Assembly: GCF_009177095.1 (NCBI RefSeq)
Contig: NZ_AP021861.1
Span: 372,001-436,000, forward strand
Length of the DNA: 64,000 nt
Source of the DNA: Lacipirellula parvula
GTDB lineage: Bacteria; Planctomycetota; Planctomycetia; Pirellulales; Lacipirellulaceae
Reading direction: 5' to 3'
The notes beneath the pieces are model-generated. The model searched no databases. It saw nothing but the letters and a program-made list of their open reading frames with translations, and had not been told where the DNA came from. A program made the position numbers and the translations under genes. Shown here piece by piece: positions 1-64,000 of the stretch (positions are counted from its first letter, which is position 1; each line of letters begins with the position of its first letter).

Positions 1-121
1 CGCGGTCGGGAGTTTGCGGGTCGAGGCCGAGATAGGCCCCGAGGGCGAGCAGGCCTCCCCAGGCGACCAGGCTGGCCACGATGTACCACAGGAGCCGGCG
101 GTTGGTGGGTTCGTGCTGCAT
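1..121 (-). CDS. Partial membrane protein, N-terminal 40 residues
   Basis: The window edge cuts this minus-strand gene. Its ATG is read from the CAT at 119-121. The visible peptide starts MQHEPTNRRLLWYIV and continues into a hydrophobic stretch (about residues 10-30, rich in L, A, V and G), then a polar segment ending in PQTPDR. This is a short cytoplasmic N-terminus followed by one membrane helix. No family can be named from 40 residues. The gene runs on to the left of the window, so its length and function are unknown. Confidence 0.55.
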   Translation of the reverse strand, partial: MQHEPTNRRLLWYIVASLVAWGGLLALGAYLGLDPQTPDR

Positions 122-144
122 GGGGCGGTCTGGCCGGAGGGTTT

Positions 145-234
145 GTGGGAGGGGTCTCCGACCCCGATGCGGCTTTGGCGGTACTGAACGGCACGAATTG
201 GTGAGCGGTTTCGGCGTCGGAGACGCCTCCCACA
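145..234. repeat. Inverted-pair repeat, family A, copy 1
   Basis: The left arm is GTGGGAGGGGTCTCCGACCC (145-164, continuing CGATGC). The right arm at 211-234 is its near reverse complement and ends AGACGCCTCCCACA. About 40 bp of unrelated sequence lies between them. The same two-arm arrangement recurs at 19905-19998 and 31350-31440. This copy lies in the 356-bp gap (122-477) between the partial membrane gene and ald. Nothing else was recognised in that gap, and no clear ald promoter was seen. Confidence 0.7.
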
Positions 235-477
235 GGCGGGGCTTGCCTTTCGCCATCGTTGCAGCGGTCTTCGGATTAGCGCAAAAGCGCTATTACGTTA
301 AAGGCCTGCGCAATTCGAGATTTAAGCAGTCACGACCTCCGAGTACACTCGGCTAAAGATGAGCGAGCCGCGGGCATCCCCCGCTTTCTCGGCGGACGCG
401 CGGGGCGAGTCCCTGCGGCGTGATTCTACCCCACCCCCGCCCTTCCCTGAATCGTTATTTGCCAAGGCTGAGTTGAG

Positions 478-1587
478 ATGATTATCGGCGTCCCCAAAGA
501 AGTGAAGTTGGATGAGTACCGCGTCGCCATGCTGCCGGTTGGCGTCGAAGAGCTAACCCGCCGCGGGCATAAGGTGCTCATCGAAGTTGGCGCGGGAATT
601 GGTTCGGGCTTGCCCGACACCGAATACGCCGCCGCCGGGGCTGAGTTGGTGCTCGAAGCGACTGAGATCTTCGCTCGCGCCGACATGATCGTGAAGGTGA
701 AGGAGCCGCAGGCAAGCGAATGGCCGATGATCCGCAAGGGTCAAACGGTCTTCACTTACTTCCACTTCGCCGCCGATCGTGAACTGACGGAAGCGATGAT
801 CAACTCGGGCGCCGCCGCGGTGGCGTACGAGACGCTGGCCGACGACCAAGGCCGATTGCCGCTGCTGACGCCGATGAGCGAAGTGGCCGGCCGGATGAGC
901 GTGCAGGAAGGCGCCAAGTACTTGGAGCGTCCGCAGCAAGGCCGCGGCATTTTGCTGGGCGGCGTGCCGGGCGTGGCGCCGGCGAACATCCTCATCCTAG
1001 GCGGCGGCATCGTGGGTGCCAATGCCGCGAAGATTGCCGCAGGCTTCAACGCCAACGTGGCGATTCTCGACATCAACATGGATCGGCTGCGGTACCTCTC
1101 GGACGTGATGCCGCCGAACGTCGACGTGTTGTTCAGCGATCGTCACATCATTCGCGAGCAGCTGCGGTTGGCCGACCTCGTGATTGGCGCCGTGTTGATT
1201 CCTGGCGCCAAGGCGCCGCGGTTGATCGAACGCGAGCAGCTGAAGGAAATGAAACAAGGCTCGGTGATCATCGACGTCGCGATCGACCAGGGCGGCTGCA
1301 TTGCTACGAGCCGGCCGACGACGCACAGCGAGCCGACGTACATTGTCGATGATGTGCTCCACTACTGCGTGACGAACATGCCGGGCGCCGTGGGGCGGAC
1401 GAGCACGTTTGCGTTGTGCAACGTGACGCTGCCGTGGGTGATTGAGATTGCCCAACGCGGGATCGAGGATGCGGCTCACTCGCTGCGGCCGATTGCTCGG
1501 GCCGTGAACATGTTCGCCGGCGAGGTGACGAATCGGCCGGTGGCTGAGACGTTTGCGATTCCTTATAGCAATCGCTTTCTGCCGTAA
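478..1587 (+). CDS. ald: Alanine dehydrogenase
   Basis: NAD-dependent enzyme that interconverts L-alanine with pyruvate plus ammonium in the cytosol. It links carbon and nitrogen metabolism. The 369-residue length fits the family. The N-terminus MIIGVPKEVKLDEYRVA is the typical Ald/PNT start. Lys75 (in VKVKEP) and His96 (in YFHFAAD) sit at the positions of the substrate-binding Lys and catalytic His of the Mycobacterium enzyme. The Rossmann loop GGGIVG is at residues 175-180. The segment DVAIDQGGCIATSRPTTH carries the conserved catalytic Asp. The ATG at 478 is followed at once by the conserved N-terminus; an upstream Shine-Dalgarno sequence is weak. It stands alone, with an unrelated hypothetical gene 17 bp downstream. 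An ammonium-linked role agrees with the glutamine synthetase, PII and GlnD genes elsewhere in the window. Confidence 0.96.
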   Translation: MIIGVPKEVKLDEYRVAMLPVGVEELTRRGHKVLIEVGAGIGSGLPDTEYAAAGAELVLEATEIFARADMIVKVKEPQASEWPMIRKGQTVFTYFHFAADRELTEAMINSGAAAVAYETLADDQGRLPLLTPMSEVAGRMSVQEGAKYLERPQQGRGILLGGVPGVAPANILILGGGIVGANAAKIAAGFNANVAILDINMDRLRYLSDVMPPNVDVLFSDRHIIREQLRLADLVIGAVLIPGAKAPRLIEREQLKEMKQGSVIIDVAIDQGGCIATSRPTTHSEPTYIVDDVLHYCVTNMPGAVGRTSTFALCNVTLPWVIEIAQRGIEDAAHSLRPIARAVNMFAGEVTNRPVAETFAIPYSNRFLP

Positions 1588-1604
1588 GCGTCTCGGTTTG
1601 CTTT

Positions 1605-2267
1605 ATGGAAGTCTCATGGCTGTGGTTCGTCGTGCCGGCTCTGGTCATGGGGTGTTACGTCTTGCCGGTGCTAATTCTCTGCCTCAGCGGGCTGAAGCTT
1701 CACCTTCACAAGGAGGCTGCCGCGGTTGAGTTGTTTCGTGGTCTGCTGTCGTCGGGCGCTATAGATCCACAATGGCTTAGGGATAGTGGGTTTTCCCCGT
1801 TGGGAGCCTATCACCTGGGTGATGCAACTGGTCGGAGCTCGGTTGTTTGGAAGCGCACTGGAGAGAGAACGTATTTGTCAGTGGTCTTGAACGGAGGCGA
1901 GTTTTCATCACTCGAATTCTTTTCTGCGTTTGAATCTGGCGGACTTTCGACCGGCAGTCGGATTCTCCAAGTTCTTCCTGTTGCTCCCGGCCGCTGGGTT
2001 CAGTCGTTTAGTCTGAACGACCCGCGAGAAGTATGGAAACGTCATCTGCAGGGGCTCGAGTACCTTCGAAACGCATCAGGAAAAGAGCCCAGCGTGAGTG
2101 AAGTAACTATATTGGACGAGTTTCAAAGCATCCTTGATGATTCATTTCGATACATTACTTCACTTCGGTTTTGGTACTTGCGAACGGCGTATTGGCCGAT
2201 TGTTCGTCCATGCTGGCAACATGGAAAAACCGTGTCCGAACAGGCCGCTCGTCGTCACGATGTTTGA
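1605..2267 (+). CDS. Hypothetical membrane-anchored protein
   Basis: A 220-residue protein with one N-terminal hydrophobic helix (about residues 5-28, WLWFVVPALVMGCYVLPVLI). A soluble, mostly polar domain follows and has no motif I recognise. It would be an inner-membrane protein with the bulk on one side. It begins 17 bp after ald and ends 26 bp before the likely mtnA start, so the three genes could be co-transcribed. Codon use is less GC-biased than in ald and mtnA (many T- and A-ending codons), which may mark a recently acquired or lineage-specific gene. Function unknown. Confidence 0.7.
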   Translation: MEVSWLWFVVPALVMGCYVLPVLILCLSGLKLHLHKEAAAVELFRGLLSSGAIDPQWLRDSGFSPLGAYHLGDATGRSSVVWKRTGERTYLSVVLNGGEFSSLEFFSAFESGGLSTGSRILQVLPVAPGRWVQSFSLNDPREVWKRHLQGLEYLRNASGKEPSVSEVTILDEFQSILDDSFRYITSLRFWYLRTAYWPIVRPCWQHGKTVSEQAARRHDV

Positions 2268-2293
2268 AGGCGGCTGGCGGGGCTTTGCAATCG

Positions 2294-3310
2294 ATGAATG
2301 AAACAACTGCCACGCTGCGCTGGGAGGGGGGCGTCGACGGCCACTTGATGCTGCTCGACCAAACGCGACTGCCGCTGGACGTGGTCGAGGTTCCTTGTCG
2401 GACGGTGGAAGAGGCTTGGGATGCGATCAAACGACTGGTGGTGCGTGGCGCCCCAGCGATTGGCGTGGCGGCCGCGTACGGCGTATGTTTGAGCATCAAG
2501 AACGGCGAAGCGGCGGTCTACGACGTTGTCGAAGCGTGCCGGTATCTGGCGACGAGCCGGCCGACCGCGGTGAACCTATTCTGGGCATTGTCGCGGATGC
2601 GGCGCGTAGCCGAAGCACCGACGGCGACGAGCGGCCCGGCTCTCGCGGAGGCGTTGCTGGCCGAAGCGCGGGCGATTCACGACGAAGATCGCGAAATGTG
2701 CGCGGCGATGGGTCGGCATGGCGCCGATTTGGTCGCGGACTTGCCCGAGGGCGTCGGCATTCTCACCCACTGCAACGCCGGGGCGCTCGCGACCGGCGGC
2801 GATGGGAGCGGGCTGTCGCCGGTGTTCGAACTCGCCCGTCGCGGCAAGCGGCCCCGCGTGTGGGTCGACGAAACGCGGCCGCTGCTGCAAGGCGCACGAC
2901 TGACGGCGTGGGAACTGATGCAGCGCGGCATCGACTGCACGCTCATTTGTGATTCGATGGCGGCCCATGTGATGCGTGCTGGCAAGGTGCAGGCGATTTT
3001 CGTCGGCGCCGATCGGATTGCCGCCAACGGCGACGCGGCGAACAAGATCGGCACCTACGGCGTCGCCGTGCTGGCCGAGGCGCATGGCATTCCGCTGTAC
3101 GTTGTGGCGCCGACGAGCACGATCGACATGACGCTCGCCACGGGCGCGGAGATTCCGATCGAAGAACGCGCCGCGGAAGAAGTGACCGAAGGTTTTGGCC
3201 GCCGTACGGCGCCTGCTGGCGTGCGAGTCTATAACCCGGCGTTTGACGTGACGCCCTATCGGCTTATCAAGGCGATCATTACGGAGCGGGGCGTGTTCAA
3301 ACCAAAGTGA
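2294..3310 (+). CDS. mtnA: Methylthioribose-1-phosphate isomerase
   Basis: Converts 5-methylthioribose-1-phosphate to 5-methylthioribulose-1-phosphate in the methionine salvage pathway. The start at 2294 (MNETTATLRWEGG) was chosen because the family begins here. The longer frame from 2171 would overlap the preceding gene by almost 100 bp. With this start the protein has 338 residues. Cys160 (in THCNAG) and Asp240 (in VGADRIA) match the catalytic Cys160 and Asp240 of the Bacillus enzyme exactly. Other family blocks are RGAPAIG near residue 51, the VDETRPLLQGARLTAWEL segment near 191, and NKIGTY near 250. This excludes the related eIF2B alpha/beta subunits and ribose-1,5-bisphosphate isomerase. 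No other methionine salvage gene is nearby. Confidence 0.95.
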   Translation: MNETTATLRWEGGVDGHLMLLDQTRLPLDVVEVPCRTVEEAWDAIKRLVVRGAPAIGVAAAYGVCLSIKNGEAAVYDVVEACRYLATSRPTAVNLFWALSRMRRVAEAPTATSGPALAEALLAEARAIHDEDREMCAAMGRHGADLVADLPEGVGILTHCNAGALATGGDGSGLSPVFELARRGKRPRVWVDETRPLLQGARLTAWELMQRGIDCTLICDSMAAHVMRAGKVQAIFVGADRIAANGDAANKIGTYGVAVLAEAHGIPLYVVAPTSTIDMTLATGAEIPIEERAAEEVTEGFGRRTAPAGVRVYNPAFDVTPYRLIKAIITERGVFKPK

Positions 3311-3315
3311 GCTAT

Positions 3316-3480
3316 TTGAACCACGGCGGCACGGCGGACACGACGGAATACAAAAACTTAGGAACCGCCGATGAACGCAAATGAACGCAAATAATTATCT
3401 GCGTTCATTTGCGTTTATCGGCGGTTCAATGCATTCCTTCGTGGCCTTCTCGTCGTGCTCTTTGTGTCGTCGTGGTTAGC
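3316..3480. repeat. Nested long palindrome (GAACGCAAATGAACGC type)
   Basis: The inner arms at 3362-3427 are near-perfect reverse complements (GAACCGCCGATGAACGCAAA on the left, GCGTTTATCGGCGGTTC on the right). They are flanked by weaker outer arms: AACCACGGCGGCACGG near 3319 and CGTCGTGGTTAGC near 3469. The element fills the whole gap between the convergent mtnA and antiporter genes. It could fold into a large cruciform or hairpin and may help terminate transcription from both sides. No coding content. Confidence 0.75.
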
Positions 3481-3483
3481 TTC

Positions 3484-4908
3484 TTAAGCTGCCGCCGGTT
3501 GCGGCTTCAAGTCGTAGTTGCCGCCGGTGATGAGGTGCAGGATCGGCGTCGTGGCGATCGTCGTCACGAGGGCCATGATCACCATCATCGCGAACAGCGT
3601 CGGCGAAATGACGCCCATTTCGAGGCCGATGTTGAGCACCACAAGCTCCATCAGGCCGCGGGTGTTCATCAGGATGCCGAGGGCCGAGGCCATTCTCCAA
3701 TTCAGGCCGGTCATCTTCGCGGCGGCGAGCGTGCCGCCGAACTTGCCGAGGGTGGCGATCAGGATGATGCCGCCGCAGACGAGCCAATCGTTCCAGCCCT
3801 GCACGAGGCCGATTTCGGTCCGCATGCCGGTGAAGGCGAAGAACGCGGGGAGCAGCAAGATTTTGACCATGTCTTCCATCTTGTGCTGCAGGTCGCGGGC
3901 GACGTCGCTTTCGTGCGGAATGATGGCGCCGAGGAGGAAGGCGCCGAAGATCGCGTGAATGCCGATCCACTCGGCCGCGAGGGCCGACAGCAGCAGGGCG
4001 ATCAGCACGCAGACCGTCATGCCCTGCTTCGGCGCCTGGCCGGTGGCTTGCCCGAAGAACCGCGTCGCTAGCGGTCGCACGACGATGAACATGACGGCAA
4101 TGTAACCAAGCGCCATCGCCACCGTTTGCACGGCGCCGCCAACCGCAGACTGGGCGATGCCGACGACGAACGCCAACAGGCACCACGCGGTGACGTCGTC
4201 GGTCGCCGCGCAACTGAGCGCGACGACGCCGAGGTCGGTCTTGTCCATCTTGCGATCGGTGAGAATCCGCGCCAGCACCGGGAATGCGGTAATCGACATC
4301 GCGATGCCCATGAAGAGCGCGAAGCTGGTAAACGGCACGTTGGCCGGGGCGAGGCTGCGGAATAGAAACAGCGCTAGGATCGACCCCAGGCAGAACGGCG
4401 CGACGATGCTAGCGTGCGAGATCGCCACGGTCGAATGGGCGTGCGAGCGGAGCAGACCCGAGTTCAACTCCAGGCCGACCAGGAACATATAGAGGATGAC
4501 GCCCAACTGGGCGATGATTCCCAGGTACGGGCCGACTTCAGCGGGCAGGACGAACTGCATCGCCTCGGGCGAAATCCGCCCCAGCAGCGACGGGCCGAGC
4601 ATGATGCCGGCGACCATTTCGCCAATGACCTGCGGCTGGCCGAAGTAACGAAAGAGCCAGCCAAGCGCGTTGCCGGCGACGATGATCGCCGCCAATGCGA
4701 TCAGCACGTGCATGATCGCGTGCGGCTTGGCGCCGACCGCTTTGCCGGTGACGGCGGCCGTTTCGGGGGGCGCCATCGCTTCGCCGAAGTGCCGTACGAT
4801 GAGGAACAGGCCGAACGTGCCGCCGATCATCAGGGCGTAGCCGAGGACCAGTTTCCAGGTAGAGCCGTGCGAAGGGCTCGAATCAAAGGCGGTGGCGTTG
4901 CTGTTCAT
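3484..4908 (-). CDS. CPA2-family cation:proton antiporter
   Basis: Integral membrane monovalent cation/proton exchanger of the KefB/NapA type. The chosen start at 4908 (MNSNATAFDSSPSHG) gives 474 residues. The longer frame to 5097 adds low-complexity sequence and would enter the toxin gene. After one N-terminal helix (about residues 20-40) comes a run of roughly a dozen transmembrane segments. Family blocks include GEMVAGIMLGPSLLG, FLVGLELN, the ion-binding pair in CAATDDVTAW, and FFAFTGMRTEIG with LGILMNTRGLMELVVLN towards the C-terminus. No RCK/TrkA_N regulatory domain follows, so it is a bare transporter. Whether it moves Na+ or K+ cannot be told from sequence alone. Confidence 0.88.
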   Translation of the reverse strand: MNSNATAFDSSPSHGSTWKLVLGYALMIGGTFGLFLIVRHFGEAMAPPETAAVTGKAVGAKPHAIMHVLIALAAIIVAGNALGWLFRYFGQPQVIGEMVAGIMLGPSLLGRISPEAMQFVLPAEVGPYLGIIAQLGVILYMFLVGLELNSGLLRSHAHSTVAISHASIVAPFCLGSILALFLFRSLAPANVPFTSFALFMGIAMSITAFPVLARILTDRKMDKTDLGVVALSCAATDDVTAWCLLAFVVGIAQSAVGGAVQTVAMALGYIAVMFIVVRPLATRFFGQATGQAPKQGMTVCVLIALLLSALAAEWIGIHAIFGAFLLGAIIPHESDVARDLQHKMEDMVKILLLPAFFAFTGMRTEIGLVQGWNDWLVCGGIILIATLGKFGGTLAAAKMTGLNWRMASALGILMNTRGLMELVVLNIGLEMGVISPTLFAMMVIMALVTTIATTPILHLITGGNYDLKPQPAAA

Positions 4909-5014
4909 CGGCAGGTCGAGCCCCAGGGAAAGCGTTGAGGCGGCCCGGAGAATGGGCCCAAATGGCGGGATATTTACCCTCCCGTCATGGCCCAAAATAG
5001 CGAGCGCGTCAAGG

Positions 5015-5347
5015 TCAGCCAGCGTCCAACTGGCGGAACCCCAGCCACGCCAGCACGGCGTTTTCGACCTCCCGCAGCTGATCTGCGGGAAGCCCACCCA
5101 AGCGGCGCAGGAGTTTCGCCGTCGGGATCGTCACCAGGTTCTGCGCGTCGAACACGCCAGGTTTGAGAAAGGCGACGCTGGACGGGACTTCGAATCGGGA
5201 GCTGCGCGGCGACGTGGTATGAGCGACGAGCGTGACCAGCGCCCGGTCTGCATCGTCTGCAGGCACGCTTAACGCCAAGCAAGGGCGAACCTTGGCGGCA
5301 TAGCCAAGATCGACGAGCCAGATTTCACCGCGCTGGACGCTCGGCAT
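5015..5347 (-). CDS. MazF/PemK-family toxin (type II TA)
   Basis: A 110-residue protein with the PemK/MazF fold signature: N-terminal RGEIWLVDLGYAAKVRPCLA, then the core strand ALVTLVAHTTS, and NLVTIPTAKLLRRLGGLP near the C-terminus. Known relatives are ribosome-independent or ribosome-linked mRNA endoribonucleases. The Arg in KVRP and the Thr in HTTS correspond to the usual catalytic positions. The gene overlaps the upstream antitoxin by 23 bp, the normal antitoxin-first order, which implies translational coupling. Activity is inferred from family membership. Confidence 0.85.
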   Translation of the reverse strand: MPSVQRGEIWLVDLGYAAKVRPCLALSVPADDADRALVTLVAHTTSPRSSRFEVPSSVAFLKPGVFDAQNLVTIPTAKLLRRLGGLPADQLREVENAVLAWLGFRQLDAG

Positions 5348-5531
5348 CTTGCTCCTCGCGTTCGTCTAGCGACAGGAACGTGGCCTCAGCGGCGCGCGTC
5401 AGCTCCTCGTCCGCCAGCGGCGCCGTCTCCCACTGCGAGGTGCGGCGAAAAATCTCGCCCGCTACCAGCCGCTGCTCCGCTTCTGGCAGGATATCGAACG
5501 ATTTCAAGATGTCTTGCGCTGAAGACGACAT
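5325..5531 (-). CDS. Antitoxin of the MazF-like pair
   Basis: A 68-residue acidic protein beginning MSSSAQDILKSFDILPEAEQ. The start at 5531 was preferred to the 200-codon open frame because only this segment is protein-like and because it matches the usual short partner of PemK toxins (pattern FD-x-LP-x4-Q-x4-EIFRR, then W-x4-LADEELTRAAEATFL). It should bind and neutralise the toxin encoded immediately downstream and repress its own promoter. No classical AbrB or RHH fold is obvious. Its identity rests on size, position and overlap. Confidence 0.75.
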   Translation of the reverse strand: MSSSAQDILKSFDILPEAEQRLVAGEIFRRTSQWETAPLADEELTRAAEATFLSLDEREEQDAERPAR

Positions 5532-5705
5532 GGCCGAACACTCGTGACGTAGCGGGGCTCCGGAACATTCCGGAACGCCTACGCTCAATTCTAGTCGCTG
5601 CGATCGCGCCGGTGTAGATCGCTGCAATTGGCCTGAATCGTGGCAATTCTTGCCTTCCGCGGACGAATCCGTGATAGCGGATACAACCAGCCCGGAGATT
5701 AAAAA

Positions 5706-5954
5706 ATGGAATTCTTGTGCGTCCTGCCGTTCATGTTCCTCGGCATTGTCGCGACGGCGTTCTGGATCTGGATGCTGGTCGACTGTTTGACCAATGAATC
5801 GAGCGAGGGAAATGATAAGCTTATCTGGGTGTTGGTGATCGTGCTGGCCAACGGGCTTGGAGCCCTCATCTACTTTTTCGTTCGGCGTCCGCAGCGCGAG
5901 GAAGAACGCCGGATGGAGAATCCGCATGCCGACGAACGCTTCCCCCGCAACTGA
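5706..5954 (+). CDS. Small PLDc_N-like membrane protein
   Basis: An 82-residue protein with two hydrophobic helices: about residues 5-25 (FMFLGIVATAFWIWMLVDCL) and 39-58 (LIWVLVIVLANGLGALIYFF). They are separated by a polar loop containing the conserved pattern W-x-VDC-x-TNE...NDKLIW. This is the phospholipase D/cardiolipin synthase N-terminal module found as a stand-alone two-helix protein. The C-terminus is charged (RRPQREEERR). A GGAGA precedes the ATG by about seven bases. Its last 29 bases overlap the next gene, suggesting coupling. No enzymatic role is expected for the module alone. Confidence 0.75.
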   Translation: MEFLCVLPFMFLGIVATAFWIWMLVDCLTNESSEGNDKLIWVLVIVLANGLGALIYFFVRRPQREEERRMENPHADERFPRN

Positions 5955-7605
5955 CGCCGACCGTCCCTCGATTGGCGAATATCTCCTACAACGACTCCAA
6001 GATTACGGCATCGCTGATTGCTTCGGCATTCCGGGCGACTACATCTTGTCGTTTTATACGATGCTCGAGGCGAGCCCGATCAATGCGATCGGCTGCACGC
6101 GTGAAGATTGCGCGGGGTTCGCCGCGGATGCATATGCTCGCGTGAGCGGGATGAGCGCGCTCTGTGTTACCTACTGCGTCGGCGGCTTGAGTGTTTGCAA
6201 CTCGATCGCCGGCGCCTACGCCGAGAAGTCGCCGGTGGTGATGATCACCGGCTCGCCGGGGCTGCGGGAGCGGATTCACAACCCCCTGCTCCACCACATG
6301 GTGCGGAACTTTCGGACGCAGTACGACGTGTTCGAGAAGCTGACCGTCGCGGGGACGGAACTCGACGACCCTGAAACGGCGTTCCGTGAAATCGATCGCG
6401 TGCTCGCGGCGTGTCAGCGGTTCAAGCGGCCGGTGTACATCGAGATCCCCCGCGACATGGTTCACGTGCGGCCGGAGGTGCGGCCGCTCTATTCGAGCCC
6501 GATTCCCCCGAGCGATCCGCGGGCGCTCGACGAAGCGGTGGAAGAGGCGGCGCAGCGGATCGAGAAGGCTCGGCAGCCGGTGCTGCTGCTGGGGGTGGAG
6601 ATTCACCGGTTCGGGCTGCAGGATCTCGCGATCAAGTTGGCCGAGCAGGCGAAGATTCCGATCGCGGCGACGATGCTCGGCAAGGGCGTCGTCGAAGAGA
6701 CGCACCCGCTCTACATGGGGCTGTATGAGGGGGGCATCGGCCGGCCGGAGATCACGCAGTACGTCGAAGCGAGCGACTGCGTCGTGATGCTTGGCACGTT
6801 CATGACCGATATCAACCTCGGCATCTACACGGCGGAACTCGACATCGGCGATTGCATCTACGCGACGAGCGAGCAGCTGCGGATTCGTCATCATCATTAC
6901 CGCGACGTGAAGCTTGAAGATTTCATTAAGCGGCTCGTCGAGCGCGGCATCAAACGGCAGAAGCCGCAACCGCCGGCGCCGACCGAGTGGAAACCCGAGC
7001 CGTTCAAACTGCAGCCGCAGGATCCGATCAGCATCATGCGGCTGATGCGGCGGATTGACGAGCAACTCGACGACGGGACGATCGTTATCGCCGACGTGGG
7101 CGATTCGCTGTTCGCGTCGACGGAGCTCACGACGCACAATCGTACGGAGTTCATCGCGCCGGCTTATTACACGTCGATGGGGTTCGCCGTGCCGGCGGCG
7201 CTGGGCGCTCAAACGGCCCGGCCGAACGCCCGCGTGCTCGCGATCGTCGGCGACGGCGCCTTCCAGATGACCGGCATGGAATTGTCGACGATCGTGCGTC
7301 GCAAGCAGCCAGTGATCGTCATCGTGCTCAACAACGGCGGCTACGGCACCGAGCGACTGCTCCACCCGGGCGAGTTCGAGTTCAACGACGTCCACGGTTG
7401 GCAGTACGAGAGGCTGCCGGAAGTTTTGAATGGCGGGACTGGCTACCTGGTGCGGACGGAAGGTGAGTTTGACGCAGCGCTCACCGCGGCGTGGAACGAT
7501 CGCAGCGGGCCGAGCATTCTGCATGTGATTCTCGACGAGCACGACAAGAGTCGAGCGCTGGCGAAGCTGGCGGAGATGATGCAGAAGACGGTGGTGCAGC
7601 AGTGA
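5926..7605 (+). CDS. ThDP-dependent 2-oxo acid decarboxylase (PDC/IPDC type)
   Basis: Cytosolic thiamine diphosphate enzyme that should decarboxylate pyruvate, phenylpyruvate or indolepyruvate to the aldehyde. With the start at 5926 (MPTNASPATD) it has 559 residues, normal for the family. All catalytic residues of pyruvate decarboxylase are present: Asp38 (IPGDY), Glu60 (CTREDCAGFAADAYARVSG), the His123-His124 pair (NPLLHHMV), and the Glu in NNGGYGTERLL. The ThDP/Mg motif runs from VGDGAFQMTG to NNGGYG. The HH pair argues against acetolactate synthase. Substrate preference is not determined. It overlaps the small membrane gene upstream and is joined by a GTGA overlap to the CPBP gene downstream. 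Confidence 0.9.
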   Translation: MPTNASPATDADRPSIGEYLLQRLQDYGIADCFGIPGDYILSFYTMLEASPINAIGCTREDCAGFAADAYARVSGMSALCVTYCVGGLSVCNSIAGAYAEKSPVVMITGSPGLRERIHNPLLHHMVRNFRTQYDVFEKLTVAGTELDDPETAFREIDRVLAACQRFKRPVYIEIPRDMVHVRPEVRPLYSSPIPPSDPRALDEAVEEAAQRIEKARQPVLLLGVEIHRFGLQDLAIKLAEQAKIPIAATMLGKGVVEETHPLYMGLYEGGIGRPEITQYVEASDCVVMLGTFMTDINLGIYTAELDIGDCIYATSEQLRIRHHHYRDVKLEDFIKRLVERGIKRQKPQPPAPTEWKPEPFKLQPQDPISIMRLMRRIDEQLDDGTIVIADVGDSLFASTELTTHNRTEFIAPAYYTSMGFAVPAALGAQTARPNARVLAIVGDGAFQMTGMELSTIVRRKQPVIVIVLNNGGYGTERLLHPGEFEFNDVHGWQYERLPEVLNGGTGYLVRTEGEFDAALTAAWNDRSGPSILHVILDEHDKSRALAKLAEMMQKTVVQQ

Positions 7606-8546
7606 GCGAGGGGGCGAGGGGGGCGAGCGCGGGCAGCGTGTTGTTGCGGCTGGCCATTGGAGCAACCCTCGGCTTCGGGATCGCTGCGGGGGCCGACCCG
7701 CATACGCAATTCCTGCGCGTGGTGGCTGACTTCGAGGTTCCGCCGGGCGCGCTGCGGATGACGCTCGCTGTGCTAGTGCTCGGCGCGTTTTTCTTTGCAG
7801 GGGGACTTTGGGCGGCGCGACGGCGGCGTTTCGCCTCAAGCGCTCCAACGACGGCTGCGGGCCGGCCAAAGCTGCGACGAGCCCAGCGACGCGCTGGATT
7901 TCGCGCCCTCTTGTGGCAGGTCATGCTCAGCGGCTGGCTTGCGCTCGCCTACCCAGAGCAATGGACGTGGCCGACGGTGGGACTGAAAACTGGAGTCTCC
8001 CTCGCTGTCAGTGCGATCGCAGGGATGCTCGTGTACGGCGCATTGGTCGCGATTTTGACTGGCGTGATCCACGTCTGCGGCGACCCCGGTAGATTTCTCG
8101 ACGGATCGGTGAGCACGATGGCGGCTCTCGTTCCCCGCGGGCAGGCGCAGAAGGCGATGACTTGGATTGCGTTCTGTCTCTTTAATCCGGTTATCGAAGA
8201 ACTGCTGTTCCGCGGCGTGTTGGTTTACCAAACGTCGCTGGTGCTTGGATCTCTTTGGTTGCCGATTCTCGTGGGGCTCTTGGTGAACATCGGCAATCAT
8301 TGGTATCAGGGCCGGCGATCGATGCTGCTGCATGTGCCGTTCTTCGCCATCGCGGTTGCCCTGCTCTTCAGTCCGCTCGGCTTGGCGGGGGCCATCGGCT
8401 TTCACATTGCCGGCGACGTCGTGCCGATGGCGTTGGTTCGCAGGCAACTGCGGCAGTTCCGCGAGCGGCATTGGCGGGTAGGCACCTCAACGAGAAGCAA
8501 TATCCAACAGCAAGCTGTCGAAGTTGCTCACAACGCCAACCTGTGA
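7602..8546 (+). CDS. CPBP-family intramembrane protease
   Basis: A 314-residue polytopic protein of the CAAX-protease/bacteriocin-processing (Abi) family. The family motifs appear in order in the last third: EELLFRGVLVYQ (EE-x3-R), then NHWYQGRR, then FHIAGDVVP. These supply the glutamates and histidines proposed to bind the catalytic metal. The start at GTG 7602 overlaps the TGA of the preceding decarboxylase gene. The upstream part of the open frame is only the shadow of that gene. About six to eight hydrophobic segments precede and surround the motifs. The substrate is unknown, and whether it acts with the decarboxylase is unclear. Confidence 0.85.
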   Translation: MSEGARGASAGSVLLRLAIGATLGFGIAAGADPHTQFLRVVADFEVPPGALRMTLAVLVLGAFFFAGGLWAARRRRFASSAPTTAAGRPKLRRAQRRAGFRALLWQVMLSGWLALAYPEQWTWPTVGLKTGVSLAVSAIAGMLVYGALVAILTGVIHVCGDPGRFLDGSVSTMAALVPRGQAQKAMTWIAFCLFNPVIEELLFRGVLVYQTSLVLGSLWLPILVGLLVNIGNHWYQGRRSMLLHVPFFAIAVALLFSPLGLAGAIGFHIAGDVVPMALVRRQLRQFRERHWRVGTSTRSNIQQQAVEVAHNANL

Positions 8547-8548
8547 GG

Positions 8549-8643
8549 TCCCCTCCCCTTGAGGGGGAGGGTTAGGGAGGGGTGACTGAAGCGGGTACCA
8601 ACGTTCCACCCCCTCCCCAGCCCTCCCCTCAAGGGGGAGGGAG
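8549..8643. repeat. CT-rich inverted repeat (CCCCTCCCC / GGGGAGGG)
   Basis: The arms are TCCCCTCCCCTTGAGGGGGA (from 8549) and CCCTCCCCTCAAGGGGGAGG (from 8621). Each arm is itself a hairpin, and the two are inverted relative to each other around a 25-bp centre. It begins two bases after the CPBP stop codon. A related but degraded copy is at 32330-32416. Confidence 0.7.
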
Positions 8644-8726
8644 CCAGAGTATTCTTCAATAATGGCGCCCCGCAAAATGTCCACTAGAATGCCCGTCGTT
8701 TTCGCAGGCCACGCGAGGTTACGTCC

Positions 8727-9320
8727 ATGGATGAACAAACTGCCAAGATTGTCATTGCCGCCGGCGGATGCGTCGGCGTCCTGTTTTGGCTGACGGCAAT
8801 CGGCCTCTACCGCAAGCTGGCCGCGGCGGAGAATCCGCGGCGTTTCGAATCGATCGTGAAAGGCCGCCAGCCGGCTGAAACGATCGACTCGCTGCTGCAG
8901 CAGGGGCAACTTTTTAGCCCGCAGGCGCGGCTGGAGCGGATCGCTGGCAATCGGCTCGCCGTTCAGCAGATGGGCGTTAGGTTGGAACTTGAGGCGTCGG
9001 GGCAAGGGAGCGACACGCGGCTCGCCGCGACGGTGGACGATTCAACCCTAACGCACCGATTTCAGTTGGGCCTGGGGGCGTTCGTGCTGATCGTAATGCC
9101 GATCGTCATCGGCGGCGTTGTGGCAGCGCTATGGCACCTGGTGGCCCCAAGCGACAAGTTGGCGGTCCGTTGGCAGACGCTGCAGGTTCTGCAGATTGCT
9201 CACGTGCTGTGGCCGCCATTTTTGATCTACTTTATTTGGCGGCGGCTCCACGATCAGGCGGGGAATGCGGCGGCGAATCTCACGACGTTGGCGTCGGCCG
9301 CGCCTGGCTCCCGTGAATAG
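8727..9320 (+). CDS. Hypothetical membrane protein
   Basis: A 197-residue protein with an N-terminal helix (about residues 8-27) and two later hydrophobic segments (near 112-132, FVLIVMPIVIGGVVAALWHLV, and 152-168, ending FLIYFIWRRL). Between them lies a soluble, Leu- and Gln-rich middle region that may be helical. No domain was recognised. The ATG at 8727 follows a GAGGTT about eight bases upstream. It stands alone between repeat-containing gaps. Function unknown. Confidence 0.7.
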   Translation: MDEQTAKIVIAAGGCVGVLFWLTAIGLYRKLAAAENPRRFESIVKGRQPAETIDSLLQQGQLFSPQARLERIAGNRLAVQQMGVRLELEASGQGSDTRLAATVDDSTLTHRFQLGLGAFVLIVMPIVIGGVVAALWHLVAPSDKLAVRWQTLQVLQIAHVLWPPFLIYFIWRRLHDQAGNAAANLTTLASAAPGSRE

Positions 9321-9567
9321 ATACTCACTTCGCAACCGACGCCGCGGGGCGACCTGCGGAGTGCGCATAACAGCGTGCGCGAACGCGCATAGGGAGGTGC
9401 GCGATTTGTGACTAGAATAGGCGAGTCCAGGCACTAGTCGACCCGCGCCGCAAGTGATCGCCCCGGCAGGCGAATTCGCAGCGGCGAGGACTACGTTGCA
9501 TTGAAACTAGGGGTCATCCTCCTCGGCGGCAATTGCTTTGCCCTCCACGAAAAGGACTCGTACTGCC

Positions 9568-10659
9568 ATGCCTCGCCATGCCACGTTGGCGCGCGCTCTG
9601 CGTCGTCGCGCCTTTCGGGCGTTCACCCTCGTCGAGCTGTTGGTGGTGATCGCCATCATCGGCGTGCTGGTTTCCCTGCTGCTTCCAGCGGTGCAGGCGG
9701 CGCGTGAAGCGGCGCGGCGGATGAACTGCCAGAGCAACCAGAAGAACTTTGCGCTGGCGGTGATCAATTACGAGAATGCGAAGAAGCAGCTTCCAGCTGC
9801 CATGGGGGAAGGCGTATTAGCTGGCAGAAACAAAACAGAGTTTTTGCCGTATCAGGGACCGCAGCTTAGTTGGCATATTCAGGTTCTGCCGTATATGGAA
9901 CTGCAAAGCCTGTATTCGCAGTTCAAAATCGACGGCACGACTTCAATTTTCAACCAAAGCGATCAGACGCGGCCGGAAGAATCGCAGCCGGCAGTAATGC
10001 TTTGCCCAAGCGACTCGGCGTTTGGACGCTTCTACTCAGACCCGGACTTCACGTCGGGCCTCGGCGGCGTACGAAAGGTGGCTAAAGGCAATTACGTTGC
10101 CTACGCCGGGCCCGAACATATGAACTCAGCTCATGTTTTCCCCGGAACGATCAACACGGTCGGGAATGAACTTCGGCAAGTGAGCGATGGCACATCGCAA
10201 ACGATTATGATTACAGAAGTTCGCACCCGGGATGTGCCTGAGGATCAGCGAGGCGCCTGGGCGCTCGCTTGGCCAGGGAGTAGCTGCATCGCGCTTGATC
10301 TCCACAGCGGACCGCTCGGGACCAGTTGGACTGCCTCCGGAAGACCGGACGTGCCGTACATTCCAAGCACCAAGCAGCAAGATCTCGACTACTCCAATCC
10401 GCCTAATAGCTTTGGCGGCGGCGTTTATAGCGCCGATAAGTTGCGCAAATGCCCTGATTCCGCTGGCGCTGATATCGAGCGAATGTCCTGCGATTCCGCT
10501 AACGAATCTTGGGGGTCCGCCGCTCCGCGAAGCCTTCACCCTGGCGGCGTCAACAGTGCGCACGTCGACGGCAGCGTCCACTGGCTATCGAACGACGTGA
10601 ACGTGACGCTGCTGGGAGCCATGATCTGCATCAACGACGGCGTCCTGCCGACTGAATAA
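9568..10659 (+). CDS. DUF1559 prepilin-like protein
   Basis: One of the very large planctomycete family of pseudopilin-like exported proteins. The N-terminus carries a basic leader, then [20 protein letters not shown] (the type IV prepilin methylation/cleavage helix) and [12 protein letters not shown]. The C-terminal signature [12 protein letters not shown] matches H-X9-DG. The protein has 363 residues. The ATG at 9568 was chosen over the upstream TTG at 9538 because AAAGGA lies about ten bases before it. Such proteins are presumably processed by a prepilin peptidase and form surface or periplasmic structures. The individual role is unknown. The gene is paired with the small membrane protein that follows. 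Confidence 0.93.
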
Positions 10660-10687
10660 TCCCCAGGGACTTGGGAGAGCTGTATCT

Positions 10688-11065
10688 ATGAAGGCCGTAC
10701 TTTCGACGGGCGCCGTCGTGATTGGCGTATTACTGTTAGCGACGAGTTTGGTGTGGGGGCTCGTTTTCCCCGCATCGGCGGGCTGGACCGAGGAGAAGAG
10801 CTTGAGGCTCAGGGATCTTAAAGCCCGCGCCCATGTGCTCAGCAGTCAGAACGCGGCGGCAAGCGACAAGCCAAGTATGCACGGCGGGGAGAATGGCGCC
10901 GACAAGAAGGCCGAGTACGACAAAGTTAGGGCGGAACTTGAAGCACTGGACGCGGAACTCCAGGGCAAAATCGAAGCGCCAGAAGCGGCCGCGTCGATTC
11001 TTCGCTACTCTGGCATCGCGTTTGTCATCGCTGGCGCGCTTGCCGTCTACACGAGCAAGGGATAG
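10688..11065 (+). CDS. Small two-helix coiled-coil protein downstream of DUF1559
   Basis: A 125-residue protein. It has an N-terminal hydrophobic segment (about residues 5-27), a charged Glu/Lys-rich middle (about 35-95, EYDKVRAELEALDAEL) likely to form a coiled coil, and a second membrane helix near the C-terminus (YSGIAFVIAGALAVY). GGGAGAG lies about nine bases before the ATG. It begins 28 bp after a DUF1559 gene and is followed by a strong terminator, so the two form a short operon. Its function is not known. A role as membrane partner of the prepilin-like protein is inferred only from the pairing. Confidence 0.75.
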   Translation: MKAVLSTGAVVIGVLLLATSLVWGLVFPASAGWTEEKSLRLRDLKARAHVLSSQNAAASDKPSMHGGENGADKKAEYDKVRAELEALDAELQGKIEAPEAAASILRYSGIAFVIAGALAVYTSKG

Positions 11066-11101
11066 AGCAACAGCATTTTCCGGATTCAACTGCTGATAGG
11101 A

Positions 11102-11140
11102 AACGGGCCGCTCGCGATTGAGCGGCCCGTTTTGTTTTTC
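11102..11140 (+). terminator. Rho-independent terminator after the DUF1559 pair
   Basis: The stem AACGGGCCGCTC / GAGCGGCCCGTT has a short GCGATT loop and is followed by TTGTTTTTC. It lies 40 bp after the stop at 11065 and also separates this unit from the converging glnA. Confidence 0.85.
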
Positions 11141-11223
11141 GATCCACAAGACGCGCGACAGCGTCGCGACCGTCCTTCCGTCGCAGTCGGGAACTGCGAA
11201 CATGCCAGAATCGATCGAACTCG

Positions 11224-12639
<1,416 letters not shown>

Positions 12640-12680
12640 CTTTGTTCCTGTCGATGAGTGCGTGGGAAATGCGGGGATGT

Positions 12681-12793
12681 TTAACCACGAAACACACGAA
12701 ATGAACGAAAGGAAGAAATGAAGTCAAATCACGCTAACAAGTCGTGAGGTATCACTCAGGTCTTTTTCGTTTCTTTCATGTGTTTCGTGGTTA
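12681..12793. repeat. Long palindrome (ACCACGAAACACACGAAA type)
   Basis: The left arm TTAACCACGAAACACACGAA (12681-12700) pairs with the right arm CATGTGTTTCGTGGTTAA ending at 12793. The inner ATGAACGAAAGGAAGAAA is matched loosely by TTTTTCGTTTCTTTC. About 40 bp of unrelated loop lies between. It lies just upstream of glnA. A short separate palindrome (CCGGACGGCGTGGCGGTCCG) follows at about 12832-12852 and is related to one at 46511. Confidence 0.75.
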
Positions 12794-12917
12794 ACGCATT
12801 TGCCTTTGTATTTATGACGGAGGCGTCGAGACCGGACGGCGTGGCGGTCCGGCTAGGGGGCGTCTTGATCTCTTAAGCTTACCTTGCGAACGGCCGTTCC
12901 AACGCCGCACACGATAC

Positions 12918-12957
12918 AAAAGAAAACCCCGCTTCGCCACCAGGACGAAGCGGGGTT
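12918..12957 (-). terminator. Terminator of the type II glutamine synthetase
   Basis: On the minus strand the stem AACCCCGCTTCG / CGAAGCGGGGTT with loop TCCTGGTGG is followed by TTTCTTTTGT. It lies about 70 bp beyond the stop of the gene at 13026. Confidence 0.85.
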
Positions 12958-13025
12958 CGACTTTTCAATTTCGTCAGGAAGCGGCCGAATTCAGGCCATT
13001 CGTGACGAGGCTAGCAGCCGCTCGA

Positions 13026-14015
13026 TTAGGAGCGGAGCGTCGCCAGGATGCGGGCCGTGACCTTGTACGGGTCGGCGTTCGAAGCCGGACGACGATCCTC
13101 AAGGTAACCCTTCCAGCCATTCTGGGCGGTGACGATCGGAATGCGGATCGACGAACCGCGATCGCTCACGCCGTAGCTGAACTTGTTGATCGACTGCGTT
13201 TCGTGCAGACCGGTGAGGCGTTGGTCGTTGTCCGAACCGTACGAAGCGATGTGCGATTCGTGTTGACCGCGGAACTTCTCGCAGATGCTCTTGATGAACT
13301 CCTCGCCGCCTTGTTCGCGGATCGGGGTGTTCGAGAAGTTGGTGTGCATGCCGCTGCCGTTCCAGTCGCCCTTGACGGGCTTCGGGTGGAGCTCGACGAC
13401 GATGTCGTACTTCTCGGCAATGCGTTGGAGCAGGTAGCGAGCAATCCAGGCGTCGTCGCAGGCCTTCTTGGCGCCCTTGCCGAACAGCTGGTATTCCCAC
13501 TGGCCCTTCATCACTTCGGCGTTGATGCCGGTGACCGACAGGCCCGCTTCGAGGCAGGCGTCGAGGTGCTCTTCGACCAAGTCGCGGCCGACGCAGTTCT
13601 TGATGCCGACCGAGCAGTAGTACGGACCTTGCGGAGCCGGGTAGCCGTCCTTGGGGAAGCCGAGGGGCTTGCCGTCCTTGGTCAGCGTATATTCTTGCTC
13701 GAAGCCGAGCCACAGATCGCTGTCGTCTTCGAAGCTGCCGCGGAGGTTGCTCGGGTGAATCGAGCCATCCGGCGAGAGGACTTCGCACATGACGAGCGAA
13801 GCGTTCTTGCGGAGCGGATCCTTGACGATCCGGACTGGCTTCAGCAGGCAGTCGGAGGAGCGGCCTTCAGCTTGTTGGGTGCTGGAGCCGTCGAAGTTCC
13901 AACCCGGGCATTCCTCGGGGGTCTTCGGCTCGCTGTCGACGATCTTCGTCTTGCTGCGCAGGTTCGGCTCGGGCTTGTAACCGTCCAACCACAGGTACTC
14001 AAGTTTGTAGGCCAT
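13026..14015 (-). CDS. glnII: Glutamine synthetase type II (eukaryote-like)
   Basis: Second glutamine synthetase, of the short GSII class typical of eukaryotes and some bacteria such as rhizobia. It has 329 residues against about 470 for type I. The N-terminus MAYKLEYLWLDGYKPEPNLR is GSII-like. WNFDGSSTQQAEG supplies the beta-grasp signature, LGFEQEYTL the first metal-binding block, KGDWNGSGMHTNFSN the catalytic block, and RGSSIRIPI the arginine block. There is no adenylylation site, as expected for GSII. On the coding strand AGGA lies four bases, and GAGGAG about sixteen bases, before the ATG. It is followed by its own terminator, so it is a separate transcription unit from glnA. GSII and GSI together suggest differential nitrogen control. 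Confidence 0.96.
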   Translation of the reverse strand: MAYKLEYLWLDGYKPEPNLRSKTKIVDSEPKTPEECPGWNFDGSSTQQAEGRSSDCLLKPVRIVKDPLRKNASLVMCEVLSPDGSIHPSNLRGSFEDDSDLWLGFEQEYTLTKDGKPLGFPKDGYPAPQGPYYCSVGIKNCVGRDLVEEHLDACLEAGLSVTGINAEVMKGQWEYQLFGKGAKKACDDAWIARYLLQRIAEKYDIVVELHPKPVKGDWNGSGMHTNFSNTPIREQGGEEFIKSICEKFRGQHESHIASYGSDNDQRLTGLHETQSINKFSYGVSDRGSSIRIPIVTAQNGWKGYLEDRRPASNADPYKVTARILATLRS

Positions 14016-14661
14016 TTCCTAAACTCGCTCCTCACGATGACTGGGGACTTCTGACGGGCATCCATCCACTAAAAGTAAGCGTCATCCATCCGAACGCCCG
14101 AGGGCGTTTGCGCTGACGACGGCATTTTGACTCGGGAATCTGCTTCGAGAGCGACCGCGCCGTCGCTGCCAAGACTCAACATCGTACGGCGTTCAACTGC
14201 GGCTCGCTAGGCGCCGAACTAGGGGTTCCCCGTTCGGCAGATCGCGATTTTCCAGCAGCGAAGCGCCCACGAAACAGGTCGTGAACAGCGCACGGCTCGA
14301 CAAGCAAACACGACCGCGCTGCACCCCTGAACCCGGCCAAGCGGGTGGGGAAACAAGTACAGAATGGATGGTCCGCCTATCGCATCTCGGCCAGGCCGCG
14401 TCTTGCGCGGTATTTGGCCGAAGGGGGCTAAAGCAAGCGCTGCGCCAATTCTTGCCTTCTCCTGGCTGTTCGACGTAAAGTAATGGATCAGAATCGGTTA
14501 GGATGATTGCTCTCGCGGGCAGGTCGATCAGCCGAAGCTTGCGTTGCCCAGCCGGGCGGCAATCGGTGCCCTGGCACTAGGCATCCCCGACTGGCGGGGT
14601 GGATGGCTATCCAGGCTGTTCAAACACTATTCGTCGTTCATTCGCTTGTTGCAGACGCCTC
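14016..14661. other. Long intergenic region, divergent upstream region
   Basis: These 646 bp separate the divergent type II glutamine synthetase and kinase genes. I see no convincing gene. A 65-codon frame at 14281-14478 has no family resemblance and no clear ribosome binding site. It presumably holds both promoters. No structured RNA or riboswitch was recognised. Confidence 0.5.
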
Positions 14662-15558
14662 ATGTCGGCTCCTGAACCCCGCCGTCTGAAGTTCATTCCG
14701 ACCGCCGCCACCTTTCGGCTCGGCGAGCCGCTGGGCGTGGGCGCCGTGGGGACTGTCTATCGGGCGGAGAGCGACGATGTTCCGTCCCCTGCGGCCGTGA
14801 AGGTGCTGCACCCTCATATCGCTCACGACGACACGGTCGTCGACCGCTTCCAGCGTGAAATCGTCATTATGGAGCGGCTGAACCACCCCCACATCGTCCG
14901 CCACTACGGCGGCGGGATGATGGATGGCCGGTTCTTTTATGCGATGGAGCTATTGAAAAACGGTTCGCTGAGCGACCTCATCAAACGGACCGGTCCCCTC
15001 CCCTGGCCGCTCGCCGCTCTCTACACGGCGCAGATCGCCTCGGCACTGCAACATGCCCATAACCATGGGATTATTCACCGCGATCTCAAGCCGACGAACC
15101 TGTTCTTCGGCGACGACGGTCGCGTGATCCTCGGCGACTTCGGCATCGCGCGCGACACGCACGACGCCGACGGCACCGACCCGGGCCGTACGGTGGGCAC
15201 CTACGCCTACATGTCGCCCGAGCAGATTTGCGCTGACGGCGAGATCACCGGCAAGGCCGACCTCTATGCGCTCGGCTGCGTCCTCTACGAAATGCTGTCG
15301 GGCAAGCCGCCGTTCAAGGGGGCGAACTTCGCCCAGATTTGGGATCAGCACTTACGCGCCGTGCCTGCGAGCTTGCGCGAGCAAGGGATGGAGTGCCCGG
15401 AATGGCTCGAGCACCTGGTGATGCAGTTGCTGGAGAAGGAGCGTGATGCGCGGCCGTTCAACGCTCGCGCGGTGCAAGGTTTTTTGCGAGATCACCTCGA
15501 AGACGAGTTTGGTCGCGAGTATGCGGAAGTGATTCGCGGGCGTTTTGCTGCGCCATAG
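14662..15558 (+). CDS. Serine/threonine protein kinase, kinase domain only
   Basis: A 298-residue Hanks-type kinase without sensor or membrane helix, so it is probably cytosolic. In order: glycine loop LGVGAVGTVY (near residue 25), VAIK-type lysine in AAVKVLHPH, catalytic loop IIHRDLKPTNLFF, DFGIARD metal motif, and MSPEQ (APE equivalent) in GTYAYMSPEQ. All catalytic residues are present. The start at 14662 (MSAPEPRRLKFIP) gives the normal N-terminus; the frame extends further upstream without kinase sequence. Most planctomycete kinases carry PASTA, WD40 or similar extensions, so the bare domain is notable. Its stop codon coincides with the beginning of repeat-like sequence (TAGCCCCGG). The substrate is unknown. 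Confidence 0.92.
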   Translation: MSAPEPRRLKFIPTAATFRLGEPLGVGAVGTVYRAESDDVPSPAAVKVLHPHIAHDDTVVDRFQREIVIMERLNHPHIVRHYGGGMMDGRFFYAMELLKNGSLSDLIKRTGPLPWPLAALYTAQIASALQHAHNHGIIHRDLKPTNLFFGDDGRVILGDFGIARDTHDADGTDPGRTVGTYAYMSPEQICADGEITGKADLYALGCVLYEMLSGKPPFKGANFAQIWDQHLRAVPASLREQGMECPEWLEHLVMQLLEKERDARPFNARAVQGFLRDHLEDEFGREYAEVIRGRFAAP

Positions 15559-15605
15559 CCCCGGACGAGGGCGTTCGCATTCGAACGCTGCAGGCGTTCC
15601 ATCTT

Positions 15606-15791
15606 CCAGCCCGGGGTTGATCGCGCAGCGATCTACCCCGGGAAATGGTTCTCCACGCCGCAACCCTCCAAGGGTTGCATCGGTCGCGGGATGCATGCTT
15701 GACGGAGGGGCTTCAACCCTTACAGGGTTGTGATAGAAATCACGGGCGGCTACCCAGGGTAGATGGCTTTCGCAATCAACCCTGGGCTGGA
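15606..15791. repeat. Compound inverted repeat, about 185 bp
   Basis: The left arm CCAGCCCGGGGTTGATCG (from 15606) and the right arm CAATCAACCCTGGGCTGG (ending about 15790) are reverse complements with few mismatches over roughly 37 bp. Each arm is also a hairpin on its own. The core holds two smaller palindromes (CAACCCTCCAAGGGTTG and CAACCCTTACAGGGTTG). The gap 15559-15959 contains this element, repeat-like GC-rich palindromes before it, and a terminator, but no gene. Confidence 0.75.
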
Positions 15792-15886
15792 GGACGAAAC
15801 CCCGTTGGGGTTTTAATGCCGAAACGAGATCTACATAGGATCGACGCTACGCTTAACAATACCCGCTCTCGGAATTGTGTTAGCGC

Positions 15887-15926
15887 AAAAAAAGGCGCCG
15901 AGTCGAATTGAATCGACTCGGCGCCT
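15887..15926 (-). terminator. Terminator of the Wzc-like gene
   Basis: On the minus strand the 14-bp stem AGGCGCCGAGTCGA / TCGACTCGGCGCCT is followed by a run of seven T. It lies 34 bp beyond the stop at 15960. Confidence 0.9.
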
Positions 15927-15959
15927 GCGAACTTCACTTAGCCTCGACGAGGCTGAGAC

Positions 15960-18272
15960 TTAGATCTCGTTCTTCACCGTCAACCGCGGCGCCGAGCTGT
16001 AGGCGCCGGTTTGGTGGAGGCGAACCACCCGGCGGTCGGCCTTCAACGGCATGCCGTTGACTACCGAACCGAGGACTCGCACGCCCATGCCCTTAAGCAT
16101 CTCGACCGCCTTGTAGACCTTGCGGATCTCGCTGTGGTCACGCAGCACGGTGAGGACCGCTCCGTCGATGTACTGGCCGAGCGACAAGCTGTCGCTGATG
16201 CCCAGGACCGGCGGGGCGTCGATGACGATGAAGTCGAACTGATCGCGAAGCTTCTCGAAAATCGCCTGCGGCTGATCGGTCGCCAACGCATGGATGGCGT
16301 CGGCGTTGCAGACGCCGGCGGTCAGCAGGTAGAGGCCTTCGTTGTTCGTCGGCTTGATCGCGTCGACCAGGTCGATCTCCGAGCGAAGGACTTCGCTGAA
16401 GCCGTCTTCGATCGGCATGCTGAACAACTTGTGGAGGGCCGGGGCGCGCAAGTCGCCGTCGACGAGCAGCGTCCGGCGGCCAGCGCGGGCGAAGCTCAAA
16501 GCGAGACTGCTGGCGACGACCGTGTTGCCTTCCATCGTTCCCGAGCTCGTCACCATGATCACCTGGCGGCCCGCGGCCGCGGCGTCGTGCATAAGCGTAG
16601 CCCGTACGTTGTCGATCGCTTCGGCGACCTGCGTCGCGACCAGGCTGGAGCCGGTGAGGGCCTTCAGCGAGGTCGACGGGAGGATGCCGAGTACGCGAAC
16701 TCCCAGGCCTTCGTCGATATCGGCGGCGCCGTTGAGGCGACGATGGCGGAAGTCAAGCAAGGCGACGCCGTAGCAGGTGAGCGCCATGGCGACCAACCCG
16801 CCCATGCCGGCGATGGCGACGCGTTGCAGCTTGTTGTCACTGGGAAGGCGGGTCGCCTTCTGCATGACCGTCACTTTGTCGAAATCGGAGACGCCGCCCG
16901 CCCGTTCTTGGCGTTCGCGAGCTTCGTTCATGACTTGCCACTGCAGCACCTTCTCCTGCAGGCTGCCGGCAATCTGCTTTTCGCTGTCGATGTTCGCTTC
17001 GAGCATTTCGTGCTGAGGGTCGCGTACGCCCAGAGCGAGGAGCTTCGTGCGAGCCGCATCCAGTTCCTTTTGGTACTTGGCGATGCTGGTTTCGATCGAC
17101 TTAAAGCGAATGTTGTACTCGACGATGGCCGACCGCAGCGCTTCGTTCGGCATCTTCGAGATTTTGTCTCGCAGCGTCCGCTCCGCTTCGGCTTGCTGCT
17201 GAGCCATCTGGGTTTCGATCTGTTGGATATTGGCCCGCAGCTGCTTGATTTGCGAGCTATTCGGATTCTTGGAAGTCGAAAGCTTCGATTGCAGGTCCGA
17301 CTGCAATTGGAACAGCTTCTCCTTGTACATGTTGATCGAGGGGTCTTTCTCCAACTCCATGGCGACAGCCTGGTCGACGAGCGTCCGGCTGTTGGCGCCT
17401 TCGACGGCGAGTTGCTTGAAAACTTCGAGGTTGACCTTGTCTTCCTGGGCCTTCGCGAGGAGATTCTCGGTGTTCTTAATCTCGTTCATGAGCTGCGGGA
17501 TTTCGACGTCTTCCCGCTGCGTGCCCATTTTCGCGGATTGCTCTTTCAGGTCGTTGAGTCGCGTTTCCAGCCGCTTGTTCGTGTCGCTGAGTACCTGACG
17601 CAAGTCGGCCTGGGTGCTGGCCGCCAGCAAGCGATCCTGCAACAGAACCTTTTCCTGATACGCCTTCACGACGGCGTCGACCACCTTGACCATCTGGTCG
17701 GCGTCTTCTTCGCCCTCGTAGCGGACTTCGAGAATTTCGCCGTCGCCCGGGAACGTCACGCGGAGTTCGTCGGTGAGCCAGTTGATTTCCTGGCCCTGGT
17801 GAGCGCGAACGGCGTCGAGATTGGCGATGTCCCCCTGCTGCAGCACGGCGTCGAGCACGAGCGGACTTTTGAGCAGCGTGAGATGATTCATCGCTTGACG
17901 TTGAACGTCTTGCGGCGTCAATCGCTCGGATTGATTGTCGAACACGTCGCTGCCGAGCTTCGAGCGGACCTTCAAGTAGGCCGTGATGGTCGAGGTTTCC
18001 GGGAAGGCCCACCACAGAGCGCCCGCGGCGCCGGCGCCGACGAGCAGGCCCATCAGGATGGCCATGAGCCACCGCCGGCGAAGGCAGTGGGTCATCCAGG
18101 TTTGGTTGAACCCGCCGGTGAGAATCTCCGGACCGCGGGGAGCGAAGCCGCCGAACGTCGCCGGGACGTTGCTGGGGGCCGGCGACGCAACCAAGGCTCG
18201 CGACGGCGAAGCCTCGGGGGCGGGAGGATAGATCACCTCGGACTCGGAAATATCTGCGCCATCTCTAGCCAT
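15960..18272 (-). CDS. Wzc-like polysaccharide co-polymerase with degenerate BY-kinase domain
   Basis: Inner-membrane protein that should control chain length and export of exopolysaccharide. The start at 18272 (MARDGADISE) follows AGAGAGG and gives 770 residues. The layout is a Pro-rich cytoplasmic N-terminus, a first membrane helix (LMAILMGLLVGAGAAGALWW, near residue 80), a Wzz periplasmic region with long Gln/Glu-rich coiled coils, a second helix (AGMGGLVAMALTCYGVALL, near 500), and a C-terminal P-loop kinase-like domain. Walker A' (LLVDGDLRAPALHKLF) and Walker B (FIVIDAPPVLG) are intact. Walker A reads SSGTMEGNTVV, with Asn583 in place of the invariant Lys. The C-terminal tail (TGAYSSAPRLTVKNEI) has one Tyr instead of the usual cluster. 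Tyrosine kinase activity is therefore doubtful. It follows the exosortase gene on the same strand. Confidence 0.9.
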   Translation of the reverse strand: MARDGADISESEVIYPPAPEASPSRALVASPAPSNVPATFGGFAPRGPEILTGGFNQTWMTHCLRRRWLMAILMGLLVGAGAAGALWWAFPETSTITAYLKVRSKLGSDVFDNQSERLTPQDVQRQAMNHLTLLKSPLVLDAVLQQGDIANLDAVRAHQGQEINWLTDELRVTFPGDGEILEVRYEGEEDADQMVKVVDAVVKAYQEKVLLQDRLLAASTQADLRQVLSDTNKRLETRLNDLKEQSAKMGTQREDVEIPQLMNEIKNTENLLAKAQEDKVNLEVFKQLAVEGANSRTLVDQAVAMELEKDPSINMYKEKLFQLQSDLQSKLSTSKNPNSSQIKQLRANIQQIETQMAQQQAEAERTLRDKISKMPNEALRSAIVEYNIRFKSIETSIAKYQKELDAARTKLLALGVRDPQHEMLEANIDSEKQIAGSLQEKVLQWQVMNEARERQERAGGVSDFDKVTVMQKATRLPSDNKLQRVAIAGMGGLVAMALTCYGVALLDFRHRRLNGAADIDEGLGVRVLGILPSTSLKALTGSSLVATQVAEAIDNVRATLMHDAAAAGRQVIMVTSSGTMEGNTVVASSLALSFARAGRRTLLVDGDLRAPALHKLFSMPIEDGFSEVLRSEIDLVDAIKPTNNEGLYLLTAGVCNADAIHALATDQPQAIFEKLRDQFDFIVIDAPPVLGISDSLSLGQYIDGAVLTVLRDHSEIRKVYKAVEMLKGMGVRVLGSVVNGMPLKADRRVVRLHQTGAYSSAPRLTVKNEI

Positions 18273-18551
18273 CGAGTGCCTCTCTAAAAACGATACCGAC
18301 GTTGAGCGAAGATGCGTGGGCGATGCAGAAAAGCCGTCAATCAACCAACGCCGTCACCGTAAGGTTTGTTCGACGGCGTCTGCTTGTGTTACTGCGTTGC
18401 GTCCTGCCCGGAGAAGCAATCGCCGGACCAGTGGGGCCGCTCTTGCCGTTCTGCCGGGAAATCAGCCTGTTTTCGCCTGCCGGGGGGGCGCCGGCGGTTG
18501 TCTCCGGGCAACGCTGGGGTTGCCCGAACGCAACATGCCAGCACAGCCGTT

Positions 18552-19514
18552 CTAAGCGGTTGCCGCTCCGTACGGTGCAAACGCATCGTCGTCGATCGGA
18601 ATCGTCAGCCGCGACAGGATGGCCAATTCAATCCAGAGCAATCCCAGGCCGATCGGCATCATCGCCAAGCCGGCCCAGTGGTGAACGAGATCAACGAGCC
18701 ACGGGGTGTCTTGCCCGAAAGCCATGTACAGTAGCGCGGTCGAGACGATGCGGATGACGTTGCTAGCGAGCGCGATGGGGATGGCGCTCAGCAGGATCAC
18801 CAATTTGTCCCACCAGGGGCGGTCAATAATCATGACCAGCGCCACGCTCATCGCCCCGAAAATCGTCAACATCCGCAATCCGCTGCACGCCTCGGCGACT
18901 TGCAGCGGTTCTTTCAACGTGTCGACCAGGATGGTATTGCCCATCCGCGAAGCGCTGACGCCGAGCGTTTGCAGCGTCCAGGTGCTGAGAATCGACGCCC
19001 AGGTCTGCAGCTTCATCAGCAATGTGTTTTCCACGAGCGACGGCAGCGGGTACATGAACAGCAGGAACGCGACCGGCAGCCACGCCCAGCGGAACATCGA
19101 CTTACCGCCGATAAGCAGGCAAACGCCGAGCAAAGCCCCGATAAAGCTGAGCCGCTCGAAGTTGTTGAAGTCGAAGTACGCCGAGAAAACCCGCAGTCCC
19201 AGGCTGGCGGCGAGCACGCCGACGCCGATCCACCGCTCCACTGGCGCCGCTTCCGTCAGCGGCCGCCGACGGATCCAGAACAAGTAGGCGGCGAAGAAGG
19301 GAATGATGTACCCGTGGGAGTACATATCTTTCACCCAAGACGTCGCGGTGAAAGCGAGCATGTTGAAATAAGCGGCGACCAGCGTCGCCACCAAGGCGCC
19401 GAAAATGATCCAGGCGGTCTGGGCGTCGTGCGCCGACAGGGGCTGCGAGTCGTCGTAGTCGAAATCGCTGAAATTGCCGCGGGGATTCAGGTTTCGCGAA
19501 GCAGCGGTGCTCAT
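18552..19514 (-). CDS. Exosortase
   Basis: Polytopic transpeptidase that recognises and cleaves C-terminal PEP-CTERM tails and attaches or releases the exported proteins, usually in organisms that make exopolysaccharide. The 320-residue protein has about eight hydrophobic segments. The catalytic triad of the exosortase/archaeosortase superfamily is visible: Cys210 in AEACSGLR, Arg255 in SNVIRI, and His278 in VHHWAG. The entire known domain is present. Six candidate substrates occur in this window (stops or tails at 31498, 32460, 35260, 39831, 41829 and 58127). It lies upstream of the Wzc-like gene on the same strand with a 279-bp gap. This gene neighbourhood is typical of the PEP-CTERM/EPS system. 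Confidence 0.93.
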   Translation of the reverse strand: MSTAASRNLNPRGNFSDFDYDDSQPLSAHDAQTAWIIFGALVATLVAAYFNMLAFTATSWVKDMYSHGYIIPFFAAYLFWIRRRPLTEAAPVERWIGVGVLAASLGLRVFSAYFDFNNFERLSFIGALLGVCLLIGGKSMFRWAWLPVAFLLFMYPLPSLVENTLLMKLQTWASILSTWTLQTLGVSASRMGNTILVDTLKEPLQVAEACSGLRMLTIFGAMSVALVMIIDRPWWDKLVILLSAIPIALASNVIRIVSTALLYMAFGQDTPWLVDLVHHWAGLAMMPIGLGLLWIELAILSRLTIPIDDDAFAPYGAATA

Positions 19515-20246
19515 AGCAAAAAAGTCGCTTAATTGATTCGTGAAGTAAGGAGACTTCTCAGCAGCTGCTGCGAAGCTTGGGCGTCAGAACGAGCGACGAA
19601 GTTCAACGCAAAAACCGGCTGGAAACTTGCCCCATCCTTGCGACGAACGTCGCCCGCCGGTCGTGAACTGCATCGAAAATAAGATCGCGCTCTAGAACCC
19701 AAAATACGCGGGTTCTACAGAAGTGTCAAATCTCTGGAGCCCTTGGCGGCACTCGCTATCCCCTTGGAATGTAAGGGACTTACGTCTCGGTGAGGGTCGC
19801 GCCGATCGTGCCGTTCGCAGCGGCGCGACGGCTCCGATTTCGGGACTGCGGCGAGTCCTTTCATCTTCCCATGCAAAGGCGAGTTTGTTGTGAGCGCTCG
19901 TCGCTTGTGGGAGGCGTCTCCGACGCCGATTTCGCTCACAACTCCCTATAGCGACGCGGTGCCGGTCGCGGCATCGGCGTCGGAGACGCCTCCCACAAAT
20001 CCACTTGCGACCCATTTCACAAGTCATCTTGGGCGGCGGATGCTGGCGATGCTGTCACGCCGTAACCGGCAAAATCGTTACTTCCTGCCAGATTTCCGCC
20101 AATGAGGGCAAAGTCGGTGTGAAGCTCTTCCGATTATATGCATTGTAACTGTCACGTAAGCGGCTCCGCGCCGCGGTTCGTCCTATTGAGCGGACGGCCG
20201 CGGGAACCGATGCCGCCAGCGATCTTTTCTTTGCGGGAACTGACAA
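19515..20246. other. Divergent intergenic region with repeat
   Basis: These 732 bp separate the exosortase from the Wza-like gene and must hold both promoters. The repeat at 19905-19998 lies in the middle. The AT-rich patch TTATATGCATTGTAACTG near 20133 could be a promoter for the plus-strand gene. I see no open frame worth calling. Confidence 0.5.
19905..19998. repeat. Inverted-pair repeat, family A, copy 2
   Basis: The left arm GTGGGAGGCGTCTCCGACGC (19907-19926, continuing CGAT) and the right arm GTCGGAGACGCCTCCCACAA ending at 19998 are exact inverted copies over at least 24 bp. They are 42 bp apart. The arms are the same as those at 145-234 and 31350-31440, while the centres differ. Confidence 0.8.
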
Positions 20247-21305
20247 ATGATGGCTTGCCACCGAACTCGTCGCGGCATCGCTTGGCTGCTGATCGCCTAC
20301 CAGGCGGCCCTCACCGGCTGCACGGCGTTCATGGAGCCCCGCAACCCGGTCCCGGTGACGGCCCCCGAGGCTCCGCCGACGAGCCCCGTGCCGCGCGAAC
20401 TCGAGAAAGTGACTCTCCCGCGCTACGTCATCGAACCGCCGGACATCCTACTGGTCGAAGGCGTCAAGCTGGTGCCGAAGTCGCCGCACCGGATTGAAAC
20501 CTTCGACGTGCTGCTGATCCGCGTGATCGGCGCCTTCCCGGAACAGCCGATCGACAACACCTACAACGTCGACGCCGACGGCACCGTCAACCTTGGCCCC
20601 ACCTACGGACGCATCCCCGTCGTGGGGCAGACGATCGAGGAAGCCGAAGACGAAATTCGCGACCAACTGTCGAAAGTTCTCACCGACGTCGACGTCTCGG
20701 TCTCGCTCGTCGCCTCCGCTGGCGCTCAGGCGATTACCGGACAGCATCTCGTCGCGATGGACGGTCGCATTAACCTGGGCACCTACGGCTCCGTCTATGT
20801 GGCGGGCATGACGCTCGAAGAAGCCCGCGCTGCGATCGAAACGAAGCTTGGCGAGAAGCTCGAAGAGCCTGAAGTCTTCGTCGACGTCCTCGCCTACAAC
20901 AGCAAGGTCTACTACATCATCACGCAAGGCGCCGGCCTGGGCGACGACGTCACTCGCCAACCGATCACCGGCAACGAGACGGTCATCGACGCGGTGGCGG
21001 CTCTCGGCGGCATCTCGCAAGTCTCGTCGACCAAGATGTGGATCGCCCGCCCCGCCCCGAACGGCGTCGGCTGCGAGCAGATCTTGCCGATTCAATGGAA
21101 CGACATCGCTCAGGGCGCCTCGACGGCGACGAACTACCAGCTCATGCCTGGCGACCGGTTGTTCATCGCCCAAGATCGCCTGACCAATTTCAACACGGTC
21201 GTCAACAAGCTGCTTAATCCGTTCGAACGCATCTTCGGCTTCGTCTCCCTCGGCACCTCGATGGCGAACCGTATCGTCCGCTTCGGCTTGGCGAATACGT
21301 TCTAG
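20247..21305 (+). CDS. Wza-like polysaccharide export lipoprotein
   Basis: Outer-membrane polysaccharide export (OPX) family protein of 352 residues. It has a signal peptide with lipobox LTGC (lipidated Cys25), a Pro-rich linker (residues 32-50), the Poly_export domain beginning near DILLVEGVKLVP and ending in DADGTVNLGPTYGRIPVVGQT, then two SLBB-like segments (GRINLGTYGSVYVAGMTL, and YYIITQGAGLGDDVTRQP) and a C-terminal part with MPGDRLFI. A second Met at codon 2 makes the exact start ambiguous by one residue. It diverges from the exosortase/Wzc genes and with them forms the expected export trio. The polysaccharide itself is unknown, since no glycosyltransferases are in the window. Confidence 0.92.
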   Translation: MMACHRTRRGIAWLLIAYQAALTGCTAFMEPRNPVPVTAPEAPPTSPVPRELEKVTLPRYVIEPPDILLVEGVKLVPKSPHRIETFDVLLIRVIGAFPEQPIDNTYNVDADGTVNLGPTYGRIPVVGQTIEEAEDEIRDQLSKVLTDVDVSVSLVASAGAQAITGQHLVAMDGRINLGTYGSVYVAGMTLEEARAAIETKLGEKLEEPEVFVDVLAYNSKVYYIITQGAGLGDDVTRQPITGNETVIDAVAALGGISQVSSTKMWIARPAPNGVGCEQILPIQWNDIAQGASTATNYQLMPGDRLFIAQDRLTNFNTVVNKLLNPFERIFGFVSLGTSMANRIVRFGLANTF

Positions 21306-21451
21306 CCGCTGGCCCCGCGAGGGGCGTGCAAATCGAACCGCGGCTGTTTGACCTGAACTCATCACTAACGGCATACGCAAACCGGATCGCCTGAAGACGA
21401 ACTGCTCGCTGCAATTCGCCATCGCCTCCGGGCTCCACAGGAAGTGACGCC

Positions 21452-22531
21452 ATGTCTCCTCGATTGAAACTTCAATCCGTCGCCAAGCCGCTGCTCCTGG
21501 CCGGAGCGCTCTGGAGCGCCGGGCTGGCGACTCCCGCTGGCGCCGTCGGGCATGGCGGAAACCGTCCGCAAACGCCGCCGCCGTGCGGGCCGGACGGGGT
21601 CTGCGTGCCGAACATTCCCACCTATGGTTGGTATCAAACGCGGTGGCGGACGTTCCCTGGCGATGCCAAGGGAGTGACTCCCGACCAAGTGAAGAAGCAA
21701 GAAGAGAAGGACGAACAGGCGGAGTCGATGACCGGTCCGCGGACGCCAACGCCCGCGGAAGAAGGAACGATCACTCGGGAACGGCCTAAGCGCGCCGGGC
21801 AACCGGCCGCTGAAGGGGGGCCCGTTCCCGATCCGAACGAGGACATCCGCAATCTGCCTGGTCTGCCGCCGCTGCCAGGTCCTGGGGACGCCGCGCCGGC
21901 GCCCGCCGGGCCAGCCGGCCCTGCCGGGGAAGCGGCGCCGGCGCCTGCCGGCGGTTTGCCGCTCGGCCCGGCTGGTCAGCCAGCGCCCGCCGGCACGGAA
22001 CCGGATAGCGGCGGCAGCAATCCGCTCGATCCGTTTGGCTCGGCGCCGCCCGCGCCGCCCTGGTTGTCGCAATCGATGACCAACCCGGCGGCTGGCGAGC
22101 TCGTTCAACTGCCGTACGTTCAGCAGGCCGGCGGCCAAGCGGGCGGCCAGGTCGTGCAACCGGTCGACAACATCGAACCGGTGCTCGACGGTCCGAATCT
22201 CCGCGGCGATGACGCGCCGCCGGCGTTGCCGCCGGCTTTGCAACGGCTGTCTGGCATTCGCTCGCCGGCTGGCCAGGGCGCCGTCGTCGTCGCTCCGGCC
22301 TTGCCGCCGGCCCTCGCGCCGACGCGCACTGCCATGGCTCAACCGAGCAGCGTCCAAGCGAAGCCAGCCGCTGGTCCGGCATCGCTGCAGCCGTCGCGTT
22401 ACATCCAGCAAGCCAGCGCCGTCGTTCCAGTCGGCGGGCAGATGGTGAGCCCGATGGGGACGATGGACGCCGCAACCGCGGGCCAAGGCGCCCAACAAGC
22501 GATCTACATCGAAGCGGGCGTCGTGAAGTAA
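21452..22531 (+). CDS. Pro/Ala-rich exported protein
   Basis: A 359-residue secreted protein of low complexity. CAGGAAG precedes the ATG by about seven bases. The signal peptide runs to about residue 31 (LLLAGALWSAGLATPAGAVG). The mature protein has the short block VCVPNIPTYGWYQTRWRTFP, a motif I associate with planctomycete exported proteins. From about residue 95 to the end come Pro-, Ala- and Gly-rich repeats such as PAPAGPAGPAGEAAPAPAGG. No catalytic domain. It follows the Wza-like gene by 146 bp and could be a periplasmic or envelope-spanning linker protein. That role is inferred from composition and position only. Confidence 0.75.
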   Translation: MSPRLKLQSVAKPLLLAGALWSAGLATPAGAVGHGGNRPQTPPPCGPDGVCVPNIPTYGWYQTRWRTFPGDAKGVTPDQVKKQEEKDEQAESMTGPRTPTPAEEGTITRERPKRAGQPAAEGGPVPDPNEDIRNLPGLPPLPGPGDAAPAPAGPAGPAGEAAPAPAGGLPLGPAGQPAPAGTEPDSGGSNPLDPFGSAPPAPPWLSQSMTNPAAGELVQLPYVQQAGGQAGGQVVQPVDNIEPVLDGPNLRGDDAPPALPPALQRLSGIRSPAGQGAVVVAPALPPALAPTRTAMAQPSSVQAKPAAGPASLQPSRYIQQASAVVPVGGQMVSPMGTMDAATAGQGAQQAIYIEAGVVK

Positions 22532-22567
22532 GGCTTCGCCCGCGGAGTGGAAACCGCACCATCCTGC

Positions 22568-22593
22568 GGACTGGCCGCTTAAGCGACCAGTCC
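22568..22593 (+). terminator. Hairpin after the Pro/Ala-rich gene
   Basis: GGACTGGCCGCTT pairs with AAGCGACCAGTCC apart from one mismatch, giving an almost loop-free palindrome 36 bp after the stop at 22531. No T-run follows, so it is at best a weak or factor-dependent terminator. Confidence 0.4.
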
Positions 22594-22759
22594 AATGCGG
22601 CTTCTATATCGTCTGCCGTTTAAGCTCAATCGACCGCCACGCCATCGCCGTGTTCGCACAGCGATGGCGTCTTCATGCGCCGCCGCCTATCCTACAGAGA
22701 CCAGACGCCCAGCGGCGTCCTCGTCTCACTTCTAGCACGGCAGCCGGGGCAGCATCGCG

Positions 22760-23485
22760 ATGAGTTCTTCCACAGGCCGGGTGATCGCCATCGGCGACGT
22801 CCATGGCTGCGTCCACGCGCTTGACGCGGTGCTCGACGCGATCGCGCCGACCGCCGCCGACGAGATCGTGCTACTCGGCGACATGATCGACAACGGCCGC
22901 GAGTCGAAGGAAGTCCTCGACCGCATTCTCAAGCTCCAGCAGCAATGCCGCGTGGTGCTCATCGAAGGGAACCACGAAGAGATGATGCTGCGGGCCCGCG
23001 CGAACGAGGCCGACCTCAATTACTGGATGAACTGCGGCGGCGCGGTGACGCTGACGTCGTACCACTTTCCTGGTCGGCTGAAAGATATCCCCGACGCTCA
23101 CTGGCAACTTATCGAGTCGTGCGTGCCGTACTATGAGACGGCCGACGACATCTTCACGCACGCCAACTACTTGCCTGAACTTCCGATGAGCGAACAGCCG
23201 CCGCACGAACTGCGGTGGACGCTGTTCGAACCGCAAGAAGTCCGCCCCCACTTCTCCGGCAAGCGCGTGACGGTTGGCCACACCGAACAGCGCAACGGCG
23301 AGATCCTCGATCTCGGGTACGCCGCCTGCATCGACACCGCCTGCTGGCGCTACGGCTGGCTGACGGCGCTCGACCGCACGACGGGCGAAATCTGGCAAGC
23401 GAGCAAGTGGGGCGTGATGCGCGAAGCAGGCGAGGAAGTGCACCGCGAGAAGCTTGGCGAACTTATCGGGACGCGTGTTCTGTAA
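22760..23485 (+). CDS. PPP-family metallophosphatase
   Basis: A 241-residue calcineurin-like phosphoesterase of the serine/threonine phosphatase (PPP/PrpE/ApaH-like) family. Metal-binding motifs in order are GDVHG (residues 12-16), GDMIDNG (40-46) and GNHEE (70-74), with later His residues in FTHANY and TVGHTEQR. The second motif normally reads GD-x2-DRG; here Asn45 replaces the phosphate-contacting Arg. The rest of the site is intact, so activity is likely but specificity may differ. Substrates could be phosphoproteins or diadenosine polyphosphates. The kinase at 14662 is 8 kb away, and nothing in the sequence links the two. Confidence 0.88.
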   Translation: MSSSTGRVIAIGDVHGCVHALDAVLDAIAPTAADEIVLLGDMIDNGRESKEVLDRILKLQQQCRVVLIEGNHEEMMLRARANEADLNYWMNCGGAVTLTSYHFPGRLKDIPDAHWQLIESCVPYYETADDIFTHANYLPELPMSEQPPHELRWTLFEPQEVRPHFSGKRVTVGHTEQRNGEILDLGYAACIDTACWRYGWLTALDRTTGEIWQASKWGVMREAGEEVHREKLGELIGTRVL

Positions 23486-23709
23486 ATTCCACGCACGCTT
23501 AGCTTTTTTGTAAGGAAGCGTACGAGCGAAGGTTAATCGGTCGCCTTAAGTAAAACTTTAGGGAAAAGTGTGCGGCTTGAGTGGAAATTAGTGGCTAATT
23601 CAATCGCTATGCTTATATTTGCTACTTTAGCTATTCGGCTTTTCGTCTTTCGCGGAAGAATCCGAGGAATCTTCAGTTCCAGCTTAATAGCAAGAACCGG
23701 AGCAAATCC

Positions 23710-24513
23710 TTGACTACACCACTTTTTAGGTGGGCGGGCAGTAAAAGAAAAAGCCTTCCCACGTTAGCTGAATTTTGGCAACCAACATTCAGGCGATATG
23801 TCGAGCCGTTTGTTGGTTCAGCAGCGCTGTTTTTTCGACTGCAACCCAGACGGGCGCTGTTGAGCGACATTAATAAAGGTCTTATTGAGGCATACAAGGT
23901 CATCCGCGATCAGCCTGACGATCTGCATGCCGCCGTTTGCGCCATTCCCAGGCGCGAGACTACCTACTACAAGATCCGAGCGCAACGTCCTGCTGATTTG
24001 ACGCCTTTCGAGCGTGCTGTACGCTTTGTGTACCTCAATAGATATTGTTTTAACGGCATCTATCGAACTAACGCCAAAGGCGAATTTAACGTGCCATTCG
24101 CTCATAATAAGCCTGGCGTCATCCCGTCTATTGAGCAGTTTCGGCAGTGCTCAATTTTGTTAAGCAAGACTTCATTGCGCTGTGGAGATTTTGAATCCGT
24201 ACTTTCTGCAGTTAGGGAGGGCGACTTTGTGTATCTGGATCCGCCGTATGCTGTTGAGTCTAGGCGGATTTTCCGGCAGTACGACGCAAAAGAGTTCACG
24301 TTGGAGGATATGGAGAGGCTGTCTAAGTGCCTTCGTTCTATCGATGGAATTGGCGCATCATTTGTGATTAGTTACGCAGATTGCGCCGAGGCACGCCGCC
24401 TCCTGAAGCGATGGAAACCAGTGCGGCATCGGGTTCGGCGACATATCGCAGGCTTTGCTTCCGCTCGTCGTACCGCTTTTGAGTTGCTCGCCACGAACAT
24501 TGAGGCCAGATAG
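23710..24513 (+). CDS. D12-class DNA adenine methyltransferase
   Basis: Dam-like enzyme that transfers methyl from S-adenosylmethionine to N6 of adenine. The 267-residue protein has motif X/I elements FRWAGSKRK (residues 6-14) and VEPFVGSAALFFRL (31-44), the family block RFVYLNRYCFNGIYR, and the catalytic DPPY (177-180). The start is a TTG at 23710; no ATG occurs near the conserved N-terminus. It begins a three-gene unit, followed after 2 bp by the ParB-like gene. Base composition and codon use are clearly more AT-rich than the neighbours, pointing to acquisition by transfer. The recognition site cannot be read from sequence. A role in self-DNA marking within the cassette is inferred. Confidence 0.92.
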   Translation: MTTPLFRWAGSKRKSLPTLAEFWQPTFRRYVEPFVGSAALFFRLQPRRALLSDINKGLIEAYKVIRDQPDDLHAAVCAIPRRETTYYKIRAQRPADLTPFERAVRFVYLNRYCFNGIYRTNAKGEFNVPFAHNKPGVIPSIEQFRQCSILLSKTSLRCGDFESVLSAVREGDFVYLDPPYAVESRRIFRQYDAKEFTLEDMERLSKCLRSIDGIGASFVISYADCAEARRLLKRWKPVRHRVRRHIAGFASARRTAFELLATNIEAR

Positions 24514-24515
24514 TT

Positions 24516-25469
24516 ATGGCCAGTGATCACGAAACCGGCACGCTAGATCATATCGCTGTCGAGAGAATTGATTCCAATCCAGAGAATCCGCGGCTTAATT
24601 TTCGCCAAGGTGAACTTGAAGAGTTGCAGGAGTCTATTCGCCAGTACGGCGTGCAGGTGCCGATTGCTGTTTATAAAAAAGGCCGACGGTATGTGCTGAT
24701 TGATGGCGAACGAAGGTGGCGCTGCTCGTCCAAATTGAATTTGAAGACCATTCCGGCGCTCATTCAGGAAGAGCCTGCGCCGCTTCAGAATCTTCTTCTG
24801 ATGTTCAACATCCACGCGCTCCGCGAGCAATGGGATTTGCTCACAATTGCGCTGAAGCTCCCGACAATCATTTCTCTTCTTGAAGACGAACGAGGGAAGT
24901 CGCCTACCGAGACGGAGCTTTCGACCACCACGGGGCTTTCTCGTAGCGTCATTCGTCGATGTAGGCTTCTAACTGATCTGCCCAAGAAATATCAGAACCA
25001 GCTTCTTGGTGAATTAAAGAAGCCAAAAAGCAAGCAGGCATTGAGCGAAGATTTCTTTATTGAAATGGAGAAGTCTCTCAAGACGGTTATGCGAGCAATG
25101 CCAGGGGTTGTATCTGATAAGAATAGAGCGCGCGACTGTCTTCTTAAAAAGTATAAAGATAAAGTAATTGATAATATTGTGGACTTCAGGAAGATGGCGA
25201 AGATCGCGAGGGCAAAGAGCGTCGACGCTGATGCGGATGCCGCTAGGACGGCTATACAAAGGCTTTTGGATGATCCTGACTATTCGATAGATGAGGCTTG
25301 GAACGACACTGTCGCTGAGGCGTATGTCGAGCGGGATATCGTCTCAAGGATTGAGCACTTGCTTTCCAAGCTAGGTGAAGTTGGGCGTACGGAGATTGAC
25401 GAAGATGTTCGCGATAAGCTTGAGGAGTTGGTTCAGAGAGCTCGAGCTATTCTGGAGGCGGACGAATGA
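24516..25469 (+). CDS. ParB/Spo0J-like nuclease-fold protein
   Basis: A 317-residue protein with an N-terminal ParB domain: IDSNPENPRLNF (near 18-29), ESIRQYGVQVPIAVY, and the CTP-binding DGERRWRC (63-70). A helical region follows and includes a likely helix-turn-helix (TETELSTTTGLSRSVIRRCR, near 131-150), as in ParB DNA-binding domains. The C-terminal third is acidic and helical. No ParA ATPase is adjacent, so it is unlikely to be a chromosome or plasmid partition protein. It is sandwiched between an adenine methylase (2-bp gap) and an unknown protein (ATGA overlap), in the same AT-rich style. In this setting it may act as a CTP-switched DNA-binding or nuclease subunit, which is inference. 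Confidence 0.88.
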   Translation: MASDHETGTLDHIAVERIDSNPENPRLNFRQGELEELQESIRQYGVQVPIAVYKKGRRYVLIDGERRWRCSSKLNLKTIPALIQEEPAPLQNLLLMFNIHALREQWDLLTIALKLPTIISLLEDERGKSPTETELSTTTGLSRSVIRRCRLLTDLPKKYQNQLLGELKKPKSKQALSEDFFIEMEKSLKTVMRAMPGVVSDKNRARDCLLKKYKDKVIDNIVDFRKMAKIARAKSVDADADAARTAIQRLLDDPDYSIDEAWNDTVAEAYVERDIVSRIEHLLSKLGEVGRTEIDEDVRDKLEELVQRARAILEADE

Positions 25470-26347
25470 CGTACGTCTTGCTCGGGCAGGATCTTCACGA
25501 GACAGCAGATGGAGCTAAAAAGTATTTCAGCCAGAACTATGGCGCTACGCAATTTAAGTGCGAGCAGTCCGTTAGAGAGAACTTGCCACTCAAGCCAACT
25601 TGGCAGGCGAAGCTCAAGCACGGCTACACCTTGTGTGTTAATGTTCAACCCAGTCCCTTCTCTCACACTCTTCATGAATTCGTAAACAGTTGCGCAGCCA
25701 ACGGATTAGCCATAAAGCTTTGGGTCGCCGTCTCTCATGGTGGAGCAAAGGATTCATTCAGTGCAGAACTCAGGAAAGCCCATGAAAATGGAATTGGCGT
25801 ACTGCAATTTGGTCCGGATGGTACAGCGCATGAGCACAATCGGGCCGTGCCGCTCTCGTTGTTCGCGTTGCGAAAAACTGTTCTGAAAGATGTGCCAACG
25901 GTGTGTCGCGAGCTCGTAAAGGATGCAGAAGCGACATTTTTGGACGGAGCTCCGGACAAGGGCTGTCAAGCAATCTGTCAGGAGCTTGAGCGTGTTACTC
26001 GGGCATTTGCCGAGACCACATACAATCTCGGCATGTGGACTGCACCAAAGAGCTCGAAAACTTACTCCAGCAAGTTCTTTCAAACAGACCCGTGGGCAGC
26101 GATGCTGGAGGCAATGGAGAGCCGCATTGACGTTACTGCCGTTCGAGGTAAGTGTACCGGCTTTTCGAAGCAATTGATTGTTCAGAGTCGCGGCTACACT
26201 GACTGGAGAAATAAGGTGAGTCACGCACCGAAGACGCTCCAGCAGGTTCAAGCCAGAGATGCAAGGCTTAGGACAATGTACGAGGCTACGAGAGATCTAT
26301 TACTGGAGTGGTACCCTGTAGCCAAGCCATTTAAGGTGCTAAAGTAA
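25466..26347 (+). CDS. Unknown protein with HEPN-like C-terminal motif
   Basis: A 293-residue protein that I cannot assign to a family. Its start overlaps the ParB-like stop by ATGA. The N-terminal half alternates strands and helices (LCVNVQPSPFSHTLHEFV, LAIKLWVAVS, HENGIGVLQFG), loosely like a restriction-nuclease fold, but no clear PD-(D/E)xK motif is visible. The C-terminal half is helical and contains DWRNKVSH with Arg248-Asn249-x3-His253. This is the R-x4-H pattern, with a polar residue after Arg, typical of HEPN ribonuclease domains. The following helix LRTMYEATRDLLLEWY fits a HEPN bundle. If real, this would be the toxic effector of the cassette. Both the HEPN call and the effector role are inference from a short motif. 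Confidence 0.75.
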   Translation: MTYVLLGQDLHETADGAKKYFSQNYGATQFKCEQSVRENLPLKPTWQAKLKHGYTLCVNVQPSPFSHTLHEFVNSCAANGLAIKLWVAVSHGGAKDSFSAELRKAHENGIGVLQFGPDGTAHEHNRAVPLSLFALRKTVLKDVPTVCRELVKDAEATFLDGAPDKGCQAICQELERVTRAFAETTYNLGMWTAPKSSKTYSSKFFQTDPWAAMLEAMESRIDVTAVRGKCTGFSKQLIVQSRGYTDWRNKVSHAPKTLQQVQARDARLRTMYEATRDLLLEWYPVAKPFKVLK

Positions 26348-26429
26348 AATTTAGATCGTTGTGCTGTTTGGGGCTTCGGTAACACGAGTGGGTGTCCTCG
26401 AATAATAAGCCATGGCGGTGTTGCCTCTT

Positions 26430-27365
26430 TCAATCCGCAAACACCCTGTCCGGTACGTCTCCGCCGTCGCCAATGGCCGACAGCATCACCAGCGTCGCGA
26501 CGTCGAGCGTGTGCTCGATCGTATGCACGCTGCCGTCGAGAAACGCGAAGTGGCTGACGCCGTTGTGCAGACTGCCGAACTTGCCGGGGTAGTCGTCCGT
26601 CTCGCTCTCCGGGAAGCCGGCGGAACTGCGGCGGACGATTGAGTGTCGCGCGTCGCCGCTGAAGATCGCCGCATCGCCTTGCCGCACATGTTGCAGCGCC
26701 GGATCGACTGATTCGTCGATCGGCGGCAGGTACTTCTCGCCCACTGCGTACGTCATCGACAGGCCGTCGGTCACTTGCCGGGCTGAGATTTTCGACATCA
26801 CATAGATGGGGCCAAGTTCGGTCGTGTCGAATTCGTCGCGTCCGGGCATGCCGTGTTGCGTGCTGGTGCCCGAGTTGGCGGCATAATCGCTGCCAGCCGC
26901 GACGCCGCGCTTCGTCGACGGGGCGTCGTCATTGTCGAAGTCGCGATCGGCGACCGGGCTGCGACGCGTGGGGCAGTAGAATGCCGACACCGGCGTCCGC
27001 ATCGCCGTGCTGTTCGCGTCGTCGTCGGCGCGGATTGCAGGATTGTGAGCGGCGTACATCGCCTGCTGTTCCATGTAGGGCAGCAACTCGAACGCCCATG
27101 AGACGGCGTACTGGTCGGTTCCTAACGGTTTCAGTGGAAAACCGTGGCTGGCGGCGGGGAAGCGTCCCTTAGCATCGTGGTGAAGCTGCAACGCGAGCCC
27201 GATCTGGCGGAGGTTGTTCTGGCACTGCGTGCGACGAGCTGCTTCGCGCGCGGCCTGGACCGCGGGCAAGATCAGCGCGACGAGGACGCCGATGATCGCG
27301 ATGACGACCAGCAGCTCGACGAGGGTGAAGGCGGTACGACGGCGGCAAGGAGAAGTATTGGTCAT
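26430..27365 (-). CDS. DUF1559 prepilin-like protein
   Basis: A 311-residue pseudopilin-like exported protein. The start at 27365 (MTNTSPCRRR) gives the usual short basic leader before [20 protein letters not shown] and [15 protein letters not shown]. The DUF1559 core includes LPYMEQQAMY, FYCPTRRSP and DGLSMTYAVGEKYL. The C-terminal HNGVSHFAFLDG gives H-X9-DG. The frame extends upstream to 27530 but that part lacks family sequence. It is convergent with the methylase-ParB cassette, 82 bp away. Its specific role is unknown. Confidence 0.92.
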   Translation of the reverse strand: MTNTSPCRRRTAFTLVELLVVIAIIGVLVALILPAVQAAREAARRTQCQNNLRQIGLALQLHHDAKGRFPAASHGFPLKPLGTDQYAVSWAFELLPYMEQQAMYAAHNPAIRADDDANSTAMRTPVSAFYCPTRRSPVADRDFDNDDAPSTKRGVAAGSDYAANSGTSTQHGMPGRDEFDTTELGPIYVMSKISARQVTDGLSMTYAVGEKYLPPIDESVDPALQHVRQGDAAIFSGDARHSIVRRSSAGFPESETDDYPGKFGSLHNGVSHFAFLDGSVHTIEHTLDVATLVMLSAIGDGGDVPDRVFAD

Positions 27366-27568
27366 CGGGCAGGATTCGCAGGCGGGAGGCGGGCGGCAAT
27401 CGGCGCGGTAGCAACGACTCTCGATTCGTTGCTGCAGAGTGTAACCCCGGCGATAGCAGCAAAGCTCGCTCTCCAGAAAAAAGTCCAAGCGAGCCGCTGG
27501 CTTCATGCCAGCGGTCATTGCCAATCGCACGAATCGCGGGCCGACGATTGACGACAGCCGTTAAGCGC

Positions 27569-27599
27569 TGCTCCGGCGGTGCGTTGATCCGCGGCTACG
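27569..27599. repeat. REP-like hairpin, family B, single copy
   Basis: GCTCCGGCGGTGCGTTGATC followed by CGCGGCTAC. The stem GCGGTGC / GATCCGC has loop GTT and one G-T wobble. It belongs to the same family as the hairpins at 33880, 39805, 48133-48281 and 50056-50206. It lies in the 364-bp divergent gap 27366-27729 between a DUF1559 gene and the Cys-rich gene; nothing else was recognised there. Confidence 0.65.
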
Positions 27600-27729
27600 G
27601 CGGTGCTGGCGCCTGCCTGGTTTCTCTTGACCGCCGCCGTCATACCCGCGTACTGTCCGCGGCCCGTGACGGGTCTCGCGCTCACTCTCGAGCGGCCCAA
27701 CGATAATTTCACGCACTGGAGGCGTTGCG

Positions 27730-30189
27730 ATGGTCGCGAAGGTGTTCTTGGCAGCGGCGGCGATTCTGATTTGCTGCGGCACGACGCTGCAGGGCGAATG
27801 CCCCGGCGGCAAATGCGACAAGTCGGGCGAATGCGCGACGGCGTCGAACGCAGAAACGTGCAGCGTCGAAACTTGCAGCTGCGAAGAATGCAGCGGCGAG
27901 AAGTGCACCGCGTGCAAATGCCAGAAGTCGACGAGCGACGATCTGAAGGTCGCCGTCGTGAAGGACGAAGAATGCTGCGAAAAGAAGAAGTGCTCCGCTG
28001 AAAAGTGCACGGCTGGAACTTGCCAAGATGCGAAGTGCAGTGCTGAAAAGTGCAGCGCGTGCAAGTGCGACAAGTCGACCGCGAGCGACGAGCTCAAGGT
28101 CGCGCTCGTCAAGGACGAAGAGTGCTGCGAGAAAAAGAAGTGCTCGACGTGCTCGACCAAAAAGTGCTCTGGCTCAGCTTGCAAAGATTCTGCCTGCAGC
28201 AAGACCGCCTGCATTGCCGGCTCGTGTAACCTCAGCCAATGTACCGCGGGCAGCTGCGGCGACGGCGCTTGCAGCCTGACGGCCGGCGTCAGCTCGATGT
28301 GCGAAACGCTGAAGTGTGCGATCGTTGATGCCGCCAAGCAGGAATTCACCGCGACGTGCAGCGGCGGAACTTGCAGCGGCGGAACGTGCTCGAAGAGTAA
28401 GTGCGAATGCGGCGGGAACATCTGCAGCACGACGGCCTGCTCCGGCAAGTCGTGCGGCAGCAAGTGCTCCACGGTCGCTGCCGCGGAACCGTGCGATACG
28501 TGGTTCTGCTTCGAAGGCAACTGCTCCGCCGGCGAATGCAGCGCTGCGTGCTCGACCGAAGTTTGCGACGGCCTGAAGTACGCCGTTGAAGCCTGCCTCA
28601 CTCTCAATGGCGGCGAATTCACGATCACCACCTCAAAGACCTGGCCCGGCACGCCCGTTGAAGTCGCCGTCGCGGCTGAAGAATGCACGAAAGTTTCCGC
28701 CTGCTCGAAGTCGTGCGGCAGCGAGTGCTCTGGCAAGTGTGCCGGCGAATGCAGCAAAGAGTGCGTTGTTGAGTGCAGCAAGTCGACCTGCGGTACGCTC
28801 GCCTGCTCGACTGAAAAGTGCACCGTCGCCAAGTGCGACGCCGCGCAATGCTCGACGGATGTTTGCGGCGCCGAGCAGAGCGAACTCGACGCGAAACTCG
28901 CCGATCTCGCTAAACTGCAACGCGAAGTCGCCGAGCTTCGCCGTACGACCGGCACGCCGGAGCAGTTGATCGTCAACGTCAAGCTGGTCGAAGTCGATTT
29001 GACGAAGTGCCGCAAGTTGGGCTTCTCGTTCGATTCAGCATCGCCCCATATGGTGGCGGATTTAAACGAGACGATCGAAAAGTCGCCCGATTTCCTCACG
29101 GCGCTGCAGAAGAATCATTTGGCCAACGTCGTCGCCAACCCGACGCTGGTCGTGCTTAGCGGCCGTCCGGCTCAGTTTCATGCTGGCGGTCAATTTCCAG
29201 TTACCAGCGGCGACGGCCGCACGGAGTATAAGGACTTCGGCACCAAGGTCGACGTCCTGGCGACGACCGTCGGCGGCGGTAAAGTTCGGATGGAGATTCG
29301 CCCCGAGTTTAGCGAAGTGAACGGCGAGTGCGGCCCGGCCCCCTGCCCTGCCCTTTCAGCTCGTCGTTGGGATTCAAGTCTGATCGCCGAGCTTGGGAAG
29401 CCGTTCGTCCTATCGAGTGCCAGCGAGCGTCGCGTTCAGGCGCATGTCGAGACCGACGTTACGCAGAATCCGCCGCAACAACGGGTGCGTCAAGAGGTCA
29501 GCGAAGTGCAGTACTTCGCTGTCGTCACGGTGGAAGCGTCGGAGGGGATGGAGCCCGCTGTTTCGGAGATTCACCAAGCCGGTTTCGAGAGCCAAGCCGG
29601 GCGCGAACAAGTACAAGCCGCGTACGAAAAAGCGCTGCTGGCGGAAGTTGCGGAGGAGGAGTACTGCGTACGCGTCTACCCGGTCGCGGATCTGCAGGTG
29701 TGGCGCGTTCGTCCCGATGGCGTGGAGTTCGACGCCAGCTTGCTGACGACGCTCATCAAAGTGATGGCTCCTGAAAATTCGTGGCGAACGGAGGCGGATG
29801 GCGTTACCGTCGACGAATCGGCGCGTGGCGAGATTGAGGCCTTCGAACGCAACGGTTCGCTGGTGATTTGCCAAACGGAAGAAAGCCACGAGCGTATTGC
29901 TGACTTCCTGCAGCACATGCGGGTCGAGAATCTGAAGAAGACCGAAGCTCGCGAGCAGAGCGAGGCCGCGGTCGTTCCCGCCTCGGGCGTCGAACCAGTT
30001 TCGATTGAGACGAAGACCGAAGCAAAGTGCAGCCAAGGCGCTTGCAAGGGATCGAAGTGCCCGAGCGGCCAGTGCAGCAAGTCGTCCGCCGACTCCGTGA
30101 TCGACGTTGCAGCCGCGCCCGGCGAATGCACCGGCAATTGCCCCGAGTGGGGCGATTGTCCCTGCATCGGCGGCACGTGCACGAAGTAA
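27730..30189 (+). CDS. Cys-rich exported protein with secretin-like segment
   Basis: An 819-residue protein with a signal peptide (MVAKVFLAAAAILICCG). The next roughly 370 residues hold about 65 cysteines in short spaced units such as CSAEKCTAGTCQ and KSCGSECSGKCAGEC. A stretch of about 28 residues is duplicated within it (DLKVAVVKDEECCEKKKC and ELKVALVKDEECCEKKKC). Then comes a coiled-coil (LDAKLADLAKLQREVAELRR) and a segment resembling the secretin family: LIVNVKLVEVDL, VVANPTLVVLSGRPAQFHAG, then GTKVDVLATTVGGGKVRMEI. A mixed domain follows, and the tail returns to Cys-rich sequence (CSQGACKGSKC). A full secretin pore domain is not evident. It may be a disulfide- or metal-rich envelope protein. 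Function unknown. It is followed by a strong terminator. Confidence 0.85.
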   Translation: MVAKVFLAAAAILICCGTTLQGECPGGKCDKSGECATASNAETCSVETCSCEECSGEKCTACKCQKSTSDDLKVAVVKDEECCEKKKCSAEKCTAGTCQDAKCSAEKCSACKCDKSTASDELKVALVKDEECCEKKKCSTCSTKKCSGSACKDSACSKTACIAGSCNLSQCTAGSCGDGACSLTAGVSSMCETLKCAIVDAAKQEFTATCSGGTCSGGTCSKSKCECGGNICSTTACSGKSCGSKCSTVAAAEPCDTWFCFEGNCSAGECSAACSTEVCDGLKYAVEACLTLNGGEFTITTSKTWPGTPVEVAVAAEECTKVSACSKSCGSECSGKCAGECSKECVVECSKSTCGTLACSTEKCTVAKCDAAQCSTDVCGAEQSELDAKLADLAKLQREVAELRRTTGTPEQLIVNVKLVEVDLTKCRKLGFSFDSASPHMVADLNETIEKSPDFLTALQKNHLANVVANPTLVVLSGRPAQFHAGGQFPVTSGDGRTEYKDFGTKVDVLATTVGGGKVRMEIRPEFSEVNGECGPAPCPALSARRWDSSLIAELGKPFVLSSASERRVQAHVETDVTQNPPQQRVRQEVSEVQYFAVVTVEASEGMEPAVSEIHQAGFESQAGREQVQAAYEKALLAEVAEEEYCVRVYPVADLQVWRVRPDGVEFDASLLTTLIKVMAPENSWRTEADGVTVDESARGEIEAFERNGSLVICQTEESHERIADFLQHMRVENLKKTEAREQSEAAVVPASGVEPVSIETKTEAKCSQGACKGSKCPSGQCSKSSADSVIDVAAAPGECTGNCPEWGDCPCIGGTCTK

Positions 30190-30221
30190 CGCACGGCGTT
30201 CGCTAGCTAGAGTAACTAACG

Positions 30222-30262
30222 AAACGGCCGTTGCTGATCTCGATCAGCAACGGCCGTTTTCG
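30222..30262 (+). terminator. Terminator of the Cys-rich gene
   Basis: A near-perfect 17-bp stem (AACGGCCGTTGCTGAT / ATCAGCAACGGCCGTT) with a short loop, followed by TTTCG. It may also serve the converging DUF1559 gene, whose stop is at 30284. Confidence 0.85.
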
Positions 30263-30283
30263 CATTGTGCGAACGTTCGTTCG

Positions 30284-31306
30284 CTACGGCAGCTTAGGAT
30301 CGTGGTCCGGCTGCCGCGGTCCCCCTTCATCCGAGCGATGTCCGCTACGGCGATGGACCTCGGGATCGATGTCGAACGAGATCGTCGTTACCGAACCGTC
30401 GCACATCCCCATGTTGAGGCCGCTCGGGTGCGAACTGCCGAAGCGGTACGAATCCTCGACGCCGTCGACGTCGGGCTTGGGGATTTGCGCCTTATCGGGG
30501 AATGCGGGGTCGTAGTACACGCTCCGCATCAGGTCGTCCTGAAAGCCGTTGTACATCGGCCAGTCGTCCGCCTTCGCTTCGCCGCGGAGCGAGGCCTCGG
30601 GCTCGAGAAAGCGTTCGCCGACGGCGTAGGTGTTCGACGTGCCGTCGGTGATGTGGCGGAACTGGATGATCGCGCCGCAGTAGCCGATGCCGTTGTGCCA
30701 GTCGATGTTCGGCCGCCAGTTGAGTTGCTTGGCCGCATCGAACGCCTTCGGCACATGGAGTTCGCACCATGTTTCCAGTTGGGCAATGTCGCCTGCGTTG
30801 GCCGCGTAGTCTGACCGAGCGTGGAATTCGGCATACCGCCCGTTGATCGCCACCTTGTTGTACACGTTGGGATACGCGATCGACGGGCGCCGCGTCGGGC
30901 AGTTCAGGAAACCGATCGGCATCGCATCACGGCGGGCGAGTTCTTTCTTTAAGTCGACGCCCGTCATTCCTTTGCCGATCTGGTGGACGGCGCTTTGCTC
31001 GATGAACGGCAAGATATTGTAGACCCAGCCCCCGGGTTGGCCGGTCGTGGCGCCGGCGTTGGGATCGCCCGTCCAGTCGCCGAGCCAACCCGATGACGGC
31101 AGGCATTTGTGGGTGCTTTCATGCATCGCCATCGCTAGCGACAACTGCTTGATGTTGTTGCGACAAGAAGACATGCGGCTCGCTTCGCGCGCCGCCTGCA
31201 CGGCCGGCAGCAAGAGGGCGACCAGTACGCCGATGATAGCGATCACGACGAGCAACTCAACGAGCGTGAATCCACTGGCTCGTGCGAAGGTGATGCGACG
31301 ACTCAT
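30284..31306 (-). CDS. DUF1559 prepilin-like protein
   Basis: A 340-residue member of the planctomycete prepilin-like family. The start at 31306 (MSRRITFARASG) places the canonical Gly directly before [20 protein letters not shown], so a prepilin peptidase site is intact. Core blocks are [37 protein letters not shown] and DGTSNTYAVGERFLEP. The C-terminal HPSGLNMGMCDG gives H-X9-DG. The C-terminal tail after it is unusually long and charged (HRRSGHRSDEGGPRQPDHDP). It is convergent with the Cys-rich gene across a shared terminator. Function within the family unknown. Confidence 0.92.
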   Translation of the reverse strand: MSRRITFARASGFTLVELLVVIAIIGVLVALLLPAVQAAREASRMSSCRNNIKQLSLAMAMHESTHKCLPSSGWLGDWTGDPNAGATTGQPGGWVYNILPFIEQSAVHQIGKGMTGVDLKKELARRDAMPIGFLNCPTRRPSIAYPNVYNKVAINGRYAEFHARSDYAANAGDIAQLETWCELHVPKAFDAAKQLNWRPNIDWHNGIGYCGAIIQFRHITDGTSNTYAVGERFLEPEASLRGEAKADDWPMYNGFQDDLMRSVYYDPAFPDKAQIPKPDVDGVEDSYRFGSSHPSGLNMGMCDGSVTTISFDIDPEVHRRSGHRSDEGGPRQPDHDPKLP

Positions 31307-31349
31307 GGTTTTGCCTGCTTCCGTCCTGTACGGGCTTTGCGAAGAAAAT

Positions 31350-31440
31350 GTGGGAGGGGTCTCTGACCCCGATGCGGCGTCGAAGTGCATCAACTGTTTG
31401 TGGTGGTGACTGGCATCGGCGTCGGAGACGCCTCCCACAA
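31350..31440. repeat. Inverted-pair repeat, family A, copy 3
   Basis: The left arm GTGGGAGGGGTCTCTGACCC (31350-31369) and the right arm GTCGGAGACGCCTCCCACAA (ending at 31440) are the same arms as at 145-234 and 19905-19998, with about 40 bp between. It lies in the gap between a DUF1559 gene and a PEP-CTERM gene. Confidence 0.8.
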
Positions 31441-31497
31441 GTTGTGTGGCTTGGCGTCACCGGCAAGATGCCAGTGACGCCAAGCTGACTATTTATT

Positions 31498-32286
31498 TCA
31501 TCTGCGACGGCGGTGACGCTGAGCGATCAAGCCGATGAGGGCTGTGGCCGCCAAGAGCCCCGTCGCCGGTTCGGGCACGCCAATGACGTCGATCTCCCAA
31601 ACCAGCGGCGACGCGATCGGTGCATTGAAACCATCGTCGATGCCCGTGAACGGGTTCACGCCCACGAACGGATCGCGCAACTCGCCTTGGGTGTTGTCGA
31701 CCGCGTAGAAATCGAAAATGACGTTCGTCACGCCGCTCGCGAGCGGCCCGCCGCCGCCGTTGGTGATCTCCACCAGCGTCGAACCCCACTGCCCCGTGTT
31801 GATCGTGCCGGAGAGATCGGATTGAAAGTAACCAAGCGTCGAGAAGCTGCCGCCGCCGTTGGTCGACGTGCTGATCACTGTCGTCGAGAAGACGCGGCCA
31901 TCCTTACCGTTGTTGCCGGTGAGGATTTGGATCTCGTTGATCGTCTTCGCGCCGCCGAGCGTGTACTGCACGCGCTTTACCGGAGTTCCCGCCGCGGGAA
32001 GATCGTTGAGCAAGCCGTAGAGGCCGGTGTTGTTGACGCCATCGGTGAACGTCGGCAATCCCTCAGGTAGCAGCGAGTTAGGCGCCGCGGGATTCGCCGG
32101 ATGCCAACCCATGTCGCCGGCGAGCTCGACGCCGATTTGCCCCGCGATGAGGTCGTTCGTCGAGATCAGCGCCGCGAGGCTGGTGTTCGCCGGGCCATGC
32201 GTCGTCACCGCCGTTGGCGCTCCCCAAGCCGGCATGCCGAGGAACGTGGTCGCCGCTGCAGCAAGAAACCAAGTTGCGATCTTCAT
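31498..32286 (-). CDS. PEP-CTERM exported protein, paralogue 1
   Basis: A 262-residue exported protein. The signal peptide covers about residues 1-22 (MKIATWFLAAAATTFLG). The mature domain has no named fold, but it is a paralogue of the next gene: both share WHP-x-NPA, LNDxP-x2-GTP-x-K, STNGG-SF, IFDFYAVDNT/IDFYAVDNT, DPF-x-GVNPFT-x-IDDG and WEIDVIG. The C-terminus is a textbook PEP-CTERM tail: VPEPATG, a hydrophobic helix (LLAATALIGLIA) and a basic end (QRHRRRR). It should be processed by the exosortase encoded at 18552. It lacks the dockerin repeats of its sister. Confidence 0.85.
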   Translation of the reverse strand: MKIATWFLAAAATTFLGMPAWGAPTAVTTHGPANTSLAALISTNDLIAGQIGVELAGDMGWHPANPAAPNSLLPEGLPTFTDGVNNTGLYGLLNDLPAAGTPVKRVQYTLGGAKTINEIQILTGNNGKDGRVFSTTVISTSTNGGGSFSTLGYFQSDLSGTINTGQWGSTLVEITNGGGGPLASGVTNVIFDFYAVDNTQGELRDPFVGVNPFTGIDDGFNAPIASPLVWEIDVIGVPEPATGLLAATALIGLIAQRHRRRR

Positions 32287-32329
32287 TAGTCGCTCTCCGT
32301 CGTTGAAAAAGAGTTCAAGAAGAGTTGCT

Positions 32330-32416
32330 CTCTCCCCCTCCCTCGCAGGAAGGGGCTAGGGGAGGGATTAACGAATCCTCAACCCCGCCTCCAGCCTCTC
32401 CCTCCAGGGGCGAGGC
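32330..32416. repeat. CT-rich inverted repeat, degraded copy
   Basis: Arms TCTCCCCCTCCCTCGCAGGA and CTCTCCCTCCAGGGGCGAGG surround GGGGCTAGGGGAGGG. It is related in layout and composition to the repeat at 8549-8643. It fills the gap between the two PEP-CTERM paralogues. Confidence 0.55.
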
Positions 32417-32459
32417 GTATTAAGTACGCAAGTTGCAACGTGTGAACGCGGTCAACTTG

Positions 32460-33491
32460 CTAGTTTTCGCAGACTGCCGCCCGCGTTCGCCTGCTTTGTT
32501 GCGAGATCGACGCCAACATCCCAATGCAAACTAGCGTCAGCGCCGAAGGTTCCGGGATCGCAGCGATGCCCACGGTTCCGAATTGATTTTTCCAAACGGT
32601 CAGATCGTCGCCGTCTACGTCGTGATCGCCGTTCGCATCGCCGGTGGCTAGCGACCCGGTTCCCACGGCGCCGAACCCGCGCTGCCAGACAAGAAAATCT
32701 TTGCCGTCGACGACGTCGTTGCCGTCGAAGTCGGCCGAGTTCGCCGTGGCCGCGTTGCCGATGACGTCGATTTCCCAGATCAGCGGCGCCACGAACGCAG
32801 GCGTAAGACCGTCGTCGATCGACGTGAACGGATTCACGCCGTCGAACGGGTCGCGATATTGGCCGCCCGTGTTGTCGACGGCGTAGAAATCAATCTGCAA
32901 GTTCGTCACGCCTGCTGCGAGGACTTCGGCGTTGTCGTTGAAAATCTTCAGATGCAAGGCGTGATCTTCGGTCGCGCCCGGGACGCCCGTCTCGTTGTTG
33001 ATCGACCCGAGTGGCGCCGACTCAAAGTAGCCGAGGAGCGCGAAGCTCGAACCGCCGTTCGTCGAGTAGCGGATCACCGAAGTGCTGAAGATCCGCCCGT
33101 CGGCGTTGTTGAGATTGCCCGAGAGGATGCCGATCTGCTGGATGTCGGTCGGGCCGGGCAGATTGTATTGCAGCTTTTTTGTTGGCGTGCCCGTTGGCGG
33201 GAAATCGTTGAGCAGCCCGGTGACGCCGGAGAGGTAGCCGTCGCCGTCGGTAAACGCGGCAAGTCCGTTTGGGTTCGCCGAGTTGCCCGACGCCGGGTTG
33301 CCGGGATGCCAGCCATGGTCGCCGGGGAGTTCCGTTGCGATCAGCCCGGCGAGGATGTCGTTCGTGGCGATGAGTCCGTCGAGCTCGGCGGCGCTAGCGC
33401 CGCGCGTCGCTTCGGTTGTAATGGTAGCCGAGGCCGGCGTACCGCACAGTGCGATCGCCGCCCAGCTCCAGAGGAGCAACTTGCGTCTCAT
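32460..33491 (-). CDS. PEP-CTERM exported protein with dockerin repeats, paralogue 2
   Basis: A 343-residue paralogue of the downstream gene, with an extra module. The ATG at 33491 (MRRKLLLWSWAAIAL) was preferred because AGGA lies seven bases upstream; an in-frame TTG lies five codons earlier. After the signal peptide and the shared domain (through WEIDVIGN) comes a dockerin type I-like pair of Ca-binding loops: DFDGNDVVDGKDFLVWQ and DANGDHDVDGDDLTVWK. The tail is PEP-CTERM: IPEPSAL, a hydrophobic helix, and basic QQSRRTRA. Dockerin repeats bind calcium and sometimes cohesins. No cohesin was seen here. It is an expected exosortase substrate. Confidence 0.87.
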   Translation of the reverse strand: MRRKLLLWSWAAIALCGTPASATITTEATRGASAAELDGLIATNDILAGLIATELPGDHGWHPGNPASGNSANPNGLAAFTDGDGYLSGVTGLLNDFPPTGTPTKKLQYNLPGPTDIQQIGILSGNLNNADGRIFSTSVIRYSTNGGSSFALLGYFESAPLGSINNETGVPGATEDHALHLKIFNDNAEVLAAGVTNLQIDFYAVDNTGGQYRDPFDGVNPFTSIDDGLTPAFVAPLIWEIDVIGNAATANSADFDGNDVVDGKDFLVWQRGFGAVGTGSLATGDANGDHDVDGDDLTVWKNQFGTVGIAAIPEPSALTLVCIGMLASISQQSRRTRAAVCEN

Positions 33492-33879
33492 AGGATGTCC
33501 TGCCAATTAGCGAGTGCAACGCAATCGGCCTCGCCCAGGCGAAAGAGTTTTCCGCCCCTGCCCCGCCGCAAACCGCCGATTGCTGACGTGAAGTCGTGAA
33601 AGGAGAACGTCGCACGAGAGCAGAAAAGCGAATGTCTCGTCGACTGGGGGCAATTCTATCAAAATGGCATGCAATGGATTGTCATTCCTTTAAGGAATAT
33701 CACTTTCCGAGGTTTACACGCGCCTTCGCGATGCGTAATGTGCGCGATTCGTCTTGGATTTTTCGCGAAGGGTGGCTTCCAAAAATTTGCTGCTGTCATT
33801 GTCAACGACGACGGCCCGCGTGCATGGCGAACCATGACGCGGGCCGGGTGAGGTTTCGAGTTGACGGTGTTCGAGTACC

Positions 33880-33909
33880 GCTCCGGCGGGTCGTTGACCC
33901 GCGGCTACT
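33880..33909. repeat. REP-like hairpin, family B, single copy
   Basis: The stem GCGGGTC / GACCCGC with loop GTT is preceded by GCTCCG and ends CGGCTAC. It touches the stop codon (CTA at 33908-33910) of the HAD gene on the minus strand. It lies in the 416-bp gap 33492-33907, which otherwise shows nothing recognisable. Confidence 0.75.
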
Positions 33910-34768
33910 AGGCGTGGGCCATTGCCCACTCGCGCAAGTCGTGTGGCGTGTCGTCTTCGCGGTTCATCGTCGGCAGGATGTTGTGCAGAATGCCGGTCTC
34001 GGCGTCGAGGTCGGCCACCGAATCGATCACCAGGTCCGGCTGGTAGGCGAACTTCGTGAGATCCTCGCGCTTCGATCCGCCGCTCAGGACGAGGATCGTC
34101 TTGTAGCCCATTTGCACGCCGCCTTGGATGTCGGTCTCCATCGTGTCGCCGATCATGATCGTTTCGCTGGTGGCCATGCCGAGTTCCTTGCGGGCCATCC
34201 GCATCATCACGGGGCTCGGCTTGCCGACGCTGAACGCTTGGATGCCGGTCGCCTTCTCGATGAGCGAGACGATCGCCCCGCAGCCGGGCCGCGTGCCGCT
34301 GTTGGTGGGGCAGTTGGGGTCGAGATTCGTGGCGATCAGCTTCGCCCCGTCGAGCACCATTTGCACCGCTTGTTCGAGCATTTCGAACGAGAGCGTTCGC
34401 CCTTCGCCGACGACGACGTAGTCGGGCGAACGATCGACGATTGCGTAGCCGTTCGAGTGGAGGGCGTTCAACAGCCCTCCCTCGCCGATGACGTACGCCG
34501 TGCCGTGCGGCTTTTGCGAGGCGAGGAACCGCGCCGTCGCCATCGCACAAGTGAAGATGTGCTTGTCCTCGACGGGGATGCCCATGCGAGTGAGCTTCAT
34601 CGCCACGTCGCGACGGGTCCGCTGGCTGTTGTTCGTGAGGAACATGAACGGAATTTTCGATCGCCGTAGCCCGGCGATGAATTCCGCGGCGCCGGGAATC
34701 AATTCGTGGCTGCGATAAATGACCCCATCCATGTCGATGAGGAAGCCTTTGCGCGTACCGATAGTCAT
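33908..34768 (-). CDS. HAD-IIA family phosphatase (NagD-like)
   Basis: A 286-residue cytosolic HAD-superfamily hydrolase of the NagD/4-nitrophenylphosphatase/phosphoglycolate phosphatase group. The motifs are in order: motif I LIDMDGVIY (nucleophile and acid Asp), motif II FLTNNSQRT, the C2-cap region, motif III in SVGKPSPVM, and motif IV IGDTMETDI. It should dephosphorylate a small sugar- or nucleotide-phosphate; the exact substrate cannot be told. The ATG at 34768 begins MTIGTRKGFLIDMDG with little room for an alternative. It is flanked by PEP-CTERM genes but has no signal peptide and probably no link to them. Confidence 0.92.
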   Translation of the reverse strand: MTIGTRKGFLIDMDGVIYRSHELIPGAAEFIAGLRRSKIPFMFLTNNSQRTRRDVAMKLTRMGIPVEDKHIFTCAMATARFLASQKPHGTAYVIGEGGLLNALHSNGYAIVDRSPDYVVVGEGRTLSFEMLEQAVQMVLDGAKLIATNLDPNCPTNSGTRPGCGAIVSLIEKATGIQAFSVGKPSPVMMRMARKELGMATSETIMIGDTMETDIQGGVQMGYKTILVLSGGSKREDLTKFAYQPDLVIDSVADLDAETGILHNILPTMNREDDTPHDLREWAMAHA

Positions 34769-35259
34769 GGGATTGCTCCGTAGTCGAAAAAACGTGAAGG
34801 CAAGCCGACGGCGGTCGCATCATGCGCCGCGCGGGCAAGACTTGCCGATTTGTAGGCGGGAAAGCGGCAGGCTCTCAGTGTGAGTCGCCGGCTTTTGGTA
34901 GGCGGGCCGTGCGATCAGCATGCTTCGATCGCACGGGGCGAGTGAAGTATGACGACCGACGGTGAGGGGGATGTGAAGCTTTGTCGCGGGGACGCAACTT
35001 CATCGAAAACATACTAGAGCAATGAGCGTGCCGAAATGCTGCTGCGCGAAGTGACAGCAGCGCAGATTGCGGTGAAACGTCGCTCCACACGCGGCCAACT
35101 TCACCCCATCTTCACAGCATTGCGCGAATCGACTCGTTTTTAGCGCGACGCCGTGATCGCGACCACATGCTCGTGGCTGTAAATGCCCAAGGATTAGGCA
35201 GTGCGAATTGGGCGCGGCGTGCGAATAGCACGGTCGCGTAAAATTGCCAGCACATGCTT
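34769..35259. other. Intergenic region, nothing recognised
   Basis: These 491 bp lie between the HAD gene and the esterase gene, both on the minus strand. Apart from a GC-rich stretch I see no gene, repeat family member or terminator. It should hold the HAD promoter. Confidence 0.45.
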
Positions 35260-36216
35260 TTACGCTTGCGAAATCCAGCCGCGTCGCCGTCCGCAAATTG
35301 CCGCTCCGCAGAACGCCAGCAGTGCGAAACTCGCTGGTTCCGGCACTGGCAGAGCGTGCGAGAACATCCAATCGTAGATTCCCTCCGAGTAGTAGACCCC
35401 CAGCACCCCGGTGTGGTCGCCTGTCGGTTGCTCGTAGTACATGAGATCGAGATCAGGCCGCGAGATGAAATAGTTGGTCGTGCTTCCCGGCGGTTCGGAG
35501 TAGACGATCTCTTGATGGAACGGCACGGCGAGATTCGCAGCCAGAAAATACTTCGAACTTTGCGCAGTGGGATACGTCGGCGCCGGTTCGCCCGCCGCGG
35601 CGAGAATCTGACTCACCACGTTGCGGCTGTTCGAAACCGACGTCGTTGCATCGTCGCGAGCATGAACCGCGATGATGGGCGTATCGGTCAGGTTGGCGGC
35701 TTTGAAATCGGTCCCTTGCAGCGCCGGACTCACGACGAGCCCAGCTGCGAATCGCCCCGGGTAGCGGCTGAGCATGTTCCATGTGCCGCCGCCTCCCATC
35801 GAGTAGCCCGTGACGTACAAGCGACGGGGATCGGCGCCCAACTCATTCACGGCGCGGTCGATCATCGTCGTCACCCAGTCGGTGACGCTAGTGCCCGTCC
35901 AGCCCAAATTCGTCTGTGGCACATAGAGCATCGCGCCGCGGCGCTTCGCCTCGTCGGCGAGCATGTCGGGCGTTTGCTCGATCTGTAGCGTGTTGTTCGT
36001 CCCGCTAGCCCCGCTGCCGTGGAGGTAGATGACGAGCGGAACCGGATGAGCGGGCGACGCCTCGGGCGGAGCGTACAACCGCCCGGGCATGACGACGCCT
36101 CCGGGCGGCGTGCGTAGGGAAAAATCGACAAAGTCAGCGATGTTAGCGGCATGAGCCGGCGCGGCGAAGGCGACGATCGTCGTCGCGATGAGCGCATAGC
36201 ATGGGCGCAGAATCAT
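35260..36216 (-). CDS. PEP-CTERM alpha/beta-hydrolase (esterase)
   Basis: A 318-residue exported serine hydrolase. The signal peptide is about residues 1-23 (ending APAHAA). The hydrolase core has the oxyanion region VIYLHGSGASG, the nucleophile elbow GYSMGGGGTW (G-x-S-x-G), the acid in AVHARDDATTS, and the catalytic His in PTGDHTGVLG. This resembles polyhydroxybutyrate depolymerase/feruloyl esterase-type enzymes. The C-terminus VPEPASFALLAFCGAAICGRR is a PEP-CTERM tail, so the enzyme should be sorted by the exosortase to the surface or matrix. An ester bond in a polysaccharide or polyester is the likely target. The substrate is not determined. Confidence 0.87.
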   Translation of the reverse strand: MILRPCYALIATTIVAFAAPAHAANIADFVDFSLRTPPGGVVMPGRLYAPPEASPAHPVPLVIYLHGSGASGTNNTLQIEQTPDMLADEAKRRGAMLYVPQTNLGWTGTSVTDWVTTMIDRAVNELGADPRRLYVTGYSMGGGGTWNMLSRYPGRFAAGLVVSPALQGTDFKAANLTDTPIIAVHARDDATTSVSNSRNVVSQILAAAGEPAPTYPTAQSSKYFLAANLAVPFHQEIVYSEPPGSTTNYFISRPDLDLMYYEQPTGDHTGVLGVYYSEGIYDWMFSHALPVPEPASFALLAFCGAAICGRRRGWISQA

Positions 36217-36420
36217 TCGTCTCTCCTGGCAGAACTTGACGGAGAACTAAGTAGCGAGCAACGCAAACGTCAGTGAGAAGGCAGCGACAAGAAGATGCGC
36301 GCCGTCGCCAAATTTGTGCAGCAATCGATGTTCAACAAGCCAACGGAACGGACGCCCGTTCACCGCACATAAAGCGGCGATCGTCGATCGCCGTATTGAT
36401 TGATCGCCAAAACGCCGCCC

Positions 36421-38040
36421 CTATCGCGTCCGATTCCAAGCCAGCGCCAACGGCGTCGCCGCAATCGGCGCCACCACCAGCGACAGCGAGCCAAGGACAA
36501 GCGTTCGAGCGGTCACATCGAGAAACGCCATCTTGGCAACCATGCGATCCTGTGGACCCATTGCAGGGAGCATGTTCGCGCCCGCCGCCAGTAGAATCAC
36601 CCAGACGACAACCGCGGCCATCGCAATCCGAGGCTGCAGCAGCCCGCGGTGGAACGCGTAATAGAACGAGGCGACTGTCGCCGCCGTCGCGGTGACGCCG
36701 AACAGAGCGCCGAAGGCGTGCACGATCTCGTCGCGCCCAAAACGATGCACTACAAGATCATTCAGCAACAGCAGCGCGATGAAGCCAAAGCTGATGTAAG
36801 TGATCACGCGAAAGATGAGGCGGCCTCGATCGGCGAGCGCCATAACGATGGCCGTCGCCATAGTCGCCCATGACAGCAGGATGGCGCCGAAGAGCAACGC
36901 CCAGCGGTGCGCGGGAGGGATGCGCTGCATGGGCGAGGCGCCAGCCAGCCAAGCGAGGAACAGAATTAGCAGAAAAATCACACCCCAGCAGGCCCACGTT
37001 TTGAGGAAGCTTCGCGCTGTCACCACCAGCAGCTGGCGCGACATGTCCACGGTCGTGATTGGGCGCGACGCCAGAAACTGCCCGATGCTTGTTTGGTCTT
37101 TTGAGCCTAAGGCGCCTAAGAAGAGTCCGCCGATGGCCGTCGCGATCGAGACCATGCCGCCGCTGAACGCATACGCTTCAACCAAGTCGCCCGGGTCGCG
37201 ATTCACGAACATCCACAGCACGAACGCAAACGCGCTGGCCGATAGCACGCTCGCCGGCGCTACCCAGCTGCGTTGTTCGAAGTACCACGTTTGCGCCGCG
37301 AGCGGCGCGGCGAACGTTGTCGTCTTTCGTCCCTGAATGCGACGTTCGCTGAAGTCGTCGAGCCAACTGATCACGCCGGTTGAAAACGGCCGCTCCCCGC
37401 GGCGGCTGCGAGCAAAGGCTTGGACGCCGAGCCGATAGGAGATTGCCGTGATAGTCAGCAGGCAGATTGCTTCGGCCGCCGTCATCGACTGCCAGGGATG
37501 CTTCAACTCGCCGAACATCGGGCCGAAGTGCGACTTGATCCAAAAGCTGAACACCCCGGACACGACCGTTAGCGCGAATAGCATCCAGCGAGACTGGTAG
37601 GTCAGCCACATTGCAGAATAGGCGACGACGATAATTGCCGCGCCGAAAATCGCCGGCTCAAGCGTCGGCCACTGCAGGCGAAACGCCGCGTTCATGACGG
37701 CGGTCCAGACGATGAGATCGACGGCGATGATCGCTGCCGCAGGCAATATAAGCCCGTGCATTAGCGTCGCCGCCGTCGCCGGATACGAGTAGAGCCGTTT
37801 GTGCATCGTAGCGCTTAGTGCGAGCAGAGAAGCGACCAATGCCAGGATGTTCGTTTGCACGAAGCAGAACCCAAGCAGTTGATTTGATAGATCGCCGTCT
37901 CGGCCGAACGACGTGGCGCCCGTGCCCATTGATGCGAGGACGAGTAGCGGAAGCGCGAACGTCGCTAGCGCCGCGCCCACTACTTGCCAGCGCCCGCGAG
38001 TCACCAGTTCCCAAGCCATCGCTCCGGCAATCGATCGCAT
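36421..38040 (-). CDS. ABC transporter permease
   Basis: A 539-residue integral membrane protein with about a dozen hydrophobic segments and no other domain. It is probably the permease of the exporter whose ATPase precedes it. The start at 38040 (MRSIAGAMAWELV) follows GGAGGG at a good spacing. It lies 80 bp downstream of the ATPase gene in a GntR-ATPase-permease operon. This arrangement (YtrA-type regulator, ABC-2-like exporter) is common for transport of peptides, antibiotics or lipids in response to envelope stress. The cargo is unknown. Confidence 0.82.
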   Translation of the reverse strand: MRSIAGAMAWELVTRGRWQVVGAALATFALPLLVLASMGTGATSFGRDGDLSNQLLGFCFVQTNILALVASLLALSATMHKRLYSYPATAATLMHGLILPAAAIIAVDLIVWTAVMNAAFRLQWPTLEPAIFGAAIIVVAYSAMWLTYQSRWMLFALTVVSGVFSFWIKSHFGPMFGELKHPWQSMTAAEAICLLTITAISYRLGVQAFARSRRGERPFSTGVISWLDDFSERRIQGRKTTTFAAPLAAQTWYFEQRSWVAPASVLSASAFAFVLWMFVNRDPGDLVEAYAFSGGMVSIATAIGGLFLGALGSKDQTSIGQFLASRPITTVDMSRQLLVVTARSFLKTWACWGVIFLLILFLAWLAGASPMQRIPPAHRWALLFGAILLSWATMATAIVMALADRGRLIFRVITYISFGFIALLLLNDLVVHRFGRDEIVHAFGALFGVTATAATVASFYYAFHRGLLQPRIAMAAVVVWVILLAAGANMLPAMGPQDRMVAKMAFLDVTARTLVLGSLSLVVAPIAATPLALAWNRTR

Positions 38041-38070
38041 CGCACCCTCCACTCGCACGAACTTTTTTTA

Positions 38071-38098
38071 CGCCCCGCTTCTTCAAATCGGGGGGCGC
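38071..38098. repeat. Short hairpin repeat (TTCTTCAAA loop), copy 1
   Basis: CGCCCCGCTTCTTCAAATCG followed by GGGGGCG, in the gap between the permease and ATPase genes. A related copy at about 39070-39095 (CCGGTTCTTCAAACCGG followed by GGGCG) lies in the next gap of the same operon. Confidence 0.55.
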
Positions 38099-38120
38099 AC
38101 CGCGCTACATCCACTGATCG

Positions 38121-39023
38121 TCACCCACTCACCTGCGATACAAAAATCTCATCGAGCGACAAAGCTGCATCGCCCACCACGGTCGCCCCCAGCGTTGCCG
38201 CCGCGCTCCGCAATTGGTCGCTGTCGCCGTTGCAGAGATAGGTCCATTCGAACCCGCCCCCCGAGTGCGAAAACGCTCCCACGAGCGCCGGCGGGCGTTC
38301 ATGCGGCTCGTTGAACCGCAGCGTCACGCGGCGATGCCGATCTTTCACGTCTTCCATCGTGGCGGTGAGCAGCACTCGTCCTTGATGAATGATCGCCACT
38401 CGGTCGGCCACTCGTTCCACCTCGTCGAGTAGGTGCGAGGAGAACAGGACGGTGCGCCCCTCCTCGGCGATTGTGCGAATGATGGCGCTGAGGATGTCGC
38501 GGCGTACCACCGGATCGAGTCCTGACGACGGTTCGTCGAGCACCAGCAGCGGCGGCCGATGGGCGAGCGCCGCCAGCAGGCCGGCTCGCGCTCGTTGGCC
38601 GCGCGAGAGCGTTTTAATTCGCGCGTCGGGATTAAGATCGAACGCCTCGCGCAGCTCCTCGGCGTAGCGCTCGTCCCAGTTGGGAAAAAACGCTTGCGTG
38701 TAGTTCATCAACTCGCGAACCCGCATCCAGTCGGGCAGGTCGCGATCTTCGGAGAGGTAGCCGATGCGCCCCAGCACGCCGACAGGATTCGCGATCGGAT
38801 CTTGCCCAAAGACGCGGACGCTCCCCTGCTCCGCTCGCAACATGCCGAGCAGGTGCTTGATGAGCGTCGTTTTGCCCGCGCCATTGCCGCCGATGAGACC
38901 GAACACGCCGCCGGTCGGCACGGTGAGCGACACGTCGTTGAGCGCCATCTTGGCGCCAAACTGCCGCGTGAGGCGATTGACTTCGATGCACGGCGGCGCC
39001 AAGGAAGGATAAGCGTCGTTCAT
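38121..39023 (-). CDS. ABC transporter ATP-binding protein
   Basis: A 300-residue cytosolic ATPase subunit. Walker A GGNGAGKT at residues 45-52, Q-loop region YLSEDRDLPDW, signature LSRGQRARAGLL, Walker B LLVLDEPSSGLD, and the switch His in SSHLLDEVERVADR are all present. A C-terminal extension of about 80 residues follows, as in CcmA/DrrA-type exporters. The start at 39023 (MNDAYPSLAPPCIEV) was chosen over the longer frame. The order regulator-ATPase-permease and the small gaps show an operon. It should power export by the membrane protein at 36421. Confidence 0.93.
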   Translation of the reverse strand: MNDAYPSLAPPCIEVNRLTRQFGAKMALNDVSLTVPTGGVFGLIGGNGAGKTTLIKHLLGMLRAEQGSVRVFGQDPIANPVGVLGRIGYLSEDRDLPDWMRVRELMNYTQAFFPNWDERYAEELREAFDLNPDARIKTLSRGQRARAGLLAALAHRPPLLVLDEPSSGLDPVVRRDILSAIIRTIAEEGRTVLFSSHLLDEVERVADRVAIIHQGRVLLTATMEDVKDRHRRVTLRFNEPHERPPALVGAFSHSGGGFEWTYLCNGDSDQLRSAAATLGATVVGDAALSLDEIFVSQVSG

Positions 39024-39069
39024 GGGGAGTTCTCGAACGAAAGAGAGGGAACCACAAAACCCAAGCCTT

Positions 39070-39095
39070 AGCCTCCGGTTCTTCAAACCGGGGGC
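39070..39095. repeat. Short hairpin repeat (TTCTTCAAA loop), copy 2
   Basis: CCGGTTCTTCAAACCGG is a perfect hairpin followed by GGGCG. It matches the copy at 38071-38098 around the TTCTTCAAA loop. It sits between the GntR and ATPase genes. Confidence 0.55.
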
Positions 39096-39103
39096 GTGTT
39101 GCG

Positions 39104-39493
39104 TCACCCATCCGGAGGAGTCATCGACTCGTTCCGTTTTTCCAACAACTTCGCTAAATCATCAAAAGAAACATCCATCTGCCGAGCTTCGGCGAGCAGT
39201 GCATCGACGCGCTCGGTCAGGATCTTCATCCGCTCCTTCCGCGCCAGCGGCGACCCCTGCTCGGAAACATACGTGCCGGCCGTGCGGCGTTTCTCGACGA
39301 TGCCGGCCGTCTCCAGTTCGCGATACGCGCGGGCAACCGTATTTGGATTGACGATCAACTGCTCTGCCAACACGCGAATCGGCGGCATCTCGTCGCCCGG
39401 CGACAATCGCCCGGAAGCGACCATGTACTTCACCTGATTGACGATCTGCTGATAGATCGGCACGCCGTCGGCGGTGGTGATGTGGAGTTGCAT
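39104..39493 (-). CDS. GntR-family regulator, YtrA subfamily
   Basis: A 129-residue transcription factor. The N-terminal winged helix-turn-helix is clear: PIYQQIVNQVKYMVASGRLS, then GDEMPPIRVLAEQLIVNPNTVARAYRELE and GIVEKRRTAGTYV. The short C-terminal helical dimerisation segment, without a ligand domain, defines the YtrA type, usually found with ABC transporter genes. The gene leads the operon. A perfect 8-bp inverted repeat lies 48 bp upstream (39541-39562), so it probably represses its own promoter and the transporter genes. The effector is unknown. Confidence 0.92.
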   Translation of the reverse strand: MQLHITTADGVPIYQQIVNQVKYMVASGRLSPGDEMPPIRVLAEQLIVNPNTVARAYRELETAGIVEKRRTAGTYVSEQGSPLARKERMKILTERVDALLAEARQMDVSFDDLAKLLEKRNESMTPPDG

Positions 39494-39540
39494 GGCGAGC
39501 GTCGTCGTCGATTTTAAGCCGCGCGAATGCGAGGCGTCAC

Positions 39541-39562
39541 TTGTATTAATTCAATAATACAA
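39541..39562. promoter_or_regulatory. Likely operator of the GntR operon
   Basis: TTGTATTA and TAATACAA form a perfect 8-bp inverted repeat around a 6-bp spacer (ATTCAA), 48 bp upstream of the regulator's start. On the minus strand the repeat contains TATTAT, a possible -10 box. Binding by the GntR protein would block the promoter. Symmetry and AT-richness in a GC-rich genome make it stand out. Function is inferred. Confidence 0.65.
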
Positions 39563-39612
39563 TCGACGGCGGGCGAGTCAAGAGAATTTTGAGTAATCGC
39601 GGCGGCGACGCC

Positions 39613-39700
39613 CTAGCCCCAGGCTCTGCCCTGGGGGGAGTTTCCAATCCATTGGGCGCAGTCGCGCAGTAGGCCAACCTCGGGCGGAGCCCGGGGCTAG
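39613..39700. repeat. CTAGCCCC-ended inverted repeat, copy 1
   Basis: The left arm CTAGCCCCAGGCTCTGCCCT and the right arm GGGCGGAGCCCGGGGCTAG are inverted with about 40 bp between. The ends are the same as at 58141-58227. It lies between the operator region and the PEP-CTERM gene at 39831. Confidence 0.7.
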
Positions 39701-39804
39701 AACGTTGGCGCGAACCACAGTGCGCGACGTTCCGGCGGGGTGGCATGTCGTGGCGGAGTGTCAGCGTGGTGAATCGTCATGCGCCCCGCGCGCCCAATGA
39801 TCAG

Positions 39805-39835
39805 CGCTCCGGCCGGTCGTTGACCGGCGGCTACT
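39805..39835. repeat. REP-like hairpin, family B, at stop codon
   Basis: The stem GCCGGTC / GACCGGC with loop GTT is followed by GGCTAC. Bases 39831-39833 (CTA) are at once the end of the repeat and the stop codon of the minus-strand PEP-CTERM gene. Compared with the copy at 33880 the stem bases differ but remain paired. Confidence 0.75.
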
Positions 39836-41747
39836 TGCGGCGCTGAAGCGCTAGCGGCGCGGCGAGGAGGGCGAGCAGTGCGGCGGCTGGCTCGGGGACG
39901 GGGGCGGAGGTCGCCGTTGCGGGGAACATGCCGTACTGGCGTTGCCACACGAGGTAATCGGCGCCGTCGGTCTTCGCGTCGCCGTTAGCGTCGCCGAGCG
40001 CGGTCGCGCCGAACGCTCCCTTCCAGATCGTGAGGTCCTGCGAATCGACGTCGCCGTCCTTATCGAAGTCGGCCGCCAAGAAGCTGCCGCCGACCACCGC
40101 GAGCATCACCGCGTTTGGCGTGTACTGCACGTCGAACGACAGCCCGCCGCTGAGAGCGGGCAGCGACTCCGATGAAAACGTTCCGCTGATCCCGTTGGCC
40201 GCGGTGAGGATAGTGAACGTTTCGCCGAGCATCGGCGCGAAGCCTGGCGCCAGCGACACGGCGAGCGCCCCGGCCAGCGTTGACGAGCCGCCGACGCTCA
40301 CCATACCGAACGCATCGGTCGGGCCGTCGCCCGTTTCGAGGTTCGCCACTTGCAGGGCCAGCGACGACGACGGCACGAAGCTGAGGTTCTCAAGCATTAC
40401 GATCTCGCTCGATGCCGAGACGTAAATCTTGCCGCTGTTCGCTACCGCATCATGAAAGACGCCGGTCGCTCCGCCGACAACGGCGATCTCCGCTCCCAGG
40501 TTGTTGTCGACGGCGCCAAACACGTCGACTGTGCCGCCGGTGATCGCGAGCTGCGAGCCGGAGTTGTTGTCGAGCCCCGCCCCGCCGACGCGGAGCGTGG
40601 CGCCGTTGCGAGCGTCGATATCGCCGTTGTTGGCGATGACGCCACGGACTTCGAGTTCTCCGCCGGCGAGATCGACGAGGCCGGTGTTCGTCAGCAAGCC
40701 GGTGAGCAGCAGGTGATCGCCCGTTTTCGTTTGGAGTCTGCCCTGCGTTTGACCGTTCACCGAAACGCCTTGCATGTCGAGCGTGCCGGAACCTTGCAGC
40801 AAACCAGAGATGGTGAGGGCCGTGTTCGACAGGGCCGTCGACGTCCACCGCCCTGCGGCCAGCGTGACGCGGCCGGTCGGCGAGATTTGCGACATCGCGC
40901 CGGTCGTCACGGTTCCGCCGTTGGAGATTGTGATGGAGGCGTCGCCAGCGCCCGTATTCAAACTCGCGGCGTTGATTTGCAGTCGCGAGCCGATCCCATC
41001 GACGACCAACTCGCCGTACGAGGCCGACGTCACGCCAACGTCCACGACCGTGTCTACTGACAAGCGACCGCCACCGTTGATTTCCAGCCGCCCCGTGCCC
41101 GCGCCGCCGACTGCGACGCCGTTCGCATGCCAATACGAGAGGTCGCCGCTCACGAGCGCCGATCCGACAGCCGTCAGGTTGGCCCCGATGGTCACCGTGT
41201 CGGAATCGAGGAAGCCGCCGGCGAGGACTTCGACTGAAGCCGTGCCGTTGAGGCCGACCGTCATGTCGTCGCCGTTGGAGTACGTCGTTCCCAGTCCCGT
41301 CACGACAAGCTTGCCGGTCGAGGTGCTTTGGCCGCCGATGGTCGTATCGTCGGGAACGATGATCTTCGCCAGGTTGGCGACGGAGACCGTGCCGACCCCC
41401 TCGTCGCCGATTAGCATGTCGAGGCTGGCGTTAATAAGTTCGTAGTTCGCGCCGTAGCCGTTCAAGCTGAACACGCCGATGCCGGCAACGCCGTTGCCGA
41501 TGATGGTGGTTCCCGTGTTCGTGAGGCCGGTGCTCGCCGTGACGGTGACCGATCCGTAGGCGGCGTCGCCGATGGTGAACGCTCCGCCGATCGCGCCGCC
41601 GCCGGCCGGCGGCACGGGCGTCACGGCGCCGATGGTCGTCACCGCCGCGGACGCCGTCTCCTGGACGCCGCCAAAGCCAATCGCAAGAACAGCCGCCAGT
41701 GCCGAGCGTCGACGACGCCCCGCCTGCAAGAGGGAGTGCTGAATCAT
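39831..41747 (-). CDS. Large PEP-CTERM protein with dockerin repeats
   Basis: A 638-residue exported protein. The start at 41747 (MIQHSLLQAGRRRRS) gives a normal signal peptide. A longer start at 41798 has a GGGGA before it and remains possible. The mature part is Gly-, Thr- and Asn-rich with repeated strand-turn units (VTIGANLTAVGSALVSG, TGRLEINGGGRLSVDT, NNGDIDARNGATLRVGG), as in beta-helix/autotransporter-like surface proteins. Near the C-terminus lie dockerin-like loops DFDKDGDVDSQDLTIWK and DANGDAKTDGADYLVWQ, then a PEP-CTERM tail (VPEPAAALLALLAAPLALQRRK). It is an exosortase substrate, presumably in the matrix or envelope. It lies 82 bp downstream of another protein of the same architecture. 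Confidence 0.87.
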   Translation of the reverse strand: MIQHSLLQAGRRRRSALAAVLAIGFGGVQETASAAVTTIGAVTPVPPAGGGAIGGAFTIGDAAYGSVTVTASTGLTNTGTTIIGNGVAGIGVFSLNGYGANYELINASLDMLIGDEGVGTVSVANLAKIIVPDDTTIGGQSTSTGKLVVTGLGTTYSNGDDMTVGLNGTASVEVLAGGFLDSDTVTIGANLTAVGSALVSGDLSYWHANGVAVGGAGTGRLEINGGGRLSVDTVVDVGVTSASYGELVVDGIGSRLQINAASLNTGAGDASITISNGGTVTTGAMSQISPTGRVTLAAGRWTSTALSNTALTISGLLQGSGTLDMQGVSVNGQTQGRLQTKTGDHLLLTGLLTNTGLVDLAGGELEVRGVIANNGDIDARNGATLRVGGAGLDNNSGSQLAITGGTVDVFGAVDNNLGAEIAVVGGATGVFHDAVANSGKIYVSASSEIVMLENLSFVPSSSLALQVANLETGDGPTDAFGMVSVGGSSTLAGALAVSLAPGFAPMLGETFTILTAANGISGTFSSESLPALSGGLSFDVQYTPNAVMLAVVGGSFLAADFDKDGDVDSQDLTIWKGAFGATALGDANGDAKTDGADYLVWQRQYGMFPATATSAPVPEPAAALLALLAAPLALQRRK

Positions 41748-41828
41748 GAGAGGTCGATCCAAGTAGGCGAAAACGAGAGCCTGCGCCGCCGGAGCCATCT
41801 TAATTCCCCGGCGGCGCGGGGGCGATCA

Positions 41829-44800
41829 TTACAGCAACTTGGCGAGTTCCCGCCGCCGGGCGGCCGCGATTCCCGCCGCCGCGAACGCCAATAGGGCGAA
41901 TCCACTCGGTTCCGGCACCGCTGTGGCTACCGGCGTGCCGACCGCCACGGCCGGCTTGCTGCCAAACTGCTGCTGCCACAGCAGGAAGTCGGCGCCGTCG
42001 CTGTCGTTGTCGCCGTCAGCGTCGCCAAGCTGGTTGAGGTTGAAGGCGTTTTTCCAAATCGCGAGATCAGTCGAATCGACGTCGCCGTCTTCGTCGAAGT
42101 CGGCCGTGAAAAACGGTTCGTTCACCACCTGCAGCTGGACGGCGTTGCCGAGGTAGTTCAGATGGAACGCCAGCCCCGCTGGCATGCCGGAGACGTCGAT
42201 CGTGTCGAAGACGCCAGTCACCGTGTTGCCGGTGATGATATTGAACGTGTTGCCGAGCGCCGGCACGAAGGCGCCGTCGATGTCGATGACCAAGCTGCCG
42301 TCGAGCACCACGTCGCCGCTGGCGACGAGGCGATCAAAAGCGTTGAGCGCCGTGCCGGTCAGCTCGACTTCGACCAGGCCTGTGCTCGCTTGTTGGTAAT
42401 CAAACAGATTGACGCGGCCGATCGTATTGAAACCTCCCGGTCGGAAGGTTCCCTGCATGTCGAGCAGTACTCCAATGTCCGCGAGATTGTCGGCGATCAT
42501 GTGACTGCCGCTGGGAATAACGATCGCTCCGGCGCCGCTGAACGTCGCGCCGGCCTCGATGCCGATATTGTTGTTCTTGAGTTGTAGGTTGCCGTTGAGC
42601 GTTGTGCTGGATCCTGTTTGGATATCCAGGAAGCGATTGTTCTGTACGTTGATGGTCGACGCCGTTCCAGCGCCGACGACTATCGCTCCGCTGATCGTCG
42701 TGGTTTCGTCAGCCTGCAAGGTTCCTTGCGTGAGGTTGAGAGTCGAACTGGAGTTGAAATTAAATCCGAATCCCTTTGTGTAGACCTTGTGATCGCCGAC
42801 GGCGGTCGCTGTGCCGCCGAAGGTGAACGTGGCGTTGTCGCGCAGCTCAAGATCGCCGCTGAGCGCGTGGAGCACGGCGTTGTTCGCGGCGCCGTCCCAA
42901 TCGTTGTCGTTACCGGCGGTTTCGAAGACGAGCGAACCGCCGTTCGTTGCGGAGAGTTGAGTATTGTTAATCACGCGAGCCGAGACCAAGCCATGTCCGC
43001 TGATGCCGGCGGCGACGTCGTTGGTGATTGTCCCGCCGCTCAGCACGCCGCCGTTGAGCTGCACGCCGGCTGAGACGTTGTTGTTCCAGGCGTTCGTTAC
43101 GTGGAGCGTCCCATCGGCGTCGGCCGTGCCGACCTGATCGACGTCGATGATGGCGCCGTTGATGGTGAGCGTGCCGTTGTCGGCTCGCAGCTTGGCGTTG
43201 CCGTCGAAGTCGATGCCCGTGTTGATCGTGCCGAAGCCGCGCAGTTCCTTGCCCGCGTCGGCGCCGATGACGCCAACGCCGCTGATCGTGCCGCCGGCAA
43301 TCGTGTTGGGATCGTTGACGTTGTCGCCGCCGGCTAACCGGAACGGCTCAGCGGCCGTGCTGATGTTGACGGTCCCCGCGATGTCGAGGCGAGCCGTCGT
43401 CCGCACGTCGCCGGTGACGTTGATGGCGCCGTTAACATTCACGTCGCTGCCTGCCAGCAGCGTCGCGGGCGCGTTGTCGTTGGCGAGGTTCATGACGCCG
43501 GGGCCGTTGAGCGTCCATTCCCCGTTAGGGTCGTCGAGATTCACAGTCAGCACGCCGGTTCCGGCGTTGTTGTTCACGTCGAGCGTGTTCACGCCGCCCC
43601 CGCCGTTGACGCGGCCAAAGTTGGCGAACGTCGCGGCGTTGATCGTCATCGGCGCATCGATGTTGATGAACTCGCCGAAAGCGTCGGCGCCGTCGAGATC
43701 GACCAAGCCGCCGACCATGTTGAGCGTCACCGCTTCGTTGACGTTGACGAGTCCGCTGAAGAACATCGAGCCGGAGCCCGTGAAGCTCGCGTTGTTGCCG
43801 CCGTTGACGGTATCGAAGCTGACGGCCTCGTTGAACGCGAGCGAAGCGCCGGCGGCGACGTTGACGTCGGCGTCGGAGTTGAAGTCGATGTTAGTGAAAA
43901 ACCTCGCTTGCGAATTGATATTGCCGTCGCCGGTGACGTTGAGATGCGCGCTGAGGGCGCCGGCGTCATTGCCGATGTCGATCGATTCGCCGTCCCACTC
44001 CGCGCCGACGGCGCCGGTGGAGTTCATGTTGAGCACGCCGTCCATCACGAACTCCGCGTCGCTGGTGATGACCTCGATGTTGCCGCGATTGAGGTTGATC
44101 GTGCCGTTGAAGGCGTTCGTGGCGGAGTCGGGATCGTAGTCGGTGGTGTTCACCGTCAAGTCGCCGCCGCTTTCAACCGTGATCGTGTTCGTAAGCACCC
44201 CGAAGCCGTCGAGATTAAAGTTGTTCTGATTGATCACGACGTTGCGATTCGCGGCGACGGTGAAACTCGACGACGCGGTCGGCAGCGTCATCCCCGCCGC
44301 GGCGCCGAGCACCGTCGACGAGTTGAAGATCACCAGCCCGTTGTTCACCAGCGTGCCGCCGTTGATCGTCAGCGGCGCGTCAAATTGCAGCGTGCCATCG
44401 TCGTCGACGACGGTAATGGCGCCGCTGTTCTGCGAAAAGCTGGCTCCGGCAATCGTCGCTTTGCCAGCCAGCGCTCCGCCAATGCCGCCGACGGCGCCAT
44501 TGTCGATGGTCATCACGGCGCCCGCGCCGAGGATCCAGCTTGAGGAGATATCGAGCTTCGTTTCCTGCGTCATCGTCAACGCGCCGTTGAAGATGTCGCT
44601 GAGCGGAACGTCGATGTCGAGCGTCTGATTGCGGGTGACGTTGACTGCCCCGCTCTCGCCTGAACCGTCGAGATCGAACCTCGCGTCGACGTCGACTGCC
44701 GAGACGTGTAGCGTTGCCGCGGCCGGCGGAACCAAGATCAGCGTCGACGGATTCGACGCGCTGATCGTACCGTTGTTGTTGATCAGCGTCGTGACCGCGG

Positions 44801-45344
44801 CGATGGAATCGGTCATCGACCATTCGCCATTGCCCGAGAGCGTGCCGCCGGAGTTGATTGTTACCGTCGAGTTGGCGGCGCCGACGACGAGCGATTCAAG
44901 CGTTCCGCCGTCCAGAAAAATCGTGGCGCCATTGCCGATCGTCACGTCGGCAGCATCGAGGACCGACAACGCTCCCGTCAAGTCGAGCCGCGTGCCGGAA
45001 CCGCTGAGCGCCGTGGGGCCGTCGACGGTAAGCGTGTGGCCGTTGAGCAGCAACTCAGAGCTTGCCGACATCGTCAGCCCGTTGATCACATTGTTGGTGC
45101 CGAGGGTAACGATGTTGTTCGTGTTGAAGATCGCCGCATCGTTGGAATCGGGTTCATCGGCCGGGTTCCAGTTGGCGGTGCTGCCGCCGTCGTCCCACTG
45201 GGCGGTGCCGCCGATCCAGGTAGTGTTGACCGCCGACGCCGGAGCGGCGAGCAGCAGCGAGACGGAGCCTAACGAACCGAACGACCAACGAACGAGGCGA
45301 GAACGAAGCGACCGAGAATGGGGCGACCGAGAACGAGACGACAT
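41829..45344 (-). CDS. Giant PEP-CTERM beta-helix-like protein
   Basis: A 1171-residue exported protein, the largest in the window. The signal peptide is preceded by an Arg/Ser-rich start (MSSRSRSPHSRSLRSRL) and ends near APASAV. The mature N-terminus TTWIGGTAQWDDGGSTANWNP is typical of planctomycete autotransporter-repeat proteins. Dozens of strand-turn units rich in Asn, Gly, Thr and Val follow. Towards the C-terminus are the dockerin-type loops DFDEDGDVDSTDLAIWK and DADGDNDSDGADFLLWQ, then the PEP-CTERM tail VPEPSGFALLAFAAAGIAA with basic end. It should form a long right-handed beta-helix on the cell surface or in the matrix, and is probably cotranscribed with the smaller relative downstream. 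Confidence 0.88.
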   Translation of the reverse strand: MSSRSRSPHSRSLRSRLVRWSFGSLGSVSLLLAAPASAVNTTWIGGTAQWDDGGSTANWNPADEPDSNDAAIFNTNNIVTLGTNNVINGLTMSASSELLLNGHTLTVDGPTALSGSGTRLDLTGALSVLDAADVTIGNGATIFLDGGTLESLVVGAANSTVTINSGGTLSGNGEWSMTDSIAAVTTLINNNGTISASNPSTLILVPPAAATLHVSAVDVDARFDLDGSGESGAVNVTRNQTLDIDVPLSDIFNGALTMTQETKLDISSSWILGAGAVMTIDNGAVGGIGGALAGKATIAGASFSQNSGAITVVDDDGTLQFDAPLTINGGTLVNNGLVIFNSSTVLGAAAGMTLPTASSSFTVAANRNVVINQNNFNLDGFGVLTNTITVESGGDLTVNTTDYDPDSATNAFNGTINLNRGNIEVITSDAEFVMDGVLNMNSTGAVGAEWDGESIDIGNDAGALSAHLNVTGDGNINSQARFFTNIDFNSDADVNVAAGASLAFNEAVSFDTVNGGNNASFTGSGSMFFSGLVNVNEAVTLNMVGGLVDLDGADAFGEFINIDAPMTINAATFANFGRVNGGGGVNTLDVNNNAGTGVLTVNLDDPNGEWTLNGPGVMNLANDNAPATLLAGSDVNVNGAINVTGDVRTTARLDIAGTVNISTAAEPFRLAGGDNVNDPNTIAGGTISGVGVIGADAGKELRGFGTINTGIDFDGNAKLRADNGTLTINGAIIDVDQVGTADADGTLHVTNAWNNNVSAGVQLNGGVLSGGTITNDVAAGISGHGLVSARVINNTQLSATNGGSLVFETAGNDNDWDGAANNAVLHALSGDLELRDNATFTFGGTATAVGDHKVYTKGFGFNFNSSSTLNLTQGTLQADETTTISGAIVVGAGTASTINVQNNRFLDIQTGSSTTLNGNLQLKNNNIGIEAGATFSGAGAIVIPSGSHMIADNLADIGVLLDMQGTFRPGGFNTIGRVNLFDYQQASTGLVEVELTGTALNAFDRLVASGDVVLDGSLVIDIDGAFVPALGNTFNIITGNTVTGVFDTIDVSGMPAGLAFHLNYLGNAVQLQVVNEPFFTADFDEDGDVDSTDLAIWKNAFNLNQLGDADGDNDSDGADFLLWQQQFGSKPAVAVGTPVATAVPEPSGFALLAFAAAGIAAARRRELAKLL

Positions 45345-45705
45345 GGTGCGGTGTCCTGTTGAATGTGGGCGCTGCCCTGCCGGCGTGCCGCGAAGGCGAC
45401 GCCAGCGGTGCGCGTACCGGGGGCGGGGATTCCGACGTAGGGGAACGGCGAAACTTTCTAGCCGAGTCGCTCTCTAGCGGAGTCCATGTCGACGCCTAAG
45501 AAATTAGGCTCGCATCGCAGACTCATCGGATGGGGACGAGCGCAGTGTTCCCCCCGGCGAGGCGGTCCAGCCTCAGCACCGGCGACCAGAGACAACTTCC
45601 AAGTAAGAACCCGAAATGAACAGGCAGTGTTCGGGGGTTAGTATACCGGCGTTGCGGTCGGCCGCAATCGAATTGGCGCCAACAAAATGTGCGTGACATT
45701 CTGCT
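45345..45705. other. Intergenic region, nothing recognised
   Basis: These 361 bp lie upstream of the giant PEP-CTERM gene and downstream of the small hypothetical gene, both on the minus strand. No gene, repeat family or terminator stands out. The promoter of the giant gene should be here. Confidence 0.45.
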
Positions 45706-46200
45706 TTACAGCTGGGCGCGTGCGTCCGCGTCTTCAGCGGGTACAGGGATCGTCGGCGTGATTGTCGCCGGATCGTCGACCGGCAGCACCGGCTCGACAT
45801 GCCGTAAGTCATCCGCTGTGTAGGCGTTTGGAATCGGATTGCCGGCTTCCTCGATGAAGTACCGCATCGATCGGGCGCGCGGCTCCCACTCCATTTCACG
45901 GATCGTGCCGGTCCGCGGCGTGTTCTTCTGGCCGCGTGAAAGAACTTCGACCCAGTCGCCGACTTCGTACCCTTCCCAGGGCACTTCTTGCCACATCGTC
46001 CGCTTCACGCGCAGCTGCAACTGCCCGTAGTGGAGCGTGACGAACGGCCCATGCTCGCCGTCGCGGCGAAAGACCCGTGGACTGGGAATCGTCTCGTGCG
46101 CCGTCGGCACATCTTCGGGATGGACCCAATCGTCCCCATCCTCGGGCCACCAAGGATAGAAGCCGTACTTCGGATCAGTCTTGAGTTTGAGGAGATCCAT
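45706..46200 (-). CDS. Hypothetical soluble protein
   Basis: A 164-residue acidic protein without signal peptide or membrane helix. The N-terminus MDLLKLKTDPKYGFYPWWPE has an unusual aromatic cluster. A central part (GPFVTLHYGQLQLRVKRTMW, then YEVGDWVEVLSRGQKNTPRTGTIREMEW) reads like a small beta-barrel with an SH3-like GDWVEV turn. The C-terminus is Pro-, Asp- and Thr-rich (PVDDPATITPTIPVPAED). I do not recognise the family. It stands alone with gaps of more than 350 bp on both sides. Confidence 0.7.
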   Translation of the reverse strand: MDLLKLKTDPKYGFYPWWPEDGDDWVHPEDVPTAHETIPSPRVFRRDGEHGPFVTLHYGQLQLRVKRTMWQEVPWEGYEVGDWVEVLSRGQKNTPRTGTIREMEWEPRARSMRYFIEEAGNPIPNAYTADDLRHVEPVLPVDDPATITPTIPVPAEDADARAQL

Positions 46201-46434
46201 GTTTCCGTTTCCGCCGAGCGCCCGCTGCGAACCTCGCTATCGTAAACTGCCGGACAAAGCCGGGTCAAAAAACTCACCCGGCCGCTGCGGTTTGCCTGCC
46301 GAACGCCGGCTGCTGCTCCGGCCCCGCACGACCTATACTTGGAGACCGATTGTGCAACCCGCGCGCCACACCAACCCCGCGATGCTGCCAGCGGTCAACC
46401 AAGAACCACCCTCGCCACACGAACCACACTCGCC

Positions 46435-46531
46435 CTAGCCCGGCGGCCGTAGGGCCACGCCCTCCGGGCTGAAGCATCGTTCGACGTCGCCAACTCGAAC
46501 CCGCCGCAACCCGGACCGCGTGGCGGTCCGG
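46435..46531. repeat. GC-rich palindromes in intergenic gap
   Basis: TAGCCCGGCGGCCGTAGGGC followed by CACGCCCTCCGGGCTGA is an imperfect hairpin. CCGGACCGCGTGGCGGTCCGG at 46511-46531 is a second one, similar to a copy near 12832. The gap 46201-46632 before the NTPase gene holds these and nothing else recognised. Confidence 0.55.
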
Positions 46532-46632
46532 CTGCCAGTGGCGGTGAGTGATTGCCAGCAATGATCAATTGTTGGACGGCAACGACCATTAAAGCGAACA
46601 GTATTAACGAACTGTAAAGAAGTAGAGCTGCG

Positions 46633-48126
46633 ATGAAACTTCACGATCTGCTGTCACACCATGGTATCGCCGCCAATCCCTTCGCGGACGAGGACGCGCA
46701 AACCGACCCCGTCTTCCAGGGCCGCTGCCGCGCGAGCACCTTCCATCCGCAGTGGGACAAGATCTACGGCGACCCCAGCAGTCCCGCCACGTCGATCGTC
46801 TTCGGCGAAAAGGGCGCCGGCAAAACGGCTCTCCGTCTGCAGATCGCCGGTCAAATCGACGAGCATAATGCCAAGAACCCGGCCGGCCGGGTGTTCGTTA
46901 TTGAATACGACGACTTCAACCCGTTTCTCGATCGCTTCGCTGATCGCCTCAGCAGCCGCAAGCGTCGCGACGCCGGCAAGGTGCTGGCGGAATGGAAGCT
47001 GTGGGATCACATCGACGCGATCCTCGCGCTCGGCGTCACCAGCATCGTCGACCGGCTGATCGGCGTTGCCCAACCGAGCGGCCCTGCGGCGAACACGCTG
47101 CCGGCTGATGCTGCGAAAAAGCTTGACCGCTTCCAAAAACGCGACCTGCTTCTTCTCGCCGCCTGCTACGACAGCTCGCTGACGGAAACCTTCCACACTC
47201 GCTGGTACAAGCTACGCCGCAAAGTTGGCTACTGGCCCTGGCTTAGCTGGGGAATCGCGCTGCTCGGCGTCGCCGTCACCGCGGCCGTCGCGGGCGTCAT
47301 TCTCTACAACAAGAAATACGAGTGGCTGCAGACCGTTTGGCCCTGGCTGATCATCGCCCTCGGCTGGGCGCCGTGGCTCGCGCAGGCCTGGACTTGGTGG
47401 TTCCGCGGTTGGGGCGTGGCGAAGAACTTGCGGTCCGTCACCCGCAATGCAAACCCGTTGCGCAAGGTGTTTACGAAGTTCCTCGCTCGCGATATTCGCA
47501 ACCAACCGCTGCCGAACAAGCAGCGAACCGACGATCGCTACGAGCTCCTCTACAAGTTCCAAGGAGTGCTGCGGGCCCTAGGATTTACGGGGATTGTGGT
47601 GCTCGTCGACCGCGTCGACGAACCCCATTTGGTGAACGGCGCCGTCGACAACATGCGCGGCCTCGTCTGGCCGATGCTCGACAATAAGTTCCTCAAACAG
47701 CCCGGCGTCGGCATGAAACTGCTGCTGCCGATCGAGCTGGCTGAGCATATCGAAAAGGAAGATCGCGACTTCTACCAACGGGCCCGGCTCGACAAGCAGA
47801 ATATGGTGCCGTCGCTCGAATGGACTGGCCAATCGCTCTACGACCTGGCCGACGCCCGCGTCGCCGCCTGCGGAGCGGCGGGGAAAACGGCGCGGCTGCG
47901 GAGCTTGTTTGACGATTCGATCACGGATCAACGGCTGGTCGACGCCTTCGCGGGCTTGCGCGTGCCGCGGCATCTGTTCAAGTTCCTCTACCGCTTGCTA
48001 GCAGCCCACTGCCAGCAGTACACCGACGCTTCGCCGTCGTGGAAGATCTCGCCCAGCACGTTCGAAGCACAGCTGGCCGTCTACCGCAAAGACCAGCACA
48101 CCGTCGACCGCGGCCTGGGGGCGTAG
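46633..48126 (+). CDS. KAP-like membrane-inserted P-loop NTPase
   Basis: A 497-residue protein. Walker A GEKGAGKT is at residues 58-65. Two strongly hydrophobic helices lie at about 203-225 and 232-254, inside the NTPase fold. A Walker B-like strand (GIVVLVDRVDE) is near residue 320. An NTPase interrupted by a membrane hairpin is the hallmark of KAP NTPases, known in some phage-exclusion proteins such as PifA and in signalling scaffolds. C-terminal helices contain RVPRHLFKFLYRLL. The N-terminus ANPFADEDAQ is typical of STAND-like ATPases. It is a single gene bounded by repeats. A defensive or membrane-organising role is inference. Confidence 0.78.
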   Translation: MKLHDLLSHHGIAANPFADEDAQTDPVFQGRCRASTFHPQWDKIYGDPSSPATSIVFGEKGAGKTALRLQIAGQIDEHNAKNPAGRVFVIEYDDFNPFLDRFADRLSSRKRRDAGKVLAEWKLWDHIDAILALGVTSIVDRLIGVAQPSGPAANTLPADAAKKLDRFQKRDLLLLAACYDSSLTETFHTRWYKLRRKVGYWPWLSWGIALLGVAVTAAVAGVILYNKKYEWLQTVWPWLIIALGWAPWLAQAWTWWFRGWGVAKNLRSVTRNANPLRKVFTKFLARDIRNQPLPNKQRTDDRYELLYKFQGVLRALGFTGIVVLVDRVDEPHLVNGAVDNMRGLVWPMLDNKFLKQPGVGMKLLLPIELAEHIEKEDRDFYQRARLDKQNMVPSLEWTGQSLYDLADARVAACGAAGKTARLRSLFDDSITDQRLVDAFAGLRVPRHLFKFLYRLLAAHCQQYTDASPSWKISPSTFEAQLAVYRKDQHTVDRGLGA

Positions 48127-48132
48127 CAGCAA

Positions 48133-48281
48133 TAGCCGCCGGTCAACGACCGGCCGGAGCGGTGATCGATAAAGAATGGGGAATGTGGAGCGTGGAATGG
48201 GGAAGTGCCCATCACCCCCCATTCCCCATTCAGCATTCCCCATTTGTATTCGCTCCGGCGGCTCGTTGAGCCGCGGCTACC
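48133..48281. repeat. Composite REP element, family B, copy 1
   Basis: The left hairpin TAGCCGCCGGTCAACGACCG (48133-48152, continuing GCCGGAGCGGTGATC) and the right hairpin GCTCCGGCGGCTCGTTGAGC (from 48252) flank a ~78-bp core. The core is itself palindromic, built from GGGGAAT/ATTCCCC words (AGAATGGGGAATGTGG and CCATTCCCCATTCAGC). The outer hairpins are the same as at 50056-50206, but the core differs. It starts seven bases after the stop of the NTPase gene. Confidence 0.8.
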
Positions 48282-48411
48282 ACTCGATGCGGCTACCACG
48301 CCGCTAACGCGTCTTGACCCGTTTCGGCCCATTTGCCACACTCCCGCCCCCTTGCTGAATCTTCGGCGATTCGCCGCGATGGCGTTCGCACCCACGGATG
48401 GGAGTTGAGTG

Positions 48412-49050
48412 ATGCGTATTGCGATGTGGGCGGCCCTGGCCGCGATTGGTTTCTCGATTGGCTGCGGCGGTTCGGACGCCTCGAAGCCGGTCGCCTCGAC
48501 CACGGCGGCTCCTAGCGGCGCCGCGACCGCGGAGATTCCGAGCGATCCGGTCGGCCGGGTCGTGTACGAATTCCTTGAATCGGTTCGCGTCGGCAAAGGG
48601 AGCGAAGGAGCTGCGAAGCTGCTCACCCCGCTCGCGCTGAAGGGGATCGACGAACACGAAATGTGCATCGCCCCCCCCGGCAGCTCGACGGCGAGCTTTA
48701 AGATCAATCACGTCGAGATGATGGAAGACGGCGAGCACGCGATCGTTCACACGACGTGGAGCGACGTCGACGCCGACGGCGTCCCCTACCACGACTCCAT
48801 TTACTGGGCGTTGCGCGTGGCTGAAGGGGGATGGCGGATTCACGGCATGGCGCCGGAGCCGCCGGAAGGCGAGGAGTTCGTCAAAATCGACTTCGAAAAT
48901 CTGGACGAGTACATCGAGCAGCAACAGCCGTCCCCGGCGAACGTGCCGGCCGACCAACTCGCGGCGCCAGCCGGGCAGGCCGCTCCTGCTGGCGAACAAC
49001 CCGCCGCCTCGGTCGCATCGGACCCGTTTAATCAAACGGCGCCTCGCTAA
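48412..49050 (+). CDS. Hypothetical lipoprotein
   Basis: A 212-residue exported lipoprotein. The ATG at 48412 follows GGGAG nine bases upstream; an in-frame GTG precedes it directly. The signal peptide MRIAMWAALAAIGFSIGCGG has lipobox SIGC. The mature part starts with a Ser/Ala/Thr linker. A compact domain follows (VYEFLESVRVGKGSEGAAKLL, then HVEMMEDGEHAIVHTTWSD, then WRIHGMAPEPPEG), which resembles NTF2-like or DUF4878-type lipoproteins. The tail is Pro/Ala/Gln-rich. Strong terminator downstream. Role unknown. Confidence 0.78.
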   Translation: MRIAMWAALAAIGFSIGCGGSDASKPVASTTAAPSGAATAEIPSDPVGRVVYEFLESVRVGKGSEGAAKLLTPLALKGIDEHEMCIAPPGSSTASFKINHVEMMEDGEHAIVHTTWSDVDADGVPYHDSIYWALRVAEGGWRIHGMAPEPPEGEEFVKIDFENLDEYIEQQQPSPANVPADQLAAPAGQAAPAGEQPAASVASDPFNQTAPR

Positions 49051-49092
49051 AAACGCGAGAAAATCAGGCTTTTTCAACGAAAACTGCTATTG

Positions 49093-49131
49093 GGCGTAAG
49101 TGGCTATTTGTCAGCCACTTACGCCTTTTTT
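49093..49131 (+). terminator. Terminator after the lipoprotein gene
   Basis: A perfect stem GGCGTAAGTGGCT / AGCCACTTACGCC with loop ATTTGTC, followed by TTTTTT, 43 bp after the stop. Confidence 0.9.
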
Positions 49132-49294
49132 CGTTGGCGTAAGGCGTTAGCCGGGGTCGTGTGAAGCTGGGGGAATTTCCCTAGAAACGGCTAGGCTCCT
49201 CCACCCGCGGCATAGGGTGTGCTAAGCTTTCGAGTCCTTAAGGTCATCGCAACCCTTGAAGGTCGCGTACACCACGCCGTTTGCCATCAACCAC

Positions 49295-49322
49295 TTGACA
49301 GTGGTAGCTGGTCCGGTAATTT
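49295..49322 (+). promoter_or_regulatory. Candidate sigma-70-type promoter for the CCxP-repeat gene
   Basis: TTGACA (49295-49300) and TAATTT (49317-49322) with a 16-bp spacer. This would give a leader of about 225 bases before the ATG at 49554. The rest of the 503-bp gap 49051-49553 shows only the upstream terminator. Planctomycete promoter consensus is poorly defined, so this is tentative. Confidence 0.35.
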
Positions 49323-49553
49323 GGTCCTTCCTAAGTTCGCTGACGCGAACAAACGGTGTATACCCCCTAAGTTTTGGCGCCCGCCAACCTCAGCATTCAG
49401 TCGTTCGCGAGCGAATGCTGTCAATCGAGTTACTAGAGAGTATCTACCCAGCCGCGATCGACCGTCGAGGCGGCACAGGGGAGAGAGCTAAGTCGACGGT
49501 CACGTTGGGTACCCCAATATTTTTTTTCCGCTTTCACGTGGGAGGAGTCTGAG

Positions 49554-49958
49554 ATGAATCGTATCGTTCTTTCGACGGTTGCCGTCCTGGTCGCTGTGGT
49601 TGGTTTCGCCATGGTCGGTGAGGATCAGCAAGCCAACGCGAGCCTCTTCGGCCGCAAGTGCTGCAAGCCCGCTTGCTGCGAACCGGCTGCCCCGGTCTGC
49701 TGCGAACCGGTCTGCGGCGGCAAGAAGAAGCATTGCGGTGGTTTGTTCGCCCGTCTCCGCGCCAAGAAGTGCTGCAAGCCCGCTTGCTGCGAACCGGCTC
49801 CGAGCTGCTGCGAACCGGCCCCGGCTTGCGGTTGCGAAGCCCCGGCCGCTGACTGCGGTTGCGAAGCTGCCGCTCCTTGCGGTTGCGAAGCCGCTGCCCC
49901 GGCTGCCGCTCCGGAAGCTGCCCCGGCCGCTCCGGCTCCGGAAGCTCCGGCTGCCTAA
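49554..49958 (+). CDS. Small secreted Cys/Pro/Ala-rich repeat protein
   Basis: A 134-residue exported protein. The signal peptide MNRIVLSTVAVLVAVVGFAM ends near QANAS. The mature protein has units such as CCKPACCEPA (twice), CCEPVCGG, GCEAPAADCGCEAAAPCGCE and an Ala/Pro tail (APEAAPAAPAPEAPAA). About 22 cysteines occur in some 80 residues, mostly as CC or CGC, so heavy disulfide bonding or metal binding is likely. The ribosome binding site GGAGGAG is one of the best in the window, and a strong terminator follows. Abundant expression is therefore expected. Similar small Cys-Pro-repeat proteins are common in planctomycetes. Their function is unknown, with a cell-wall or crust role often guessed. 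Confidence 0.82.
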   Translation: MNRIVLSTVAVLVAVVGFAMVGEDQQANASLFGRKCCKPACCEPAAPVCCEPVCGGKKKHCGGLFARLRAKKCCKPACCEPAPSCCEPAPACGCEAPAADCGCEAAAPCGCEAAAPAAAPEAAPAAPAPEAPAA

Positions 49959-49996
49959 CTTGATGGCCGCTTAACGCGGTCAATCAAAAAATAAAG

Positions 49997-50031
49997 ACCG
50001 GGCCTCGAGCAATCGAGGCCCGGTTTTTTTT
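49997..50031 (+). terminator. Terminator of the CCxP-repeat gene
   Basis: A perfect stem ACCGGGCCTCGA / TCGAGGCCCGGT with loop GCAA and a run of eight T, 39 bp after the stop. Confidence 0.93.
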
Positions 50032-50055
50032 ATGCGCCGATCGCGATGCCCGCAG

Positions 50056-50206
50056 TAGCCGCCGGTCAACGACCGGCCGGAGCGGTGATCAAAATAATGC
50101 TGAAGGATGAATGCGGAATGCTGAATGAATCGATTTTCTCCGCATTCATCCTTCAGCATTCAGCATTTCTTCGCGACGCTCCGGCGGCTCGTTGAGCCGC
50201 GGCTAC
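50056..50206. repeat. Composite REP element, family B, copy 2
   Basis: The left end TAGCCGCCGGTCAACGACCG (50056-50075, continuing GCCGGAGCGGTGATC) and the right end GCTCCGGCGGCTCGTTGAGC (from 50178, continuing CGCGGCTACC) are identical to the ends at 48133-48281. The ~78-bp core is a different palindrome (TGCTGAAGGATGAATGCGGA paired with CCGCATTCATCCTTCAGCA). The last bases CTA at 50203-50205 are the stop codon of glnD on the minus strand. Confidence 0.85.
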
Positions 50207-52842
50207 CGCTGCTCGATGACCTGCAGCATCTCGCGGCGAATATGCTCGAGCCGCTCGGCGTCCTCGATCTTCCCGCCGCCGCGATTCGTCACGTAGAAGA
50301 CGTCGACCACCTGGTCGATGTTCGTGGCGATCTTCGAGTGCCAGATCGTTAGCTCCAGATCGTGGAGCCGGCGGGCGAGGCTATACAGCAGCCCCACGCG
50401 GTCGAATGTGTATACCTCGACGACCGTCGCCGTCGCCGACGCCGTGTTGTCGATCCGCACGTTGTTCGGCAGGCCGGTGAGGCGGAGCGACGCCTCGGCG
50501 CTGTCCTGCCCCCAAATCTTGCGGAACCGCGGCGGCTCTTTCGCGTCGACCGACTTGATCATGTCCTTCGACACCGTAGCGAGCCGCGACGGCGGCGGTT
50601 CGCCGCTGGAGTCGGGGTCGGTCACCACGAACCGCAGCAGCAACAGGTCGTCGGCCATCACCTGCATGTCAGCGGCCAAAATCTGCAATCCATTGCTCGA
50701 CAGGGCGCCCGCCATGCTGGAGAACGCCCCGCGACCGCGGCCTCGATCGACGCCGGCGATGAACTCGACCGTGGCGTTATCGCGGTTGTAGTGGCCCCAC
50801 GCGTCGGCGCCCTGTTCGGGCAGCTTGCGGAACCGCCGTAAGGCTTCGCCGATGTCGCGCCCAGAGTGGGTCGCCAGGAATGCCGCGGGGAACGCCTCAA
50901 TCTGACGCTGGAACCAGGCATCCCCCTGCTCTGCCGGCGACAATACTGACGCCATCTCGCGCCGGCGTTCGTCGAGCGCCCGCGAGTGCGGCGACGGCTG
51001 CCCTTCGAGCGTGGCCAGCGTCTTGTGGAACAAGTCGCCCAGCACGTCGACCTTCCACTGCGTCAGGACGTCCGGGCCAACGGCCGCGAGGTCGGCGCAG
51101 CTCAGCACGAACAACATCCGCAGCCGGTCGGGCGTTTCGACCAGCGCCGCAAACCGCCGGATGAGCTCGCGATCGCCAATGTCCCGCCGCAACGCGAGAT
51201 CGGTCATGTTCAGGTGCTGGTGGACCAAGAAGCTGACGTCCCGCGTCGCCGAGGGATGGAGGAACAGCCGCGGGCCAACCTCCTCAGCAATCCGGCGGCC
51301 AACCTCGCTATGCTCTTCCTCAAAACCCTTGCCGAGATCATGCAGCAAGAGCGCCAGATGGAGCCGCTTCCGATCGGCCACGTGGCGATACGCCTCGCCG
51401 AGCGAATCTTCCCGCTTCGCGAAGCTGGTCACTTGTTCGATCGCGTGCAGGCTATGCTCGTCGACCGTGAACTTGTGGTACTGGTTGAACTGCAGCAGGC
51501 AGCGGGCGTGCTTCATCGCTGGGATTACCTTCTCGAGGTATCCCAGCTCGTGCAGCAAGCGTAGCGACGGCGCCGCCAGCGACGGCGTGCCCAGCAGATA
51601 GAGAAATCGCTCGGCGACCGCGGGCCCGACCTCTTCGCCGCATTCAGGGGCCGCCAACAGCAGCGCCGAATAGGTCGAGTGATCGAGCGGTTTCCCTTCG
51701 CTGATCGACATGTCGACCAGCCGCAGCACTTCGCCGAGGTTTCCCTGCAGCTTGGCCATACCGCTTCGGGTGGCCGACACCTCTCGCACGCCGATGCGGT
51801 AGTCGCCCTCGACCTTCCGGCCTAGCACTGGCTCGAGCATGCGGGTCGTCATCGTGACGCCGCTAAACGTCGTCGCCTCGCGACGGCGGGCCATTTGCCA
51901 GACATGGTTCGTGTGGCGAAAGTAGTCGCGCATGAACTGTTCGACCGGCAGCAGTCCCTCGCCGCCGCGGTAGCCCATCAGGGCGGCGATTCGCAGCTGT
52001 TCCGCCCGATCAAGCAGATCCTTCGCCGAGTTCGCGTGGAACTGCATTTCGTTCCGCAGCCGCAGCAGAAACGCCTGGGCCGACTGCAGGCGGTGGTGGT
52101 CGAGCTTCGACATCGCCCCCTGCATAAACAGCCGCTCGGGGTCGGATTCGCCCAGCTCCGCGAAGCCAATCCACCGCAGTAAATGGATGTCGCGCAGCCC
52201 GCCGCGAGAACGCTTCACATGCGGTTCGAGCAGGTAAAGGCTCTCGCCGTATTGGTTCCGTTCCTCGGCTCGAGCGTCGCAGAATGACTTGCAAACGGCC
52301 TTCGACCGCTTCTGCACCATGCGGTTGAACAGCTCGCGAAAGTGCTGATGCAACGGTTGACTGCCGGCGATAAGTCGATTGTCGATGAGCGACGAGCAGA
52401 TGACGCCGTCGGTCCGGGCAAGCTGGATCGCCTCCTCGGCTGAGCGGAGGCTACTGCCGAGCTGCAGGCCAGCGTCGAAGATGGCATTGGTGAACCGCCG
52501 CACCAGTGCAGAGAGTTCCGTCGCGTCGGCGCTGCCGTGCAGGAGCATGAGATCGACGTCGGAGAATGGCGCTGATTGGCGACGACCGTACCCGCCGAGA
52601 GCGACCAAGGCAAGCTTCGTGCGGGCCTTGGCGGCGTCCCCTTCGGCCGCCGCGGCGGCGTCGAATAGCTTGCCGACGACGCCGTCGACGAGCGTCGTCA
52701 GCCGGTTGCAAACCTGCTGGCCGTCGAGGCCGCGGTCGTGCATTTCGCGAATCCGCGCCCTGCCGGCAACGATCTCCTCACGAGCGGCGGCGATGGCGTC
52801 GGCCATGTTCGCTGCATTGCCAGAAGGAGGAACGGAACTCAC
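50203..52842 (-). CDS. glnD: PII uridylyltransferase/uridylyl-removing enzyme
   Basis: Bifunctional sensor of glutamine that uridylylates and deuridylylates PII. The GTG at 52842 was chosen because AGGAAA lies seven bases upstream; this gives 879 residues, normal for GlnD. Domains in order are the nucleotidyltransferase (ALGGYGRRQSAPFSDVDLML near residue 80, with the G-G-x-D-x-D pattern), the GlnD helical region (SRGGLRDIHLLRWIGF), the HD domain (LLLHDLGKGFEEEHSEVG), and two C-terminal ACT domains (the last around VEVYTFDRVGLLYSLARRL). All active-site blocks are intact. It is transcribed in the same direction as and 74 bp downstream of glnB, its substrate, so the two form a unit. The stop codon lies in the repeat. 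Confidence 0.96.
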   Translation of the reverse strand: MSSVPPSGNAANMADAIAAAREEIVAGRARIREMHDRGLDGQQVCNRLTTLVDGVVGKLFDAAAAAEGDAAKARTKLALVALGGYGRRQSAPFSDVDLMLLHGSADATELSALVRRFTNAIFDAGLQLGSSLRSAEEAIQLARTDGVICSSLIDNRLIAGSQPLHQHFRELFNRMVQKRSKAVCKSFCDARAEERNQYGESLYLLEPHVKRSRGGLRDIHLLRWIGFAELGESDPERLFMQGAMSKLDHHRLQSAQAFLLRLRNEMQFHANSAKDLLDRAEQLRIAALMGYRGGEGLLPVEQFMRDYFRHTNHVWQMARRREATTFSGVTMTTRMLEPVLGRKVEGDYRIGVREVSATRSGMAKLQGNLGEVLRLVDMSISEGKPLDHSTYSALLLAAPECGEEVGPAVAERFLYLLGTPSLAAPSLRLLHELGYLEKVIPAMKHARCLLQFNQYHKFTVDEHSLHAIEQVTSFAKREDSLGEAYRHVADRKRLHLALLLHDLGKGFEEEHSEVGRRIAEEVGPRLFLHPSATRDVSFLVHQHLNMTDLALRRDIGDRELIRRFAALVETPDRLRMLFVLSCADLAAVGPDVLTQWKVDVLGDLFHKTLATLEGQPSPHSRALDERRREMASVLSPAEQGDAWFQRQIEAFPAAFLATHSGRDIGEALRRFRKLPEQGADAWGHYNRDNATVEFIAGVDRGRGRGAFSSMAGALSSNGLQILAADMQVMADDLLLLRFVVTDPDSSGEPPPSRLATVSKDMIKSVDAKEPPRFRKIWGQDSAEASLRLTGLPNNVRIDNTASATATVVEVYTFDRVGLLYSLARRLHDLELTIWHSKIATNIDQVVDVFYVTNRGGGKIEDAERLEHIRREMLQVIEQR

Positions 52843-52916
52843 TATTCGTTTCCTGGACCGTAGGTGGGGCGATGAGCCCAACAGCGTCTCGTATGATGCT
52901 CGCAGTGCCAGCCGGA

Positions 52917-53940
<1,024 letters not shown>

Positions 53941-54400
53941 CGCCCCACCCTCCCCTTTTCCGTCTTCCCTGAACCCCGAACCCCGACCACTGAACCCTCC
54001 GTAAGTTCGGATTGTATCAATTGTTCGGCCTGCCGCCGCCCAGGCGCCCGCCGCTGCCGGCTGCATCTGCCATCCGCCGTTCAGCGACCGTTTGCGCTGA
54101 CGCTCGTCCGCTCCCCCCTCTAGCGCAGGCCGCACCGGTCCAGTTGTATCGGCTGGGCGGACGGCGGGTTCGCGAAAGCTGTTTGCGGACAGTCGCGAAG
54201 CGCACTCGGTTCGGACCGTGACCTACGATTTAGTAAGAAACCGTGAGGTCGCGGCGACCGTACCCCTAGGGCGTGCGGAGGGCCAGCCTCCCGGCCGCGT
54301 TGACCAGACGCTCCGCGCATATCACTCCCGGCGTATCGCGTTGAAGTTGGTTGTTTGACGTTAGGTATCAATCTCTGCTTGACCTTGCCGTGAGTGTTCG
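53941..54400. other. Divergent intergenic region, nothing recognised
   Basis: These 460 bp separate the adenosyltransferase from the gene at 54401, which is divergent. Both promoters must lie here. Small open frames exist but none looks like a gene. Confidence 0.45.
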
Positions 54401-55090
54401 ATGGGCTTCCTGAAGAAATTCTTTCGCAACGTCTATCACGAAGAGCTGCCCGCAGCCCCCGCCAGTAGTTTCGAAACGCTGAACGAAGATCAGCTCGAAG
54501 CTCACCTCGGCGTGGCGCGGTACGGCAGCTTTACGTTGAGCGACGCCGTGCGTCCTTCGTATGCCTTGGAAGTCGTTCCGTCTTGCGGCTACCGTCACGA
54601 TACGTACCGCGACGAGCAATCGAAGAAGAACGTCCCGGTGCTGATGGCCGCCGCTTCGCGCGAGCAGTTGTTCGAAACGTTCATGGAACTGCTCGATCCG
54701 CTCGGTCCGGTCGTCGACGTCGTCCTTGAGACGAGCCACGATTACAACGCCTCGGGTCACCAAGACCTGTACCGCGAACACATCGACATGCCGATCCTGC
54801 AGTCGATTCTGTGGGACTTCGAAGACCTGCTCGTGAACGACGGCTGCACCGGCATCGCCGTGCTGAACCCGGCGACTCCGCAGGAAGTGCAGTTCGACGA
54901 GCACAAGCTGCTGATCGTCTACGGCAAGGAATTGAGCAAGTACGAGCATGTGCTCGGCGATTGGAACATTCCCTGCCGCGACGACATGCGGTTCATCACC
55001 GAAGCCGAGCACGTCCACTCGACGAACGACGAGTACATTCAGCAGTTCGAACAGCTGAAAATGCGGCTGGGCATCGAGAGCGAGTACTAG
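54401..55090 (+). CDS. Hypothetical conserved-looking soluble protein
   Basis: A 229-residue acidic cytosolic protein with no signal peptide or membrane helix. Parts with clear alpha/beta character are EVVPSCGYRHDTYRDE, VPVLMAAASREQLFETFMEL, VVDVVLETSHDY, WDFEDLLVNDGCTGIAVLNP and EHKLLIVYGKELSKYEHVL. It reads like a well-expressed housekeeping-type protein with strong codon bias. I do not recognise its family and name no function. It stands alone with a palindromic repeat downstream. Confidence 0.75.
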   Translation: MGFLKKFFRNVYHEELPAAPASSFETLNEDQLEAHLGVARYGSFTLSDAVRPSYALEVVPSCGYRHDTYRDEQSKKNVPVLMAAASREQLFETFMELLDPLGPVVDVVLETSHDYNASGHQDLYREHIDMPILQSILWDFEDLLVNDGCTGIAVLNPATPQEVQFDEHKLLIVYGKELSKYEHVLGDWNIPCRDDMRFITEAEHVHSTNDEYIQQFEQLKMRLGIESEY

Positions 55091-55109
55091 CATTCGCTTT
55101 TTGAAGAAG

Positions 55110-55211
55110 TCTCACGCAAAGGCGCAAAGGGAATACAGAGAAGGGTTGGGAATCGTCTTCCCAACCCTTTCGTCTTCCATCTTCTTTGCGTCTTCGCGCC
55201 TTTGCGTGAGA
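55110..55211. repeat. Long palindrome (CTCACGCAAAGGCGC type)
   Basis: The outer arms TCTCACGCAAAGGCGCAAAG and GCGCCTTTGCGTGAGA are near-perfect inverts. An inner hairpin AAGGGTTGGGAATCG / TCTTCCCAACCCTT lies at the centre. It starts 19 bp after the preceding stop. Same style as the palindromes at 3316 and 12681, but different sequence. Confidence 0.8.
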
Positions 55212-55341
55212 TCTATTTCTCTGCTAGCACGCGGGCGGTTCGGTCTTGTGCCAACCGCCCCCTTTCACGAAGATTCGCCGCCCACGTCTCGGGCGGTCGC
55301 CGCTTGAGATCCGTCTTCGCTCGGAAAAGGAGTTCCGCGCT

Positions 55342-56145
55342 TTGTCGCTGGTGCGCCGATGGCTGCCCAAGATTGCCGCTGCAACGCGGAGGCCGGACTG
55401 CTGCGCGCTCCTTGGCTGGGGCGTCCTGCTCGCGGCGGGCTGCAAGCCGATTGAGGTCATCCAACCAGTCGCGCCCGGCCAGCAAGTGATGGCGCCTCCG
55501 CAGCTTTTCGGCGCCCCGCCTGTCATTAGCGGCCAAGGGGTGATGGTCGATCCATTCTCAATGGATCCGAATAATCCGATGGCGACCGGCGTGCCGATGG
55601 TCGTCCCCGGCGACGGCGGTTCGAGCCAAATCCACATCCCCGTCGCCAACCGCGATTGGACGTGGGAGCAAATCGTCGACACGGTCGACGATTACTTCCG
55701 CATCGAACGTGAGCGGCAGGTGCAGCTTGTCGGCGACGTCCTCACCGAAGGTCGCATCGACGTTCATCCACAGATTGGCGCCACGATTCCCGAGTTCCAC
55801 CGCCGCGACTCGGTCGGCAAGTACAACCGGTGGGAAAGCACCTTCCAAACGATCCGCCGCCGGGCGACGATCCGCGTGATGCCCGACGCCACCGGCTACC
55901 TTGTCGACGTGCTGGTCGAGAAGGATCTCGAAGACCTGCCGCGGCCGGAGAATTCGACGGCCGGCGCCGCGACGTTCCGCAATGATTCGTCGCTTCCTAG
56001 CACGGCGGCTGAGGCGGTGAGCCGGACAAAGCTGGCGAGCAACTGGATCTTCATCGGCCGCGATCCGGAATTAGAGCAAGCAATTATTGCCGACCTCCAG
56101 TCACGGTTGCTCGTTTCGCCGACGATGCCGGTTGTCGCGCAGTAG
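55342..56145 (+). CDS. Hypothetical lipoprotein
   Basis: An exported lipoprotein of 267 residues if read from the TTG at 55342, which has AAGGAG nine to ten bases upstream; the open frame extends to 55246 without a good site. The lipobox LLAAGC follows the basic N-region and hydrophobic LLGWGVLL. The mature part starts with a Pro-rich linker (QQVMAPPQLFGAPPVISG). A compact domain follows (DWTWEQIVDTVDDYFRIERE, then TEGRIDVHPQIGATIPEFHR, then YNRWESTFQTIRRRATIRV, then YLVDVLVEKDLEDL). Similar sequences are common in planctomycetes. Function unknown. Confidence 0.78.
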   Translation: MSLVRRWLPKIAAATRRPDCCALLGWGVLLAAGCKPIEVIQPVAPGQQVMAPPQLFGAPPVISGQGVMVDPFSMDPNNPMATGVPMVVPGDGGSSQIHIPVANRDWTWEQIVDTVDDYFRIERERQVQLVGDVLTEGRIDVHPQIGATIPEFHRRDSVGKYNRWESTFQTIRRRATIRVMPDATGYLVDVLVEKDLEDLPRPENSTAGAATFRNDSSLPSTAAEAVSRTKLASNWIFIGRDPELEQAIIADLQSRLLVSPTMPVVAQ

Positions 56146-56561
56146 GCGTGTCACGGCGAAAGAATTCACCAATTCTTCAGGTGATCGCTGGCGTGCCCGC
56201 TGTGAGTAAGGGCATCAGAGGTCTTTGTGCCTTATTCCGCGATTGGTCGCGAAATCGCGCACGCCGTCTGCATCTATCCGCAATGGCTGCCGGGCGATCG
56301 ATAGTCGACGCATGAGAATTGCCGCGATATCGCGACCTCGCCCGTCGAACGAGCGGACTTCTTCTTGGACGACGCGCAGTGCGCTTAACCGCAAGCGGCG
56401 TGACGTTCGCCGCAGCCTAAATCGGAGTCGCAGCACTGCTGGCGGGAACTACGCATTGTCTGCCCGTATCTCGGTGGTTAGCATCGAATTGGGCGAACTG
56501 CGGCGTTCGCTCTCTCCTGAACAGAGACCAGGCACTCTCCTTCTTCCGCGGATTCACCCCC
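56146..56561. other. Intergenic region, nothing recognised
   Basis: These 416 bp lie upstream of the PEP-CTERM gene. A frame of 211 codons running from here into the gene (56225-56860) is out of frame with it and looks like chance. No clear promoter was identified. Confidence 0.45.
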
Positions 56562-58127
56562 ATGAGATGTTCGTTCTCGGGCCAGCGGGGCATGCGCCTC
56601 GCCTTGGCCGTCGTTGCGTTGTCGTTCCTTCCTCAGCTCTCGCAAGCACAGACCTATACCTGGAATGGCGGCAACAGCGCCTACGGCACTGCCGGGAATT
56701 GGTCGCCGAGCGGTCCGCCGACAAATGGCAGCAATGTCTTCATCAACTCTGGGACGGCGAACTATTCCAGCGGCAATACGAATCCTCGCTCGGTGAATGT
56801 CGCATCGACGACCGGTTCGTCGGCCACGCTCGCGATGACCGGCGGCGAAATCTTCGCTGACCAAGGCAACGACGGCGGCGTCCGCATCGGCGAAGCAGGT
56901 ACGGGCGTCGTCACTGTGAACAACGCGACGCTCCGCACGGGCGACGGCAGCATCTTTGTCGGCGGCCAGAACGGCGCCGGCACGGGCACGCTGACCCTCA
57001 GCGGCGCTGCGGGGCAGGTGCAGTCGACCGACGACTTCGTCCTCGGCCGCACTGGCACCGGCACCTTCAACATGCAGGGCGGCTACGCCACGGCCGATTA
57101 CACCGTCATCGGCAAGTTCGGTACGGGCACCTGGAACCAGTCGGGCGGCGCGTTCGTGCAAACGAGCGGCGACTTCGAAATCGGCGACGGCGGCAATCCC
57201 AGCCAAGCGAACATCGCCGGACCTCGCACCGGGACGATGAACCTCACCGGCGGCGTCCTGCAAAGCTCGGGCTTCATCGCCATTAGCAATCGTCGCGGCA
57301 ACGGCTTCGTAAACGTCAACGGCGGCGTCTTGGCCGCAACCGGCGTCGTCAACAATGGCGCCATTATCGTCGGCCGCGGCATGGAGTGGGACGGCTCGCC
57401 CGGCACGGGCGGCGTCACCGAGTTCCGCGTGCGGGGCGGTAACAACGTCATCATCGCCAATGGCGATTTCGAAATGAACGTCAACAACGTCGCCCTATCG
57501 TCGACGTTGGTCGCGCAGATCACCGGCCAGGCGCACACCACCATCAAGGTGACCGGCAACGCCAAGATTGCCAACGGCTCGTTCAAGGTCCAACTCGACG
57601 GCTACGCTCCGGTACTTGGCGATAGCTGGACGATCCTCAGCGCGGGCGTCACCGACCTCAGCGCGGAGAAGAACGAGATCGATACTCGCCTAGCCGCGAT
57701 GAACTTGCCCAACTTGCTGCACGCCGCCCCGGGCGCTGTGGGCACGCTGCAAGGCGAGTTCAAGAGCACCGACTTCTCGCTCGCGCCGCTCTCGAGCGGT
57801 CTGCAGTGGGACGTGACGTACGCCGACAATTCGGTCGTGCTGAGCGTCGTCGCCGGCGGTTACGCCGCTGACTTCAATCACGACGGCCGCGTCGATGGTC
57901 TCGACCTCACGGCGTGGAAGTCGGCCTACGGCCAACCGAGCAACGGCGCCGACGCCAACGGCGACGGCGTTACCAATGGCGCCGACTTCCTAGTGTGGCA
58001 GCGCGAGTTCGGTTCAGGCGTTGCAGCGGCTCCGGCTGTTGGCGCCGTGCCGGAACCGGCGTCGATCGCCCTGATCGGCCTCGCTGCCATGGGCTTCGCT
58101 GCTTACGGTCGCGCCCGCCGCGCGTAA
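56562..58127 (+). CDS. PEP-CTERM protein with dockerin repeats
   Basis: A 521-residue exported protein. The signal peptide (MRLALAVVALSFLPQLSQA region) ends near residue 29. The mature N-terminus TYTWNGGNSAYGTAGNWSP is typical of autotransporter-repeat proteins. Short tandem units follow with a period of roughly 20-25 residues (GTGVVTVNNATLRTGDGSIF, GTGTLTLSGAAGQVQSTDDF, GTGTFNMQGGYATADYTVIG, GTGTWNQSGGAFVQTSGDFE), a likely beta-helix. Dockerin-like loops DFNHDGRVDGLDLTAWK and DANGDGVTNGADFLVWQ come next, then the tail VPEPASIALIGLAAMGFAA plus basic YGRARRA. It should be an exosortase substrate. Confidence 0.88.
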   Translation: MRCSFSGQRGMRLALAVVALSFLPQLSQAQTYTWNGGNSAYGTAGNWSPSGPPTNGSNVFINSGTANYSSGNTNPRSVNVASTTGSSATLAMTGGEIFADQGNDGGVRIGEAGTGVVTVNNATLRTGDGSIFVGGQNGAGTGTLTLSGAAGQVQSTDDFVLGRTGTGTFNMQGGYATADYTVIGKFGTGTWNQSGGAFVQTSGDFEIGDGGNPSQANIAGPRTGTMNLTGGVLQSSGFIAISNRRGNGFVNVNGGVLAATGVVNNGAIIVGRGMEWDGSPGTGGVTEFRVRGGNNVIIANGDFEMNVNNVALSSTLVAQITGQAHTTIKVTGNAKIANGSFKVQLDGYAPVLGDSWTILSAGVTDLSAEKNEIDTRLAAMNLPNLLHAAPGAVGTLQGEFKSTDFSLAPLSSGLQWDVTYADNSVVLSVVAGGYAADFNHDGRVDGLDLTAWKSAYGQPSNGADANGDGVTNGADFLVWQREFGSGVAAAPAVGAVPEPASIALIGLAAMGFAAYGRARRA

Positions 58128-58140
58128 GCGGCGCGGCATT

Positions 58141-58227
58141 CTAGCCCCGGGCTCCGCCCGGGGGTCGAACCGCGCACCATGCCTCTCACGGCAGGCAGCG
58201 CGACCCCCCGGCGGAGCCGGGGGCTAG
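58141..58227. repeat. CTAGCCCC-ended inverted repeat, copy 2
   Basis: CTAGCCCCGGGCTCCGCCCG (58141-58160, continuing GGGGTCG) is inverted as CGACCCCCCGGCGGAGCCGG followed by GGGCTAG (58201-58227). About 33 bp lies between. Same ends as 39613-39700. It lies between convergent genes. Confidence 0.8.
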
Positions 58228-58255
58228 GGGAAGGTTAGCAACGCACGCGACTGCG

Positions 58256-59083
58256 TTAGGTTCCCAAAGAAGTCGTCGACGATGAAAGCGAGTTCGGTAC
58301 GCCCAGCGGCGCGATTGGCGCCGCGGCGGCCGACTCGCTTTTTTCTTGCCACAACGGCAACCGCACCGTGAACGCCGTTCCCTTGCCGACGGTGCTCTCA
58401 ACTCGCAGTCGGCCGTGATGGGCGTCGACGATCTCGCGGCAGGTCGAAAGTCCGACGCCGGTGCCACCCTTGCCGGTGGCGTCGGGGCCCGATTTGGTCG
58501 AGTAAAACTTGTCAAAAATCTTCGTCAGCTGCTCGCGCGGAATGCCGCTGCCATTGTCGCGGACCGTGAGGTCGACGAAGCCGGCCTTTGCATCGTGCGT
58601 GATCCGCAGCACAAGCTCGCCGCCGTTCGGCATCGCCTGGCGGGCATTCGTCATCAGGTTGATGAGCACCTGCTGCACCTGGTTGCCGATCGCTCGTACC
58701 GGCGGCGCCGCACTGAACTCCTTGCGAACCTGCACGCGATACTTTTGCATCTCGCGCTCCAGCAGCAGGAGCGACTGGTCGACGAGCGGTTCAAGTTCGG
58801 TGGGAGCGAACTCCTCGCTCCGATTCCGCGCCATGCCGAGCACGGCGTTGGTGATCTTCTCTGCCCGCACCGCCGCGGCGAGGATGCGATCGAACGCCTT
58901 ATCGCGTGATGCCTCGTCCTTATTACGCATGCCGAGCTTGGCGTAGTTGATGACGGTCATCAACACGTTGTTGAACTCGTGCGTCGTCGTGCCGACGAGC
59001 TCACCAAGCGACGCCATCTTCTGCGAGCGAAGCAGTTCTTGCTTGAGGGCGGCGATTTCGTCGTCGTAAGAAGTCTTCGGCAT
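58256..59083 (-). CDS. Soluble histidine kinase
   Basis: A 275-residue sensor kinase without membrane helices or a recognised sensor domain. The start at 59083 (MPKTSYDDEIAALKQELL) puts a short coiled-coil before the H-box GELVGTTTHEFNNVLMTVIN (phospho-acceptor His35). The HATPase domain has N-box NLMTNARQAMPNGG, G1 DNGSGIP, F-box FYSTKSG and G2 GGTGVGLSTC. The HEFNN type H-box resembles NtrB-like kinases. No response regulator is adjacent, so the partner is unknown. The acidic/Ser-rich C-terminal tail (SESAAAAPIAP) is not conserved. It is convergent with the PEP-CTERM gene. Confidence 0.92.
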   Translation of the reverse strand: MPKTSYDDEIAALKQELLRSQKMASLGELVGTTTHEFNNVLMTVINYAKLGMRNKDEASRDKAFDRILAAAVRAEKITNAVLGMARNRSEEFAPTELEPLVDQSLLLLEREMQKYRVQVRKEFSAAPPVRAIGNQVQQVLINLMTNARQAMPNGGELVLRITHDAKAGFVDLTVRDNGSGIPREQLTKIFDKFYSTKSGPDATGKGGTGVGLSTCREIVDAHHGRLRVESTVGKGTAFTVRLPLWQEKSESAAAAPIAPLGVPNSLSSSTTSLGT

Positions 59084-59347
59084 CCGCCCCTCGGCTTGGT
59101 AGCGGCAACGACTGCAGGCGTTGCGCTGTCGGGTGGTAGTGAAACCCCCTCCCCTGCCCCGTCGCCGCAGCCTAGCCACATCGGGCGTCTTGCCCGGGCC
59201 GCGGTCGTTAACTCGTTGCAGGAAAAGATGTTGCTTCAGTCAGTTCTATCGTCGAATCACGCTGGGCGACTGGAATTGATCGCGTTACAATCCCGCCCCA
59301 ATCTTTAGCCGCTCGCGGCGACGCGACTCTCGAACGAAGGACCACCC

Positions 59348-59608
59348 ATGCAAGCCGTCACCCTGCTAGCAGAAGCCGCCGACCTCGCGCGGCGACTCGA
59401 CTACACGCTGCGGGAAGAGTATCTCGACGGCGCCGGCGGCGGGCACTGCTTCTTCGGCGGCAAGAAGTGGCTGCTGCTTGATGTGACGCAATCGGTCGAT
59501 GAGCAGCTGAGCGTGATCACCGACGCGCTTCGCACGGACGACGCCGTGTGGCGGATGCCGGTCTCGCCGCAGCTAGCGGGGATGATTCGCGTGAGCCGTG
59601 CGGCCTAG
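59348..59608 (+). CDS. Small hypothetical protein
   Basis: An 86-residue protein (MQAVTLLAEAADLARRLDYT). It reads as one or two helices, then a segment GGGHCFFGGKKWLLLDV and a helix DEQLSVITDALRTD. No signal peptide. A GAAGGA lies about nine bases before the ATG. It is convergent with nadD (12-bp gap). Family not recognised. Confidence 0.7.
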   Translation: MQAVTLLAEAADLARRLDYTLREEYLDGAGGGHCFFGGKKWLLLDVTQSVDEQLSVITDALRTDDAVWRMPVSPQLAGMIRVSRAA

Positions 59609-59620
59609 AACACGCGCAGC

Positions 59621-60244
59621 TTAAGAACGGTACAGCCCGCGCTCTTCGATATACTCCGCAACGCGCTCCGGCACGAGCGTCTGCCACGCGCCCTGCTCGG
59701 CAATCAGCCGGCGAATCGCGGAACTGCTGATCGGCGTCGCCGGCATCTCGACCTCTTGAGCGCGAATCGCCGCCAAGCGCTCCGCCGAGGCGAGCGGCGC
59801 TAGCGACTCGAAGTTCGGCGGCGGCGTGCCTGCCCGCCGCACCACCAGCGGCGCCGCTAGCTCGCAGATCGTCGCCGGCTCGCGCCACGTCGGGAAGTCG
59901 GCGAGCGAATCGGCCCCCATCAGAAAGAACAGCTCGGCGCCCGGGTGCGACTGCTGCAACGCCCGCAGCGTCTCGACCGTATAGCTCACGCCGCCGCGGT
60001 CGATCTCAATCGTCGAGACGCCGAACTCCGGCCGCCCCGAAATCGCCAGCCGCAGCATGGCCAGTCGATCGGCTTCGCTAGCCACCGGCCCGCGCGGCTT
60101 CAGCGGCTGCTGAGCCGTCGGAATGAACACCACCCGATCGAGCCCCGCTTGCCGCCAGCAGCACTCGGCAAGCAGCAGATGGCCGCGGTGCACCGGGTCG
60201 AAGCTGCCGCCGAAAATGCCGATGCGCGTGGGAGTCGTGGCCAT
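59621..60244 (-). CDS. nadD: Nicotinate-nucleotide adenylyltransferase
   Basis: Makes deamido-NAD from nicotinate mononucleotide and ATP, a step in NAD synthesis. The 207-residue protein has the nucleotidyltransferase motif GIFGGSFDPVHRGHL at the N-terminus, the acid-sugar pocket block FFLMGADSLADFPTW, and the C-terminal ISSSAIRRLI (ISSTxIR). Length and motifs match bacterial NadD. It is divergent from tex and convergent with the small hypothetical gene. There is no obomo- or rsfS-like partner here, although such pairing is common in other bacteria. Confidence 0.94.
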   Translation of the reverse strand: MATTPTRIGIFGGSFDPVHRGHLLLAECCWRQAGLDRVVFIPTAQQPLKPRGPVASEADRLAMLRLAISGRPEFGVSTIEIDRGGVSYTVETLRALQQSHPGAELFFLMGADSLADFPTWREPATICELAAPLVVRRAGTPPPNFESLAPLASAERLAAIRAQEVEMPATPISSSAIRRLIAEQGAWQTLVPERVAEYIEERGLYRS

Positions 60245-60335
60245 CAGTGCGAGCGGCGAGTTGCCGGAGCGGGGAAAACGGGTTAAGTTCGCCCCCTGAT
60301 TCTACGCGAAAACCGCCCGAACCGCCGCCAGCATC

Positions 60336-62516
<2,181 letters not shown>

Positions 62517-62536
62517 ACCTCCTCTTAAGCGCAGCG

Positions 62537-62637
62537 TCTGTCATCCCGAGCGGAGCGAGGGATCTCGTGGCTCCAACGAGCGTGCAGATTCTTCGCTGAG
62601 TTGACCCTGAGCGGTTCGAAGGGCTCAGAATGACGTT
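62537..62637. repeat. TCATCCCGAGCGGAGCGAGG repeat, full copy
   Basis: TGTCATCCCGAGCGGAGCGA (from 62539) runs to the far end CTCAGAATGAC (to 62634), about 100 bp in all. A second, 3'-truncated copy is at 63093. This type of intergenic repeat occurs widely in bacteria. The 342-bp gap 62517-62858 contains it and nothing else recognised. Confidence 0.7.
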
Positions 62638-62858
62638 CCTGCTCGCCAACATTCGCTTCTAACAGCCCGAAAATCGGCAAAATCGGGCGTTGCGGCGGCC
62701 GCCTGCAGGAAGGGTTTCGCAACGCCGAAATGGAGAGTAGAATTGCGAGACGCCGTCCCGAGGAGCCTCGGGACGCTGCCGCCGCCTCGCCGCTGCGACC
62801 CGCAGATTGGCCGAGTTTCTTGGGGTTTCCGACCTCAATGGGCGACAGATCTCGCTTC

Positions 62859-62932
62859 GGCGGAGTAGCTCAGTCGGTTAGAGCAGCGGAATCATAATCC
62901 GCGTGTCGGGGGTTCGAATCCCTCCTCCGCTA
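62859..62932 (+). tRNA. tRNA with CAT anticodon, elongator Met (or Ile2)
   Basis: 74 nt. The acceptor GGCGGAG / CTCCGCT has a G1-U72 pair and discriminator A73. D-arm GCTC..GAGC, anticodon stem GCGGA / TCCGC with loop ATCATAA (anticodon CAT), and T-arm GGGGG-TTCGAAT-CCCTC are all regular. No three GC pairs in the anticodon stem as in initiator tRNA. CCA is not encoded. CAT can also be a lysidine-modified Ile tRNA, and the sequence alone does not fully exclude this. Confidence 0.93.
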
Positions 62933-62982
62933 CTTTTACTTTTGTCGGTTGCTTCCTCGCGGGCGGCGACGCATTGCGAATC

Positions 62983-63008
62983 ACCCTTGCCTCGGCGAGG
63001 GTTTTTTT
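62983..63008 (+). terminator. Terminator downstream of the tRNA
   Basis: The stem ACCCTTGCC / GGCGAGGGT (one T-G wobble) with a two-base loop is followed by a T-run, 50 bp after the tRNA. Confidence 0.75.
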
Positions 63009-63092
63009 ATTGGGCTCTATTCTTTTGGGGCCTGCTTTTTGGCGCCGGCTAGATGGGCTGCTGCGTTGTATTTGTCACCCTTTGCGCAGCGC

Positions 63093-63170
63093 TTGTCATC
63101 CCGAGCGGAGCGAGGGATCTAGTAGCTCAAACGAGCTTCCAGATTCGTCGCTTCGCCCCGCATGAATTTG
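63093..63170. repeat. TCATCCCGAGCGGAGCGAGG repeat, truncated copy
   Basis: GTCATCCCGAGCGGAGCGAG (from about 63095) continues through GGGATCTAGTAGCTC like the copy at 62539, but lacks the CTCAGAATGAC end. The two copies bracket the tRNA. Confidence 0.65.
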
Positions 63171-63215
63171 CTGTTCACTGACTGTCGCTTGAGCCCTGCA
63201 GATGTCGTGTCGCGT

Positions 63216-63342
63216 CATGTCGCGTCGCGTGAATGTCGCAATGCGATTTTAGGCGACACTAAGGTTTTGTTCTAAGTAGCGGCTGTCGCCAGTGTTGCGG
63301 CAATGGTCGCGTTCATGTCGCGTCGCGGAGGCGACACTAAGG
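63216..63342. repeat. Direct repeat (CATGTCGCGTCGCG...GGCGACACTAAGG)
   Basis: CATGTCGCGTCGCG occurs at 63216-63229 and 63314-63327, and GGCGACACTAAGG at 63252-63264 and 63330-63342. Each unit is weakly palindromic (TCGC / GCGA). The remainder of the 916-bp gap 62933-63848 has no gene I can support. Its last 200 bp become more AT-rich towards the next gene. Confidence 0.6.
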
Positions 63343-63848
63343 AGAGTTTCCAGGCGCGAGATGCTGGTTCTTAGAGCCGGAGCTGGAGGTCGCGCGGAGC
63401 GACAACGGAGCCGTGACGGCGATCGCTTGATCGGCGGGGCGTGAGTTTTCAAAGAGCGCACGGGCATTCGTCTGAACAGAATGCCGCACGTGCGAGCCTA
63501 ACCGATGGAGTGGCGTTTTACAGCGCGCGATTTTCGGCCACTTGTAGGCGCCGGCAGCGATGTCGACTGAAAGCAGGCGACGGTCGCCGCGTCGACAGCT
63601 TCGCAATCTTGCATCCGCTTATACCGTCTAGAACCTGACTCGCAGCGATACCTAGTCCTCGGTGGGCTGGAATTGGGGGGTAGAAGAGGCTAAAACCAGC
63701 TTTTTTGAGTTGATTTCTGTCGCCCAAACGCGCTCAATATGGTGCAGGCGCCGCTGTCTTGGCTGGGGTGGCGAGACATTTTTTTGCAGGTTACCCAGGC
63801 CGTACAGTTTAACTTTTCTAGCCGTCGATACTCTCTCAGTCCGAAACA

Positions 63849-64000
63849 ATGAAGTACGCCTACGAAAATCTTAGTGATAAGCAGTTTGAAGCATTGGTAA
63901 TCCTAATCTGCCAGCGTTTGCTGGGGATTGGCGTGCAGGGATTCAGTGACGGACCAGACGGAGGTCGGGACGCCAAATTTGTGGGGACCGCCGAACTTCA
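63849..64000 (+). CDS. Partial restriction-nuclease-like protein (DGGRDA motif)
   Basis: Cut by the window edge after 50 residues. The N-terminus MKYAYENLSDKQFEALVILI is followed by ICQRLLGIGVQGFSDGPDGG and RDAKFVGTAEL. The D-GGRDA-x-F element corresponds to the first acidic motif of Mrr-like PD-(D/E)xK nucleases. Proteins with this start (Y-x-NLS-x2-QFE-x-L, then F-x2-GPDGGRDA) often belong to multi-gene defence systems such as ABC-three-component types. The completing E-x-K/QxK lies beyond the window. The more AT-rich composition agrees with acquired DNA. The domain call is inference from one motif. Confidence 0.7.
   Translation, partial: MKYAYENLSDKQFEALVILICQRLLGIGVQGFSDGPDGGRDAKFVGTAEL

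Follow-up and report, generated by a model that had tools for sequence, protein, structure and literature searches.

In an extract of PMC8134430, the amphipathic helical loop that secretins carry between two transmembrane strands is described as highly conserved and essential for membrane insertion, and extracts of two further papers treat this loop likewise (PMC6532946, PMC7545093). The walls of planctomycetes have been suggested to consist mainly of protein, and the cysteine-rich wall components named in an extract of another study are the YTV proteins, found in cell-wall preparations (PMC8567305). Envelope proteins of the chlamydiae, a related phylum, are cross-linked by disulfides according to an extract of a further report (PMC6752827); they are set beside the protein described here as a functional analogy only.

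Here we report a secretin core without the putative insertion loop, placed within a cysteine-rich architecture that recurs in the planctomycete order Pirellulales. The gene lies in a window of 64,000 nucleotides from Lacipirellula parvula (contig NZ_AP021861.1, positions 372,001 to 436,000), and its features are listed in Table 1 by window position. With the RcpA-type Tad secretin of Pseudomonas aeruginosa (PDB 8odn) the encoded protein shares the core, by sequence as well as by predicted fold; it differs in lacking the stretch FPWLGDIPILGAFF, which RcpA shows before the last strand in the alignment of the two, in having a Secretin_N-like domain C-terminal of the core, and in its added cysteine arms. 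Compared with a group of small proteins for which we coined the name mini-secretins, it likewise ends the core without the loop motif, and adds the cysteine arms and the C-terminal domain. The initial annotation of this DNA, which had been made from the sequence alone, did not mention how the domains are ordered, the absence of the loop, the mini-secretins that stand alone or the second fusion, found in another family of the order.

Table 1. Features of the chimeric gene and its flanks, by position in the window
Feature	Residues	Position	Strand	Evidence
Shine-Dalgarno-like GGAGG		27718..27722	+	seen in sequence
CDS, chimeric Cys-rich secretin-like protein	819 aa	27730..30189	+	ATG start, exact ORF
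Signal-peptide-like start	1-22	27730..27795	+	ortholog alignment, judged by eye
Cys-every-fifth region, 63 Cys	23-380	27796..28869	+	Cys counts
Duplicated block, copy 1, CTACKCQKS...LKVAVVKDEECCEKKKC	59-88	27904..27993	+	
Duplicated block, copy 2, CSACKCDKS...LKVALVKDEECCEKKKC	108-138	28051..28143	+	
Long helix, predicted coiled coil	~380-407	28867..28950	+	AF2 model
Mini-secretin core, strand-rich	~412-603	28963..29538	+	Pfam, AF2, VIA-align, profile, motif test
Second helix or linker	~622-640	29593..29649	+	AF2, block pLDDT 56-67
Secretin_N-like domain, VYPV...SW...NGSLVICQT...HERIADFL	~649-732	29674..29925	+	AF2 block pLDDT 47-86; below Pfam cut-off
Cys-rich tail, 9 Cys	767-819	30028..30186	+	alignment and Cys counts
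Perfect 17-bp hairpin directly past stop codon		30222..30259	+	z -6.6

Full-length, single-frame orthologs occur in Lacipirellula limnantheis I41 and in the MAG Pirellula sp. PB1.3.31 (genomes G001 and G003); the window protein is labelled P0003 below and its two orthologs P0001 and P0002, the latter from L. limnantheis. An assembly error joining two genes, which the initial annotation had named as one of two findings that could undo its reading, is ruled out: because three genomes carry the fusion as one frame, we regard it as a real single gene. Third codon positions vary most in all six segments of the gene and in all three pairwise ortholog comparisons, which also supports the reading frame. 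No family showing this combination of domains appeared in Pfam and NCBIfam scans of the window protein, in line with the earlier remark that none was known, and the titles and abstract openings listed by literature searches contained nothing on a cysteine-rich secretin chimera. The hairpin behind the gene, equalled by 0 of 200 shuffles, is a possible transcript end; it is absent from the list returned by a terminator scan. On the minus strand, an ORF at 27561-29099 overlaps the gene.

Among the matches listed for 196 sampled genomes of the order, only these three genomes gave end-to-end matches. Within the genus, three of six genomes carry the gene, and the three without it are 92%, 68% and 82% complete. 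In a sample of 248 genomes of the class, four matched at E 1e-25, the window's own genome being the single end-to-end case; G001 and G003 are absent from these matches and were presumably not drawn. The order and class searches scored at most five and at most four candidates per genome, respectively. A scan of named genomes returned no homologs when started from the single protein and two when started from an alignment. Around the ortholog in both G001 and G003 lie homologs of the window genes at 20247, 21452, 22760, 26430 and 33908. Ten neighbours in the window were scanned for families, among which were an exosortase, a polysaccharide exporter, DUF1559 and HAD proteins, and others. The stretch at 15960-21305 holds a P-loop ATPase (open to a Wzc-like reading) together with genes for an exosortase and for polysaccharide export, which suggests an exopolysaccharide and sorting locus upstream.

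The secretin-type segment proposed in the initial annotation proved significant in the profile comparison that it had called for. The stretch VVANPTLVVLSGRPAQFHAG (residues 467-486) lies inside a match to PF00263 (Secretin) at residues 458-562 (E 5.5e-13; 49.3 bits, above the cut-off of 27.5), which covers positions 1-120 of the 169 in the profile; of the orthologs, P0001 passes this threshold with 32.8 bits and P0002, at 21.8 bits, does not. A profile built from alignment A2 (17 rows) matched RcpA at E 3.8e-39, and the core matches L002, a secretin of the same genome, at 34% over residues 424-621 (E 7.8e-21). Structure prediction points the same way: the AF2 model of residues 379-762 has a secretin-like fold (mean pLDDT 80.6, pTM 0.58), with block pLDDT of 70-97 across the helix and core (model residues 1-230) and values of at least 87 in 19 of the 23 ten-residue blocks. 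The coiled coil noted earlier is predicted in it as one long helix. Foldseek searches with the model returned secretins as top matches, at E 5.6e-10 and up, and VIA-align superposed it on GspD (5wq8; Z 14.3, 201 aligned, rmsd 7.2) and on RcpA (8odn; Z 13.2, 152 aligned, rmsd 6.0, 28% identity), the rmsd against most secretins being 6-8 Å. Profile and predicted fold together uphold the description of this segment as secretin-derived. The core of the L. limnantheis ortholog has diverged, with a terminal tree branch of 2.58, and for this reason selection on the secretin module may be weak.

The stretch that is absent from the core is, we presume from its position and motif, the amphipathic helical insertion loop. 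The motif V/LP..LG.IP..G..F is absent from all 14 mini or chimeric rows of A2, the window protein included (the tally excludes two L004 rows and one L003 row of this alignment, none of which is a core). Of 44 distinct long secretins, a set made up of the loci retrieved by the searches of this analysis and de-duplicated by sequence, 42 carry it. The count, like the tree described below, omits the stand-alone core L124, the first core of L114 and the L006 domain. The two long secretins without the motif are L089 (G071) and L090 (G055). Each has two secretin-like cores in tandem; the frame of L089 runs to 662 codons and includes 5 cysteines, that of L090 to 563 codons and 2 cysteines.

Stand-alone mini-secretins are proteins of about 260-340 residues that have a related core, no cysteine arms and no C-terminal domain. 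They were found in the window's own genome (L005), the genus (L020 and L022), the family (L027/L115 and L119) and the order (L120-L125), and L027/L115 is 39% identical to the window protein over residues 352-574 (E 2.3e-34). Several show, by eye, what looks like a signal peptide and, ahead of the core, a helical stretch. The search for homologs in other planctomycetes that had been proposed to see whether the two parts occur separately thus returned both arrangements: the full-length fusion in two orthologs and the core by itself in the mini-secretins. A tree of 45 rows sets 31 canonical secretins opposite the 14 mini or chimeric rows (100/99), and ten stand-alone mini-secretins share the side of the chimeras. 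Judged by sequence, the middle segment of the window protein belongs with the stand-alone planctomycete mini-secretins, its fine placement being unsure because long branches, the chimeras among them, meet in this part of the tree.

A second cysteine-rich fusion, L114, comes from another family of the order (G054) and has 1169 residues, 82 cysteines and two cores. Its cysteines are spaced mainly by five and six (20 and 26 pairs; for C-x4-C, shuffles gave a mean of 5.8 and a maximum of 13). One core is well preserved and scores 57.6 bits with PF00263, above the cut-off; the other is degenerate, with a probability of 97.1% (E 5.8e-11) in a profile comparison and a match to the mini-secretin L122 at 24% (E 5e-12). 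In the tree, the partner of the good core is L122, which belongs to the same family (100/97); the window chimera lies apart from this pair, and the chimera label needs two changes. Since the good core groups in this manner, two fusions are the simplest account, and the placement suggests, subject to doubt over long branches, that the cysteine-rich secretin fusion arose twice. Relatives of the whole of L114 were absent from the other three genomes of its family, all three of which match the secretin core only.

The domain that follows the core in the window protein is Secretin_N-like and stands in reversed order relative to the usual arrangement, at residues 649-732 behind a core at 412-603; the Pfam scan placed no N-domain upstream of the core. 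Taken in isolation, it scores below the PF03958 (Secretin_N) cut-off of 28.2 bits in all three proteins (17.9 in the window protein, 16.8 in P0001, 16.5 in P0002). A relative of the domain stands before a secretin in L006, of the same genome, and others lie in different proteins, L003 and L004; one of the two L004 domains reaches 27.6 bits with PF03958, and the other L004 domain and that of L003 gave no match. Between P0001 and P0002 the C-terminal domain is 0.78 identical.

The start of the protein is well kept, residues 1-22 having identities of 0.82, 0.82 and 1.00 in the three pairwise ortholog comparisons. Of the 79 cysteines, 65 fall within residues 1-390, exactly as first estimated, and 14 beyond; the cysteine-rich tail and the duplicated block reported at the outset were also recovered, and the two copies of the block are not visible in either ortholog in the alignment. 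Residues 23-380 hold 37 C-x4-C pairs, where 2000 shuffles averaged 10.8 and never exceeded 21, and the span 23-383 gives the same result. The ortholog regions hold 43 and 45 such pairs (shuffle means 9.6 and 10.2, maxima 19 and 21, again with 2000 shuffles), with uninterrupted Cys-every-fifth runs of up to 86 residues. Cysteines are shared in 42 of 64 aligned columns of this region between P0003 and P0001 (identity 0.39), 39 of 65 between P0003 and P0002 (0.35) and 54 of 66 between P0001 and P0002 (0.52), in each case a higher share than the identity of the region as a whole; these are counts that must be read with the preference of alignment programs for pairing cysteines in mind. At E 1e-8, relatives of the cysteine region were confined to the same three genomes among the 196 of the order. 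A folded repeat was considered for this region and is unsupported, its mean pLDDT in AF2 being 33.9 with an alignment of three sequences only; such a low-confidence model would fit a cross-linked matrix but also an unstructured metal binder. Like the YTV wall proteins (PF07639), the window protein is planctomycete and cysteine-rich; the Pfam scan gave no PF07639 match in it at E up to 1. A YTV frame of the same genome, L131 (C1, ~1508868-1510166), comes near it in cysteine count, with 78 in 596 codons, and has 4, 9, 12 and 14 as its commonest spacings (to lag 15).

Our preferred reading, held tentatively as quite possible, is that the protein is an exported, disulfide-cross-linked component of the envelope whose secretin module is soluble and serves in assembly or docking, not as a pore. 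Carried to the envelope by what looks like a signal peptide, it would have cysteine arms on either side of a soluble secretin-derived module, made up of the beta-core without the putative insertion loop and the Secretin_N-like domain. In the oxidising envelope the arms would form intermolecular disulfides, and the module, making no pore, may associate with copies of itself or dock on a genuine secretin or some other ring; the arms would then stitch the docked structure into a cross-linked protein layer. We favour the disulfide reading because of the signal-like start, the conservation of cysteines, the lack of a confident predicted fold in the cysteine region and the presence of YTV proteins in the genome. 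The cysteine period of five, the secretin core without the loop motif and the recurrence of a cysteine-rich secretin architecture, with L114 in another family, also count for the preferred reading; the divergence of the P0002 core, the patchy presence in the genus and neighbours that do not point to a secretion system count against it. Chlamydiae have a disulfide-bonded secretin, again a functional analogy only. Since planctomycetes are reported to contain peptidoglycan, a purely protein wall is uncertain. On the envelope reading, the window protein would be another candidate type of cysteine-rich wall protein, with an assembly module that can be tested, and the group of cores that lack the putative insertion loop suggests reuse of the secretin fold in soluble building blocks. 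A bolder and unlikely extension is an undescribed class of planctomycete wall proteins, arisen at least twice in the order, in which disulfide-forming Cys-every-fifth arms on non-inserting secretin rings weld pores or crater-like structures of the outer membrane into a protein layer.

The homology of the core to L002 of the same genome would also suit a secretin adaptor, in which core and Secretin_N-like domain co-assemble into a heteromeric ring with an L002-type secretin or with pseudopilin machinery and the cysteine arms act as tethers. Beside the window gene, and transcribed divergently, lies a DUF1559 gene that encodes a pilin-type N_methyl motif, and a homolog of this neighbour is found within a few kb at both ortholog loci. 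DUF1559 genes are, however, very common in planctomycetes; in G001 and G003 a homolog of the window ORF 39831-41798 sits between the ortholog and the DUF1559 gene, and beyond two DUF1559 proteins the ten scanned neighbours hold no pilus or secretion-system family, so that we rate the adaptor as unlikely, if worth keeping in view. Improbable in our judgement is a metal- or thiol-buffering periplasmic protein whose cysteines bind soft metals around a passive secretin scaffold. The total of 79 cysteines and a Cys region that is rich in Lys and Glu (0.108 and 0.094) and has no predicted fold would accord with such a role, and metal binding is made less likely by the cysteine spacing: in metallothioneins the cysteines stand largely as C-x-C and CC, a pattern not seen here, where residues 23-380 show 2 CC and 4 C-x-C against the dominant C-x4-C (3 and 3 CC, 0 and 0 C-x-C in the orthologs). 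A metal-resistance family is likewise absent among the ten scanned neighbours.

Quite improbable, as we see it, is a decaying secretin paralog: a mini-secretin gene would have taken up Cys-codon repeats as they expanded and would now drift without selected function. The gene does contain three short period-15 arrays of 2.4 to 4.5 copies, perfect or near-perfect 15-bp Cys-codon repeats are present at other places in the order (24 of 30 loci checked), the P0002 core has diverged and the gene is patchy in the genus; yet the repeats of the window gene are eroded, its best 75-nt stretch being 67% identical at lag 15, and three intact long frames, the conserved start, cysteine positions, C-terminal domain and tail, and the third-position excess speak against decay. 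A precursor of a modified peptide with cysteine at every fifth position (NF038108, the CefA RiPP family) was prompted by a weak match of P0002 (15.8 bits against a cut-off of 30), and is extremely improbable: P0003 and P0001 are unmatched at E up to 1, and no maturase was found nearby by the CxxxCxxC motif, which three frames in the window hold, none of them adjoining the gene. Across the order, 27 of 196 genomes match NF038108, the window's own genome not among them, and the seven that exceed the cut-off probably do so through 15-bp repeats. We dropped the RiPP explanation because 24 of the 30 NF038108 loci retrieved (L054-L083) contain 15-bp Cys-codon tandem repeats, judged by whether some 75-nt stretch reaches 85% identity at lag 15. 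One of these loci, L059, also holds at 567-809, apart from its reported match, an 81-codon frame that has 12 cysteines and begins like a signal peptide.
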